NCBI GenBank assembly: GCA_013695145.1 | Contig: JACDBB010000007.1 | Span: 1-44,754 of the forward strand | Length of the DNA: 44,754 bases | Origin: Euzebyales bacterium | GTDB lineage: Bacteria; Actinomycetota; Nitriliruptoria; Euzebyales; Egibacteraceae | Direction: 5' to 3' | Part shown: in pieces, positions 1-44,754 of the stretch | How the letters are laid out: each line of letters opens with the position of its first letter | How positions within the stretch are numbered: the first letter of the stretch is position 1 | Translations under genes and position numbers: made by a program | The notes under the pieces: model-generated | The model's input: only the letters and a program-made list of their open reading frames with translations | Database searches by the model: none | What the model was told of the DNA's origin: nothing

Positions 1-66
1 GCGGCGATAGCGGCGTTGGAGTCTGCCCGGGACCAAAGCGCAGACGGCCTCGCCCCAGGCGGGTAG
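1..66 (+). CDS. C-terminal end of a gene entering from the left edge (uncertain)
   Basis: Frame 1 is open from the first base to a TAG at 64-66 and would give the last 21 residues of a protein (ending DGLAPGG). The piece is too short to recognise and could equally be chance. It is listed only because a ribosome-binding-site-like AAGGAG and a new start follow 30 bases later, as expected after the end of a gene. Confidence 0.25.
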   Translation, partial: AAIAALESARDQSADGLAPGG

Positions 67-102
67 GTGCTGTTCCCCTCCGCGGTTCTCCATCAAGGAG
101 AA

Positions 103-206
103 ATGCCGATCCTGCGAATGGAGCATCTGATTTCGCCGGCTGGAAGAAGGCGTTCGACGACGGCCCTTTGGAGCGTGAGCAGTCAGGCGGGCCCTCCGCC
201 GTGTAG
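103..206 (+). pseudogene. Broken small monooxygenase-like (ABM/dimeric barrel) protein, N-terminal fragment
   Basis: An AAGGAG stands just before an ATG at 103, which reads MPILRMEH. The reading frame then shifts near 125 and continues as SDFAGWKKAFDDGPLEREQ before a TAG at 204-206. Together these resemble the first third of small antibiotic-biosynthesis-monooxygenase-like proteins of about 100 residues, which start MPILR.EH and continue ..F..WK.AFD.DP..R..SG. The join needs a frameshift and the C-terminal two thirds are missing, so this is a relic. The family assignment is from memory and moderate. Confidence 0.45.
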
Positions 207-451
207 AGGACGACCGACAGCGGCACGGCCGCACCCCCGGCGGGTAGTCGAGCGCGTAGTACAGCGTCAGCGGAGGCACTCACCATCAGCGCGGCCAGCG
301 GCCAGTCACGCCGCATCAACACCGGGACCGCGATCACGGCGACGAGCGCGTAGGCCAGCGCGTTGGCCAGGCGCCCGCCTGGCTCCAGGTTCAGTGCCAT
401 CCCCACGAGCAGCGCCGTCGCCACACCCACCGCCAGCGCACCGTCCACCAC
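190..451 (-). pseudogene. Sensor histidine kinase N-terminal membrane domain, frameshifted relic
   Basis: Reading the minus strand from about 451 gives ALAVGVATALLVGMALNLEP, then ALAYALVAVIAVPVLMRRDW, then PLAALMVSASA. A shift of frame continues with LTLYYALDYPPG, and another shift gives AVPLSVVLYTAEG. Alternating hydrophobic helices with RR.WPLAAL and YY.LDYPPG..PL...LYT is the membrane sensor region typical of actinobacterial NarL-system histidine kinases. No dimerisation or ATPase domain follows, and at least two frameshifts are needed. It is a decayed N-terminal fragment. Confidence 0.45.
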
Positions 452-569
452 CGGCGCGGGAATGCATCAGGGTCGAGACGGCGACGAAGTCCTGTGCATC
501 ACTCCAGAACCCCCTGCTCGTGCGCTATCGGAAGTGGTTCGCCGCTGGCGAAGGCCGCCGAAGGTCACG

Positions 570-575
570 TACCCT
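570..575 (+). promoter_or_regulatory. -10 box of a leaderless promoter for the toxin-antitoxin-like pair
   Basis: TACCCT lies 7 bases before the ATG at 583, the spacing expected when transcription starts at the initiation codon. The same spacing recurs at several genes in this window. No convincing -35 is visible. Confidence 0.45.
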
Positions 576-582
576 GCGTGGC

Positions 583-843
583 ATGGCGAACACGGTCGTT
601 GCAGATCGCAAGGCGACTCTTGCCGAGGTCCTTGCTCATGCGGACGCCATCCGCCGGCTGATCACGGCGCACAACTTGGGCGCGCCGCGCATCCGAGGAG
701 ATGGAACCGTCGTCGTGCACAGCGACGAGTCCGGGTATCGCTCGGTCAACCGCCTGTCCACCGAGGCCAGCCGGGTGGTCGGTGCCTACGTCCATGTGCT
801 CACCGATGACGTCCCAGGCGCCGCCGACACGCAGCCGTTGTGA
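583..843 (+). CDS. Small MntA-like partner (candidate antitoxin) of the HEPN protein
   Basis: An 86-residue protein starting MANTVVADRK. It is coupled to the next gene by a GTGA overlap at 840-843. Its layout (helix AHADAIRRLITAHNLG, strand-rich centre, then GAYVHVLTDDVPGA near the end) is reminiscent of MntA-type minimal nucleotidyltransferases, whose C-terminus reads ..GR.VDVVT.. . The hallmark GSxARG..SDxDL catalytic motif is absent; RIRGDGTVVVHSDESGYRS stands in its place. By position it should be the antitoxin, but any enzymatic activity is doubtful. The start is supported by the leaderless -10 box just upstream. Confidence 0.6.
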   Translation: MANTVVADRKATLAEVLAHADAIRRLITAHNLGAPRIRGDGTVVVHSDESGYRSVNRLSTEASRVVGAYVHVLTDDVPGAADTQPL

Positions 844-1169
844 CCGGCGACGAGCTGCTTGACGCGCTCATCGACACCTTGGAGCAACTGGCGGCGATCC
901 TCCCCGGCGACAAGGTGGTATGGGACGCCGAGCCGACGATCCGGCTGGCCGTCGAGCGGCTGTGGATCACCGCAGGCAACGTGGCCGAGGCCTACCGCAA
1001 AGACGTGCTCGACGCCGACCCCGGCGTGGAGCCGTGGTCCGAGCTGGTCGCGTACCGCAACAAGCTCGCTCACGCGTTGCCCGGGGACCTCTCGACTGAT
1101 CGCATCTATGTCGACAGTCGCGCCGATCCAGTTCGCCTTCTCGCACGCATCCGTGACGAGCGACCGTGA
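840..1169 (+). CDS. HEPN-domain (DUF86/HepT-like) probable RNase toxin
   Basis: A 109-residue, mostly helical protein, the usual size of HepT toxins. The helix EPTIRLAVERLWITAGNVAEA resembles the DUF86 core, and AYRNKLAHAL carries the HEPN RNase signature R-N-x3-H (R73 to H78). In characterised HepT proteins the motif is RX4HXY and the tyrosine is AMPylated by the MntA antitoxin. Here that position is Leu80. The GTG start overlaps the stop of the upstream gene, so the two are translationally coupled, as in MntA-HepT modules. HEPN membership is well supported; the toxin role is inferred. Confidence 0.75.
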   Translation: MTGDELLDALIDTLEQLAAILPGDKVVWDAEPTIRLAVERLWITAGNVAEAYRKDVLDADPGVEPWSELVAYRNKLAHALPGDLSTDRIYVDSRADPVRLLARIRDERP

Positions 1170-1471
1170 GCACCGGCGGCATGGGGAACTCTGACTCCGG
1201 CCGCACCAGCCCACCGGTATCCGCTGATACCTCAAGTGGTTGCCGTAGGCTCATCGTGCGGCCATGGCTGCGTCAGGTGGGACAGTGTGAAACGGCCGCC
1301 TCCGTCAGGAACCGCGCAGCCTCGTCCAGCGGGCCGAACAGGTCGCGATGAGCCACCCGCTCGATGTACATCTTGTGGCTGTCCCATCGGTCAGTGTTCG
1401 AGAGCAAACTCCGCCACCGCCAAAGATTGCCTGGAAAGAGGTGTTCGCTGGGAAAGATATCCTGGCCTGGG
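1170..1471. other. Gene-free stretch with only scraps of coding sequence
   Basis: No intact gene is visible. On the minus strand about 1276-1378 encodes a short open piece with DSHKMYIERVAHRDLFG followed by PLDEAARFLTEA and a stop. It looks protein-like but has no start codon and I do not recognise it. The plus strand toward 1472 leads into the group II intron maturase relic. The stretch belongs to the decayed left end of the window. Confidence 0.4.
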
Positions 1472-1516
1472 TACGTCTACACCTACCCCGCGAAGAAGGC
1501 GCTCGCGTCGATCAAG
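1472..1516 (+). pseudogene. Relic of a group II intron reverse transcriptase/maturase
   Basis: The plus strand reads YVYTYPAKKALASIK. This closely matches the segment of actinobacterial group II intron maturases just after the reverse transcriptase domain, where ..YTYPSKKALASVK.KVR.. precedes the maturase X domain. The similarity ends abruptly at about 1516, exactly where the minus-strand antiporter fragment begins. This suggests that an intron inserted in or near the antiporter and was later deleted, taking the antiporter 3' end with it. The match is short (15 residues), so this is a suggestive call. Confidence 0.45.
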
Positions 1517-1874
1517 CGGCAGCCTCGGCGAGCCCCAGCCCGGCGATCGTCCAGCCGGCCAGCACCGTCAGGGCGAACACGAGCGGCATGCCGAGCAGCA
1601 GGGCGCGCCCGGGCAGCCGCCAGGCCGTCGTCAGCTGTCGCACCCCCGAGCGCATCCCGTCGGTCAGCAGCACCGAGAACAGGGCGAACTCGGCCAGGCG
1701 ATGAACGAGTTCCTCGTCGGCGCCGGCGGAGGGCAGAACGCCGCCGACAGCCGGCCCCAGCGCGAACCCAGCGATGAGGAACAGCACCGCGGTCGACAGC
1801 ACGCTGCGCTCAGCCAGATCGGAGAGCAGCACCGCCACGAGCAGCACGACCGCGAAGACCAAGAGCACGGTCAT
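1512..1874 (-). pseudogene. Truncated CPA1-type cation/proton antiporter, N-terminal 120 residues
   Basis: The start ATG at 1874 is preceded on the minus strand by GGAGG at good spacing. The product (MTVLLVFAVVLLVAVLLSD...) has the first helices of a Na+/H+ or K+/H+ exchanger: LFLIAGFALGPAVGG, then LVHRLAEFALFSVLLTDGM, then LPGRALLLGMPLVFALTVLAG. Full-length members have about 400 residues and 11 to 13 helices. The frame ends after GLAEAAA, just before the point where intact antiporters continue with LLGA.LAPTDP. The transport core is therefore lost and the fragment should not be functional. Confidence 0.7.
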
Positions 1875-2157
1875 GCCAAGCCCTCCGTCCCGCCGGGCGT
1901 CGCCCAACCGCTTCACGAGCCCACTGGCCGCGGCACGGTCAACAGGCTCCACGGCGCTGTGCTGGCAGCGCCTGACAGTCACCGTCGCTGAAGTCCCCGG
2001 CTCGGGCGGCACCCATATCGCGTCACGATACTCTCCGTCGGGTATTGCCTGCTCCTCACCGCCACCGTCGAGGAAGACTCTTGCTCCGGTCGTTCTCCGC
2101 ACGCCGCATGCCGTCGCGCCGCCCTCCGGCCGGTCGGGCCGCCGATGAGGTGCAGGC

Positions 2158-3981
2158 GTGAGCGTCCGGCTCGAGGACTACGCGATCATCGGCGACACCG
2201 AAACGGTGGCGCTGGTGTCCCGGTCCGGCTCCATCGACTGGCTGTGCCTGCCCCGCTTCGACTCCGGGGCCTGCTTCGCCGCTCTGCTCGGTGATGAGTC
2301 GAACGGCCGCTGGGCCCTGACGCCCGTCGGGTCGCCGCGGGCCGTCCGCAGGCGCTATCGCCCGGGCACGCTGGTCCTGGAGACGGAGTTCGACTGCGAC
2401 GGAGGCACGGTGCGCATCGTCGATTCCATGCCGCCCCGCGGCCTCGAGGGGGGAGACAATCCCGATGTCGTCCGCGTCGTCGAGGGCGTCAGTGGGCGTG
2501 TCGCCATGCGCATGGTTCTGACGATCCGCTTCGACTACGGCTGGGTGGTGCCGTGGGTGTCAAGGCGGGGGCGGTGCCTGCACGCGGTAGCCGGGCCCGA
2601 CCGACTGGTGCTCACCACCCCGGTCGCGCTTCGGGGTGAGGGCCTGTCCACCGTCGCGGAGTTCGAGGTCGCGGAAGGGGACCAGGTCCCGTTCGTGTTG
2701 ACCTGGCATCCGTCCCACCAACCGGTGCTCGAGCCGGTGGACGCGACGAAGTCGACGGCGAACACGACCGCGTGGTGGCGGCAATGGTCGGCGAGGAGCA
2801 CCTACCGCGGGGAATACCAGGACGCGGTCGGTCGCTCGCTGATCACACTGAAGGCGCTGACGTACGCGCCGACCGGTGGTGTCGTGGCGGCTGCGACGAC
2901 ATCGCTGCCCGAGCGCCTGGGCAGCAGCCGCAACTGGGACTACCGTTTCGTGTGGTTGCGCGACGCCACCTTCACGCTGCAGGCGCTCATGCTCGCCGGC
3001 TACCGGCAGGAAGCCCTGGCATGGCGCGACTGGCTGCTTCGCGCCGTCGCCGGCGACCCGCCGCGGTTGCAAATCATGTACGGGATCGCGGGCGAGCGGC
3101 GCCTGACCGAGTTCGAACTGCCGTGGCTGCCAGGCTACGAAGGTTCCTCGCCGGTGCGGATCGGCAACGGCGCCTACGACCAGATGCAGCTCGACGTCTA
3201 CGGCGAGGTGATGGACGCCCTCCACTACGCGCGGCGGACGGGGATGGAGGCCGATCACGCCAGCTGGTCCCTCCAACGGGCGTTGCTGGAGCACCTGGAG
3301 AGGACCTGGAGCCAGCTCGATCACGGCATCTGGGAGATGCGGGGGCCGAAACGCGCGTTCACCCACTCGCGGGTCATGGCATGGGTCGCGTTCGACCGTG
3401 CCATCAAGTCCGTGGAGAACTCGGGTTTGCATGGACCTGTCGACCGGTGGAGAGGCCTCCGCGACGAGATCCACGTCGAGGTGCTGGCGGAGGGATTCGA
3501 CGCCGACCGTAACACGTTCACGCAGTCCTACGGCTCCCGGGAGCTGGACGCGAGCCTTCTGCTCATCCCGCAGATGGGGTTCCTGCCGGCGCACGACGCA
3601 CGGGTCCGGGGCACCGTGGACGCCGTCCAACGCGAACTCGGTCGGGGCGACGGTCTGCTGCTGCGCTACCGCACCGAGGTTTCCGACGACGGCCTACCGC
3701 ATGGCGAGGGGGCGTTCCTGCTCTGCTCGTTCTGGCTGGTGGACGCCCTGGCCATGATCGGTCGGAGGGACGAGGCGCGCCGGACGTTCGAACGGCTCCT
3801 GGAGGTCCGCAACGAGGTCGGCCTGCTCGCCGAGGAGTACGACGCGGTCGCAGACCGCATGCTCGGCAACTTTCCGCAGGCGTTCAGCCACCTCGGGTTG
3901 GTGTCGTCCGCCTACAACCTCGGCGCCGGAGCCGGCCCCGCCGACCAACGCAGCGACGACACGCGAACAACGAGCCCATGA
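2158..3981 (+). CDS. Glycoside hydrolase family 15 protein (trehalase/glucoamylase type)
   Basis: A 607-residue cytoplasmic protein, the normal length for bacterial GH15 enzymes that hydrolyse trehalose or alpha-glucans to glucose. The N-terminus RLEDYAIIGDTETVALVSRSGSIDWLC is the family hallmark. The (alpha/alpha)6 barrel follows from about residue 250 (SSRNWDYRFVWLRDATFTL). Likely catalytic acids are E393 in GIWEMRG and E517 in HGEGAF, and the terminal signature GNFPQAFSHLGLV is present. The GTG start has GAGG a few bases upstream. It overlaps the glucose dehydrogenase gene by 4 bases (ATGA), suggesting that glucose released here is passed on to oxidation. Trehalase versus glucoamylase cannot be told from sequence alone. 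Confidence 0.93.
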   Translation: MSVRLEDYAIIGDTETVALVSRSGSIDWLCLPRFDSGACFAALLGDESNGRWALTPVGSPRAVRRRYRPGTLVLETEFDCDGGTVRIVDSMPPRGLEGGDNPDVVRVVEGVSGRVAMRMVLTIRFDYGWVVPWVSRRGRCLHAVAGPDRLVLTTPVALRGEGLSTVAEFEVAEGDQVPFVLTWHPSHQPVLEPVDATKSTANTTAWWRQWSARSTYRGEYQDAVGRSLITLKALTYAPTGGVVAAATTSLPERLGSSRNWDYRFVWLRDATFTLQALMLAGYRQEALAWRDWLLRAVAGDPPRLQIMYGIAGERRLTEFELPWLPGYEGSSPVRIGNGAYDQMQLDVYGEVMDALHYARRTGMEADHASWSLQRALLEHLERTWSQLDHGIWEMRGPKRAFTHSRVMAWVAFDRAIKSVENSGLHGPVDRWRGLRDEIHVEVLAEGFDADRNTFTQSYGSRELDASLLLIPQMGFLPAHDARVRGTVDAVQRELGRGDGLLLRYRTEVSDDGLPHGEGAFLLCSFWLVDALAMIGRRDEARRTFERLLEVRNEVGLLAEEYDAVADRMLGNFPQAFSHLGLVSSAYNLGAGAGPADQRSDDTRTTSP

Positions 3982-5060
3982 TGAGGGCCATCATCGTCAC
4001 GCCCGGCGTCGAAGACTCCGTCCGACTCGACGAGGTCGGTGAGCCCGACCCCGCCGAAGGGTCAGTGCTCGTCGAGACCCTGATGATCGGTGTGTGCGGC
4101 ACCGACCGGGAGATCATCGCCGGCGAGCACGGGCAGCCTCCCCCCGGAACGGACGACCTCGTACTCGGCCATGAATCGTTGGGCAGCGTGCTGGAAGCGC
4201 CGCGCGACAGCGGGCTGACGGCGGGAGACCTCGTCGTCGGCATCGTCCGACGGCCGGATCCGGAACCCTGCGTGAACTGCGCGGTCGGCGAGTGGGACAT
4301 GTGCCGTAACGGCCGCTACACCGAGCACGGCATCAAGGGGCTCGACGGCTACGCGCGGGAGCGATTCCGTCTCGACCCCGGGTACGCCGTCCGCGTGGAT
4401 CCTGCGCTCGGTGACCTGGCGGTCCTGCTCGAGCCCGCCAGCATCGTGGCCAAGGCGTGGGAGCACATCGAGCGCATCGGCAAGCGCGCCCACTGGGAAC
4501 CGCGCAGAGTGCTTGTGACCGGCGCGGGCCCGATTGGGCTCCTCGCCGCTCTGATGGGACGGCAACGTGGGCTGGAGGTGGCGGCGCTCGACCGCGTGGT
4601 CGACGGTCCGAAGCCACGACTCGTCACCGATCTCGACGCGACGTACCACGTCGGTGACATCGAGGCGGCGTGCGCAGACGCGGACGTCGTCATCGAGGCC
4701 ACAGGCGCGGCGGAGCTGGTCTTCGAGGTGATGCGCTCCAGCGCGCGCAACGGAATCGTGTGTCTGACGGGGGTCACCTCGCCAGGACGGCGGATCGAGG
4801 TCGCCGCCGGCCTCATCGCTCACCAGATCGTGCTCGAGAACGACGTCGTGTTCGGGTCTGTCAACGCCAACCGTCGCCACTACGAGCAGGCAGCCCACGT
4901 CCTCGCCGCAGCCGACCCGGACTGGCTCGGCCGGCTCATCACCCGCCGGGTGCCCCTCGAGCGCTGGCGCGACGCGTACGAATCCACTCCCACCGGCATC
5001 AAGACCGTCATTGCTCTTGCCGCGTCGGCCGAGAGCCGGTCGTGGCAGCCGCCGCGGTGA
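3978..5060 (+). CDS. gdh: Glucose 1-dehydrogenase (zinc-dependent MDR family)
   Basis: A 360-residue protein that should oxidise D-glucose to gluconolactone with NAD(P)+. It has the GroES-like N-domain with catalytic zinc ligands (GVCGTDRE, then VLGHESLG), a structural-zinc lobe with CVNCAVGEWDMC, and a Rossmann fold starting VLVTGAGPIGLLAALM at about residue 177. EPASIVAKAW and the C-terminal glucose dehydrogenase region match the archaeal/bacterial GDH subfamily (Sulfolobus type). It starts inside the stop of the GH15 gene, giving a two-gene hydrolysis-then-oxidation operon. The substrate is inferred from family and neighbour. Confidence 0.88.
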   Translation: MMRAIIVTPGVEDSVRLDEVGEPDPAEGSVLVETLMIGVCGTDREIIAGEHGQPPPGTDDLVLGHESLGSVLEAPRDSGLTAGDLVVGIVRRPDPEPCVNCAVGEWDMCRNGRYTEHGIKGLDGYARERFRLDPGYAVRVDPALGDLAVLLEPASIVAKAWEHIERIGKRAHWEPRRVLVTGAGPIGLLAALMGRQRGLEVAALDRVVDGPKPRLVTDLDATYHVGDIEAACADADVVIEATGAAELVFEVMRSSARNGIVCLTGVTSPGRRIEVAAGLIAHQIVLENDVVFGSVNANRRHYEQAAHVLAAADPDWLGRLITRRVPLERWRDAYESTPTGIKTVIALAASAESRSWQPPR

Positions 5061-5082
5061 GCAGGCGCTTGATGCGGGCGGG

Positions 5083-5577
5083 TCAGGCCGGTGGGAGGGG
5101 AGCGGCCGCCGGTGTTGTCGCGAGCGCGAGCCCGGCCAGGCTCGCCAGCAGGCGCGCGGGCACGCAGGCCGCCTGGTCGGGCTCCTGGTCATCGTCGCTC
5201 GCGAGCACGAGCACGCCGCTGGGTCCGTCCGCGCTGCCGTGCAGCGGCAGCGCGCACAGGCTCGTGAGCGGGCGGACACCGATCAGGGGAGCGGCGTCCC
5301 GCCGCCGGACCTGCATGCGTCCGGTGCGGTGGACCGCGTGACAGAGGCCGTCCCCGTGCGCGAGCTCGGCGACCAGCGCCTGGGCGAGACGACGGTCCCC
5401 CGCGGCCACGAGCTGCAGGGTCCCCTGCGGGTCAGCCACGAGCACGGCTGCGCCGACCCAGCCGTGCAACACCGATCCGAGCGCTGCGACGGCCGCCCCG
5501 AGCGCTTCGGATGACCTCGGCCAGGCGGAGGGGTCGCGCGCGGTCAGGGGTGCGTGGCTCTCAACGGTTGGCTGCAT
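5083..5577 (-). CDS. GAF-domain protein
   Basis: A 164-residue protein consisting of little more than one GAF domain. It has AVLVADPQGTLQLVAAGD, LAHGDGLCHAVHRTGRMQV and SLCALPLHGSADGPSGVLVLAS, the strands usual for the actinobacterial GAF domains that precede ANTAR or kinase modules. No output domain follows, so it would work by binding a ligand or partner. It lies downstream of the truncated sigma-factor gene on the same strand (118-base gap) and is convergent with gdh. The start ATG at 5577 is chosen because the upstream in-frame sequence shows no family similarity. Confidence 0.7.
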   Translation of the reverse strand: MQPTVESHAPLTARDPSAWPRSSEALGAAVAALGSVLHGWVGAAVLVADPQGTLQLVAAGDRRLAQALVAELAHGDGLCHAVHRTGRMQVRRRDAAPLIGVRPLTSLCALPLHGSADGPSGVLVLASDDDQEPDQAACVPARLLASLAGLALATTPAAAPLPPA

Positions 5578-5695
5578 CGGCTCCGCCTCGACTGGTGAGC
5601 TGCTCAAACGGATCGCCCGCCCCAGACCGTGGCGCACACCCCTCGGGTGACCTCGGACTCCCCCGGACCGGTTACGTTCCCGAGTGGCCGGGTCC

Positions 5696-6007
5696 TTACT
5701 CCCGATAGCTCCGATAGCTGATCGCGAGGATCCAGCTGAGCGCATCGCTGTGCGTGGCGTCGAAGCGTGGGGCTTCGCGCCACACGGCGACCAGCGCTTG
5801 CGCGGCGGCTCGTTCGGCCTCGCCTGGGTCACGCAGCGAGCGCAGCGCAAGTCCGTAGACGCACACAGCGATGTGGTCGTACAGGGCGACGTACGCGCCG
5901 CGATCTCCCTGCGCGACCCTGTCCACGAGCCGCTGGATGGCAAACGCGTCGATCGGCTCGACCGCGGCCCGCCTGTGGCGGGGTCGGCGATGCGCCCAAG
6001 TCTCCAC
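5696..6007 (-). CDS. Sigma-70 region 2-only protein, truncated ECF sigma factor
   Basis: A 103-residue product. Residues 24-100 match region 2 of ECF (SigK-like) sigma factors: LVDRVAQGDRGAYVALYDH, VYGLALRSLRDPGEAERA, then SDALSWILAISYR. The frame stops directly after region 2 and no region 4 DNA-binding domain is found downstream in any frame. The end carries a 9-base tandem duplication (AGCTATCGG twice), followed by a TAA. It is most likely a truncated and possibly dead sigma gene, though a region 2-only protein could still bind core polymerase or an anti-sigma factor. Confidence 0.6.
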   Translation of the reverse strand: METWAHRRPRHRRAAVEPIDAFAIQRLVDRVAQGDRGAYVALYDHIAVCVYGLALRSLRDPGEAERAAAQALVAVWREAPRFDATHSDALSWILAISYRSYRE

Positions 6008-6276
6008 GTGCGGCTCACCTCGCGTCTTCCCTCAGGCAGCTGCCAGGTCGCGGCCCGCGGTGTCGGACCGGATACCCGGACCAGACAGTACGCGACGCGA
6101 CGTTCGGTCGTCGTGATGCCGTCCGGGGATCTGGAGACGGGGAGGCTGCGCGGGACGCTCGAACCTGAGCCGACCGGCGGACTCGACACCAAGTATTGCC
6201 TCATTCGTGCGCCGACGGCAACCGCGGAGGCAGGCGGTCTCGGCAGTTTCACGGCTCCTCCCCGGGTAGACGGCGC

Positions 6277-6746
6277 CACCCGTGGCTCGACAGCCACACC
6301 GACACCCGTTCGCGTGGGGCGTGCTGGGTGCGGCGGCGCAGGCCACCGAGCGCGTGGGGCTCGTCACGCTGGTGACGTGCCCGTTCCTGCGCTACCACCC
6401 GGCGACGGGGTGACGTTCCGCGGCGCGCACCTCACCGTGGAGGACGCCCGGCTGTACACCCGCCCGGAGCAGCCACCGGACGTTCTGATCGCCGGCAGCG
6501 GCAAGGAGTCGCTCAGCCTGGCGGCCGACGCTGCTGACGGCTTCGTCGCGGTCGAGCCCGAGGCGTCCTACGTCGAGCAGTTCCGCTCGCTGAGCGGCGA
6601 CGGGCGGGTGCTGGGGCAGGCACCGCTGTCCTACGACGCCGACGAGGGCAGCGCCAGGAAGCAGGCCATGCGTCGTCCAGGTCGCCTACGACAAGGACGG
6701 CTTCTTCCGCTTCTGGGCCGACGAGGTCCGCCCGCTGCTTCCGTGA
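6277..6746 (+). pseudogene. Broken F420-dependent LLM-class oxidoreductase (FGD-like family)
   Basis: Pieces of one F420-dependent glucose-6-phosphate-dehydrogenase-like enzyme appear in the right order but in different frames. HPWLDSH is followed after a shift by FAWGVLGAAAQATERVGLV and TCPFLRYHPA. After an internal deletion come GVTFRGAHLTVEDARLY, IAGSGKESLSLAADAADGF and YVEQFRSL, then, after a second deletion, VVQVAYDKDGFFRFWADEV and a TGA. Intact members have about 320 residues; this one lacks the N-terminus and two internal blocks. It is clearly a pseudogene. Confidence 0.8.
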
Positions 6747-6763
6747 CTCGCCTGGAAAAGCAA

Positions 6764-6790
6764 CCGGCCGGCGCCTGGGGCGCCGGCCGG
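6764..6790 (-). terminator. Strong hairpin terminator downstream of the two tRNA genes
   Basis: A perfect 12-base-pair stem (CCGGCCGGCGCC with its complement) closes on a 3-base loop. Read on the minus strand it is followed by TTGCTTTT, the order expected for an intrinsic terminator of the minus-strand tRNA transcript that ends just upstream. Confidence 0.8.
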
Positions 6791-6795
6791 GAGGG

Positions 6796-6870
6796 CGGAC
6801 CTGACGGGATTTGAACCCGCGACCTTCACCTTGACAGGGTGACGAGCACTCCTAGCTGCTCCACAGGTCC
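6796..6870 (-). tRNA. tRNA-Asp (anticodon GTC)
   Basis: A complete cloverleaf on the minus strand. It has a 7-bp acceptor stem GGACCTG/CAGGTCC, D stem GAGC/GCTC, anticodon stem TCACC/GGTGA around loop CTGTCAA (anticodon GTC), and T arm GCGGG-TTCAAAT-CCCGT. The discriminator base is G, as is usual for tRNA-Asp. CCA is not encoded. Confidence 0.95.
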
Positions 6871-6919
6871 TTGACAGAGCGTCGGCGGCCGAAGCGTACT
6901 CGACCGGCGCGTCTCCTCG

Positions 6920-6991
6920 TAGGCCGTGCAGGACTCGAACCCGCTCCGCCGGATTAAAAGTCCGGAGCTCTACCTGTTGAGCTAACGGCCC
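6920..6991 (-). tRNA. tRNA-Lys (anticodon TTT)
   Basis: A cloverleaf on the minus strand with D stem GCTC/GAGC, anticodon stem CCGGA/TCCGG around CTTTTAA (anticodon TTT), and T arm GCGGG-TTCGAGT-CCTGC. The acceptor stem GGGCCGT pairs with ACGGCCT, so the terminal pair is G1-U72 rather than G-C. The variable loop has only 4 bases. The discriminator is A. It is cotranscribed with tRNA-Asp, which lies 49 bases downstream on the same strand. Confidence 0.9.
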
Positions 6992-7120
6992 GTGGTCATC
7001 GCAGGGCCATCGCAACTCGCACGGGACACGCTAGCACCGGCGGAGTCGCCCCGGAGACCGGCGCAGCGCAGGAAAGCCCAGCCCACCCGACCGGTTTCGC
7101 CGCGAGCTGATCTTGCCCGA

Positions 7121-7552
7121 TCACTCCGGGTGGGCGGCGCAGGCCTCGCACAGGCCGTGGACCACGACGTCGACGTCCTCGACGACGAAGCCGTGGTCGC
7201 CATGCAGATGCGAGCGGATCCGCGACACCAGTTCGCCCTGGTGGTGATCGACACTGCGGCAACGGCGGCAATGCAGGTGGATCGCGTCGTCGGCGTGCGC
7301 GAGCTCCCAGTGGCCCCGGCCGTCGCCGAGCTGGACCTCGGTGGCGAGCCCGAGCTCGGTCAGCAGGGTCAGGGTCCGGTACACGCTGGCCACGTTGAAG
7401 TCGGCCACCGTCGCGCTCACGCGCTCGTGGATCTCCTCGGCCGACAGGTGGTCTCCCTCGGCGTGCGCGGCGCGCAGCACCTCCCAGACCAGCTGGCGCT
7501 GGGGGGTGAGCCGGTAGCCCTGGCTCCTGAGTCGATGGGCGACGTCGATCAC
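7121..7552 (-). CDS. Fur-family metalloregulator
   Basis: A 143-residue DNA-binding repressor of the Fur/Zur/PerR family. The N-terminal winged helix carries RLTPQRQLVWEVL and VASVYRTLTLLTELG. The metal-binding dimerisation half has HWELAHADDAIHLHCRRC (C95, C98) and LCEAC (C135, C138), the four cysteines of the structural zinc site. Which metal or signal it senses is not certain; the HLHC...CEAC arrangement is common in FurB/Zur-like actinobacterial members. It starts with GTG at 7552 and is divergent from mshD with only 28 bases between them, so it may control that gene as well as itself. Confidence 0.9.
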   Translation of the reverse strand: MIDVAHRLRSQGYRLTPQRQLVWEVLRAAHAEGDHLSAEEIHERVSATVADFNVASVYRTLTLLTELGLATEVQLGDGRGHWELAHADDAIHLHCRRCRSVDHHQGELVSRIRSHLHGDHGFVVEDVDVVVHGLCEACAAHPE

Positions 7553-7580
7553 CTGCGCATCATGCCACTACGATTCGGTG

Positions 7581-8618
7581 ATGGTCCCGCCGAACCGCGT
7601 CGAGTCCACGCCCGTGCGCATCAGCGCCTCCGCGTCACTGGACGAGCGCACTCTCCGCGACGTGCGGGAGCTGGTCGAGACCACGACGGAGATCGAGGGT
7701 CACCGGCCCGTCGGTGAGCACAAGTACGCCCACCTGGCCGTGGGCGCGCGCGGCTGGGTCGGCATCCTCGCGCACGACGACGACGGCCGGCTGGTCGGGT
7801 ATGCGCACACGCGCTGGAACCAGCCGGGAGTGCGGCCGCGGATGGCGGTCGAGGTGGTCGTGCACCCGGCCCTCCACGGACCTGCCGGCGACGGCTTCGT
7901 CGACGGTGGTCCCGGCGTCGCGGAGCGGCTGCTGACCGAGGCGCGAGCCGTGCTGGCCCGCGCGGGCGGCGGCCTGCTGTACCTGTGGGTGCACCGGGTC
8001 GAGGATCCGCGCACCACGCTTGCCGCGCGCATGGGCTTCGCGGTGCAACGCGAGCTGGCCTTCATGACCCGGTCGCTTGACGAGCGTGGAGAGCCCGCGG
8101 TCCTACCGGACGACGTCACGGTCCGGCCCTACCGCGAGGGCAGCGACGACGAGGCGTTCCTGGAGGTCAACAACGCCGCGTTCGCCGACCACCCCGAGAA
8201 CGGCGCGTGGGACCGAACGACGTTCGCCGAGCGGCGCAGCCTCGACTGGTTCGACCCCGACGGGCTGTTCATCGCCTGGCGGGGGGAACAGGCGCTGGCT
8301 TTCCACTGGACGAAATGGCACGCCCACCACTCCGACGAGAGCCCGGCCCACGAGCCGGTCGGCGAGGTGTACGTCCTGGCCGTGCACCCGTCCGCCCAGG
8401 GACTCGGCCTCGGCCGTGCGCTGCTGCGCGTCGGCATCGCCCACCTGCATGACCGCGGCTGCCGCCAGGCGATCCTGTACGTCGATTGCGCCAGCACCGG
8501 CGCCGTGGGGCTGTACCGCTCGGAGGGCTTCGACCTGGCCTACCGCGAGGTCTGCTACGAGGAGGATGTGGCTCCGCAGGTCGACTCCACCGCAGACCTG
8601 CTGCGGCCGGCGTTCTAG
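7581..8618 (+). CDS. mshD: Mycothiol synthase MshD
   Basis: A 345-residue tandem GNAT acetyltransferase that completes mycothiol synthesis by acetylating Cys-GlcN-Ins with acetyl-CoA. The inactive N-terminal GNAT domain (LVGYAHTRWN, MAVEVVVHP) is followed by the active C-terminal one. The acetyl-CoA loop is seen in EVYVLAVHPSAQGLGLGRAL, and YVDCASTGAVGLYRSEGF is the conserved family ending. TACGAT ends 6 bases before the ATG at 7581, so a leaderless start fits better than the in-frame GTG at 7578. It is convergent with glnR and overlaps it by 4 bases. mshA lies 15 kb away. Confidence 0.93.
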   Translation: MVPPNRVESTPVRISASASLDERTLRDVRELVETTTEIEGHRPVGEHKYAHLAVGARGWVGILAHDDDGRLVGYAHTRWNQPGVRPRMAVEVVVHPALHGPAGDGFVDGGPGVAERLLTEARAVLARAGGGLLYLWVHRVEDPRTTLAARMGFAVQRELAFMTRSLDERGEPAVLPDDVTVRPYREGSDDEAFLEVNNAAFADHPENGAWDRTTFAERRSLDWFDPDGLFIAWRGEQALAFHWTKWHAHHSDESPAHEPVGEVYVLAVHPSAQGLGLGRALLRVGIAHLHDRGCRQAILYVDCASTGAVGLYRSEGFDLAYREVCYEEDVAPQVDSTADLLRPAF

Positions 8619-9313
8619 TGCTGGGCCGCGGCCTCGTCGTCGGCGCGGGCCGCGAGCCCCGCCGGGTCCAGCTTGTAGCCGACGCCCCGGACGGTGACGA
8701 TCAGCGACTCGTACTCGGCCCCGAGCTTCGCGCGCAGCCGTCGGATGTGGACGTCCACGGTCCGCGTGCCGCCGTAGTAGTCATAGCCCCAGACCTCCTG
8801 CAGCAGCTGCGCCCGGGTGAAGACTCGCCTGGCGTTGCCCGTGAGGTACCTGAGCAGCTCGAACTCGCGGTATGTGAGGTCCAGCGGCACCCCGTGCAGC
8901 CGCACGACGTACGTCTCCTCGTCGATGTGCAGCTCGCCGAAGGTGGAGGCCCGCGCGCGCCGCTGGTCGCCGGACCGCTCGACGGCGATGCGCAGGCGGG
9001 TCTCGACCTCCGCCGGTTGCGCGGCCGGCACGACCCAGTCGTCGAAGCCCCAGGTCGCCTTCAGCGCCGCCAGAGCCGCGTCGGCGATCACCACCAGGAC
9101 CGGGCAGCCGCGGTCGGAGGTCGCGACCGTCCTGCAGGCGTGCGAGGCCCGGCCGAGGTCGCCCGTCGCGTCGACCAGCACCAGGTCGACCGAGCCCGCG
9201 GCGTCCGCGCTGCCGTCCAGCGCCTGATGCGCGAGGCTGTGGTCCAGGTACTCCAGCGCGGGCAGCAGCGCTTTCCCCCCGCCGGGGGCGTCGGAGAGGA
9301 CGAGCAGGTGCAC
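8615..9313 (-). CDS. glnR: GlnR-like nitrogen response regulator (OmpR family)
   Basis: A 232-residue orphan regulator. The receiver-like domain (1-115) contains GCPVLVVIADAALAALKATW and GFDDWVVPAA, matching actinobacterial GlnR. It retains D48 but lacks a full acidic phosphorylation pocket, as GlnR does. The winged-helix half has LDLTYREFELLRYL, RVFTRAQLLQEVWGYDYY and GGTRTVDVHIRRLRAKLG, nearly the GlnR consensus. GlnR controls ammonium assimilation genes under nitrogen limitation. No histidine kinase is adjacent. Close proximity to mshD is also known in mycobacteria (recalled), which supports the assignment. Confidence 0.9.
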   Translation of the reverse strand: MHLLVLSDAPGGGKALLPALEYLDHSLAHQALDGSADAAGSVDLVLVDATGDLGRASHACRTVATSDRGCPVLVVIADAALAALKATWGFDDWVVPAAQPAEVETRLRIAVERSGDQRRARASTFGELHIDEETYVVRLHGVPLDLTYREFELLRYLTGNARRVFTRAQLLQEVWGYDYYGGTRTVDVHIRRLRAKLGAEYESLIVTVRGVGYKLDPAGLAARADDEAAAQH

Positions 9314-9379
9314 CGTGGTGCCTCCTTCCGCTCTCGGTCGCGCCTGGCGTCACGATAGCCGAGCCTGGAGGGAGGGCCT

Positions 9380-10300
9380 ATGGCCAGTCTGTCCGGCACG
9401 CCGGTGGACACCACCGCCGACGTGGCCAACCGGCCCTCGCGGCGCGGGCCGTTACGGCGCCTGCTGGACGTGCGCGGCATCGCATGCGAGGGCTTCGCGG
9501 GCGCGCACCGCCATGTGACCCTGCGCACCCGCGACGACGTGCGGCTGGTCGGCACATTCCTTTCCCCTCCGGCGGCCGTAGCGGTCCCTGGATCGGCCCC
9601 GCGGGCCGGAGCGGTGCTGATCGCCCACGGGTTCGCCGCGCACCGCCGCAAGGCCGCGTACGTCGCCCTGGCCGATCGCCTCGCCCGCCTGCACCCGGTG
9701 CTCACCCTCGACCTGCGCGGTCACGGTGAAGCGGGCGGGCGCTCGACGTTCGGCGACCTGGAGGTGCACGACGTCAGGGCCGGTGTCGCGTGGCTGCGCC
9801 GCGAAGGATTCGCATGGGTGGGTGCGGTCGGCGTGTCGATGGGCGCAACGGCTGTGCTCCGCGCGGCCGGAGCCGGGCCGGCGAACGCGCTCGACTCGGT
9901 CTGCGCCATCAGCGCGCCGGCGTCGTTCCGAGTCCATGCCACCCCCGCGGTGGCGGTCCTGCAGCGGGTCGTCTCGTCGGCTTCGTGGCGCCTGGCGGCG
10001 CGGGCGGCCCTGGGCATCCGGGTGGCGCCGCGGTGGGGGGATCCCGCGGACGCCGTCCGTGTGGTGGCACGCATCGCGCCGACCCCGTTGCTGTTGGTGC
10101 ACGGGCGCGACGACCACTTCTTCCCGCTCGATCATGCGCGCCGCCTGCTGCGCGCCGCGCGGGAGCCCAGGGCACTGTGGATCGAGCCGTCCGGATTCGG
10201 GCACGCCGAGGACGGGTTGACCGCCGCCTTCGCCGACCGGCTCGCGGACGCGCTGGTCACGGTCCGGGCCACCGGCGCCTGGCCCGCCAGGACGTCATGA
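9380..10300 (+). CDS. Alpha/beta hydrolase
   Basis: A 306-residue soluble hydrolase without signal peptide. The fold is shown by VLIAHGFAAHRRK (oxyanion region), TLDLRGHGEAGG, the nucleophile elbow GVSMGA (serine near residue 155), then LLLVHGRDDHFFP (acid) and GFGHAEDG (catalytic histidine). The substrate cannot be inferred. It is divergent from glnR, and the ATG at 9380 has GGAGGGAGGG immediately upstream. Confidence 0.85.
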   Translation: MASLSGTPVDTTADVANRPSRRGPLRRLLDVRGIACEGFAGAHRHVTLRTRDDVRLVGTFLSPPAAVAVPGSAPRAGAVLIAHGFAAHRRKAAYVALADRLARLHPVLTLDLRGHGEAGGRSTFGDLEVHDVRAGVAWLRREGFAWVGAVGVSMGATAVLRAAGAGPANALDSVCAISAPASFRVHATPAVAVLQRVVSSASWRLAARAALGIRVAPRWGDPADAVRVVARIAPTPLLLVHGRDDHFFPLDHARRLLRAAREPRALWIEPSGFGHAEDGLTAAFADRLADALVTVRATGAWPARTS

Positions 10301-10347
10301 CGTCACCGCGCGCGCAGCGCCGCCACCCGTTGCGGCGATCGTCGGTG

Positions 10348-10827
10348 TCACGCCACATCCGGGCCGTCGGCCTCGAGCCGCGCGAGCAGACCCGTCACCG
10401 CGGCTTGATCGATGACGTCCTCGACGTCGCCGAGCTGCTGGCAGAACGCGTCGACCTGGCGCTGCACGGTCCAACGTTCGTCCGGGCGCAGATGGCAGCG
10501 GGCGTCGAGGTGGGCGACCAGCGTCTCCAGCCCCACCACCCGCACGCCGCGCAGCAGGTCGGCGACCGGCAGCTCGGGGGACTCCGCGCGCTCGAGATGG
10601 TCCCGCACGCTGACCCAGGTGTCCTCGTCCACGTCACCGAGCTCCAGCGACATGACCACGCCCTCAAGGGTTGCGCGCACGGCGTCACGAGCCCGCGACA
10701 TCGCCTCCGGCGGCCAGGACCCCGAACCGCGCGACATCTCGCCCCAGCCGGAGGTCACCGCCTGCTCGAGGGTGGGCAGGAGATCGGTCGCTGTGGCGAC
10801 CAGCTCGCGCCTGCGGTCGACGTCCAC
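10348..10827 (-). CDS. RsbRD/PucR N-terminal-like helical sensor protein
   Basis: A 159-residue helical protein starting with GTG at 10827, chosen because AGGAGGGAGGA lies about 7 bases upstream; longer versions run into non-coding-looking sequence. Segments VATATDLLPTLEQAV, LPVADLLRGVRVVGLETLV and WTVQRQVDAFCQQLG resemble the RsbT co-antagonist N-terminal domain found in RsbR proteins and in PucR/CdaR regulators. The expected C-terminal STAS or helix-turn-helix domain is absent, so the output is unknown. Family assignment is by pattern and moderate. Confidence 0.6.
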   Translation of the reverse strand: MDVDRRRELVATATDLLPTLEQAVTSGWGEMSRGSGSWPPEAMSRARDAVRATLEGVVMSLELGDVDEDTWVSVRDHLERAESPELPVADLLRGVRVVGLETLVAHLDARCHLRPDERWTVQRQVDAFCQQLGDVEDVIDQAAVTGLLARLEADGPDVA

Positions 10828-10918
10828 GCCTGGATCCTCCCTCCTGGCTCGCGGGCCGGGCGCCGCCTCTGGTTCCACCGCCCGGCCTTGCTGCACATGG
10901 CGGCATCTCATGGCCATC

Positions 10919-10978
10919 GCTTCGCGATCGCCACAACCGGTAGACGAAAGAATCGCCCCCGCAAGCTCGGGCGCATTC
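10919..10978. repeat. Dispersed hairpin repeat, copy A
   Basis: A 60-base intergenic element with palindromic core GAATCGC...GCATTC enclosing CCCCG-CAAGCT-CGGGC. It aligns along its length with copy C (35068-35125), including the GCTTC.CGAT.GCCAC.ACCGG left part, and shares 20 identical bases of its right half with copy B (26887-26931). It lies between the RsbRD-like gene and the MoaD-like gene. Confidence 0.6.
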
Positions 10979-11038
10979 ACATGTCGGCGTCGGCAAGCGT
11001 AGGGTCTGCCGTGACGGCAGTCGCGACCGGAGGTGGGC

Positions 11039-11317
11039 ATGGCAGTGCGGGTGCGGTTGTTCGCCGCGATCCGCGAGGCGGCGGCAACCGGGGAGCTCGA
11101 CGTGGAGCCGGCGGCGCTGCCTGGCCTGCTCGCCGGGCTGGTCGATCGATTCGGCGAGCCGTTCGCGTCGCGGCTCACGCTATGCACCGTGCTCGTCGAC
11201 GGGCGGGCCGTCCCCCGTGACCGGGATGACTACGTCGCAGACGGGGCCGAGGTCGCGCTTCTGCCGCCGGTCAGCGGTGGGTCACACCTGCGCGTACCGT
11301 ATCCCCAGCACCGGTAG
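11039..11317 (+). CDS. MoaD/ThiS-like sulfur carrier with a C-terminal extension
   Basis: A 92-residue ubiquitin-fold protein (VRVRLFAAIREAAATGE...DGAEVALLPPVSGG). Sulfur carriers of molybdopterin or cysteine synthesis normally end with the Gly-Gly that becomes the thiocarboxylate. Here G80-G81 is followed by 11 extra residues (SHLRVPYPQHR), so the protein would need proteolytic trimming, or has lost the carrier function. The ATG at 11039 is preceded by GGAGG. Its stop codon lies in the -10 box of the next gene. The neighbourhood (MshD, DsrE, a TusA-like domain) fits sulfur metabolism. Confidence 0.8.
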   Translation: MAVRVRLFAAIREAAATGELDVEPAALPGLLAGLVDRFGEPFASRLTLCTVLVDGRAVPRDRDDYVADGAEVALLPPVSGGSHLRVPYPQHR

Positions 11318-11320
11318 ACT
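11315..11320 (+). promoter_or_regulatory. -10 box of a leaderless promoter for the CdsA-like gene
   Basis: TAGACT ends 8 bases before the ATG at 11329, so transcription should begin at or next to the start codon. The box overlaps the stop codon of the MoaD-like gene. Confidence 0.5.
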
Positions 11321-11328
11321 CGCCCGAA

Positions 11329-12195
11329 ATGTTCAAGGCCGCTGTCGCGCCCGCCGCCGGGGCGCTCGCGCTCATCACGCTGCTGGTGGGTTACGGCGCG
11401 TTCGCAGGCTTCGTCGTTCTGGCCGCGGCCGCGGTCGTCGTGGACCTCGCGGTCGTGCTCGGTCGTGACCGACCGCGTCCGGTGCTGCCCGCCGCGCTTC
11501 TGGCCGGCGTCGGCCTCCCTGCGCTGGCTGCCGTCGAGGCCGTCGGACGGCCGCTGAGGGGCTGGGAGCGCGTACCGATCGTGGTGGCGATCGCGCTACT
11601 CATCGGGTTCATCCTCGTGCTGGTCGTCGGGCGCCGCGGCGGGGCCGTCGCGGGACTCGGCTCGACCGTCACGATCGGTCTCATCGTGGGGCTCGGCGCT
11701 AGTGCCCTGCTGCTGCTGCGCGGCGTGGGGAACGGCTTCCGCTGGGTGCTCGCGCTGCTGCTGCTCGTCGCCGCGGTCGAGGCCGCCAGGCCGCTCGCCC
11801 GCCTGATCCAGGACGCGCGGCGCGTACCCGATGAGGACTTCGAGTACGACGACGTGGCGCCGGACGAGGACACACCGCTGGTCGTCCTGGCGCCGGCGGT
11901 CGTTGGTGTCGGGCTGGTGGGGGCCGCGGTGTACGCGACGCTCGACCCGCCGCTGGCCGCCCTGCCGACGCTGGGCCTCGCGGTCATCGCGCTCACCGCG
12001 AGCCTCGGCGCGTCACGACTGCACGAGGTCCTGCTCGCCGAGGCGGGTCTCGCCTACGGTGGCGGCGCCGCCGCGGCGGGGGGCGCCGAGGCAGCGCCCC
12101 CCGTGGCGCCCCCCGGCGTCTTCCTCGGCGCGGTCGACTCGCTGCTGCTGGCCGCGCCCGCCGCGTACCTCCTGGCGGAGGCGCTCGCGACGTGA
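11329..12195 (+). CDS. Divergent CdsA-like polytopic membrane protein
   Basis: A 288-residue protein with about seven hydrophobic segments and one cytoplasmic acidic stretch (VPDEDFEYDDVAPDEDTP). Length, helix layout and the C-terminal GAVDSLLLAAPAAYLL recall phosphatidate cytidylyltransferase (CdsA), whose C-terminus reads HGGVLDR.DSLLFAAP. The CdsA signature residues (SxxKRxxKDxxxxxPGHGG..DRxD) are missing: only PPGVFLGAVDS remains. If it is a relative, it should lack cytidylyltransferase activity. The relationship is an inference from layout and one motif; otherwise it is an unknown membrane protein. Confidence 0.6.
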   Translation: MFKAAVAPAAGALALITLLVGYGAFAGFVVLAAAAVVVDLAVVLGRDRPRPVLPAALLAGVGLPALAAVEAVGRPLRGWERVPIVVAIALLIGFILVLVVGRRGGAVAGLGSTVTIGLIVGLGASALLLLRGVGNGFRWVLALLLLVAAVEAARPLARLIQDARRVPDEDFEYDDVAPDEDTPLVVLAPAVVGVGLVGAAVYATLDPPLAALPTLGLAVIALTASLGASRLHEVLLAEAGLAYGGGAAAAGGAEAAPPVAPPGVFLGAVDSLLLAAPAAYLLAEALAT

Positions 12196-12266
12196 CCGCA
12201 GGCGTCGCGTGAGCGGGCAGATCCTCGAGCTCGCGCGGCCCATCCGGTGATGCGCAGCGGGCTGGG

Positions 12267-12342
12267 CACTGCGGTTTCCACTGCCCGAGGTAGGTTTGCA
12301 CTGTCGCAGTGTGGTCCCGCGCGGCTGTCGGCCGCGACACTG
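12267..12342. promoter_or_regulatory. Cluster of CACTG motifs, candidate operator of the fusion regulator
   Basis: Within 76 bases upstream of the regulator gene there are four CACTG motifs (12267, 12279, 12299, 12338). The third forms a 13-base palindrome CACTG-TCG-CAGTG at 12299-12311. A winged-helix regulator commonly binds such inverted motifs in its own promoter. Autoregulation is an inference. Confidence 0.4.
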
Positions 12343-12376
12343 CTCACCAGATCCCGACGCTCGTTCTTGGAGGTCC

Positions 12377-13444
12377 GTGTCCGACACCGTGAACGTGCTG
12401 CCCGAGCGTCGCACCGCGCGACGTCCCGGCGTGACCGTCGCGCAAGCGCTCAGGTCGACCACACGCGCGGGCATCTTCGACCACCTCCGCGAGCAGGGCG
12501 GGCACCGCACGGTCCGCGACATCGCCGGGCGCTTCGACCTGCATCCCAACGTCGCGCGCACGCATCTGGAGCTGCTGGCCGACGCCGGCCTGGTCGACGT
12601 CGGACGCCGGAAGCACCCGGCGGGCGGTCGCCCCGCCAAGATCTACACCGCCAAGCCGGGGGCCGCCGCGGCGGCCGATGAGGCAACCACGCCGGCCGCG
12701 GGCGAGGCCGCGCCCGGCGCGGGGCTGCTCGTCCGGCTGCTGGCCGCGCTCGTGGAGGAGCGTCCGGTCCCCGCCTTCGGGCGCGGGCCGAGCCTGGCCG
12801 CGCGGGCGCACGAGATCGCGGGGGCCGAGGGGCGCAGTCTGGTCGAGCACCTCGCCGACCGGGAGGCCCTCGAGCAGACGATCATGGCCGAGACGCCCGA
12901 CGCCGACCGGCTGGAGTTCGCCGCCCTGCTGGCGATCGCCGCGCTGCGGCCCCACGCCCCCGACGCGCGAATCACGGACCGCGGCCCTGACTCAGTCGAC
13001 GTGACCGGTGTGCGCGGCATGTTCACCCTGCTGGAGACCATGCGACCGTCGCTCGCCGAGGCGCTGGAGCGCGGCGTCCTTGCCGGAGCCCTGTCGGCCG
13101 CTGGGATGCCCGTGTCGCTGGCCGACGCCGGCGGGGCAGGTCGCAGCCACGCGCTCCGGGCGCGCGCGGTGCCGGTCGCCCCGCCCAGGATCGTGCCCGC
13201 CCCCGCCCGCACCGTCGACGCCCGCGGGCAGCAGCGGGAAGCCGGCGTGGTCCACGCGTTGCGTGCGGTGTCCGCGGTCGGTGAGGGCGACATCGTGGAG
13301 GTGCTCACCGAGGGGCCGGGTTCGCCGGCGGCGTTCGCCCGCTGGGCAGACGGTGTCGGGCACCAGCTGCTGGGTGTCGAGCGGGCCACCGACGCCAACG
13401 GCCGTCCCGCGATCCGCCTGCTCATCCGGAAGGGTTCGTCGTGA
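12377..13444 (+). CDS. Winged-helix regulator fused to a TusA-like domain
   Basis: A 355-residue protein starting with GTG at 12377, with GGAGG 4 bases upstream. Residues 15-100 are an ArsR/SufR-like winged helix (GHRTVRDIAGRFDLHPNVAR, THLELLADAGLVDVGRR). The middle is helical. The last 70 residues (VVHALRAVSAVGEGDIVEVL, FARWADGVGHQLLGVE) have the TusA/SirA fold pattern. The CPxP cysteine of TusA is replaced, so this domain would sense or bind rather than carry sulfur. It overlaps the DUF4395 gene by 4 bases. A sulfur- or redox-responsive regulator of the downstream thioredoxin pair is the natural reading. Confidence 0.75.
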   Translation: MSDTVNVLPERRTARRPGVTVAQALRSTTRAGIFDHLREQGGHRTVRDIAGRFDLHPNVARTHLELLADAGLVDVGRRKHPAGGRPAKIYTAKPGAAAAADEATTPAAGEAAPGAGLLVRLLAALVEERPVPAFGRGPSLAARAHEIAGAEGRSLVEHLADREALEQTIMAETPDADRLEFAALLAIAALRPHAPDARITDRGPDSVDVTGVRGMFTLLETMRPSLAEALERGVLAGALSAAGMPVSLADAGGAGRSHALRARAVPVAPPRIVPAPARTVDARGQQREAGVVHALRAVSAVGEGDIVEVLTEGPGSPAAFARWADGVGHQLLGVERATDANGRPAIRLLIRKGSS

Positions 13445-13899
13445 CCACCGCCATCGACGTCCGCGGCCCCCGGTTCTCCGCCGCCCTGACCTTCGCCGTC
13501 CTGGCGATCGCCTACCTGACCTCGACGCTCTGGCTCGTGGCCCTGCAGGTCGCCGTGTTCGCCGTGGCCGCCCTCGCCGGATTGCGCTGGTCGCCGTACG
13601 GCAACCTGTTCCGCCTCCTCAAACGGCGTCTCGACTGGGGCCCGCCGCCCGCGACCGAGCCGGAGGCGGGGCCGCGGTTCTCCCAGCAGATGGGACTGCT
13701 GTTCGCCGGCGGGGGTCTGGTCGCGCTGCTCTTTGGAGCCGCCACCCTGGGATGGTCGCTGGTGCTCGTCGTCGTCGGGCTGTCCGGTCTGCTGGCCGCG
13801 ACCGGGCTGTGCGTCGGCTGCGAGGTGCACGCGCTCGGTGCACGTCTACGCCGCTCGTCCACGACCGGATCCACGACGTCCTCGGGGGAGGGCGCATGA
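13441..13899 (+). CDS. DUF4395 membrane protein
   Basis: A 152-residue integral membrane protein of the DUF4395 family. It starts IDVRGPRFSAALTFAVLAIA with paired hydrophobic helices, has a central QMGLLFAGGGLVALLFGA pair, and ends with the conserved GLCVGCE cysteine pair. Members usually sit next to thioredoxin-like genes in actinobacteria, as here: the stop overlaps the start of the next gene (ATGA). A role in membrane thiol redox exchange is likely but not proven. Confidence 0.85.
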   Translation: MTTAIDVRGPRFSAALTFAVLAIAYLTSTLWLVALQVAVFAVAALAGLRWSPYGNLFRLLKRRLDWGPPPATEPEAGPRFSQQMGLLFAGGGLVALLFGAATLGWSLVLVVVGLSGLLAATGLCVGCEVHALGARLRRSSTTGSTTSSGEGA

Positions 13900-14294
13900 T
13901 CGAGCGAGCGGTCGTCCTTGCCGTCCTCGTGGTGCTGATCGCCGCCGCGGCGCTGCTGCTGCGTCGCCGGGAGGGCCGCGTCCAGCCCGTCGAGGACGAG
14001 GTGTCCTTCGACAGGCACGGTCTCGGCGTGCGGTCCGGCCGAGGCGCGCTGGTGGCCATCACCGCGCCGGGGTGCAGCGCCTGCGCCACCGCATGGAACG
14101 TCCTGCAGCGGGTGGCCAGCGCCCGCGACGACGTGGACGCGCTCGCGGTCGACCTGGCGGACCGGCCGCAGCTGGTGTCCCAGCTCGGCGTCCTGCGCGT
14201 GCCCACCACGCTGGTCGTCGACGCAGCGGGAACGGTCCGCCACCGCGTCAGCGGCGTGCCCACCGCGGCGGTCCTCACGGACCTCCTCGGGTAG
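13896..14294 (+). CDS. Membrane-anchored thioredoxin-fold protein
   Basis: A 132-residue protein with one N-terminal membrane helix (VVLAVLVVLIAAAALLL), then a thioredoxin fold with active site APGCSAC (C60, C63) and the cis-proline loop VLRVPTTLVVDAAG. It is translationally coupled to the DUF4395 gene. The thioredoxin domain probably faces the outside, where it could exchange disulfides with the DUF4395 cysteines. A similar small thioredoxin (ThiX) occurs close to glnR and mshD in mycobacteria, from memory. Confidence 0.85.
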   Translation: MIERAVVLAVLVVLIAAAALLLRRREGRVQPVEDEVSFDRHGLGVRSGRGALVAITAPGCSACATAWNVLQRVASARDDVDALAVDLADRPQLVSQLGVLRVPTTLVVDAAGTVRHRVSGVPTAAVLTDLLG

Positions 14295-14386
14295 CCCTTC
14301 GCAGCTCTCCGAGCCGTGGGGGCCCTCCCTCTCGCCGATGGACGACTGCAGTAGAAGATGCCCGACATCCGGATCAATCGGAGCGC

Positions 14387-14758
14387 TTAGTAGACGAGCG
14401 CCTGCGCACCCGGCGCGGTGGCCAGCTCGACGAACCGTGCCGAGCCTGCCATCTGCGTCCCGTCGCGGAAGTTGGCGTCGGTCAGGCCACGACGGAGCGC
14501 GCAGGGCGTGCAGACCGTGACCGTCGCGGCGTCGTAGAGCAGGTCGAGCAGCTCCGTCAGCGGTGGCGCCTCGGCCACGTCCACCTCGGCCGCGATCTCG
14601 GGGCGGGCCAGGTTGACGCCCTCGACGGCGAGGAACACGTGCACGCCGACGCCCGAGGCGAGCGCTACCGACGCGACGTTGCAGCCGATGTGGGCGCGCT
14701 CCGGATCGTCGAGCGCGTGGGTCACCTTGATGACCAGCGACGGGGTGCCGTCCGTCAT
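14387..14758 (-). CDS. DsrE-family sulfur-relay protein
   Basis: A 123-residue DsrE/DsrF-like protein: LVIKVTHALDDPERAHIGCN at the start, VHVFLAVEGVNLARPEI in the centre, and VTVCTPCALRRGLT carrying the candidate sulfur-binding cysteines. These small proteins bind or transfer persulfide sulfur. It is convergent with the thioredoxin operon and sits next to a methyltransferase gene on the same strand, 55 bases downstream of it. Specific partners are unknown. Confidence 0.82.
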   Translation of the reverse strand: MTDGTPSLVIKVTHALDDPERAHIGCNVASVALASGVGVHVFLAVEGVNLARPEIAAEVDVAEAPPLTELLDLLYDAATVTVCTPCALRRGLTDANFRDGTQMAGSARFVELATAPGAQALVY

Positions 14759-14813
14759 GCCTCCTCACCTTCCGGAATCGTCGTATGGGACAGCGTAACC
14801 CGACCCGCTGGAG

Positions 14814-15680
14814 CTACGAGCCCATGGCCACGTGCACGGTGACGACGAAATGCGTCGTGACCGTCAACGGTGCGGCCGCCGCCAGCGCGTCCAGCTGCGC
14901 GGGCGACACCGACCACCGGTACGGGGTCATGCCGACGACCGCCCTGAGCAGCTCGGCGTGGAGCACCACACCTCGCGCGTGCTCCCCGCGATGCAGCGGG
15001 TGCATCCCGGGCAGGCCCTGCAGCGCGGTGTCGCCGGGGGGACGTGACGTCACCGTCTCGTACATCCGCTCGCGCAGCTCGATGAGGTGGTCGGCTCCGG
15101 GATTGACGGCGATGGCGATCCCGTCCTGACGCAGCACGCGGACCACCTCGCCGGCTGCCGCAGGCGAGAACACCTTGACGGCGACGTCGATGCTCGCGTC
15201 GTCGAGCGGCAGGTCGTACGTGCTCGCCACGACGTAGAGGTTGCGCTTGTCGGAGCCGGCCGCGGAGCGCAGCGCGCGCTTGGAAGCGTCGACGCCGTAG
15301 CCGGGCAGGCGCACACCGTCCTGGTCGAGCAGGCGCTCGGTCGCCTCGCGCAGGACGGTGCCCTCTCCGCACCCCAGGTCGAGCAGGCGCGCCGGACGAC
15401 CCGCGCGCTCGGCCCACCCCGACACCAGGTCGCTGACCGCGTCGACGACCGGGGCGTAGTAGCCGGCCGAGAGCGCAGCACGACGAGCACGCACCATCTC
15501 GCCGTCGTCGCCGGAGTCATGCGCGGAGCTCTGCTTGGACAGCAGCAGATGGGCGTAGCCCTGGCGGGCGAGGTCGAAGGTGTGGCCGGTCGCGCACCGC
15601 AGGCTGCCCGCGTCGCGGTCGAGGGGTAGCCGACAGGCCGGGCAGCGCAGGCCAGGCAACTCCGTGTCGGCGACGCTCAT
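14814..15680 (-). CDS. RlmA-type 23S rRNA (guanine-N1)-methyltransferase
   Basis: A 288-residue SAM-dependent methyltransferase. The N-terminal zinc finger reads LRCPACRLPLDRDAG then LRCATGHTFDLARQGY (Cys-x2-Cys...Cys-x3-His), followed by HLLLSKQ, the RlmA hallmark. The methyltransferase domain has LLDLGCGEGTVL, YGVDASKRAL and the RlmA-specific SPAAAGEVVRVL. It should methylate G745 or G748 of 23S rRNA (RlmAI or RlmAII type not resolved; RlmAII gives tylosin resistance). The start ATG at 15680 is the first before the zinc finger. Confidence 0.88.
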   Translation of the reverse strand: MSVADTELPGLRCPACRLPLDRDAGSLRCATGHTFDLARQGYAHLLLSKQSSAHDSGDDGEMVRARRAALSAGYYAPVVDAVSDLVSGWAERAGRPARLLDLGCGEGTVLREATERLLDQDGVRLPGYGVDASKRALRSAAGSDKRNLYVVASTYDLPLDDASIDVAVKVFSPAAAGEVVRVLRQDGIAIAVNPGADHLIELRERMYETVTSRPPGDTALQGLPGMHPLHRGEHARGVVLHAELLRAVVGMTPYRWSVSPAQLDALAAAAPLTVTTHFVVTVHVAMGS

Positions 15681-16055
15681 CGGTGCTCGTCTGTGCCGTC
15701 CGGACGCGCGACCGCCCGGGTCACGTTCGGGACCCGGGCGGCGCTGCATCCATCACTCGTAGTCGTTCGCGCGTGCCCCGACGGCCGCGAGTGCGGGGGT
15801 CGGGAGGGCGGGTGTGACCAGCTCCCGCAGACACACGAGCGGGCGATGAGAGTGGATTCACCAGACACCAGGCTCCGGTCACGGATGCCGTGGTGGAATG
15901 CGACCGGTGATGTCTAGTGCCTCATCACCTCAACGGTCACGCAACAACTATCAGAATCCATTGCTTGGACCACCTCCTTCCTGTTGTGCCGCACAGCATG
16001 ACATCGCCGCCCGGTTACGGCAACGCCCTCCGCGCCGACGACGTACCGTGGGGCC
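15681..16055. other. Intergenic region between divergent rlmA-like and ygfZ genes
   Basis: No convincing gene in this 375-base gap; short open frames lack family features. It contains the hairpin at 15712-15741 and a comparatively AT-rich patch (about 15925-15960, CAACAACTATCAGAATCCATTG). TACCGT at 16044-16049, 6 bases before the ygfZ ATG, is a candidate leaderless -10 box. Confidence 0.4.
15712..15741. repeat. GC-rich hairpin upstream of the RlmA-type gene
   Basis: An 11-bp perfect inverted repeat (CCGCCCGGGTC and its complement) with an 8-base loop. It lies 32 bases upstream of the methyltransferase start on the minus strand, between divergent genes, so it is not at the end of any visible gene. 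It could be an attenuator in the methyltransferase leader, or the terminator of a gene now lost. Confidence 0.5.
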
Positions 16056-16970
16056 ATGCTCCTGTTCGATGAGACCGCCTTCGTGCGCCGCCCGGTGGGC
16101 GTCGTGCGGGTAACGGGCTCCGACCGCCTCGGCTACCTCCACACGCTGCTCAGCCAGCGCCTGGACGACGCCGTCCCTGGCGCCGTCACGGATTTCCTCT
16201 ACCTCGACGCCAAGGGCAACGCGCAGGCCGCCGGTCGGGCCGTGGTGCACGCCGAGGCTGTGCTGCTGGTGACCCCGCCTGAGGTCGCGGGTGAGCTGGC
16301 CGCGAACCTCGAGAAGTTCAAGTTCCTCATGGACGTCGAGGCCGCGGACGTCTCGGGGGACTGGGCGCTGGCGAGCATCCGCGGACCCGGGGCCGCGGAT
16401 GCGCCGGGCGCGCGCCGCGAGGCTATGACCGCCGCTCCCCACGGCGACGGGCTGGTGGTGCGCGACCGCAGCGGCGGCGCCGACCTGCTGGGCCGCACCG
16501 CATGGGTGGAGGAGCGCCTCCCAGGGCTCGGCCTGCCCGAGGCTGGGCTGGCCGACTGGGAGACGTGGCGCATCGGCCACGGCGAGCCCGGCTGGGCCAC
16601 GGAGATCGCGACCGGTCGGCGCGCCCAGGAGCTCGGGTTGCTGCCCACCCATGTGCACCTGCGCAAGGGCTGCTATCCGGGTCAGGAGTCGATCGCGAAG
16701 ATCTACAACCTGGGCCGGCCGCGGCGCGCCCTGGCGGTCGTGGAGCTCGATGGCGCCGTCGCGCCCGGCGCGCGGCTCGAAGCGGGGGGCAAGGCGGGCG
16801 AGATCACCAGCACCGCGCCGATGGGCGACGGCGCGGTCGCCCTCGCCCTGCTGCCCGTCGACCGGGCCACCGGCGAGGTGCTCGGCGACGGCACCGTGAC
16901 CGGCGATGGCGTCAGCGGTCACGTCCTGCGACGGGTCGGCGCGGGCGTCGCCCAGCCGGGCGCCCAGTAA
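16056..16970 (+). CDS. ygfZ: Folate-binding Fe-S/tRNA-modification factor YgfZ
   Basis: A 304-residue GcvT-like protein. The signature KGCYPGQE begins at K204 with the conserved Cys206, and the N-terminal folate-fold region shows DRLGYLHTLLSQ and DFLYLDAKG. YgfZ supports iron-sulfur enzymes (for example MiaB) in a folate-dependent way. The gene has TACCGT 6 bases before its ATG, so a leaderless start is likely. It is monocistronic and convergent with bcp. Confidence 0.92.
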   Translation: MLLFDETAFVRRPVGVVRVTGSDRLGYLHTLLSQRLDDAVPGAVTDFLYLDAKGNAQAAGRAVVHAEAVLLVTPPEVAGELAANLEKFKFLMDVEAADVSGDWALASIRGPGAADAPGARREAMTAAPHGDGLVVRDRSGGADLLGRTAWVEERLPGLGLPEAGLADWETWRIGHGEPGWATEIATGRRAQELGLLPTHVHLRKGCYPGQESIAKIYNLGRPRRALAVVELDGAVAPGARLEAGGKAGEITSTAPMGDGAVALALLPVDRATGEVLGDGTVTGDGVSGHVLRRVGAGVAQPGAQ

Positions 16971-17018
16971 CGAGCAAGGCAGTAACGAGCAAGGCAAGCG
17001 CGAGCTGGGCAAGGGGGG

Positions 17019-17489
17019 TCAGCCAAGGAGTTTACGCACCGCTTCCAAGGCCTTGGCGGATTGGTCATTCGGCGTGATCTGGTCGAAGACGGCGGCGACC
17101 TGACCATCGCCGTCCACCACGACGGACGAGCGCATGACGCCCTCGTAGGTCTTGCCGTGCATCGTCTTCTCGCCCCACGCGCCGTAGGCGTCGATCGCGG
17201 CGCGGTCGGTGTCGGCGAGCAGCGTGTGCGGCAGGTCGTAACGGCCCACGAACTCGGCGTGGCTGTCGACGTCGTCCGGTGAGATGCCCACGACCGGGAC
17301 GCCGAGCTCGGAGAACTCGGCCCAGTGGTCGCGGATGTCGCAGGCCTGTGTGGTGCAGCCCGGTGTGTCGTCCTTGGGATAGAAGTACAGGACGACGGGA
17401 GTGCCGCGCTGGCCGCCCAGCGACCACTGCGCCCCGGCGTGGTCGGGCAGCGTGATGTCGGGTGCGGGCTGGCCGGTGGCGATCTTCAT
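17019..17489 (-). CDS. bcp: Thioredoxin-dependent peroxiredoxin (Bcp/PrxQ)
   Basis: A 156-residue cytoplasmic peroxidase that reduces hydrogen and alkyl peroxides. The motif FYPKDDTPGCTTQAC gives the peroxidatic Cys45 and resolving Cys50, the spacing of E. coli Bcp. GVPVVGISPDD and the C-terminal DQSAKALEAVRKLLG are also typical. It ends facing ygfZ. The ATG at 17489 fits the family length. Confidence 0.94.
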   Translation of the reverse strand: MKIATGQPAPDITLPDHAGAQWSLGGQRGTPVVLYFYPKDDTPGCTTQACDIRDHWAEFSELGVPVVGISPDDVDSHAEFVGRYDLPHTLLADTDRAAIDAYGAWGEKTMHGKTYEGVMRSSVVVDGDGQVAAVFDQITPNDQSAKALEAVRKLLG

Positions 17490-17614
17490 CGAGGCTGGCT
17501 CCTGGCGCGCGGTGGAACGGGGACTCAACGGCACGCTACCCCACCCCATTGCGTGTCGAGCCCCAGTGCGACAACCAGCGGGTGGGGCGGGCGCGCGCGG
17601 TAGCCTCGCTGACC

Positions 17615-18136
17615 ATGAGGGTGCTGATGGTGTGCCTCGGGAACATCTGCCGCTCGCCGACGGCGGAAGCCGCGCTGCGCGAGGCGTTGGCCGAGGCCGG
17701 GCTCGACGGAGCGGTGGAGGTCGACAGCGCCGGAACCGGAAGCTGGCACATCGGGGATCCCCCGGATCAGCGCATGACCGCGGCGGCCGCCGATGTCGGG
17801 CTGGAGCTGAGCGGTGCGGCCAGGCGGGTGATGGTCGCCGACTTCGATCGCTTCGACCTGATCCTGGCCATGGACGGCAGCAACGAGGCGGACCTGCTCG
17901 AACTCGCCCCGGACGGGCCGAGCCGCGCCAAGGTGCGTCGCTTTCGAGAGTTCGAGGCGGCCGCGGACGGTCCCGACGTGCCCGACCCCTACTACGGGGG
18001 AGCCGACGGCTTCGCGCACGTGGTGGCCAGCGCGCGCGCCGGCGCACGTGGCGTCGTGGAGCACATCCGCGGCACGCAAGGTGTCGGTGAAAACGCCCTC
18101 CCCCGCCGAGGTCGAGGCCGCCGACGGCCTGGTTAG
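17615..18136 (+). CDS. Low-molecular-weight protein tyrosine phosphatase
   Basis: A 173-residue protein. The P-loop is CLGNICRS (Cys7 and Arg13 of the CX5R motif), preceded by MVLMV-like strand residues, and the general acid lies in VPDPYYGG. DSAGTGSWHIGDPPDQR is the conserved second block. TAGCCT (17601-17606) is 8 bases before the ATG, pointing to a leaderless transcript. The family dephosphorylates tyrosine or arginine residues; the substrate here is unknown. The last 20 residues are an arginine-rich tail beyond the usual fold, and the 3' end overlaps the convergent proline-rich gene by 4 bases. Confidence 0.92.
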   Translation: MRVLMVCLGNICRSPTAEAALREALAEAGLDGAVEVDSAGTGSWHIGDPPDQRMTAAAADVGLELSGAARRVMVADFDRFDLILAMDGSNEADLLELAPDGPSRAKVRRFREFEAAADGPDVPDPYYGGADGFAHVVASARAGARGVVEHIRGTQGVGENALPRRGRGRRRPG

Positions 18137-18396
18137 CCGACCGGCGGGGGTCGCGGGTCTGTCGGGTCGGGCATCGGACGGGGGTCGCCGGGGTCCGGCA
18201 GCGGTGTCGGCTCACCTGGGTCCGGCAGCGGTGTCGGATCGGGGGACGGCTGGGGCGGGGTCGGGTCCGGACCGGGTTGCGGAGGCAGGGGGTCAGGACC
18301 GGGTTGGGGCGGCGGCGCGGGCTCGGGCCAAGGGTCAGGGCCGGGTCCGGGCTGGGGATCGGGGCTCGGCTGCGGTGACGGGGTGGGATCGGTCAT
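18133..18396 (-). CDS. Small Pro-Asp-rich low-complexity protein
   Basis: An 87-residue protein built almost wholly of PDP, PQPGPDP and PLPDPG repeats after MTDPTPSPQ. It has no membrane segment and should be disordered. The ATG at 18396 has GGAGG 8 bases upstream on the minus strand, which supports real translation. The underlying DNA also contains direct repeats (for example GGGTCCGGCAGCGGTGTCGG twice). Function unknown. Because GC-rich repetitive DNA can stay open by chance, the call is only moderate. Confidence 0.5.
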   Translation of the reverse strand: MTDPTPSPQPSPDPQPGPGPDPWPEPAPPPQPGPDPLPPQPGPDPTPPQPSPDPTPLPDPGEPTPLPDPGDPRPMPDPTDPRPPPVG

Positions 18397-18452
18397 CGGA
18401 TGCCTCCAGACGGGTTGCCGGAGGATCCGTGTACCCCGGCCGACCCAAGGAC

Positions 18453-18458
18453 TACCCT
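18453..18458 (+). promoter_or_regulatory. -10 box for the leader ORF and ppa
   Basis: TACCCT is separated by 8 bases from the ATG at 18467. This places the transcription start at the first codon of a 25-residue ORF that overlaps the ppa start, not at ppa itself. Confidence 0.45.
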
Positions 18459-18466
18459 GCGCCGTC

Positions 18467-18544
18467 ATGGCCGACTCACGCAAGGCGATCGTCCCAGACC
18501 CGCGACCTCCGGTCCTACCGGACGATGGGAGCGCGAGCGGATGA
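18467..18544 (+). CDS. Candidate 25-residue leader peptide of ppa
   Basis: A short ORF reading MADSRKAIVPDPRPP then VLPDDGSASG. Its TGA at 18542-18544 overlaps the ATG of the pyrophosphatase gene (ATGA at 18541-18544). The leaderless -10 box at 18453 points to this ATG. Either it is a translated leader that feeds ribosomes into ppa, or the promoter simply lies far enough upstream to leave a 74-base untranslated region. No homologue is recognised. Confidence 0.4.
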   Translation: MADSRKAIVPDPRPPVLPDDGSASG

Positions 18545-19047
18545 GTGACGTCATCGATGTGTTCGTTGAGATCCCCAAGGGATCCCGCAACAAGTACGAG
18601 TGGGATCACCACCTGCGGCGATTCGTGCTCGACCGGATGCTGTTCTCGGCCGTGCACTACCCGGGCGACTACGGGTTCGTGCCGGACACGTTCGCAGAGG
18701 ACGGCGACCCGCTCGATGCCCTGGTCATCCTCGGCGAGCCGACGTTCCCCGGTTGCACGATCCGCGCGCGCGTCGCGGGGATCTTCCACATGACCGACGA
18801 CAAGGGCAAGGACGCCAAGATCATCACCGTGCCCGACTCCGATCCCCGGTGGGAGCACGTTCAGGAGCTCGGGGACATCCCCCACCACCTGCTCGCCGAG
18901 ATCGGGCACTTCTTCTCGATCTACAAGGACCTCGAGGGCAAGACCGTGGACGTCGAGGGCTTCGGATCCCGAGAGGAGGCCGTTGCCGAGGTGGCGAAGG
19001 ACCAGCGGGTCTTCGCGGAGATGGATGACCCGCCCGGCATGCCCTGA
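18541..19047 (+). CDS. ppa: Inorganic pyrophosphatase (family I)
   Basis: A 168-residue soluble Mg2+-dependent enzyme that hydrolyses pyrophosphate. It shows FVEIPKGSRNKYEWD at the N-terminus, the metal-binding signature DGDPLDAL, and DDKGKDAKII in the active-site region. Length and domain layout are standard. A GGGAG precedes the ATG at 18541. The upstream 25-residue ORF overlaps its start. Confidence 0.96.
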   Translation: MSDVIDVFVEIPKGSRNKYEWDHHLRRFVLDRMLFSAVHYPGDYGFVPDTFAEDGDPLDALVILGEPTFPGCTIRARVAGIFHMTDDKGKDAKIITVPDSDPRWEHVQELGDIPHHLLAEIGHFFSIYKDLEGKTVDVEGFGSREEAVAEVAKDQRVFAEMDDPPGMP

Positions 19048-19159
19048 CCCCGGCCCCGAACGCCCCGCCCGGCCCCCGCCCGCCCCGAAGCGTCAGTCTG
19101 CTCACCTTGCGGGAGCGGGCTCAAGACCGGTCCCTGGCGTGTCGATCTCGCAAGCGTGA

Positions 19160-19333
19160 TGCCGGCTGCCCCCTTCGTGCTGGCGTGGTCGCCGGCTGGC
19201 GGCCGCGCTGATCTTCTCGTCCCTGCTCGCCGGCCCCCCGCTCCCGGCGGGGGCTGCGACTCCTCCAGCGCCCACGCCTGGACCGACGACCCCTCCTGAG
19301 GAGGACGGCGAACGCATCGCGGAGGACCCGTCG
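19160..19333 (+). other. In-frame signal-peptide coding region of the M23 peptidase without a usual start codon
   Basis: Upstream of the first GTG of the peptidase, the same frame stays open back to a TGA at 19157-19159. It encodes RGRRLAAALIFSSLLAG followed by PPLPAGAATPPAPTPG, a clear signal peptide with a proline-rich linker, but contains no ATG, GTG or TTG. An ATG at 19159 in another frame reads MPAAPFVLAW. A single-base indel near 19185-19195 would join it to the signal peptide. Either a frameshift (biological or sequencing error) or a non-standard start (for example CTG) is implied. Confidence 0.6.
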
Positions 19334-20398
19334 GTGCTGGAAGCGCAGCGGCAGCTCACGGACGCGCAGGGTCTTGCCGCCCTCCTGGCGGCTGAGCTCG
19401 ACGCGGCCGCCGGACGTTTCGAGCATGCGAACGCCCACCGGCTGCGTCTCGAGGTTGACCTCGACGAGGGGAAGGAGCGGCTGGTCGCGCTCCGCGACGC
19501 GGCGGATGACGCCCACGAGCGCTTCGCCGCGCAGGTCGAGACCGCCTACAAGCATCCGCACATGCGGCTGGCGCTCGCCGGAGCCAACGGCAACGCCCCC
19601 GACGCTCGCACCGCGCTCCACCGCGCCGGTCTCCTCGAGCGTCTTGCGGTCGTGCAGCGCGATCAGGCCGACCTCGCCGGTGCTCAGGCGCAGGCGTACG
19701 CCGAGGCGGTCACCCAGGTCGCGGTCATCGGCAGCGGAGCGCGTGGCGCCACCGCGGACAGCAAGGAGATGGCCGACGCGCTCACCAGCGAGCTGGCGCA
19801 GGCCCGGCACGCCGTCGAGCAGGCGGACCAGGCGGTGGGCGTCGCGCAGACCCACGCCGCCGAGCGTCTCGCAGCGCAGCGGCGCGAGGCCGAGGAGGCC
19901 AAGGCGAGGCAGCGGGTCGCGGCGGCTGCCGCCGCACGCGCCGCCCGACTGATGGCTCAGCCACCGCCGGGCGCAGGCGGCGGGCCTCTGCCGCCCGTGG
20001 ACGGAAAGGTCTGCCCGCTCGGCACCCCAAACGGGTTCATCGACTCCTGGGGCTTCCCACGCTCCGGTGGACGGCGACACCAGGGTGTCGACATGTTCGC
20101 CGCGCACGGCACCCCGATCTACGCCGTCGCGGACGGGCGGATCGCGCGGGTCTTCAACAATCGGCTCGGCGGCCTTTCCATCAACCTCGTGGACACCGCC
20201 GGCAACCGGTACTACTACGCGCACCTTTCGGCCACCCACGTGACGACCGGCCAGCAGGTCCGCGCCGGCGACCACATCGGCGCGAACGGCAACACGGGCA
20301 ACGCCAGGACCACCCCATCGCACCTGCATTGGCAGTACCACCCCGGCGGCGGCCCACCCGTCAACCCCTTCCCCCTGGCCGCTGCGCTGTGCCGCTGA
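19334..20398 (+). CDS. M23-family murein endopeptidase with coiled-coil N-terminus (EnvC/RipA-activator like)
   Basis: A 354-residue stretch from the first conventional start. Residues 1-215 are a long alanine/glutamate-rich coiled coil (RQLTDAQGLAALLAAELD, QVETAYKHPHMRLAL). The C-terminal 130 residues are a peptidase M23 domain with zinc ligands in RRHQGVDMFAAHGTP and PSHLHWQYHP. A signal peptide is encoded in frame just upstream (19160-19333), so the true protein probably starts earlier. Such proteins cleave peptidoglycan cross-links or activate amidases at division. It is the only gene of its transcription unit. Confidence 0.85.
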   Translation: MLEAQRQLTDAQGLAALLAAELDAAAGRFEHANAHRLRLEVDLDEGKERLVALRDAADDAHERFAAQVETAYKHPHMRLALAGANGNAPDARTALHRAGLLERLAVVQRDQADLAGAQAQAYAEAVTQVAVIGSGARGATADSKEMADALTSELAQARHAVEQADQAVGVAQTHAAERLAAQRREAEEAKARQRVAAAAAARAARLMAQPPPGAGGGPLPPVDGKVCPLGTPNGFIDSWGFPRSGGRRHQGVDMFAAHGTPIYAVADGRIARVFNNRLGGLSINLVDTAGNRYYYAHLSATHVTTGQQVRAGDHIGANGNTGNARTTPSHLHWQYHPGGGPPVNPFPLAAALCR

Positions 20399-20430
20399 GG
20401 CTGACATGCCGGAGTTGCGCTGTCGCGCAG

Positions 20431-20436
20431 TAGGAT
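20431..20436 (+). promoter_or_regulatory. -10 box of a leaderless promoter for the rsiG-like gene
   Basis: TAGGAT ends 9 bases before the GTG at 20446. This favours that GTG as a leaderless start over the later in-frame ATG at 20494. Confidence 0.45.
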
Positions 20437-20445
20437 CCTCGGACC

Positions 20446-21054
20446 GTGACGCAGGTGGCACGGTTCGCCGCCCGCGATGCGAAAGGCACCCCCATGGAGC
20501 AACCCGCACCGCCGACGCTTGCGGAGCTGACCGCCCCCGACGTGCTCGAGGGGCTGGGCCAGCGCCCGCTCGCCGAGGTGCGCGCCCTCCGTGACGCCTG
20601 TCGCGACGAGGAGTCACGGCTCAGCTATCGCCGCCGCCTGCTGCAGGGCAAGCTTGACATCGTCCGCAGTGAGCTCGCGCACCGCTCGGACGATTCCGAC
20701 GTGCCCAAGTCGCTGGTGTCCGACCTGGCGTCCATCCTGGCGGACGCTCCGTCCGACCAGCCCCGCGAGGCCCGCACGGTGTCGTTTTACCCGGCGACCG
20801 GCGACACCGATGACGATCCCGACGATGGCCCGACCTTGGCGGCCGTGCCCGATCTCGACACCGATGCGCTGGTGCAGCTGGTCAGGCAGCTGCAGGAGCG
20901 CGAGGTCGCCATATCGGCCGCGCGCCGCACGCTGCTCGACAACCTCGACCACCTGCAGACCGAGCTGGTGGGCCGCTACCGCGACGGTGACGCGGAGCTG
21001 CACGACACCGTTTCCATGACTCTGCGGGACGCGTCCGGGAACCCCGACCGGTGA
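20446..21054 (+). CDS. rsiG: RsiG-like c-di-GMP-responsive anti-sigma factor
   Basis: A 202-residue helical protein. RsiG of Streptomyces sequesters the sporulation sigma factor WhiG when bound to c-di-GMP through E(X)3S(X)2R(X)3Q(X)3D motifs on two antiparallel helices. Here the first motif is perfect (E56, S60, R63, Q67, D71 in ESRLSYRRRLLQGKLD). The second is E153, S157, R160, L164, D168, with Leu for Gln. A disordered acidic linker joins the helices. The GTG at 20446 follows a leaderless -10 box; an ATG at 20494 is the alternative start. The gene overlaps an HD-GYP gene by 4 bases. No whiG/fliA gene is in the window. Confidence 0.83.
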   Translation: MTQVARFAARDAKGTPMEQPAPPTLAELTAPDVLEGLGQRPLAEVRALRDACRDEESRLSYRRRLLQGKLDIVRSELAHRSDDSDVPKSLVSDLASILADAPSDQPREARTVSFYPATGDTDDDPDDGPTLAAVPDLDTDALVQLVRQLQEREVAISAARRTLLDNLDHLQTELVGRYRDGDAELHDTVSMTLRDASGNPDR

Positions 21055-21779
21055 GCCTGCTCGGCCCTAGCTCCGCTGCCGCCCACGCGCCGTCGGTCCG
21101 CACTGAGGCGGACCTGGCACTGCGGCGGCGCCTCGTGGCGCTGACTGGCCAGCTCCACGCGATGATCGCCTGCGAGCGTCCAGAAGGACGCCTCGAGCGC
21201 GCGGACCAGCAGGTGCTCGTACGGGCGTTGGCCGCGATGGTCGAGGCCAAGGACGTCTACACGCACACCCACCTCGCCCGCACGCACCGGCTGGCGCTGC
21301 AGCTCGCCGACCGCGTCGACCCGATGCTGGCCGCCGATCCCGTGGTTGGGGACGGCTTCCTCCTCCACGACATCGGCAAGCTCGGCGTTCCGGAGTCCAT
21401 CCTCTGCAAGCCGGGGCCTCTCACCGACGCGGAGTGGGAGGTCATGCGTCGCCACCCGGTCATGGGCGCGGAGCTGGCCGCTCCCATGCCGTTCCTCGCT
21501 CCCGCGCTGGGAGTGATCCGCCACCACCACGAGCGCTGGGACGGCGCCGGCTACCCCGACGGGCTGCGCCAAGCCGAGATCCCGCTGGCCGCTCGCGTGT
21601 TCAGCCTCGTGGACGCCTTTGACGCCATGACGACCGACCGGCCGTATCGGTGCGCGCGCACGCTGGCCGAGGCGCTGGCCGAGCTGCGCTCCTGTGCCGG
21701 CTCCCAGTTCGACCCCGAGGTGGTGGCGCGTTTCGGGGACCAGTGCGCGGAGGGCGACGGCTTCTTTGTCCTCGGCTGA
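21051..21779 (+). CDS. HD-GYP domain phosphodiesterase
   Basis: A 242-residue cytoplasmic protein, essentially one HD-GYP domain (about 60-235) after a short N-terminal helix. The metal and substrate motifs are intact: VYTHTHLARTHR, HDIGKLGVPE (H106, D107), RRHPVMGAEL (H135), RHHHERWDGAGYPDGL (H158-H160, G167-Y168-P169) and LVDAFDAMTTDRPYR. HD-GYP enzymes hydrolyse c-di-GMP to pGpG or GMP. It has no sensory domain of its own. Its GTG overlaps the stop of the rsiG-like gene, tying c-di-GMP breakdown to the c-di-GMP-binding anti-sigma factor. Confidence 0.93.
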   Translation: MSLLGPSSAAAHAPSVRTEADLALRRRLVALTGQLHAMIACERPEGRLERADQQVLVRALAAMVEAKDVYTHTHLARTHRLALQLADRVDPMLAADPVVGDGFLLHDIGKLGVPESILCKPGPLTDAEWEVMRRHPVMGAELAAPMPFLAPALGVIRHHHERWDGAGYPDGLRQAEIPLAARVFSLVDAFDAMTTDRPYRCARTLAEALAELRSCAGSQFDPEVVARFGDQCAEGDGFFVLG

Positions 21780-21783
21780 CGCG

Positions 21784-22767
21784 GTGTCGCCTCCCGAGCT
21801 GGTCCACGTCACGCGCGACGGCGTCGTCGAGTCCGTCCACCGCGGCCACGTCGCGGTCGTCGCGATCGACGGGACGGTCCTGGCGGCTCTCGGAAACCCG
21901 GGCCTGCCCGCCTACGCCCGCTCGGCGCTCAAGCCCTTCCAGGCGCTCGCGACGCTCGAGCTGCTTGGCGAGGCGGGACGCACACTGGACACCGTCGGCC
22001 TCGCGATCGCGTGCGCGTCGCACGAGGGCAGCGACGAGCACCAGGTCGAGGCCGCACGTCTCCTGGCCGACGCCGGCTTGGACGAGGAGGCGCTGCTGTG
22101 TCCCGCAGCGCTGCCTGATGACGTCGCGACGCTCCGGCGCACCCCCGCGCCGACGCGACTTGCGCACAACTGCTCCGGCAAGCACGCGAGCTTCCTGGCG
22201 GCCCAGGTCGCAGCGGGCGAGGATCCCGCCGCCTATCTCGATCCGAACGGGCGGCTGCAGCGACGCATCGCCGAACGTCTCGCCGAGGTCAGTGGCGCCA
22301 CGCCGACGGGACCCGGCAGCGACGGGTGCGGCGCGCCGGCGTGGATCCTGCCGTTGCGTGCGCTGGCGGCCGCCTTCGCCCGGCTCGCCGCGGGTACAGG
22401 CGACCTCGCGCCGATGGCCGCCGCGCTGCGGGCGCGCCCCGATCTGGTGGGTGGGACCTCTGCCGTGGACACCGCGCTGATGCTCGGCGACGCGCGCATC
22501 GTCGCCAAGCGGGGCGCCGAGGCGTGCTTCGGCGCAGGCGCGCTCCGTCCCGACGGCAGCCCGATCGGGATCGCGGTCAAGATCGCGGACGGGACAGGGC
22601 GCGCGACGGGGCCGGTCGTCGGCGCGGTCCTGCGCGGGCTCGGCTTCCACGTGGACGACGCGCTGGTCAGGCCGGAGGTGCTCGGAGGCGGCCTGCCACA
22701 CGGGGTCATCACAGCGGTGCCCGCAGTCGTGGAGGTGGCGAGTCGGCTGGGTCAGCCGTCTGGGTAG
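21784..22767 (+). CDS. L-asparaginase II family protein
   Basis: A 327-residue protein of the thermolabile (Rhizobium etli type) asparaginase family, which deamidates asparagine to aspartate and ammonia. It has LVHVTRDGVVESVHRGHVAV at the N-terminus, the first active-site block RSALKPFQAL, then LAIACASHEGSDEHQ, HNCSGKHASFLA and DGCGAPAWILPL. The GTG at 21784 lies 4 bases after the HD-GYP stop, so it is probably in the same operon. A longer version starting inside the HD-GYP gene has no family support. Confidence 0.88.
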   Translation: MSPPELVHVTRDGVVESVHRGHVAVVAIDGTVLAALGNPGLPAYARSALKPFQALATLELLGEAGRTLDTVGLAIACASHEGSDEHQVEAARLLADAGLDEEALLCPAALPDDVATLRRTPAPTRLAHNCSGKHASFLAAQVAAGEDPAAYLDPNGRLQRRIAERLAEVSGATPTGPGSDGCGAPAWILPLRALAAAFARLAAGTGDLAPMAAALRARPDLVGGTSAVDTALMLGDARIVAKRGAEACFGAGALRPDGSPIGIAVKIADGTGRATGPVVGAVLRGLGFHVDDALVRPEVLGGGLPHGVITAVPAVVEVASRLGQPSG

Positions 22768-22846
22768 GCGACGATCTCGGTCGCCGTCACCGACACGCAG
22801 GGGGCGCGGCAGCCAGCACGGTCATCGCAGAGGTCGCCGCCACCGG

Positions 22847-22875
22847 TTGACCGGGCGCTTGCAAGAGTATATCAT
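22847..22875 (+). promoter_or_regulatory. Sigma-A-type promoter of the XRE regulator gene
   Basis: TTGACC and TATCAT are separated by exactly 17 bases; each hexamer has one mismatch to consensus. This is the best classical promoter in the window and lies in an unusually AT-rich spot. The following GCTAACCACGATAAGC (22879-22894) is an imperfect inverted repeat around the expected start of transcription and may be the operator. Confidence 0.65.
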
Positions 22876-22925
22876 CTCGCTAACCACGATAAGCAGCATC
22901 GCAGACGACGACGCAGGGGCACCGT

Positions 22926-23342
22926 GTGGACGCCAAGGACGCACCGCAGGCAGCGGCCGGCAAGGTCCGCGAGCTCGGGTCGTTCATCCGCGAGCAGCGC
23001 ACGGGCGCACAGCTGTCCCTGCGTAACCTGGCCAACCTGGCGGGCGTGTCAAACCCGTATCTGTCCCAGATCGAGCGCGGCCTGCGCAAGCCTTCGGCGG
23101 AGATCCTCCAGAAGGTGGCCGAGGCCCTGCGCATCAGCGCCGAGACCCTCTATGTCAAGGCCGGGATCCTCGACGAGCGGCGCGACGACGACCTCGCAGC
23201 GGCCATCCTTGCCGACACCACCCTCACAGAGCCGCAGAAACGCGCGCTGCTCGAGGTCTACGTATCGTTCCGTCAGGTGCGCCTCCAGGAGCGCGATCCC
23301 GTCGTCACCCTGATCGAGGACGACACCGCAGCGTCGGCCTGA
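22926..23342 (+). CDS. XRE-family transcriptional regulator
   Basis: A 138-residue regulator with helix-turn-helix at residues 15-75 (LGSFIREQRTGAQLSLRNLA, NLAGVSNPYLSQIERGLRKP) and a helical C-terminal half (TEPQKRALLEVYVSFRQVRL). The helix-turn-helix is close to a conserved actinobacterial family of single-domain XRE regulators whose targets I cannot name. The GTG at 22926 follows AGGGG. The strong promoter and inverted repeat upstream suggest autoregulation. Confidence 0.87.
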   Translation: MDAKDAPQAAAGKVRELGSFIREQRTGAQLSLRNLANLAGVSNPYLSQIERGLRKPSAEILQKVAEALRISAETLYVKAGILDERRDDDLAAAILADTTLTEPQKRALLEVYVSFRQVRLQERDPVVTLIEDDTAASA

Positions 23343-23487
23343 TCCGTCCCCTGACGACCCTTACCGGCGGTGCACGGCAACCACAACCAGGGAGCAGGCG
23401 ACGGGCACCAGGACCGCCGCGAACAGGACCGGCGCCGCCGCCAAGCGGACCGCGGGTGGCGTGTCGGCTCGATAGCATCGCCGGAGG

Positions 23488-24816
23488 GTGACGAGCCGAC
23501 AGACGGAGACGTTCGTGGACGACGCGCGAGGCAACGCCATGGTCGGCGCGCCGCGGCGGATCGGGCTGGTGTCGGTCCACACCTCGCCGTTGGAGCAGCC
23601 GGGCGCCGGCGACAGCGGCGGCATGAACGTGTACCTGTCGAAGCTCGCCGCGCAGCTGGTCGCCGCCGGCGCGGCCGTCGAGGTCTTCACCCGCACCTGC
23701 TCCGTCGACCTGCCTCGGACGATCACGGCGCCCGAGGGCTACCGGGTACACCACGTCGACGCCGGTCCGCCGCGCCTGTCAAAGAGCGATCTTGCCTCGC
23801 ACCTGTGCGCGTTCTACCTGGGCATGGCCGCACACCCGGTCGCCGGCGACCTCGAGCTGTTGCACGGTCACTACTGGATGAGCGGCTGGGTCGGCCGCCA
23901 GGCGCGCCGCCGCCTCGGCATCCCGCTCGTGCAGAGCTTCCACACCCTCGGCCATGCCAAGAACGACACCCTGGCGCCTGGCGACACGCGTGAGCCGTCG
24001 CTGCGGTTGGCCGCCGAGGAGCGCGTAGTTGCCGACGCGGACGCGATCATCTCTCCGACCCCCTTCGAGCAGACCCAGCTCGTGCGGCGCTACAAGGCCC
24101 TGCCGCGGCGCGTTCACGTCGTCGAGCCCGGCGTCGACCTGGCCACCTTCAGGACCGACATCGACCGGCACGCCGCACGCCGATCTCTCGGCGGTGGCCG
24201 CATCGTGCTGTTCGTCGGGCGCCTTCAGCCCCTCAAGGGCCCCGATTTCGCCATCCGTACGCTGGCGGCGCTCGACCAGCGGCTGCCCGACGACGGTGTC
24301 CCCACACGTCTGGTGATCGTGGGAGGCACCAGCGGCAACGGCGTCGGGACGACCGACCCGGTGACCTTGCGCCGCCTGGCCGCGACCCTCGGGGTCGCCG
24401 ACCGCGTGGCGGTGCTCGCCCCGCGCCCACAGGACGACCTGGCGCTGCTGTACCGGGCCGCCGACGCGGTGATCGTGCCCAGCCACTCCGAGAGCTTCGG
24501 CCTCGTCGCGCTCGAGGCGCAGGCCTGCGGAACGCCGGTCGTCGCCGCCGACGTGAGCGGGCTGCGGCATGTGCTGGGACAGTCGGGCGGTGGCACGCTC
24601 GTCAGCGACCACGAGCCTGAGGCGTTCGCCACGGCGCTGCTGCGCTACCTGAGCGACAGCCGGCTGCGGGCCGCAGCCGGGGAGGCGGGGGCGCGGCACG
24701 CCGCGGGGTATGGATGGGAGCGCACCGCCGCTGGCACCCTCGCGGTGTACGCCGACGTGCTGGCGCGCGCGCGGGACGTGACGCCCGACCAGCGTCGTGA
24801 CCGCCAGGGGGCGTGA
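23488..24816 (+). CDS. mshA: D-inositol-3-phosphate glycosyltransferase MshA
   Basis: A 442-residue GT-B glycosyltransferase that makes the first mycothiol intermediate from UDP-GlcNAc and inositol-3-phosphate. It shows SVHTSPLEQPGAGDSGGMNV (the MshA N-terminal signature), LLHGHYWMSGWVG, SFHTLGHAKN, VEPGVDLATF, ILFVGRLQPLKGP-like text, and SHSESFGLVALEAQACGTPVV with the EX7E motif. TAGCAT ends 9 bases before the GTG at 23488, so a leaderless start is likely; later starts at 23515 or 23539 are possible. The YbjN gene follows at once. Confidence 0.95.
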   Translation: MTSRQTETFVDDARGNAMVGAPRRIGLVSVHTSPLEQPGAGDSGGMNVYLSKLAAQLVAAGAAVEVFTRTCSVDLPRTITAPEGYRVHHVDAGPPRLSKSDLASHLCAFYLGMAAHPVAGDLELLHGHYWMSGWVGRQARRRLGIPLVQSFHTLGHAKNDTLAPGDTREPSLRLAAEERVVADADAIISPTPFEQTQLVRRYKALPRRVHVVEPGVDLATFRTDIDRHAARRSLGGGRIVLFVGRLQPLKGPDFAIRTLAALDQRLPDDGVPTRLVIVGGTSGNGVGTTDPVTLRRLAATLGVADRVAVLAPRPQDDLALLYRAADAVIVPSHSESFGLVALEAQACGTPVVAADVSGLRHVLGQSGGGTLVSDHEPEAFATALLRYLSDSRLRAAAGEAGARHAAGYGWERTAAGTLAVYADVLARARDVTPDQRRDRQGA

Positions 24817-24822
24817 GGCGAC

Positions 24823-25317
24823 TTGACCGACCCGGACGAGACGCGGACCGAGACACGGACACGGGCGGCTGCCGCCGTCGGCGACTGGCTCGCCGCCCAG
24901 GATGGGCTCGAGGTCGAGCGGCTCGGCGAGCACAGCTGGTTGGTGATGCTCGCCGGCGAGCGCAAGCGCACGATCGGTGTCCACATCGACGTCGGCGATC
25001 GGCACACCACGTTCCAGTCGTTCTTCATGCGCGCGCCGGACGAGGACGAGGCCGCGCTGTACCGCTACCTGCTGGGCAGGCACCTGCGCACCTACGTGCT
25101 GCGCTTCGCCCGCAGCGCCGACGGCGACCTGCTGATCGTCGGCCTCCTGCCGCACAACGCGGTCGACACCGATGAGCTCGACCGCGTCCTCGGTCAGCTC
25201 CTGGTCGCAGCCGACGAGGCGTTCGACACGGCCCTGCGCCTGGGCTTCTCCTCCTACATCGAGCGCGAGCAGGCCTGGCGCGCCCGCACCGGCCAGGGCC
25301 GCAACCCGATCACCTAG
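24823..25317 (+). CDS. YbjN-domain protein
   Basis: A 164-residue protein of the YbjN family, with a type III secretion chaperone-like fold: VGDWLAAQDGLEVERLGEHS, VHIDVGDRHTTFQSFFMRAP, LYRYLLGRHLRTYVLRFA. It uses a TTG start at 24823 with GAGG about 6 bases upstream and begins 6 bases after mshA ends. A YbjN-like gene directly after mshA also occurs in mycobacteria (from memory), so the pairing looks ancient, but no role in mycothiol metabolism is established. Confidence 0.85.
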   Translation: MTDPDETRTETRTRAAAAVGDWLAAQDGLEVERLGEHSWLVMLAGERKRTIGVHIDVGDRHTTFQSFFMRAPDEDEAALYRYLLGRHLRTYVLRFARSADGDLLIVGLLPHNAVDTDELDRVLGQLLVAADEAFDTALRLGFSSYIEREQAWRARTGQGRNPIT

Positions 25318-25365
25318 CACTAGCATGGGGAAGGCGAGCGAACGCGACGCGGAGGGAACAGTTCG

Positions 25366-25908
25366 GTGACGGAAGCGCTGATCGTCGTGGACACGCAGAT
25401 CGGGTTCCTCCGTGAGGGGAACCTGGCAAGCGACCGGTGCGTGGCGGTGCTGCCGGCGATCGTCGAGGAGGTCGAGGCGGCGCTCGACGCCGGGAACCAT
25501 GTGATCTTCACCGCCGACACCCACGAGCCCGACGACGCCGAGTTCGCCGTCTTCCCGGAGCACTGCATCCGCGGCACGCGCGAGGCCGAGCTGGTCGACG
25601 AGCTGCGGCCCTACCTCGACCGCGAGCACGTGTGGCTGATCCCCAAGCGCCGCTACTCGGCCCTGTTCGAGACCGAGTTGGAGGGGTTGCTCCACCGCTT
25701 CGCGATCGACCGAGTCCGCATCTGCGGCGTCTGCACTGACATCTGCGTCATGCACACCACCGCCGACCTTCGCAACCGCGACATCGCAGTCACCGTGGCA
25801 GCCCACGCGACAGCGACGTTCGACGGGCCCGGCCACGACGGCGACGCCGTCCAACAGGTCTCGCTGGACCACATGGCGGGCATCCTGGGCGCCGCGGTCG
25901 AGCGGTAG
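25366..25908 (+). CDS. Isochorismatase-fold cysteine hydrolase (nicotinamidase-like)
   Basis: A 180-residue hydrolase. The catalytic triad is visible as Asp in ALIVVDTQIGFL, Lys in LIPKRRYSAL, and Cys in ICGVCTDICVMHT; the metal-site-like FTADTHEPDDAEF is also present. The sequence resembles nicotinamidase/isochorismatase relatives that hydrolyse amides. The exact substrate is not certain. It is followed after 10 bases by proline dehydrogenase, so the two may be cotranscribed. Confidence 0.85.
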   Translation: MTEALIVVDTQIGFLREGNLASDRCVAVLPAIVEEVEAALDAGNHVIFTADTHEPDDAEFAVFPEHCIRGTREAELVDELRPYLDREHVWLIPKRRYSALFETELEGLLHRFAIDRVRICGVCTDICVMHTTADLRNRDIAVTVAAHATATFDGPGHDGDAVQQVSLDHMAGILGAAVER

Positions 25909-25918
25909 GGGCCCTGGC

Positions 25919-26842
25919 ATGCTGCGCGGACTGCTGATCAGGGCCTCGGAGAGCGCACGCCTCGAGCACCTGGTCACCACCCGCAAGGTGTCGCGGGGCA
26001 TCGCGCTGCGCTACGTCGCCGGTGAGACCCTGGAGCAGGGGCTGGACGCAACCAGGGAGCTGGTGCGCGCCGGCCGGACGGTGACGCTCGACTACCTGGG
26101 CGAGAGCGTGAGCGCCGAGGACGACGCGCGCGCCGCGGCCAAGAAGGTGCTCGAGGCGCTCGATCGGATCGGCGAGGAGGGGCTGCCGGCAGGGGTGTCG
26201 GTCAAGCCCACCCAGATGGGCATGGCCTTCGCCACCGACCTGTGCGCAGAGCTGCTTGGCGAGATCGCCGACACCGCCGGCCGCGTCGACACCCACCTCA
26301 CCCTGGACATGGAGGGCAGCGACGTCACCGAGGCGACCGTCGGGCTGGTGGAGCGGCTCCAGTCTGCGGGCCACCGTAACGTCGGCTGCGCGGTCCAGAC
26401 TTACCTGCACCGGACCAGCGCCGATGTCGAGCGCCTGTCGCGCTTGCCGGGCGGGGCCGCCAGCTTGCGGCTGTGCAAGGGCGCCTACGCCGAGCCGGAG
26501 GCGATCGCCTACCAGAAGCGGGCCGAGGTCGACGCCGCCTACGCCAGGTGCGCCGACTACCTGTTGGAGCACGGCAGCTACCCGCGGTTCGCGACCCACG
26601 ACGACGCCCTGATCGACCACGTACGCAACAGCGCAGCCCGGCTGGGCGTCGACCGCGACGCGTTCGAGTTCCAGATGCTGTACGGCGTGCGGCCGAGCCT
26701 GCAGCAGACCCTGGTCCGGGACGGCTACCGCCTGCGGATCTATGTGCCGTTCGGCGACCAGTGGTACCCCTACTTCATGCGCCGCCTCGCAGAGCGTCCC
26801 GCGAACCTGCTGTTCTTCCTGCGGTCACTGCGCGACACCTAG
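25919..26842 (+). CDS. Proline dehydrogenase (FAD, monofunctional)
   Basis: A 307-residue TIM-barrel enzyme that oxidises L-proline to 1-pyrroline-5-carboxylate, PutB/PRODH type. Conserved blocks are VSVKPTQMGMA, THLTLDMEGSD, GCAVQTYLHRTSAD, SLRLCKGAYAEPE, and the C-terminal YVPFGDQWYPYFMRRLAERP that binds substrate. It lacks the P5C dehydrogenase half seen in PutA. It lies upstream of proC on the same strand, separated by a region rich in hairpins. Confidence 0.94.
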   Translation: MLRGLLIRASESARLEHLVTTRKVSRGIALRYVAGETLEQGLDATRELVRAGRTVTLDYLGESVSAEDDARAAAKKVLEALDRIGEEGLPAGVSVKPTQMGMAFATDLCAELLGEIADTAGRVDTHLTLDMEGSDVTEATVGLVERLQSAGHRNVGCAVQTYLHRTSADVERLSRLPGGAASLRLCKGAYAEPEAIAYQKRAEVDAAYARCADYLLEHGSYPRFATHDDALIDHVRNSAARLGVDRDAFEFQMLYGVRPSLQQTLVRDGYRLRIYVPFGDQWYPYFMRRLAERPANLLFFLRSLRDT

Positions 26843-26850
26843 CAGCCTGG

Positions 26851-26907
26851 TCCGACACTGTGTCGGAGCAGCCACGCATAGCGCAGGAATCTCGACAAGG
26901 TGTCGAG
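26851..26907. promoter_or_regulatory. Two CGACA-N3-TGTCG palindromes between proline dehydrogenase and proC
   Basis: TCCGACA-CTG-TGTCGGA at 26851-26867 and CTCGACA-AGG-TGTCGAG at 26891-26907 share the core CGACA-N3-TGTCG and have centres exactly 40 bases apart. Each could form a 7-bp hairpin, so the first may also help terminate the upstream transcript. The identical core and spacing suggest paired binding sites of a dimeric regulator controlling proC. Confidence 0.45.
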
Positions 26908-26931
26908 CCCGGGGCAAGCTCGGGCGCATTC
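26887..26931. repeat. Dispersed hairpin repeat, copy B
   Basis: It begins GAATC and ends GCATTC like the other copies. Twenty bases ending in GGGCGCATTCAC (running to 26933) are identical to copy A, and TGTC follows in both. Its left half differs and contains the second CGACA palindrome. Confidence 0.5.
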
Positions 26932-26967
26932 ACGTGTCAGTCCAGCAAACAAGGAGAGTGGCCAGAC

Positions 26968-27795
26968 ATGGGTGAGAGCGAGCGCATGGCGGGCACCCTG
27001 GCGATCCTGGGCACCGGTCGCATGGGCGAGGCGCTGCTGTCCGGGCTGTTGCGGTCGGGCTGGGCGACCCCGGAGCAGGTGTGGTGCACCGTCCGCCGCG
27101 AGGAGCACGCCAGACAGCTGAGCGAGCGCCACGGCGTGCGGGCTGACACGGACTCCGCGGCGGCGGCCGCAGAAGCCGACGTCGTGCTGATCGCCGTCAA
27201 GCCGCAGAACCTGCGGGCGCTGCTGGCCGACGTCGGCCAGAAGATCCACCCCGGCCAGACGGTGATCTCGGTGGCCGCTGGTGTGACGACCGCCGCGATC
27301 GACCGGTTGATCCCAGGCGACACCCCTGTCGTGCGGGTGATGTCGAACGTGCCGGTGCAGGTCGACGAGGCGATGAGCGCCATCGCTCCCGGCCAGCACG
27401 CGGGCGCTCGCCACCTCGCGGTCGCCGAGGCGATCCTCTCGCACGTGGGGCGCGTCGTGCACCTGGCCGAGGAGCACCTCGACGCGGTCACCGCCCTGTC
27501 CGGCTCGGGTCCTGCGTACTTCTTCCTGCTGGCCGAGGCGATGATCGACGCGGGCATCCTCCTCGGGCTGTCCCGCGACGTATCCAGCGAGCTCGTCATC
27601 CAGACCATGGTCGGCAGCGCCAAGATGCTGCGGGACTCCGGCCGTCACCCCGTCGAGCTGCGCGAGTCGGTGACCTCGCCCGGCGGGACCACGATCGCCG
27701 CGATCCGCGTCCTGGAGCAGGAGCGTGTCCGGGCGGCATTCCTCAACGCCATCGAGGCCGCCCAACTGCGCTCCACGGAACTCGCCGACGGGTGA
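26968..27795 (+). CDS. proC: Pyrroline-5-carboxylate reductase
   Basis: A 275-residue enzyme for the last step of proline biosynthesis (P5C to proline with NADPH). The Rossmann start is LAILGTGRMGEALLSGLL; then VLIAVKPQNL, VISVAAGVTT, VRVMSNVP, the P5CR signature ALSGSGPAYFFLLAEAMID, and SPGGTTIAAIRVLE. The ATG at 26968 has AAGGAGAG upstream. It follows the catabolic proline dehydrogenase on the same strand, so the opposing reactions are neighbours. Confidence 0.95.
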   Translation: MGESERMAGTLAILGTGRMGEALLSGLLRSGWATPEQVWCTVRREEHARQLSERHGVRADTDSAAAAAEADVVLIAVKPQNLRALLADVGQKIHPGQTVISVAAGVTTAAIDRLIPGDTPVVRVMSNVPVQVDEAMSAIAPGQHAGARHLAVAEAILSHVGRVVHLAEEHLDAVTALSGSGPAYFFLLAEAMIDAGILLGLSRDVSSELVIQTMVGSAKMLRDSGRHPVELRESVTSPGGTTIAAIRVLEQERVRAAFLNAIEAAQLRSTELADG

Positions 27796-27893
27796 TTGCC
27801 ACCCCGTCGGGCATCCGAGCGTTGCGCGGGGGCTACCCACAGGTACGGTAGGGGCGTGCCCAGACAACCAGTGATGAGCGAACGGGAGTGCGC

Positions 27894-28214
27894 ATGCCGG
27901 TAACGCCCACCTCCGCCGCCGAGCAGGTCCTCCGAGAGTTCGAGGGGGCCTGGCGGGACGACACCCCGATCTTCGGCTGCTGCCGCAGGTCGGTCGAGAC
28001 GGCGCTCGAGCACGCCGATCTGCTCGAGATCGCCACGCTCGACGTCACCGCCAGGGTTCAGGCGCTGCGCGCGGCCGTGGAGCGCGACCTGCCAGGTCAC
28101 CTGCAGGCGCACCGCTGCTGCGCCGGCCACCTCGCCGACGTCGCATTCGACCTGCCGACCATGATCGCGCCGCCGGCTGACGCCGAGGTCGAGGTCGAGC
28201 GCGCGGAGGTCTAG
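27894..28214 (+). CDS. Uncharacterised small cysteine-pair protein
   Basis: A 106-residue, mostly helical protein I do not recognise. It has two adjacent-cysteine pairs (C29-C30 in PIFGCCRRS and C75-C76 in HRCCAGHLAD) plus H73 and H79, a possible metal or redox site. The C-terminus is acidic (ADAEVEVERAEV). GGGAG stands before the ATG at 27894. Codon use matches its neighbours, so it appears to be a real gene. It stands alone between proC and the export operon. Confidence 0.65.
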   Translation: MPVTPTSAAEQVLREFEGAWRDDTPIFGCCRRSVETALEHADLLEIATLDVTARVQALRAAVERDLPGHLQAHRCCAGHLADVAFDLPTMIAPPADAEVEVERAEV

Positions 28215-28267
28215 CTAGGCTGGGCGCTCCGCCAGCACCACCGGCGGCGGTTGACCCGACGCCGATC

Positions 28268-28273
28268 TAGAAT
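28268..28273 (+). promoter_or_regulatory. -10 box of a leaderless promoter for the export operon
   Basis: TAGAAT is followed after 8 bases by the GTG at 28282. TTGACC lies at 28251-28256, but only 11 bases from the -10 box, too close for a normal -35 element. Confidence 0.5.
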
Positions 28274-28281
28274 CGACGGTC

Positions 28282-29697
28282 GTGCACCTTCCTCGCTCTT
28301 CGCGGCTGCTCGCCGCGTGCGCGTGCCTACTCGTGCTGGTCGCGTGCACCGGCGACGAGCTGCCCGTCGTGGAGGTCGAGCGGGTCACCGCCGCCGAGGT
28401 CCGCGAGACCGTTTCGGCGCCCGCTCGCGTCGATGCCGCGGCTCGGCAGGACGTCGCGGCGCCGATCTCGGGCGTGATCATCGCGCTTGAGGCTGCCGAC
28501 GGCGACGCCGTCGAGCCGGGCCAGCTCGTCGCGCGCCTCGATTCCACGCAGATCGATCTCGCCCGCCAGCAAGCGGCAGCCGCACAGCAGGCCACCAGCA
28601 GCGTGGGCGGCATCGCCGTCCAGGGCAGCGGTCGGGCGACGTTGCAGGCGGTTGAGGAAGCGGTGGCGGACCTCGACGTGAAGGTCTCGCCCAAGCTCGA
28701 GGCTGCTCGCGAGGACGCCGCCGCGATCTCCGACGAGCATGAGCGCGCGGCGGCCGAGGCGGCGGTCGACGCCGTCGAGGTCGCGTACCTGTCGTCCCGC
28801 GCAGGTCTGTTGACCACCGGCGAGACGCTGGCCTCGTCCCAGGACGCGTTCGCGCGATCCGTGTCGGACGCGCTGAACCAGGCGGTCCAGCAGGCGACCG
28901 CGGCGCAGCGCGCACAGGCTCAGGCCGCGGCCCAGGCGGCGCAGGTCCAGGCCGACCAGCTCGACGTGACGGCGCCGTTCGCCGGCACCGTGCAGCTGGG
29001 GGAGGCGGCCGCGACGGACGGTGCGGCGCTGCCCCCCATCGAGGGGCTGCCGTCGGCGGCAGGCGATCTCGCCGGGACGCTGGGCGGACTGCCCGGCTCG
29101 AGTGGAGCCGGCACGCTGCGTGTGGGCGCACCGGTCGTGGCAGGTCAGACGCTGTTCACCGTGTTCGACCTGTCCGAGCGCTTCGTCAACGCCGAGGTGG
29201 ACGAGGTCGATGCGCCGGCCGTGGCCATCGGGCAGCGTGCGGACGTCCTGGTCGACGCCGCGGCGGAGGAGACCTTCGAGGGTGTGGTGGAGGCGGTTCG
29301 CGTCGAAGCGACGTCGACCGAGGCCGGAGGGATCGGGTACGAGGTGCGCATCCGTGTGCTCCCCCCGCCCGAAGGTGCCGAGATCGACGGGCGCGATGAC
29401 CTGCTGGTGGGGATGACCGCAAGCGTGGAGATCGCCACCCGGACGATCGACGCCGACATCGCCGTGCCGTCGCGGGCGATCCTGCGCCGCGAGGCCGGTC
29501 AGGTGGTCGTCGTGGTGCGCGACGGCGCTGCCCGCGAGATCCCGGTCCGGGTCGTGGGCCTCGGCGAGGAGCTGGCGGCCGTCGAGGGCGAGCTGTCCAC
29601 CGACGATCGCGTCGTGGTGCGTGGCTACGAGGGGCTCATCGACGGCGCGGCGGTGCAGGTCGGACGTGTCCCGGACGCGTCCGAGGACGAAGGGTGA
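28282..29697 (+). CDS. MacA/HlyD-type periplasmic adaptor, lipoprotein
   Basis: A 471-residue membrane-fusion protein for an ABC exporter. A lipoprotein signal ends LLVLVAC with lipidated Cys22. Residues about 45-100 are the first half of a lipoyl domain (VAAPISGVIIALEAADGDAV, GQLVARLDST). A long helical hairpin follows (residues 110-225). The second lipoyl half is LDVTAPFAGTVQLG, then beta-barrel and membrane-proximal domains (LFTVFDLSERFVNAEVDEVD, IAVPSRAILRREAGQVVVVV). Its stop overlaps the start of the ATPase gene (GTGA). In a monoderm the adaptor would sit on the outer face of the membrane. Confidence 0.88.
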   Translation: MHLPRSSRLLAACACLLVLVACTGDELPVVEVERVTAAEVRETVSAPARVDAAARQDVAAPISGVIIALEAADGDAVEPGQLVARLDSTQIDLARQQAAAAQQATSSVGGIAVQGSGRATLQAVEEAVADLDVKVSPKLEAAREDAAAISDEHERAAAEAAVDAVEVAYLSSRAGLLTTGETLASSQDAFARSVSDALNQAVQQATAAQRAQAQAAAQAAQVQADQLDVTAPFAGTVQLGEAAATDGAALPPIEGLPSAAGDLAGTLGGLPGSSGAGTLRVGAPVVAGQTLFTVFDLSERFVNAEVDEVDAPAVAIGQRADVLVDAAAEETFEGVVEAVRVEATSTEAGGIGYEVRIRVLPPPEGAEIDGRDDLLVGMTASVEIATRTIDADIAVPSRAILRREAGQVVVVVRDGAAREIPVRVVGLGEELAAVEGELSTDDRVVVRGYEGLIDGAAVQVGRVPDASEDEG

Positions 29698-30407
29698 GGG
29701 CGCCGCCGCCGGTGGTCGACGTGGTGGACGTCACCCGGAGCTACCGGCTCGGCGGCGACAAGGATGCCGACGGCGCCGTGGTGCACGCGCTGCGCGGTGT
29801 GACCTTCGCGGTGCAGCCGGGTGAGTTCGTGTCCATCGTCGGCCCCAGCGGCTCGGGCAAGTCGACGCTGTTGCACCTCCTCGGCGCGCTCGACCGGCCG
29901 TCGACCGGCACGGTGGCGTTCTCGGGACGCGACGTCGAGGGCCTGTCCGACGCTGAGCTGGCCGTCCTGCGCAACCGCGAGATCGGGTTCGTGTTCCAGC
30001 AGTTCCAGCTGCTTGCCCGCACGCCCGCGTGGCAGAACGTCGCCCTCCCGCTGGTCTACCGCGGGGTCGCCGTCCGTGAACGCCGACGCCTGGCTACCGA
30101 GGCGCTGGCCGCGGTCGGGCTCAGCCATCGCCTGGGGCATCGTCCCGCGCAGCTCTCCGGCGGTGAGCAGCAGCGCGTCGCCGTCGCACGGGCACTCGTC
30201 ACCGAACCGAGGCTGCTGCTGGCGGACGAGCCGACCGGAAACCTCGACACGGTCACCGGGTCGGAGGTGATGGCACTTCTCCGCCAGCAGGGCGCCGAGC
30301 GCGGTGTCGCTCTGGTCGTCATCACCCACGACCCGGAGGTCGCCGCCGCCGCCTCCCGCCGCATCCGCATCCGGGACGGGTGCATACACGGCGAGGTCGC
30401 GGCGTGA
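29694..30407 (+). CDS. ABC transporter ATP-binding protein (MacB/LolD family)
   Basis: A 237-residue ATPase with Walker A GPSGSGKSTLL, Q-loop region FQQFQLLARTPAWQNV, ABC signature LSGGEQQRVAVARAL, and Walker B LLLADEPTGNLD. The FVFQQFQLL and ADEPTGNLD text is typical of the MacB/LolD/FtsE type that works with FtsX-like permeases. It is the middle gene of a three-gene operon with 4-base overlaps on both sides. Confidence 0.94.
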   Translation: MRAPPPVVDVVDVTRSYRLGGDKDADGAVVHALRGVTFAVQPGEFVSIVGPSGSGKSTLLHLLGALDRPSTGTVAFSGRDVEGLSDAELAVLRNREIGFVFQQFQLLARTPAWQNVALPLVYRGVAVRERRRLATEALAAVGLSHRLGHRPAQLSGGEQQRVAVARALVTEPRLLLADEPTGNLDTVTGSEVMALLRQQGAERGVALVVITHDPEVAAAASRRIRIRDGCIHGEVAA

Positions 30408-31588
30408 GGGTGCTGGAGGCCAGCCGAGTCGCGGCGACGGCGATCGCCGCCAACCGCCTGCGCTCGGCGCTGACGATCCTCGGCGTGGTGATCGGTGTCA
30501 TGAGCGTCGTCCTGCTGGTCGCCGTCGGCACCGGCGCTCGCAACGAGGTCACCGCGGGCGTGGAGGATCTGGGATCCAACCTGCTGATCGTGGCGCCGGG
30601 TTCGTTCGAGTTCGGCCAGGCGCCGTCCGCCTCGCGCTTCACGCTGGAGGACGTCGAGCGCCTGGACAGGGCGCTGCGGGGGCGAGCGGCGGTCAGCGGG
30701 CAGATCGTGTCCGGTGAGACGATCCGGGCCGAGGGTGTCAGCGCCACCTCGAGCGTCCTCGGCGTCACGGCCGGTTACGACCAGGTGCTTGGCCGTGTCG
30801 TGAGCCGCGGGGAGTTCCTGAATGCCTCGGACGTCGCCACGGGGCGGCGGGTGGTCGTGCTGGGCGCCAGCGCCGCGGATGGGCTGTTCGTCGACGTGGA
30901 CCCGATCGGACGGTCGGTGGCCATCGGCGGGCTGCGCTACCGGGTCATCGGCGTCACCGAGCGCCTGGGCGCGGCCCTGGGCGTGGACCGCGATGCGCAG
31001 GTCTACATCCCCGTCACCGCCGCGCAGCGGCTCTTCGGCACCCGACGTGTAGACACGATCTTCGTGCGGCCACCGTCCGCTGACGTCCTCGACGCCGTCT
31101 CCGCCGAGATCGAGTTCGTCCTCGGGGAGCGCTTCGAGCAGGACGAGTTCAGCATCCTCACCCAGGACGAGATCCTCGGGGTCGCCGGCGACATCCTCGA
31201 CACGCTGACGCTGGTGCTGGTCGCCATCGCCGGGATCAGCCTGCTCGTCGGGGGGATCGGGGTGAGCAACATCATGCTCGTCAGCGTCAGCGAGCGGACG
31301 AGGGAGATCGGTCTGCGCAAGGCACTCGGCGCCCGCACCCGCGACATCACGCTGCAGTTCCTGGTCGAAGCCGTCGCGCTGTGCGGTGTCGGCGGCCTGC
31401 TGGGGATCGGGCTGGGCGTTGGCTTGGCCGAGGTCGCCACGCGCTTCAGCCCCCTGCCCGCCGACGTGACCTCCTGGAGCGTGGCCCTGGCGTTCGGCAC
31501 CAGCCTCACGGTCGGCGTGGTGTTCGGCGTCTTCCCCGCCCGCCGGGCCGGCAAGCTCGATCCGGTCGTGGCGCTGCGCTACGAGTGA
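30404..31588 (+). CDS. MacB-like FtsX-domain ABC permease
   Basis: A 394-residue permease. The N-terminal helix (LTILGVVIGVMSVVLLVAVG) is followed by a large extracytoplasmic MacB-PCD domain (about 40-270), then three helices (LTLVLVAIAGISLLVGGIGV and after), with the mechanotransmission motif VSVSERTREIGLRKALGART in the FtsX domain. The GTG at 30404 overlaps the stop of the ATPase gene. Such pumps export peptides, lipoproteins or antibiotics; the substrate is unknown. Confidence 0.93.
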   Translation: MRVLEASRVAATAIAANRLRSALTILGVVIGVMSVVLLVAVGTGARNEVTAGVEDLGSNLLIVAPGSFEFGQAPSASRFTLEDVERLDRALRGRAAVSGQIVSGETIRAEGVSATSSVLGVTAGYDQVLGRVVSRGEFLNASDVATGRRVVVLGASAADGLFVDVDPIGRSVAIGGLRYRVIGVTERLGAALGVDRDAQVYIPVTAAQRLFGTRRVDTIFVRPPSADVLDAVSAEIEFVLGERFEQDEFSILTQDEILGVAGDILDTLTLVLVAIAGISLLVGGIGVSNIMLVSVSERTREIGLRKALGARTRDITLQFLVEAVALCGVGGLLGIGLGVGLAEVATRFSPLPADVTSWSVALAFGTSLTVGVVFGVFPARRAGKLDPVVALRYE

Positions 31589-31680
31589 CCCCGGGCAGGG
31601 CCGGGTCGTCCGGCTGGATGACCGCAGCGGTCGCTCAGTCGCACCACCGCATGCAGTTGGAACGCGGTCGCGGCCGCCGC

Positions 31681-31733
31681 TCTCGGTATACCGAGACCGG
31701 CCGCAGCGCCCGGATATCGGGCAGCTGCCCGAT
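31681..31733. promoter_or_regulatory. Two perfect palindromes upstream of the LuxR operon
   Basis: TCTCGGTATACCGAGA (31681-31696) is a perfect 16-base palindrome. ATCGGGCAGCTGCCCGAT (31716-31733) is a perfect 18-base palindrome. They are 19 bases apart and lie about 80 to 130 bases before the first gene of the operon. Uninterrupted palindromes without a loop are typical operators of dimeric regulators rather than terminators. The regulator is unknown. Confidence 0.5.
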
Positions 31734-31810
31734 GCGCGCGCCTGCCTGAGAACCGCATCGTGGTCACATCGCCGGCTCCCATGGCCGGTAGCGACCACGA
31801 GAGGTGCGCC

Positions 31811-32035
31811 ATGCAGGCGCTGTACATGACCCCTGAGATCGTCCAGGACGCTCATCGGGAGCGCGTCCGCCGGCTGCGCGCTGGCATCGCCCGCCGGGGG
31901 CGGGCGAGCGTCCGTCCGTCGGTCGCCCCCGAAAGCGCAGCCGCCGGTCCGGTCGCCGCGGACGCAACGATCGGGGACCTGGACCTGGTGGACCGCGTTG
32001 ACGACCCGGCCGAGCTCGTCGCCGGGCGGAGGTGA
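31811..32035 (+). CDS. Small uncharacterised protein coupled to the LuxR regulator
   Basis: A 74-residue protein starting MQALYMTPEIVQDAHRER, with a basic helix (VRRLRAGIARRGRASVRP) and an acidic C-terminus (IGDLDLVDRVDDPAEL). GAGAGG precedes the ATG at 31811. Its stop overlaps the GTG of the LuxR gene by 4 bases, so the two are translated together. No family is recognised; it may be a partner or modulator of the regulator. Confidence 0.6.
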   Translation: MQALYMTPEIVQDAHRERVRRLRAGIARRGRASVRPSVAPESAAAGPVAADATIGDLDLVDRVDDPAELVAGRR

Positions 32036-35000
32036 CGGACGGGCTGACGGACGGTGACCAGCCGGCCGCCCCCTCTACGATGGCCATTCGGATGCTGAGC
32101 GGCGGCGCGCAGCGCCGTCTCGGAGAGGCCGACGATCCGGTGGTGGTGGCACGGCCCGGGCTCTGCCCGGTCATGGTGGGCCGAGGTGCCGAGCTGCGCG
32201 AGCTCGAGCGCCTGCTGGCGGGGTTGCGCGCACCCGGCGGCGCCCCGGCCGTGGCGATCGTCAGCGGTGAGGCCGGTGTGGGCAAGAGCCGGTTGCTGCG
32301 CGAGTTCTGCCTGGGCGTGGACGGGGCCACGCTGCTGCTGGCCGGCCACGCCGACGAAGGCGACTTCGGGGTCCCGTTTGCGCTGCTGCGGGAGGCCGTC
32401 GCGCCGATCGTGTCCGCGTGGACCGACGTTCCCGCCCCGCTCGCACACCGGGAGCACGGCTTGCGGCACCTTCTCGACCCGCTGCTCACGCAGCCCGGGC
32501 ACCCCGAGGACCACGACCACGCGGCCGAGGAGCTGCTTCACGCCGGGATGGACCTGCTGCGCTACCTCGTGGGCGCCGGCCCTGGCGTGCTGCTGTTCGA
32601 GGACCTGCATTGGGCCGACGCCGAGAGCATCGAGCTGTTCGGGCGGCTGGCCGAGGATGACGGGCTGCCGCTCCTGCTCGTCGGGACCTTCCGCCCAGAG
32701 GACTTCGACCGCAGGCACCCACTGGGGGAGCTGCTGGCGAACTTGGAGCGCCAGCGCAGCGTGACGCACGTGTCCCTGGCTCGCCTGTCGCGGCTGGACG
32801 TCAGCGAGATGCTCGAGGCGACCTACGGTCGGCCGGTGTCGCAGGCGGTCACCAGCGCGCTGCATCGCCGCACTCAGGGCAACCCGTTCTTCGTCGAGGA
32901 GCTCATCGCGACCGCCGGCGGCGGGACAGGTCAGCAGGGGGAGGTCGATCCTGACGGGCTGGCCGATGCACGGCTGCCGTGGAACGCCGCCGAAGCTGTC
33001 CTCAGGCGGGTCGACGAGCTGCCCCGCGACGTGCGGCGGGTGCTCGACGCCGCCTCTGTCCTGCCCGCGACGATCCCCTTCGACGTCCTCGCGGCGGTCG
33101 CCGAGCTGGGCGAGGACGACCTCATCGATGTGCTGCGACTGCTGGTCGAGCGCGGCCTGCTGCACGAGACCGAGCCTGACGCGTTCGCTTTCCGGCACGC
33201 GCTCACCCGCGAGGCGGTCGCCGGTCAGCTCCTGGGGCGCCAGCGCCGCCGCCTGCACGAGGCGGCCCTCGATGCGCTGCTGGCGACCGGCTCGGACGAT
33301 CACGCCGCGCTAGCAGTGCATGCGGCGGGCGCGGGCGACTGGGACGCGCTGGTGGTGCACTCCCGTCTGGGCGCCAAGCGCTTCATGGCCGAGGGCTCGA
33401 GCGCACAGGCCCTTCGGTTGGCCGAGCTGGGCTTAGCGGAGTCCGCCGATGACATGGGCCTGCGAGCGCTGGCGTCACGTGCGGCCTGGGCCGTGGGGCT
33501 GGCGACTGTCGCGCTGCGCCACGCCGAGCAGTGGCGCCAGCTGGCCGAGGAGCAACAAGACCCTGCCCAGCAGGCGGCGGCGCTGCGCCAGATCGCCACG
33601 GCCGCATGGGAGCAGGGGGACCGGGAGACGACAGAGCGCATGGTCGAGGCCGCCCTTGCGGTGTCCGAGCCGCTGGGCGACAGCGCCGAGCGGGCCTGGT
33701 GCCTGGCTGCCCGCTCGCAGATCCACATGCTGGTCCGTGAGAACGCCGCGGCGGTCCAGTGGGCAGACCGGGCGCTCGAGCTGGCTGACCGGCTCGGCCT
33801 GTCCGCTGTCCGGGCCTCCGCCCTGGTGAACAAGGGCACCGCCCTGTGCGACACACCTGGCCGCGAGCGCGACGGCGCGGCGCTGCTCGCCCAGGCCAGG
33901 GAGGAGGCCACCGCGGCCGGTGAGGTCGTGACGCTCATCCGGGCTCTGACCAACGCGATGTGGTACTTCGTCGAGCGCGCCGACCCCCGTGCCGCACGTC
34001 CGCTGATCGCCGAGGCCAAGCGTGTCGCGGAGCGCCACGGCCTGGACGTGGCGGGCTTGAAGGCCAGCTTCTCCGCCGCACACCTGGCCCTGATCGACGG
34101 CGACCGCGGCACTGTCCTGGCGGAGGTCGCGGCAGGTCGCCGGCATGGCCGCTCGATGGACACCACCGACCTCGAGCTGCTCGAGATCGAGCTGTTGATG
34201 GAGCACGGTGACCTGGAGGTCGCCCGGGAGCGGCTGCGGGTCGTGGCCAGCGGCCCGGACCCGCTCGACCCGGGGAGCAGGCTGTGGCTGCCGGTGCTCG
34301 ACGCGCGCGTGGCGGCGGCGGCAGGCGACGGCCCGCGCGTCCAGGCGTTGCTCGACGCCTACCGAGGCAAGGTGGACCGGGAGTCGGTTTCCATCGAGCG
34401 CAGCGGTGCGACCATCGAGGCGACTGCGATCCTGATCCTGGCTTGCATCCAGGCCGGCCTGCCGCCCGAACCGCTCGCGGCGCTGTTCGACGGGGTGGTC
34501 CCCGCCGACGATCCCCAACGCGAGACCCGCCGCGGGTGGGTCGGCCACGTCGAGGGCGCCCTGGCGGAGGCGCGAGGCGAGCACCAGTTCGCCGCGGCGG
34601 CGTACCAGCGTGCCCTGAACAGCGTCCGCCCTGCTCGAACGGCGGCGATGGTCGCCGAGACCGAGATGGGACTGGCGCGCTGCTTCGCGGAGAACGGCGA
34701 TCTCGACGCGGCACGGGTTGCTGCGGACGCTGCCGTCGCGCGGCTCGAGCGCTGGCCCGGTTGGAGGCGGGACGCAGCCGAGACGCTGCGACGTCGCCTT
34801 GGCGGAAAGGGCGGCGGGCGGGGTCAACAACGGGATCCCGACGCCCTGCTGACGCCCCGCGAGCGCGAGGTGCTCGTGCTGCTGACCGAAGGTCTCACCA
34901 ACCGGCAGGTCGCCGAGGCGCTCTACGTGTCGGTCAAGACCGCGGCGACCCACGTGTCGAACATCCTGGCCAAGGTCGGGGCCTCGACCCGGGCGGAGGC

Positions 35001-35037
35001 CGCGGCCTGGGCCGTGCGCGAGGGCATCAAGTCGTAG
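32032..35037 (+). CDS. Large LuxR-family ATPase regulator (LAL type)
   Basis: A 1001-residue transcription activator. The N-terminal AAA-type ATPase region has GRGAELRELERLL, Walker A SGEAGVGKSRLL, Walker B GVLLFEDLHWAD, then a winged-helix-like part (RRVLDAASVLPATIPFDVLA) and a long TPR-like helical array from about residue 430 to 920. The C-terminal LuxR helix-turn-helix is LTPREREVLVLLTEGLTNRQ followed by VSVKTAATHVSNILAKVGAS. LAL regulators respond to ligands or protein signals and often control carbohydrate or specialised-metabolite genes. The two palindromes upstream may be its own or another regulator's sites. Confidence 0.94.
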   Translation: MTDGLTDGDQPAAPSTMAIRMLSGGAQRRLGEADDPVVVARPGLCPVMVGRGAELRELERLLAGLRAPGGAPAVAIVSGEAGVGKSRLLREFCLGVDGATLLLAGHADEGDFGVPFALLREAVAPIVSAWTDVPAPLAHREHGLRHLLDPLLTQPGHPEDHDHAAEELLHAGMDLLRYLVGAGPGVLLFEDLHWADAESIELFGRLAEDDGLPLLLVGTFRPEDFDRRHPLGELLANLERQRSVTHVSLARLSRLDVSEMLEATYGRPVSQAVTSALHRRTQGNPFFVEELIATAGGGTGQQGEVDPDGLADARLPWNAAEAVLRRVDELPRDVRRVLDAASVLPATIPFDVLAAVAELGEDDLIDVLRLLVERGLLHETEPDAFAFRHALTREAVAGQLLGRQRRRLHEAALDALLATGSDDHAALAVHAAGAGDWDALVVHSRLGAKRFMAEGSSAQALRLAELGLAESADDMGLRALASRAAWAVGLATVALRHAEQWRQLAEEQQDPAQQAAALRQIATAAWEQGDRETTERMVEAALAVSEPLGDSAERAWCLAARSQIHMLVRENAAAVQWADRALELADRLGLSAVRASALVNKGTALCDTPGRERDGAALLAQAREEATAAGEVVTLIRALTNAMWYFVERADPRAARPLIAEAKRVAERHGLDVAGLKASFSAAHLALIDGDRGTVLAEVAAGRRHGRSMDTTDLELLEIELLMEHGDLEVARERLRVVASGPDPLDPGSRLWLPVLDARVAAAAGDGPRVQALLDAYRGKVDRESVSIERSGATIEATAILILACIQAGLPPEPLAALFDGVVPADDPQRETRRGWVGHVEGALAEARGEHQFAAAAYQRALNSVRPARTAAMVAETEMGLARCFAENGDLDAARVAADAAVARLERWPGWRRDAAETLRRRLGGKGGGRGQQRDPDALLTPREREVLVLLTEGLTNRQVAEALYVSVKTAATHVSNILAKVGASTRAEAAAWAVREGIKS

Positions 35038-35067
35038 GCGCGGCGGCGGACGGCGCGCATCGCCAGC

Positions 35068-35125
35068 GCTTCCCGATGGCCACCACCGGGATTGGGAGAA
35101 TCGCCTCCGCAGGCTCCGACGATTC
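35068..35125. repeat. Dispersed hairpin repeat, copy C
   Basis: It lies between the LuxR gene and acuC. Alignment to copy A gives GCTTC.CGAT.GCCAC.ACCGG, a variable 8 to 9 bases, then GAATCGCC.CCGCA.GCTC.G.CG.ATTC. The outer GAATCG/CGATTC pair and inner GCCT/AGGC pair form a hairpin even where bases differ from copy A. Confidence 0.6.
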
Positions 35126-35202
35126 CCATCCCACCGGGGCCTCGCATAGGCTGGGCAGCGTGCGGGCGGAGCGCAGCGAGCCGGAGGAAGGGGACCAGGT
35201 TG

Positions 35203-36372
35203 GTGAACGCGCTGATCTGGAACGACGAGGGGATCCGGTACGACTTCGGGCCGTCACACCCCCTCAAGCCGGTGCGGGTGGAGCTCACGGTCGCGCTGAT
35301 CCGCGCGTCGGGCCTCGCCGACGGCGACGATGTGCTCACGCTGCCGGGGGCGCCCTTCGGCGACGACGAGGTCCTGCGCCTGCATGCGCCCGACTACGTC
35401 GAGGCGGTCAAGCGACTGTCGGCGAACCCCGACCCCGCTGGCGACGCGCGCTTCGGCCTCGGGCTGGGTGACAACCCCGTGTTCGCCGGCATGCACGAGG
35501 CGTCGCTCGACGTGTGCGGCGCGTCCGTCGCGGCGGCGGAGGCGGTGTGGACGGGGCGGGTCAGTCACGCGTTCAACCCCGCGGGGGGCCTGCATCACGC
35601 CATGGCCGACCGCGCCTCGGGCTTCTGCATCTACGACGACCCCGCGTTCGCGATCGAGTGGCTGCTGCGCAACGGCGCCCAGCGGGTCGCCTACGTCGAC
35701 GTCGACACCCACCACGGCGACGGTGTGCAGGCCCTGTTCTACGACGATCCGCGGGTGTTGACCGTGAGTCTCCACGAGTCCGGCAACTACCTGTTCCCCG
35801 GCACTGGTTTCACCGACGAGGTGGGGAAGGGCGACGCGCGCGGCACGTCGCTGAACGTGCCGCTCGCGCCGACGACGCCCGGCGAGGTGTACCTGGAGGC
35901 CTTCGACGCGGTCGTCCCTTCCGCGCTTGACGCGTTCCGGCCCGACGTGCTCGTCACCCAGCTCGGTTGCGACACCCACGTGACCGACCCGCTGGCGCAC
36001 CTGGCACTCACCACGGACGACTACGCGGCGCTCGCCGGCCGCCTGCATCGCCTGGCGCACGCGCACGCGCAGGGCCGCTGGGTGGCTGTCGGCGGAGGCG
36101 GTTATCAGATCACCTCCGTCGTGCCGCGCGCGTGGACGATCTACTTCGCCGAGCTGGTCGGGCGCGAGCTGCCGCTGGAGGTTCCATGGGAGTGGCTGCA
36201 CCAGGTCGCCGACGCGGCCAGGGGCGCGGGAGGCGACCCGTGCCCCACGGCATTCCTCGACGGGCCGGTGACGCTCAGCCCAGAGCGGCTGGCCGCCGTC
36301 GCCTCCGAGGCGCGCGCGTCGGTGGAGTCGCTCAAGACCGCGGCGTTCGACCTGCTGGCCCGCCACACGTGA
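35203..36372 (+). CDS. acuC: AcuC-type histone deacetylase family protein
   Basis: A 389-residue zinc-dependent deacylase. Zinc and catalytic residues lie in AYVDVDTHHGDGVQALF and in the LGCDTHVTDPLAHL block, with HAFNPAGGLHHAMADRASGF before them and GGGGYQ near residue 300. AcuC proteins deacetylate acetyl-CoA synthetase or related proteins. GGAGGAAGGGG precedes the GTG at 35203 (a TTG lies just before it). TAGGCT (35147-35152) is a candidate -10 box. The gene overlaps the next one by 4 bases. Confidence 0.92.
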   Translation: MNALIWNDEGIRYDFGPSHPLKPVRVELTVALIRASGLADGDDVLTLPGAPFGDDEVLRLHAPDYVEAVKRLSANPDPAGDARFGLGLGDNPVFAGMHEASLDVCGASVAAAEAVWTGRVSHAFNPAGGLHHAMADRASGFCIYDDPAFAIEWLLRNGAQRVAYVDVDTHHGDGVQALFYDDPRVLTVSLHESGNYLFPGTGFTDEVGKGDARGTSLNVPLAPTTPGEVYLEAFDAVVPSALDAFRPDVLVTQLGCDTHVTDPLAHLALTTDDYAALAGRLHRLAHAHAQGRWVAVGGGGYQITSVVPRAWTIYFAELVGRELPLEVPWEWLHQVADAARGAGGDPCPTAFLDGPVTLSPERLAAVASEARASVESLKTAAFDLLARHT

Positions 36373-37175
36373 GCCGTTCCGGCTCCGCCCAGCGGCCCCA
36401 GCCCGACGACGGACTCGCTGATCACCTGGCCGTCACCGGCCTGGCCGGCTGGGTGGCGACCAGCCCCGCCAGCACGCTGACCAACTGCTCAAAGCTCGTC
36501 GAGGGCGACCCCCGCTACACGTTCGGACTCTCCGACTGGCGGGACACCAGCCTGCGCGAGGCTGTCGACGCGGTGCGAGCGCTGTGCGGCGGCGACCCCG
36601 GCGGCGCGGCCGAACAGCACGGCCGCGGATGGATCGACCCGAAAGCCACCTTGGCCGGGGCGTCGAGACACCGTGACGTCCTGGCATCGTTGACCGCGGC
36701 CGGCGGTGGGCGTGTCCTGATCGCGACGGGCCACCCTACCGGGCTGCTCGGGCACTACCTGGCGCTGGCCCGGTCACTCCAAGCGCACGGTTGCCTGCTG
36801 GTCACCCCGCTCGACGACGTTGTGCTCGACACCGCGCCCGACGGTCGGCCCCGCTCGCTGCGCTTCATCGACGGTGTCGGCGCCGTCTCCGACGGCGGCT
36901 CGCTGCGGCACACGCATCGCAGCACCTTCATGGAGGCGGCCCTGGACGCGCTCGGCGGCGCCCGCGCGGTCGACCTGGTCATCGGTGACCACGGCATGGC
37001 GGGGGCGGCCATCGAGCGCGGCATCCGGACCCTGTCCATCGCCGACGTCAACGACCCGGCGCTGCCGCTCGCCCAGGTCCGCGGCCGGACCGACGGTGTG
37101 CTGGTGATGGACGATAACATCGCCCCCCGCGCGTACGTGCCGCTCACGAACCTTCTGCTCGACTGGGACCGGTAG
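36369..37175 (+). CDS. Actinobacterial phosphatase-family protein
   Basis: A 268-residue protein of an actinobacteria-specific family annotated as phosphatase. Blocks are TNCSKLVEGDPRYTFGLSDW, GGGRVLIATGHPTGLLGHYL, RHTHRSTFMEAALDAL, and DLVIGDHGMAGAAIERGIRT followed by a C-terminal VMDDNIAPRAY. The conserved His and Asp residues suggest a metal-dependent phosphoester hydrolase. The substrate is unknown. The GTG start overlaps the acuC stop (GTGA), and the pairing implies a shared role. The family name is recalled, not searched. Confidence 0.75.
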   Translation: MSRSGSAQRPQPDDGLADHLAVTGLAGWVATSPASTLTNCSKLVEGDPRYTFGLSDWRDTSLREAVDAVRALCGGDPGGAAEQHGRGWIDPKATLAGASRHRDVLASLTAAGGGRVLIATGHPTGLLGHYLALARSLQAHGCLLVTPLDDVVLDTAPDGRPRSLRFIDGVGAVSDGGSLRHTHRSTFMEAALDALGGARAVDLVIGDHGMAGAAIERGIRTLSIADVNDPALPLAQVRGRTDGVLVMDDNIAPRAYVPLTNLLLDWDR

Positions 37176-37222
37176 TGCGAGCGCGGCTACCGACCGGCCG
37201 AGCCACAGCCAGGGGGAGACGC

Positions 37223-38806
37223 GTGCAACGGATCGTCGTGCTCGCGCTCGCCGGCGTGGTGGTCGTGGCCGTTGCCGCCGCTCCGGTCGCGGCACAGCCC
37301 GACGGGGGCGGCAGCCTCTCCGGAACGGTTTCCGGCCGCGACGGCGCCGCCCTTCCAGGCGCGCTCGTCACCGTGGTCCTCGACGAAGGCGACCCGGCCT
37401 GCCCCGACGACACGGACTGCCCCGAGACGGTCACGACGACCACTGCCGAGGACGGCACCTGGACGGTCGGCGACCTCCCCGAGGGCGCGGTCTTCGTCCA
37501 CGCGGCGGACGCCGACGGTGCGGCGGCGGACGCGTGGTGGCCCGATGACGGCGTCCCGACCGAGCCGGTGCCGGTCGCAGCTGACCAGGAGACGACAGGG
37601 ATCGACTTCGAGCTGCCCGCGGCCGCGACGGTCACCGGGCAGGCCGTCGATGCGGCAGGACGGCCGGTGTCCGACGCACAGGTGACGGTGCGCCGCACGT
37701 TCTTCTCCGCCATGGAGACCGCCACGGCCGCAGACGGGCGCTTCACGCTGTCCGGGCTGCGGGGCGCCACCCACACGGTGACCGTCGCCGCGCCCTCGGA
37801 CGACCTGCTCGACGGCGAGTTCGAAGTGATCCTCGAGGAGGGGGGGACCGCCGACGTCCGCGTGGTCCTCGACCCGGCCACCGTCGCCGTCACACGGGTG
37901 TCCGGAGCGAATCGCCTCGCCACCGCCGTCGCGGCGGCGCAGCACGGCTGGCCCGACGGGTCGGCGACGGTCGTCATCGCCGCAGCGGGCGCCTTCCCGG
38001 ATGCGCTCGCGGCAGCGCCTCTGGCCACCGCGGTCGGCGGTCCGCTGCTGCTCGTAGGGCCACGCACGGCGGCGGAGGTGCTGGCCGAGGTCGACCGGCT
38101 CGGCGCGACGGAGGCCGTGATCGTCGGCGCGGTCGGGGCAGTCCCGCTGATCGTGGGCAGCGAGCTCGACCGCGCCGGGGTCGCGGTGCGGCGCATCGCC
38201 GGCGACTCGCGCGCTGACACCGCGGCGCTGATCGCTCGTGAGGTCGGCGCGCCCGCCGGCGAGGCCATCGTGACCAGCGGTGACGTGTTCGCCGACGCGC
38301 TCTCGATCGCCCCCCTGGCGGCAGCGGAGGGCGTGCCGATCCTCTTGACCGCCCGCGACCAGCTCGCGCCCGACACCGCCGAGGCGCTGCGCGACCTCGG
38401 CGTCGAGCGCACCCTGGTGATCGGCGGGACCGGTGCGGTCACCGACCAGGTCGCCGCTGGGTTGCCTTCCCCCACGCGTGTGGCGGGGCGGAACCGCTTC
38501 GAGACCTCGGTCGCGGTCGCCGACCTCGCCCTTGACCGGGACCTGGAGCCGCGCACCGTCCACCTGGCCACGGGGTTCGACTATCCCGACGCGCTGGCGG
38601 CAGGACCGGTCGCGGCCCGCGCCAGGGGCGCGCTGCTCCTCGTCGACGGCAGCGACCCCGCCAACGCCGGAGTGGTCTACGACTGGCTGGCCGCCCGCCG
38701 TGACGACATCTCCGGCGGCGTCGCCTTCGGCGGCACCGCCGCGATCAGCGCCGCGACGCTGGAGCGCTTCGCCGACGCCATCGGCGCAGGGCAGGGGCCG
38801 GGCTGA
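37223..38806 (+). CDS. Secreted cell-wall-binding-repeat protein with carboxypeptidase regulatory-like domains
   Basis: A 527-residue exported protein. The GTG at 37223 is chosen over 37175 because GGGGGAG precedes it and the signal peptide MQRIVVLALAGVVVVAVA with an AQP cleavage region follows at once. Residues about 30-105 and 110-190 are two CarboxypepD_reg-like beta domains (GSLSGTVSGRDGAALPGALV, ATVTGQAVDAAGRPVSDAQV). The rest is about three PF04122-type repeats (VSGANRLATAVAAAQHGWPD, FPDALAAAPLATAVGGPLLL, VAGRNRFETSVAVADLAL). It should be held on the cell surface. It precedes the MauE-like gene with a one-base overlap. Confidence 0.93.
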   Translation: MQRIVVLALAGVVVVAVAAAPVAAQPDGGGSLSGTVSGRDGAALPGALVTVVLDEGDPACPDDTDCPETVTTTTAEDGTWTVGDLPEGAVFVHAADADGAAADAWWPDDGVPTEPVPVAADQETTGIDFELPAAATVTGQAVDAAGRPVSDAQVTVRRTFFSAMETATAADGRFTLSGLRGATHTVTVAAPSDDLLDGEFEVILEEGGTADVRVVLDPATVAVTRVSGANRLATAVAAAQHGWPDGSATVVIAAAGAFPDALAAAPLATAVGGPLLLVGPRTAAEVLAEVDRLGATEAVIVGAVGAVPLIVGSELDRAGVAVRRIAGDSRADTAALIAREVGAPAGEAIVTSGDVFADALSIAPLAAAEGVPILLTARDQLAPDTAEALRDLGVERTLVIGGTGAVTDQVAAGLPSPTRVAGRNRFETSVAVADLALDRDLEPRTVHLATGFDYPDALAAGPVAARARGALLLVDGSDPANAGVVYDWLAARRDDISGGVAFGGTAAISAATLERFADAIGAGQGPG

Positions 38807-39375
38807 TGGCGATGGTGGCTGCGTGGCTGCTCGCGGCGGTGTTCGGCACCGCCGGCATCGCCAAGCTCCTCGCTCCCGAAGCCACCGCGGCGTCCTTCCG
38901 CGCGCTGGGCGTGCCCGGTGCCGGGCCCGCCGCGCGGGGGCTGCCGCTGGTCGAGGTCGCGATCGCGGGGCTGCTGGTCGTCAGTCCACGCGCTGGCGGT
39001 GTCGCCGCCCTGGTCGTTCTGGCCGGGTTCACCGGGTTCCTCGCCGCCCGCCTCGCAGCTGGCGTGCGCGCAGACTGCGGCTGCCTCGGCGCCGCCAAGC
39101 CACTGTCAAGGGCGACGTTGCTCAGGAACGGTCTCCTCGCCGGCCTGGCGTCCGCGGTGATCGTCACGCCGGCAGGGGGCCCGGGCGTGGCCGATGTCGT
39201 CCTCGTCGGCACGACGGTCGCGCTCGGTGCGGTGCTGCTCGCGCTGGCCGACCTCAAGGTGAGCGTCGGCCGCGTGTGGGACACCGACACGCCAGGTCGT
39301 CAACCGCCGGACGCGGACCGGCACTCCGCCGTGCCGCGGGGCCGGTACGCGCAAGCGGGAGAGGAGCGGCGGTGA
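38806..39375 (+). CDS. MauE/DoxX-like membrane redox protein
   Basis: A 189-residue protein with four to five membrane helices (AWLLAAVFGTAGIAKLL, VEVAIAGLLVV, GVAALVVLAGFTGFLAARL, and later ones) and the MauE-type cysteine motif ADCGCLGA after helix 3. In methylamine utilisation operons MauE works with MauD to form the six disulfides of MauA. It starts within the stop of the cell-wall-binding-repeat gene and overlaps the thioredoxin-like gene by 4 bases. The C-terminal 50 residues are a polar cytoplasmic tail. Confidence 0.85.
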   Translation: MAMVAAWLLAAVFGTAGIAKLLAPEATAASFRALGVPGAGPAARGLPLVEVAIAGLLVVSPRAGGVAALVVLAGFTGFLAARLAAGVRADCGCLGAAKPLSRATLLRNGLLAGLASAVIVTPAGGPGVADVVLVGTTVALGAVLLALADLKVSVGRVWDTDTPGRQPPDADRHSAVPRGRYAQAGEERR

Positions 39376-39857
39376 GCGGGGGAGTGTGGGTCGCGTCATA
39401 CGTGTTGTTGTGGGTGGCCGTCGTCGTGCTCGCGTTCGCCGTCGTGGTGCTGCTGCGCCAGATCGGTGTGCTGCACACCAGGCTGCGGCCCATGGGCGTG
39501 CACTTCGCCGGTGAGGGGCTGCCCGTGGACACGCGCGCCCCCGATGTCGGGGTCGCGTTCGACGCGCGGGATCTCACACTGGTCATGTTCACGTCGCCGA
39601 CGTGCACGGTGTGCGCCGCGCTCCTGCCTGCGCTTCGGGCGCTGGAGCGCGAGTACACCGACACGGGGGTGGTGACCGTCGAGCACTCCGACGCCACCCA
39701 GCCGACGTTCCGCGCCTACAACGTCAGCTCCACCCCCTACGTCGTCGCGGTCGATGCCCAGGGGCACGTCCGCGGCGGTGGTGTCGCCAACTCTTTGGAG
39801 CAGGTCGAGGAGCTCATCGCGACCGCTCGCGCCCACGAGCATGAGGTGGAGGCATGA
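39372..39857 (+). CDS. MauD-like membrane-anchored thioredoxin
   Basis: A 161-residue protein: one N-terminal membrane helix (YVLLWVAVVVLAFAVVVLL), then GVHFAGEGLPVDTRAPDVG as in MauD, and a thioredoxin fold with active site TSPTCTVCAALLPAL (C78, C81). The cis-proline loop is YNVSSTPYVVAVD. MauD is thought to be a disulfide isomerase or oxidase for MauA. It sits between the MauE-like gene and the MauA-like fusion, with 4-base overlaps on both sides, giving the order E-D-A as in mau operons. Confidence 0.87.
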   Translation: MSGGVWVASYVLLWVAVVVLAFAVVVLLRQIGVLHTRLRPMGVHFAGEGLPVDTRAPDVGVAFDARDLTLVMFTSPTCTVCAALLPALRALEREYTDTGVVTVEHSDATQPTFRAYNVSSTPYVVAVDAQGHVRGGGVANSLEQVEELIATARAHEHEVEA

Positions 39858-41245
39858 CGGAACCCTCCGGCGGCCGGGCTGCGCGGGAAGGCACTCCGCA
39901 CAGCATCGACGAGCTGGTCGAGCGTGCGGGCCGCTGGACCGCCGGACGCACGACACGGCGCAGCTTTCTTGGCCAGCTCGGCCGCCTCGGCGTCCTGGTC
40001 GCCGGTGGCGCGGGCATGGCCACGCTGCTCGCGGATGTCGCCTACGCGCGGGTGTGCGGCCAGTCCGGCGTCGCGCCCAAGTGCGACACGTTCACCTGCA
40101 ACGAGACCTGGGGCTGGTGCTGGTACGCCTCGGGTTGCTGCGCTGACGGCGCCCTGAAGAAGATCTGCGACTGCTGCGCACCCAACACCCCCAACCCGGT
40201 CGGATACTGCCCATCGGGCACCCAGGTGCTGTGCATCGTCGAGAGCTGCGGCGCGGACCCGCGCCTGCAGACCAAGCCGACCGTCGTGCTCGACGAGACC
40301 GATCCGACCCGCCTGACGGTGGCGGTGTCGCGACGTGTGTACCCCGATGGCGCGGCGCTCGCCGTGATCGGTGACGCCGAGTCCGCGCTGTTCGGCGCGG
40401 TCGCCGCCTCCGCGGCGCGACTGGCCGACGGGCCGGTGCTGCTCACGCCGCGCGCCGGTCTGCACGGCGCCGTCGCCGAGGAGCTCGGGCGCCTGCGCGT
40501 CGAGTTCGTCAAGGTGATCGGCTCGACGCTGTCCCCGGCGGTGGACGCGGAGCTCGCCGCTCGAGGCATCCACGTCGAGCGCGTCGGGAACAGCACGGAC
40601 GCGGGCGACTTCTCCGCCGAGGTCGCCGCGTGGAGCCGTGGGCTGACCGGCGGTCGCACCGGCGTGGTCGTCATGCCCGGCGCTGCGCAGCGGGTGGTCG
40701 GCCCGGCGGCGGCCCTGGCCAACGCCCTGCGGCTGCCGCTGTTGCTCGGCGACTCGGCCGCCGTCCGTGAGGCGCTGGCGAGTCCGCGCCCGGTTCGGCG
40801 CACCTACGTGGTCACCGACGACCCGGCCGCCGCCGACAGCTGGCCAGGCGGCACGCCGGTGACGGGCGGGGACCCCGTCGAGCTGTCGGTCGCGATCGCC
40901 GACGTCGTCGTGGGCCTGCGCGGTGGGGTGCCGTCGCCGATGACGCTCGCGCAACCAGAGACCGACCGGGCGGCGGTGGCCATGGCGACGGTGCCCGGAC
41001 CGCTGTTGCTGCACCCGCCTGGGCAGCTCGGGCCGGTGTTCGACTGGGTGTTGCGCCATCGCGCCGCGCTGGACGGCGCGCTGGTCTCCGGAGGCGGTGA
41101 CGCGTTCGGGTCGCCGCCCACCTACGACCTCCAGGCGGTCCTCAACGAGTTCGAGACCCACCTGCTCAGCGGGCAGGCGGGGGAGGGGCTGCCCGTCATC
41201 CCCCAGCCGCGCGAGGAGCGGCCGATCGGCAAGGCACGCCGATGA
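39854..41245 (+). CDS. Tat-exported fusion of a 12-cysteine MauA-like domain with cell-wall-binding repeats
   Basis: A 463-residue protein. The twin-arginine signal TTRRSFLGQLGRLGVLVAG begins at residue 33. Residues 68-132 hold twelve cysteines (68, 77, 82, 89, 95, 96, 105, 107, 108, 119, 127, 132) in text such as CNETWGWCWYASGCC and ICDCCAP, the number needed for six disulfides as in MauA. Three tryptophans (86, 88, 90) cluster there. From about 150 on it has degenerate PF04122-like repeats (PVLLTPRAGLHGAVAEELGR, VKVIGSTLSPAVDAELAARG). It looks like the client of the preceding MauE and MauD. TTQ cofactor formation is unproven: no MauG is present here. Confidence 0.85.
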   Translation: MTEPSGGRAAREGTPHSIDELVERAGRWTAGRTTRRSFLGQLGRLGVLVAGGAGMATLLADVAYARVCGQSGVAPKCDTFTCNETWGWCWYASGCCADGALKKICDCCAPNTPNPVGYCPSGTQVLCIVESCGADPRLQTKPTVVLDETDPTRLTVAVSRRVYPDGAALAVIGDAESALFGAVAASAARLADGPVLLTPRAGLHGAVAEELGRLRVEFVKVIGSTLSPAVDAELAARGIHVERVGNSTDAGDFSAEVAAWSRGLTGGRTGVVVMPGAAQRVVGPAAALANALRLPLLLGDSAAVREALASPRPVRRTYVVTDDPAAADSWPGGTPVTGGDPVELSVAIADVVVGLRGGVPSPMTLAQPETDRAAVAMATVPGPLLLHPPGQLGPVFDWVLRHRAALDGALVSGGGDAFGSPPTYDLQAVLNEFETHLLSGQAGEGLPVIPQPREERPIGKARR

Positions 41246-41304
41246 CGTGGCTCGCGGTGCTCCTGGCCGCGCTGGCCGGGCTGCGGGTGCTCTGGTCGCC
41301 CTGA
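41242..41304 (+). CDS. Candidate 20-residue membrane peptide
   Basis: A short ORF whose ATG overlaps the stop of the fusion gene (ATGA). It reads MTWLAVLLAALAGLRVLWSP, a single hydrophobic helix. The stop-start overlap is identical in form to those joining the genes before it. It could be a small membrane subunit, or the N-terminal remnant of a lost gene. Confidence 0.4.
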   Translation: MTWLAVLLAALAGLRVLWSP

Positions 41305-41325
41305 GGCCTGTCCGTCACTGAGACG

Positions 41326-41874
41326 GTGACGCCCTCGGTCAGGGGGCGGCGGAAGGCGGTCGTGGCGGCAGCCCTGCTGGGCAGCGCCGTCGCCACCGGC
41401 GGGCTGGTCGGCTTCGCCTCCGGCGTCCTGGGGCTCATCGTGGGTCTGCCCGCCGTGGCCGAGCCGGTGACGCGCGTGGTGGTCGCGGCCGCCCTGCTGG
41501 CCGATCTGGGCTACCTCCTGTGGGGCCGCCCGCGCCCGTGGGCGGTCAATCGCCAGGTTCCGGTCGAGTGGTCGGACCTGTTCAGCCCAGCCGCCGTCGC
41601 CATGCTCTACGGCGCACGGCTGGGGGTGGGGCCGCTGACGATCCTGCCCTCCTGGCTGTGGTGGGCGAGCATGGTGGTCGCGGCCGCCACCGGTCCGGGG
41701 GTGTCCGCGGCCGCCGGCCTCACGTTCGCCGCGGTGCGGGTGCTGGTGATGGTCATCGTCGCCGAATGGCTCCGCCACGCGGCGCCCGCGCGGATGGCAC
41801 GGCTGCGCCGCGCGCATCCCATGGTGGCGGCGGTGGTCCTGCCGGTCGCGTTGGGCGCGCTGCTCGTCGCGTGA
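41326..41874 (+). CDS. Uncharacterised polytopic membrane protein of the Mau-like cassette
   Basis: A 182-residue protein with about five membrane helices (VVAAALLGSAVATGGLVGFA, VTRVVVAAALLADLGYLLWG, PAAVAMLYGARLGVGPLTIL, VSAAAGLTFAAVRVLVMVIV, and a C-terminal one) and no cysteine, so it is not itself a DsbD/CcdA redox relay. A GTG at 41326 begins it, 21 bases after the small membrane peptide. Position at the end of the cassette suggests a membrane partner, possibly analogous to MauF, but similarity to MauF is not evident to me. Confidence 0.65.
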   Translation: MTPSVRGRRKAVVAAALLGSAVATGGLVGFASGVLGLIVGLPAVAEPVTRVVVAAALLADLGYLLWGRPRPWAVNRQVPVEWSDLFSPAAVAMLYGARLGVGPLTILPSWLWWASMVVAAATGPGVSAAAGLTFAAVRVLVMVIVAEWLRHAAPARMARLRRAHPMVAAVVLPVALGALLVA

Positions 41875-41887
41875 CGCCCGGGGGTCC

Positions 41888-42655
41888 TCAGACCGAGAAC
41901 TCGGCGATCAGGGGTGCGTGGTCAGAGGGTTTCGAGCCCTTGCGGAAGTCACGATCGATGCTACATGCAGTGGCGGCGTCGGCGAGGTCGGCCGAAGCCA
42001 TGATCAGGTCGATGCGCAGGCCGAGGCCCTTGTGGAAGTGGCCAGCGCGGTAGTCCCACCAGGTGAAGCCGATCTCGTCGGGGTGCAGGTGGCGGTAGAC
42101 GTCGACCTGTCCAGCGTCGAGGACCGCGGCCAGCCGGTCGCGCTCGGCCTCGGTCACGTGCGTGGCCCCTGCGAAGGCGGCCGGGTCATACACGTCGCGG
42201 TCGGTCGGGCACACGTTCACGTCGCCGGCGACCACGGCTGGGCCGTCGGGCTCGGCGACCCGGTCGGCCATCGCCTCCAGGAACATCAGCTTCTGCGCGA
42301 ACGGCGGCGTGCCGACGGCGCGCCCGTTGGGCACGTACACGCTGGCCACGCGCACGCCTGCCACGACGGCGTCGATCCAGCGCGCCTCGTCGGGCGACGG
42401 CTCGCCAGGCAGCCCGCGACGCACGTCCTCCGGTGGTGTGCCCTCTGGAGCGAGGATCGCCACGCCCGCCCACCGGCCGGCGCTGTGGTCGGCGCAGGCG
42501 TACCCGGCCTCGGCGAACGCCAGGTGGGGGAAGGCCTCGGCGGTCGCCTTGCACTCCTGCAGGCACACCACGTCTGGACGGTGCACTTCCAGCAGCTCCA
42601 GCACTCGCGGCAGCCGGGCTTTGATCGAGTTGACGTTCCACGTGACGAGCTTCAT
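41888..42655 (-). CDS. xthA: Exodeoxyribonuclease III
   Basis: A 255-residue Mg2+-dependent AP endonuclease/3' exonuclease of base-excision repair. Motifs in order: LVTWNVNSIKARL, VVCLQECKA (catalytic Glu), YVPNGRAVGTP, VVAGDVNVCPTDRDVYDP, GLRIDLIMAS and the terminal SDHAPLIAEF with the catalytic His. It lies 8 bases downstream of the quinone oxidoreductase gene on the same strand, so the two may be cotranscribed. Confidence 0.95.
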   Translation of the reverse strand: MKLVTWNVNSIKARLPRVLELLEVHRPDVVCLQECKATAEAFPHLAFAEAGYACADHSAGRWAGVAILAPEGTPPEDVRRGLPGEPSPDEARWIDAVVAGVRVASVYVPNGRAVGTPPFAQKLMFLEAMADRVAEPDGPAVVAGDVNVCPTDRDVYDPAAFAGATHVTEAERDRLAAVLDAGQVDVYRHLHPDEIGFTWWDYRAGHFHKGLGLRIDLIMASADLADAATACSIDRDFRKGSKPSDHAPLIAEFSV

Positions 42656-42663
42656 CGGCGGGA

Positions 42664-43617
42664 CTAGATGGTCGGGTCGAGCAGCAGCTTGCCGGTCGTG
42701 CGGCGGGCACGCAGGTCGGCGTGCGCCTGAGCGGCGTCACCCAGCGCGTAGGTGCCGCCGATGACGGCACGCAGGTGGCCATGGTGCGCCAGCGCGAACA
42801 GGTCGTCCAACGCCGCCCGCAGCATCTGCGGACGGGCCATGCAGTGTGCGAGCCAGAACCCGATGACCCCGCGGCTGCGGCTCAGCAGCTGGCCGGACGC
42901 GAGGGGCTTGGGAGCATCCCGGCTGGCCATCCCGTAGGTGACCAGCCGTCCGAATGGGGCGAGCGCGGCCAGGCTCGCGTCGAACACCGTGCCGCCCGCC
43001 ATCTCCAGCACGACGTCCACCTTGCGCCCACCGTTGGCAGCCTCCAGCGCGCCTTTCAGATCGTCGCCCGTGACGTCGACGGTCGCATCGGCGCCGAGCT
43101 CGGACGCCAACCGGCGCTTCTCGTCGCTCGAGGCGGTCGCGATCACTCGACCCGCCCCCCAGTGTCTCGCCAGCTGCACGGCCAGGGACCCGACGCCCCC
43201 GGCGGCGGCGTGCACGACCACGGACTCGCCGGCGGCCACGTGCGCCGAGGTGCGCAGAATGTGCCACGCTGTCGCGCCTTGGAGCAGCAACGCCAGTGCC
43301 GCGCCGTCATCCAGGTAGTCAGGCACGGGGAAGGTCAAGGACTCGGACGCGACCGCGACCTCGGCGTAGCCGCCCGATGTGACGAACGCGACGACCCGGC
43401 GACCGTCCGGGTCGGTGCCGGCCACCTCGGCGCCCGGCACGAACGGCAGGTGCCCTGGCGCCAGGTAGGAGTCGTCGGTCCGGTGGGTGTCGGCGTAGTT
43501 GACGCCTGCTGCGGTGACGGCGATGCGCACCTGTCCTTTGCCGGCCTCGGGCTCGGGCAGGTCAGCGACGCGCAGGACCTCGGGGCCACCGAACTCGGTG
43601 ATCTGGATGGCGCGCAC
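42664..43617 (-). CDS. NADPH:quinone oxidoreductase family protein
   Basis: A 317-residue zinc-free MDR enzyme of the quinone oxidoreductase (QOR) type, which reduces quinones or activated alkenes with NADPH. The N-domain starts MRAIQITEFGGPEVLRVADL with GVNYADTH; the cofactor domain has VVHAAAGGVGSLAVQLARHW and ATASSDEKRRLASELGADA; the end is GDAAQAHADLRARRTTGKLL. No zinc-binding cysteines are present. It is divergent from the SAM adenosyltransferase gene. Confidence 0.92.
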   Translation of the reverse strand: MRAIQITEFGGPEVLRVADLPEPEAGKGQVRIAVTAAGVNYADTHRTDDSYLAPGHLPFVPGAEVAGTDPDGRRVVAFVTSGGYAEVAVASESLTFPVPDYLDDGAALALLLQGATAWHILRTSAHVAAGESVVVHAAAGGVGSLAVQLARHWGAGRVIATASSDEKRRLASELGADATVDVTGDDLKGALEAANGGRKVDVVLEMAGGTVFDASLAALAPFGRLVTYGMASRDAPKPLASGQLLSRSRGVIGFWLAHCMARPQMLRAALDDLFALAHHGHLRAVIGGTYALGDAAQAHADLRARRTTGKLLLDPTI

Positions 43618-43684
43618 AGGGGTGCTCCTGCCGTCGTCGGACGAGCGGACCCTAGCGGGTCACCGCGGCTGTAGGTTTCCGCCT

Positions 43685-44524
43685 ATGAGCGCTTCCCTCG
43701 TCGCCTTCTGCAGCGACTTCGGACTGGACGACCCGTTCGTGGGGCTGTGCCACGCGGCGATGCTGGCGGTCGAGCCCGGCACACGCATCGTCGATCTCAC
43801 CCATGGAATCCCACCGCAGGACATCGCCGCGGGAGCCCTCGTCCTGGCCGACGCGGCGCCCTGGCTGCCACGCGCCGTGCTCATGGCGGTCGTCGACCCC
43901 GGTGTCGGCACTGATCGTCGAGGCATCGTCGTCGCGATCAAGGGCAACGCCGGAGGTGTGCGCGCGAGTGACCGACCTCGCCTCCTCGTCGGTCCCGACA
44001 ACGGGCTGCTGATCGAGGCTGCGAACGTGCTGGGCGGGATCGGCGCGGCCTGGGCGCTGCGCCCGGCCGAGCTTCCGTCCCATCACGGCATGACCTTCGA
44101 CGGGCGCGACCTCTTCGCGCCCGCAGCCGCCCGACTGGCGGCAGGCGCCAACCCCGGCGCACTGGGCGAGGCGATCGAACCCGCAACACTCGTCACGTTG
44201 CGGCAACGGCACGCGGCGGCACTGACCCGCGAGGGCATCGACACGCACGTGCGCGCCGTGGACCGCTACGGCAACGCCCAGCTGACGGCCCCCGCCGCGC
44301 TCTTGGCCGAGGCGGGGTTGACACCCGGAGAGGCGGTCGTCATCGACGCCGCCCAAGCCACCACATACGGCCGCGTGACGCAGGCCTTCGCCAACCTGCC
44401 GCCCGCAGGGCTCGGCGTCCTCCCCGACGCTTTCGGACGCATCCAGATCGCCCTCCGCGACGGCGACGCCGCAGCGGCGCTCGGGCTGCACCGGGGAGCG
44501 GCGGTGCGCTTGTCGCTCGGATGA
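43685..44524 (+). CDS. SAM hydroxide adenosyltransferase (DUF62 family)
   Basis: A 279-residue enzyme expected to hydrolyse S-adenosylmethionine to adenosine and methionine. Family blocks are LVAFCSDFGLDDPFVGLCHA, DLTHGIPPQDIAAGA, the Asp/Arg region VVDPGVGTDRRGIVV, LLVGPDNGLL and HHGMTFDGRDLFAPAAARLA, then RYGNAQLT of the C-terminal beta domain. Length and motifs match the hydrolytic subgroup rather than the fluorinase or chlorinase. Its physiological role is not known in general. The ATG at 43685 is the natural start. Confidence 0.9.
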   Translation: MSASLVAFCSDFGLDDPFVGLCHAAMLAVEPGTRIVDLTHGIPPQDIAAGALVLADAAPWLPRAVLMAVVDPGVGTDRRGIVVAIKGNAGGVRASDRPRLLVGPDNGLLIEAANVLGGIGAAWALRPAELPSHHGMTFDGRDLFAPAAARLAAGANPGALGEAIEPATLVTLRQRHAAALTREGIDTHVRAVDRYGNAQLTAPAALLAEAGLTPGEAVVIDAAQATTYGRVTQAFANLPPAGLGVLPDAFGRIQIALRDGDAAAALGLHRGAAVRLSLG

Positions 44525-44630
44525 ACCTTCCCAGACGGCCGGGCGGGCGGCGAGCAGCTGCGCAACGCCGAATGCATCGAACCGGCGAGACGTGCGCCGT
44601 GGGCGGCCGCGTCCGGCGACCGGGCGGCGC
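44525..44630. other. Short gap between convergent genes
   Basis: About 105 bases between the SAM adenosyltransferase gene and the stop of the repeat protein on the other strand. I see no gene and only weak inverted repeats here, no clear terminator. Confidence 0.4.
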
Positions 44631-44754
44631 TCAGGGCAGCGGCAGTTCCGTGGGGATGATCTCGCCGGGGTCGGTGGGGATGATCTCGCCGGGGTCGGTG
44701 GGGATGATCTCGCCGGGGTCGGTGGGGATGATCTCGCCGGGGTCGGTGGGGATG
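44631..44754 (-). CDS. C-terminus of a gene with an octapeptide repeat, running off the right edge
   Basis: On the minus strand an open frame enters from the window end and stops with TGA at 44631-44633. The visible 40 residues are tandem copies of the octapeptide IPTDPGEI, ending IIPTELPLP. Proline- and acid-rich tandem repeats of this kind usually form extended, disordered or cell-wall-spanning tails. The N-terminal part, and so the function, lies outside the window. The repeat keeps the frame because its unit is 24 bases. Confidence 0.6.
   Translation of the reverse strand, partial: IPTDPGEIIPTDPGEIIPTDPGEIIPTDPGEIIPTELPLP
44652..44754. repeat. 24-base tandem repeat, about 4.3 copies, cut by the window end
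   Basis: The unit GGGATGATCTCGCCGGGGTC followed by GGTG repeats without visible mismatch to the last base of the window. Perfect identity implies recent expansion by slippage or recombination, and its multiple-of-three length keeps the encoded octapeptide in frame. Confidence 0.95.

Follow-up and report, generated by a model that had tools for sequence, protein, structure and literature searches.

In the mauF-mauE-mauD cluster of Paracoccus denitrificans (L091), members of the same three families as in the present locus are encoded beside a Tat-exported cysteine-rich protein. In Streptomyces, the decRiPPter study reported mauE and mauD adjoining genes for precursors with at least 8 cysteines, and the sections of that paper dealing with them read these loci as RiPP clusters (PMC7794033). 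The 2026 catalogue of selenoproteins (Table 1 of PMC13188914) comprises 119 families, with no Mau protein among them. In the literature searched on mauF, and on MauE/MauD in connection with selenoproteins, no earlier description of such a connection and no description of the mechanism of MauF was found.

The locus analysed here lies in a stretch of 44,754 nucleotides from a Euzebyales bacterium (contig JACDBB010000007.1), referred to below as the window. It probably encodes a Mau-type extracytoplasmic disulfide module (MauE, MauD and a selenocysteine-containing MauF, or Sec-MauF) that operates without methylamine dehydrogenase and is coupled to a Tat-exported, wall-anchored domain with 12 cysteines. 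The features are as follows:

37175..38806, + strand: upstream neighbour, a CarboxypepD_reg/CWB2 secreted protein (Pfam, 3 CWB2 repeats, 1.2e-44)
38806..39375, + strand: mauE-like gene for a redox-associated membrane protein of the DoxX/MauE kind, having 4 TM helices and the motif CGC (PF07291, E=1.1e-21)
39372..39857, + strand: mauD-like gene, a membrane-anchored extracytoplasmic thioredoxin with CTVC (TIGR02661, 78 bits, 5.4e-22)
39854..41245, + strand: Tat-exported 12-Cys protein with a C-terminal CWB2-type wall-binding region (twin-arginine leader, invariant cysteines, Foldseek)
39947..40036, + strand: MauA-like long twin-arginine leader, TTRRSFLG... (TIGR02659 leader matches, hhalign leader alignment)
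40055..40249, + strand: 12-Cys domain, residues 68-132, the proposed substrate of the relay
40277..41242, + strand: CWB2-type wall-binding region with the conserved tail GEGLPVIPQP.EERPIG (fold and tail conservation)
41242..41874, + strand: Sec-MauF, a predicted 210-aa membrane selenoprotein whose start overlaps the upstream stop (ATGA)
41302..41304, + strand: in-frame UGA taken as the selenocysteine codon of U21, LWSP-U-GLS (TGA/TGC pattern, Cys of MauF)
41330..41348, + strand: bacterial SECIS hairpin CGCCCUC-GGUCA-GGGGGCG, its loop 32 nt past the UGA (-12.6 kcal/mol)

The mauE, mauD and 12-Cys genes overlap successively by 4 nt, and the order E-D-Cys-F is kept in about 25 loci and was found again across Acidimicrobiia and other Actinomycetota, the homologues coming mostly from metagenome-assembled genomes. 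One further candidate, G013/L011, was discarded as a false match to a MoxR-like region. A counterpart of the upstream gene (37175-38806) in the same place was found in G014 alone of the homologous loci searched, and the upstream gene was rejected as a member of the unit; the neighbouring wall-repeat protein of the earlier note is thus a true CWB2 protein that lies outside the conserved unit. The overlapping MauE-like and MauD-like genes described in that note are borne out by the family matches listed above. The MauE-like protein, the sole MauE of the genome, scores well above the PF07291 cutoff (77.9 bits against 27), and its CxC is present in 20/20 homologues where readable. The product of 39372-39857 falls under the TIGR02661 equivalog cutoff (78 against 188.6 bits) and is, judged by this score, MauD-like and not an equivalog; its CxxC is present in 25/25 homologues where readable.

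Conventional gene calling ends the locus with a 20-residue membrane peptide followed by a second product, a membrane protein that begins at GTG 41326, exactly the products expected if the UGA is a true stop, and the annotation of Thermomicrobium roseum has the same split. Against this reading, conservation flanks the UGA on both sides and runs unbroken across the codon, with G22 L23 S24, E27 T28 and P31 after it nearly invariant in 30 proteins, Cys forms included. The codon itself is TGA in about 42 distinct loci and TAA or TAG in none: it is TGA in all 24 Acidimicrobiia-type loci with downstream DNA, under a search pattern that permitted other residues, and in about 15 more loci as well. Three homologues (L057, L060 and L061) have the Cys codon TGC at this position, and a fourth has Cys there, as judged from its translation. 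The SECIS hairpin tells the same story. By the bSECIS criteria of PMC13188914 (hairpin 16-37 nt downstream, G in the apical loop), 37/41 loci pass, compared to 9.9 expected under synonymous recoding, and none of the three TGC homologues does. The loop lies 32-33 nt downstream of the UGA across loci, 89% of the cells in the alignment are paired (37-62% when the alignment is slid), and the pair UGA+31/+39 covaries, being paired in 41/41 loci with five pair types. Furthermore, the genome encodes tRNA-Sec (68 bits), SelB (287 bits) and SelA (2e-134), and SelA is present in 19/20 genomes with the Sec operon and 216/377 others (Fisher p=6e-4, relatedness not corrected). In view of the conservation, the Cys homologues, the covarying SECIS and the encoded machinery, a true stop is hardly credible, and the peptide and separate protein of the earlier note give way to one frame, 41242-41874. 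This last gene of the locus, seemingly broken by a stop codon, in all likelihood encodes a selenocysteine form of MauF, a membrane protein containing selenium that has apparently not been described before. A model of the read-through product has a pLDDT of 93. No NCBIfam model matches Sec-MauF, which is apparently a selenoprotein family new both to NCBIfam and to the 2026 catalogue (PMC13188914), overlooked because annotation splits the gene at the UGA. The sole Pfam/NCBIfam match of the split membrane ORF, to MerT, is meaningless, and the PDB matches of the selenoprotein profile were dehydrogenases only and were judged to be due to chance.

The relationship to MauF comes from profile comparison, in which hhalign aligned the selenoprotein profile to MauF over 187 columns (99.1%, E=1e-18) with a score of 126, shuffles reaching at most 21. 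The Sec aligns with the Cys of MauF's WSPCG. In addition, the mauF-like gene is encoded together with mauE and mauD, and in the f12 genomes MauE is fused to Sec-MauF. The predicted membrane selenoprotein is thus a homologue of MauF. Neither MauB nor MauG was found in the whole genome or in ten other module genomes, searches in which a Paracoccus record served as positive control and the MauG model found that control only below cut-off; the absence of both from the window, pointed out earlier, therefore holds genome-wide. From the MauF identity and these searches, all 11 module genomes tested carry MauE-MauD-(Sec)MauF with neither MauB nor MauG. Since the genome has no MauB, Sec-MauF must serve something other than methylamine dehydrogenase biogenesis and counts as a homologue of MauF, not as its functional equivalent.

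The Tat-exported protein has exactly 12 cysteines (positions 68, 77, 82, 89, 95, 96, 105, 107, 108, 119, 127 and 132), confirming the earlier count for residues 68-132, and all are invariant across 25 homologues. The PF04122-like repeats attributed to its C-terminal part hold as a fold but not at the sequence level. Pfam CWB2 (PF04122) gives no match over cutoff in the window's protein, and homologue L010 reaches 24.3 bits against a cutoff of 24.9; the AlphaFold model of this part resembles the CWB2 modules of Clostridioides difficile Cwp6 and SlpA (Foldseek prob 1.00, E down to 1e-13). A second architecture is found in a relative, G032 (L012), which has LGFP wall repeats instead of CWB2. A PDB search with the Cys domain returned coronavirus-spike matches only, judged to be due to chance.

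The 12-Cys domain had been taken for a MauA-like one, with a tryptophan-derived cofactor left open. A wall-repurposed MauA, carrying TTQ or another Trp-derived redox cofactor, would fit the MauA-type leader and operon and the invariant W86 and W90. However, TIGR02659 gives the protein 27 bits against a cutoff of 197, matching leader regions both in the 12-Cys wall-protein family and in the small group B proteins, and the similarity to MauA lies mostly within the Tat leader. PF02975 (MauA) does not match the protein at all, and hhalign probabilities of 3-8% for the mature domain are equalled by column-shuffled MauA, so that its identification as MauA is not supported by these comparisons. The position of TTQ Trp57 (SWVASC in MauA) reads C-I-V-E-S-C, with Cys/Ile at Trp57, nothing corresponds to the second half of TTQ, the group B proteins have a single W across this segment, and neither MauG nor MauB was found; such a cofactor is very unlikely. 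The Cys protein could also serve as precursor to an exported, disulfide-rich peptide or RiPP, the reading given to the precursors with at least 8 cysteines beside Streptomyces mauE/mauD in the cluster descriptions of PMC7794033, and the group B proteins, about 125 aa when mature and free of wall anchors, would suit this role. The group A domain, in contrast, comes with a Tat leader and is joined to a wall-binding region of 300 aa, and neither a protease gene nor an export ABC gene was noticed within the conserved unit, which makes a precursor role improbable.

The most likely reading of the module is a membrane thiol/selenol relay. The Tat-exported 12-Cys domain, with its CWB2-type anchor, would be translationally coupled to MauE, MauD and Sec-MauF; the CxxC of MauD would exchange thiols with the exported domain, and electrons would cross the membrane via the CxC pair of MauE and the single Sec of MauF. 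The relay would thereby oxidise or proofread the six disulfides expected in the domain, which would then be retained in the cell wall. Against this model, Tat cargo is usually already folded. A reductive, Sec-dependent path resembling CcdA/DsbD, in which MauD is kept in the reduced state and acts as a reductase or isomerase on wrong disulfides of the 12-Cys protein, is a serious possibility, if a somewhat doubtful one. Sec enzymes are usually reductive. The read-through model has CcdA 5vkv as its best match among PDB folds (prob 0.89, E=0.063), and there are weak DsbD_2 matches (7.6e-4 and 0.0025). On the other hand, the best PF13386 score of the Sec-MauF family, 19.9 bits, is under the gathering cutoff of 24.9, and no second conserved Cys corresponding to that of CcdA was found in Sec-MauF, where only the Sec is conserved; a CcdA-type two-cysteine shuttle is therefore not directly applicable, and any partner named for the Sec in the relay is conjectural. 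The kinship of MauE with DoxX also suggests a quinone-linked oxidative path. Most likely, then, the relay oxidises or isomerises disulfides of the wall-bound 12-Cys domain, a direction and substrate that we infer, with a structural or redox-stable wall module favoured as the final role of the domain. Of the earlier proposal that the E-D pair oxidises a wall-anchored MauA-like domain, the Mau-type set stands, enlarged by MauF and conserved in order, and the MauA identity is not supported. The chances are evenly balanced that this is a widespread actinobacterial relay that works apart from methylamine dehydrogenase and is dedicated to building wall-bound domains rich in disulfides.

If so, the assembly of methylamine dehydrogenase would have branched off, as a specialisation, from a broader route to disulfides in exported cysteine-rich proteins, and the Mau accessory set would be a general disulfide machine for such domains, with methylamine dehydrogenase as only one of its products. 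Selenocysteine is now tied to MauF and marks the single residue expected to carry its chemistry, and MauF function becomes testable with defined targets: U21, CGC, CTVC and the 12 cysteines.

Among known systems, the Streptomyces clusters likewise have mauE and mauD beside a Cys-rich product and lack methylamine dehydrogenase, and the cluster descriptions in that report mention no MauF, selenocysteine or wall-binding fusion (PMC7794033). TsoB, a Rhodanese/DsbD fusion, and other catalogued prokaryotic selenoproteins are also membrane or redox proteins with predicted bSECIS elements (PMC13188914); Sec-MauF differs in its PUGLS motif, without CxxU or UxxC. With the CcdA/DsbD conduits it shares an (S/G)PC/U motif opening an N-terminal membrane helix, but it has only one chalcogen residue, the later helix offering no partner Cys, and its score is under the Pfam cutoff. 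The 12-Cys protein shares with MauA (TIGR02659/PF02975) a long twin-arginine leader, 12 cysteines and a place right after mauE-mauD, whereas it is far under both family cutoffs, has no Trp at the Trp57 position, lacks the second half, shows no significant similarity in its mature domain and carries a CWB2 fusion. Its C-terminal region is like the C. difficile wall proteins Cwp6 and SlpA in wall-binding fold, but is under the Pfam CWB2 cutoff in sequence and fused to the 12-Cys domain. Compared to the P. denitrificans mau cluster, the window's MauF has Sec in place of Cys and no MauB, MauG or amicyanin context, its Cys protein is wall-anchored, and mauF stands last in the operon, not first.

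The module, found on contig C169 in an actinobacterial draft genome of 3.3 Mb that is 94% complete, consists of four overlapping frames:

38806-39375, +, mauE-like gene (PF07291, 1.1e-21)
39372-39857, +, mauD-like gene with CTVC (TIGR02661, 78 bits)
39854-41245, +, Tat-exported protein (exactly 12 cysteines, all between residues 68 and 132)
41242-41874, +, predicted selenoprotein, Sec-MauF (210 aa; ATG 41242, overlapping the preceding stop; TGA 41302-41304; true stop 41872-41874)

The first three genes had been recognized in the earlier note, and the profile matches and cysteine count bear this out; what it listed as two genes, for a small peptide and for a membrane protein, is instead a single frame across the TGA. 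The order MauE-MauD-Cys-(Sec)MauF recurs in about 25 loci, and the MauE C-x-C and MauD C-x-x-C motifs are retained in every homologue where they were read. In one relative, G014 (L013:6675-8024), an IS110-type transposase gene sits between mauE and mauD, and a contig labelled as an Acidobacteria MAG (L085) carries the same actinobacterial-type module, either by transfer or by mis-binning.

The same TGA is present in every relative first inspected (G014, G285, G311 and G061). When the Cys domain was searched against 84,980 species genomes, it gave 26 loci, nearly all from MAGs of Acidimicrobiia or other Actinomycetota, and the codon was TGA in 24/24 of those with downstream DNA, using a pattern that permitted residues other than Sec. 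Phylum profile searches added about 15 TGA loci with a shorter Cys protein and no wall anchor (group B), along with three homologues that have TGC at this position, and a later comparison contributed further TGA members and a fourth homologue with Cys in its translation. The total is about 42 distinct TGA loci, with neither TAA nor TAG among loci whose codon was read. The Cys-type homologues are L057, L060, L061 and L058; SelA is absent from 2 of the 3 TGC genomes.

Four lines of evidence agree that the UGA probably encodes selenocysteine, beginning with the exchange of Sec and Cys at one position among homologues. A hairpin loop with an apical (G/C)GU begins 32-33 nt 3' of the UGA, and bacterial SECIS criteria (PMC13188914) are satisfied in 37/41 loci versus 9.9 predicted by synonymous recoding, 22% of control windows elsewhere in the same genes, and 0/3 TGC homologues. 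The stem covaries, with 89% of cells paired versus 37-62% when slid, and the pair UGA+31/+39 is formed in 41/41 loci by five pair types. Furthermore, the window genome encodes tRNA-Sec, SelB and SelA, and SelA occurs in 19/20 Sec-operon genomes versus 216/377 others of the phylum (p=6e-4, relatedness uncorrected), the sole exception being 68% complete. The cultured bacterium Thermomicrobium roseum DSM 5159 has a candidate unannotated Sec-MauF on plasmid NC_011961 (L090:8744; L090:717-1169), where an in-frame UGA (ALWSP-U-GYSMVDVLGP) immediately precedes annotated CDS 8756-9349 and adjoins MauE and a MauA-like protein matching PF02975 (9e-9).

Pfam returned only sub-threshold DsbD_2 matches for the selenoprotein. 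Profile comparison with methylotroph MauF (99.1% probability, E=1e-18, 187 columns) scored 126 versus at most 21 for column-shuffled MauF, aligned the WSPCG cysteine to Sec, and recovered QVP, LYG and LG motifs common to both; at the level of sequence, this is decisive for a MauF homologue. In the f12 family (L038, L042, L050, L051), Sec-MauF and MauE form a single polypeptide (PF07291 2e-18 to 2e-24), direct evidence by gene fusion that the two work together. Many Acidimicrobiia (L065-L084; e.g. L069:7410-8897) have a Sec-MauF with a conserved extracytoplasmic C-terminal extension of ~250 aa and a lipobox-like Cys ending the last membrane helix; the window protein lacks the extension.

The proposal that the 12-Cys domain is MauA-like is weaker than claimed. 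TIGR02659 gives the window protein only 27 of 197 bits, its match to group B proteins is confined to the leader, and the mature domain scores no higher against mature MauA than against shuffled MauA; descent from MauA is possible. The absence of MauB and MauG, noted for the window, extends to 11 module genomes in searches that detected the Paracoccus control, MauG only below the model's cutoff. Since the TTQ Trp57 position is Cys/Ile and the second TTQ half is missing, and neither MauB nor MauG was found, the tryptophan-derived cofactor that had been left open is unlikely.

All 12 cysteines are invariant across 25 homologues, which also have a conserved tail, GEGLPVIPQP.EERPIG. The PF04122-like repeats of the earlier note stand by fold, the AlphaFold model matching the CWB2 modules found in Cwp6 and SlpA from C. 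difficile (Foldseek probability 1.00), and fail by the Pfam CWB2 model, which has no match in the C-terminal 300 residues. The window genome has unusually many CWB2 matches (63), so CWB2-type wall proteins are common there. In G032, of the same class, the Tat Cys-rich protein is joined to five LGFP repeats (PF08310 1.7e-33; L102:6134-10407), a wall-binding module unlike CWB2; this genome also encodes MauE, a MauD-like protein and a MauF whose gene contains a UGA. Two unrelated anchors on exported Cys-rich domains beside the same machinery support the suggested wall anchoring. The mature part of the G032 protein (NTCPPGSYAAGWW...YVIDCN) is MauA-like by eye and by no model.

In the favoured scheme, thiol exchange would take place between MauD and the exported 12-Cys domain, with the MauE CxC and MauF selenol linking MauD across the membrane. 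Judged by sequence, the net flow may be either oxidising (MauE/DoxX, quinone-linked) or reducing/isomerising (CcdA-like). The read-through model (mean pLDDT 93 across the UGA) has the electron transporter CcdA as its top PDB fold (probability 0.89, E=0.063), a likeness that is suggestive only; unlike CcdA, Sec-MauF has no second conserved cysteine. A 2026 catalogue of 119 prokaryotic selenoprotein families includes no Mau protein (PMC13188914) and no NCBIfam 20.0 model matches the selenoprotein, so Sec-MauF and its wall-protein module appear undescribed in available sources, which exclude subscription papers and preprints. In Streptomyces, decRiPPter noted mauE/mauD adjoining Cys-rich genes in the absence of MADH (PMC7794033).
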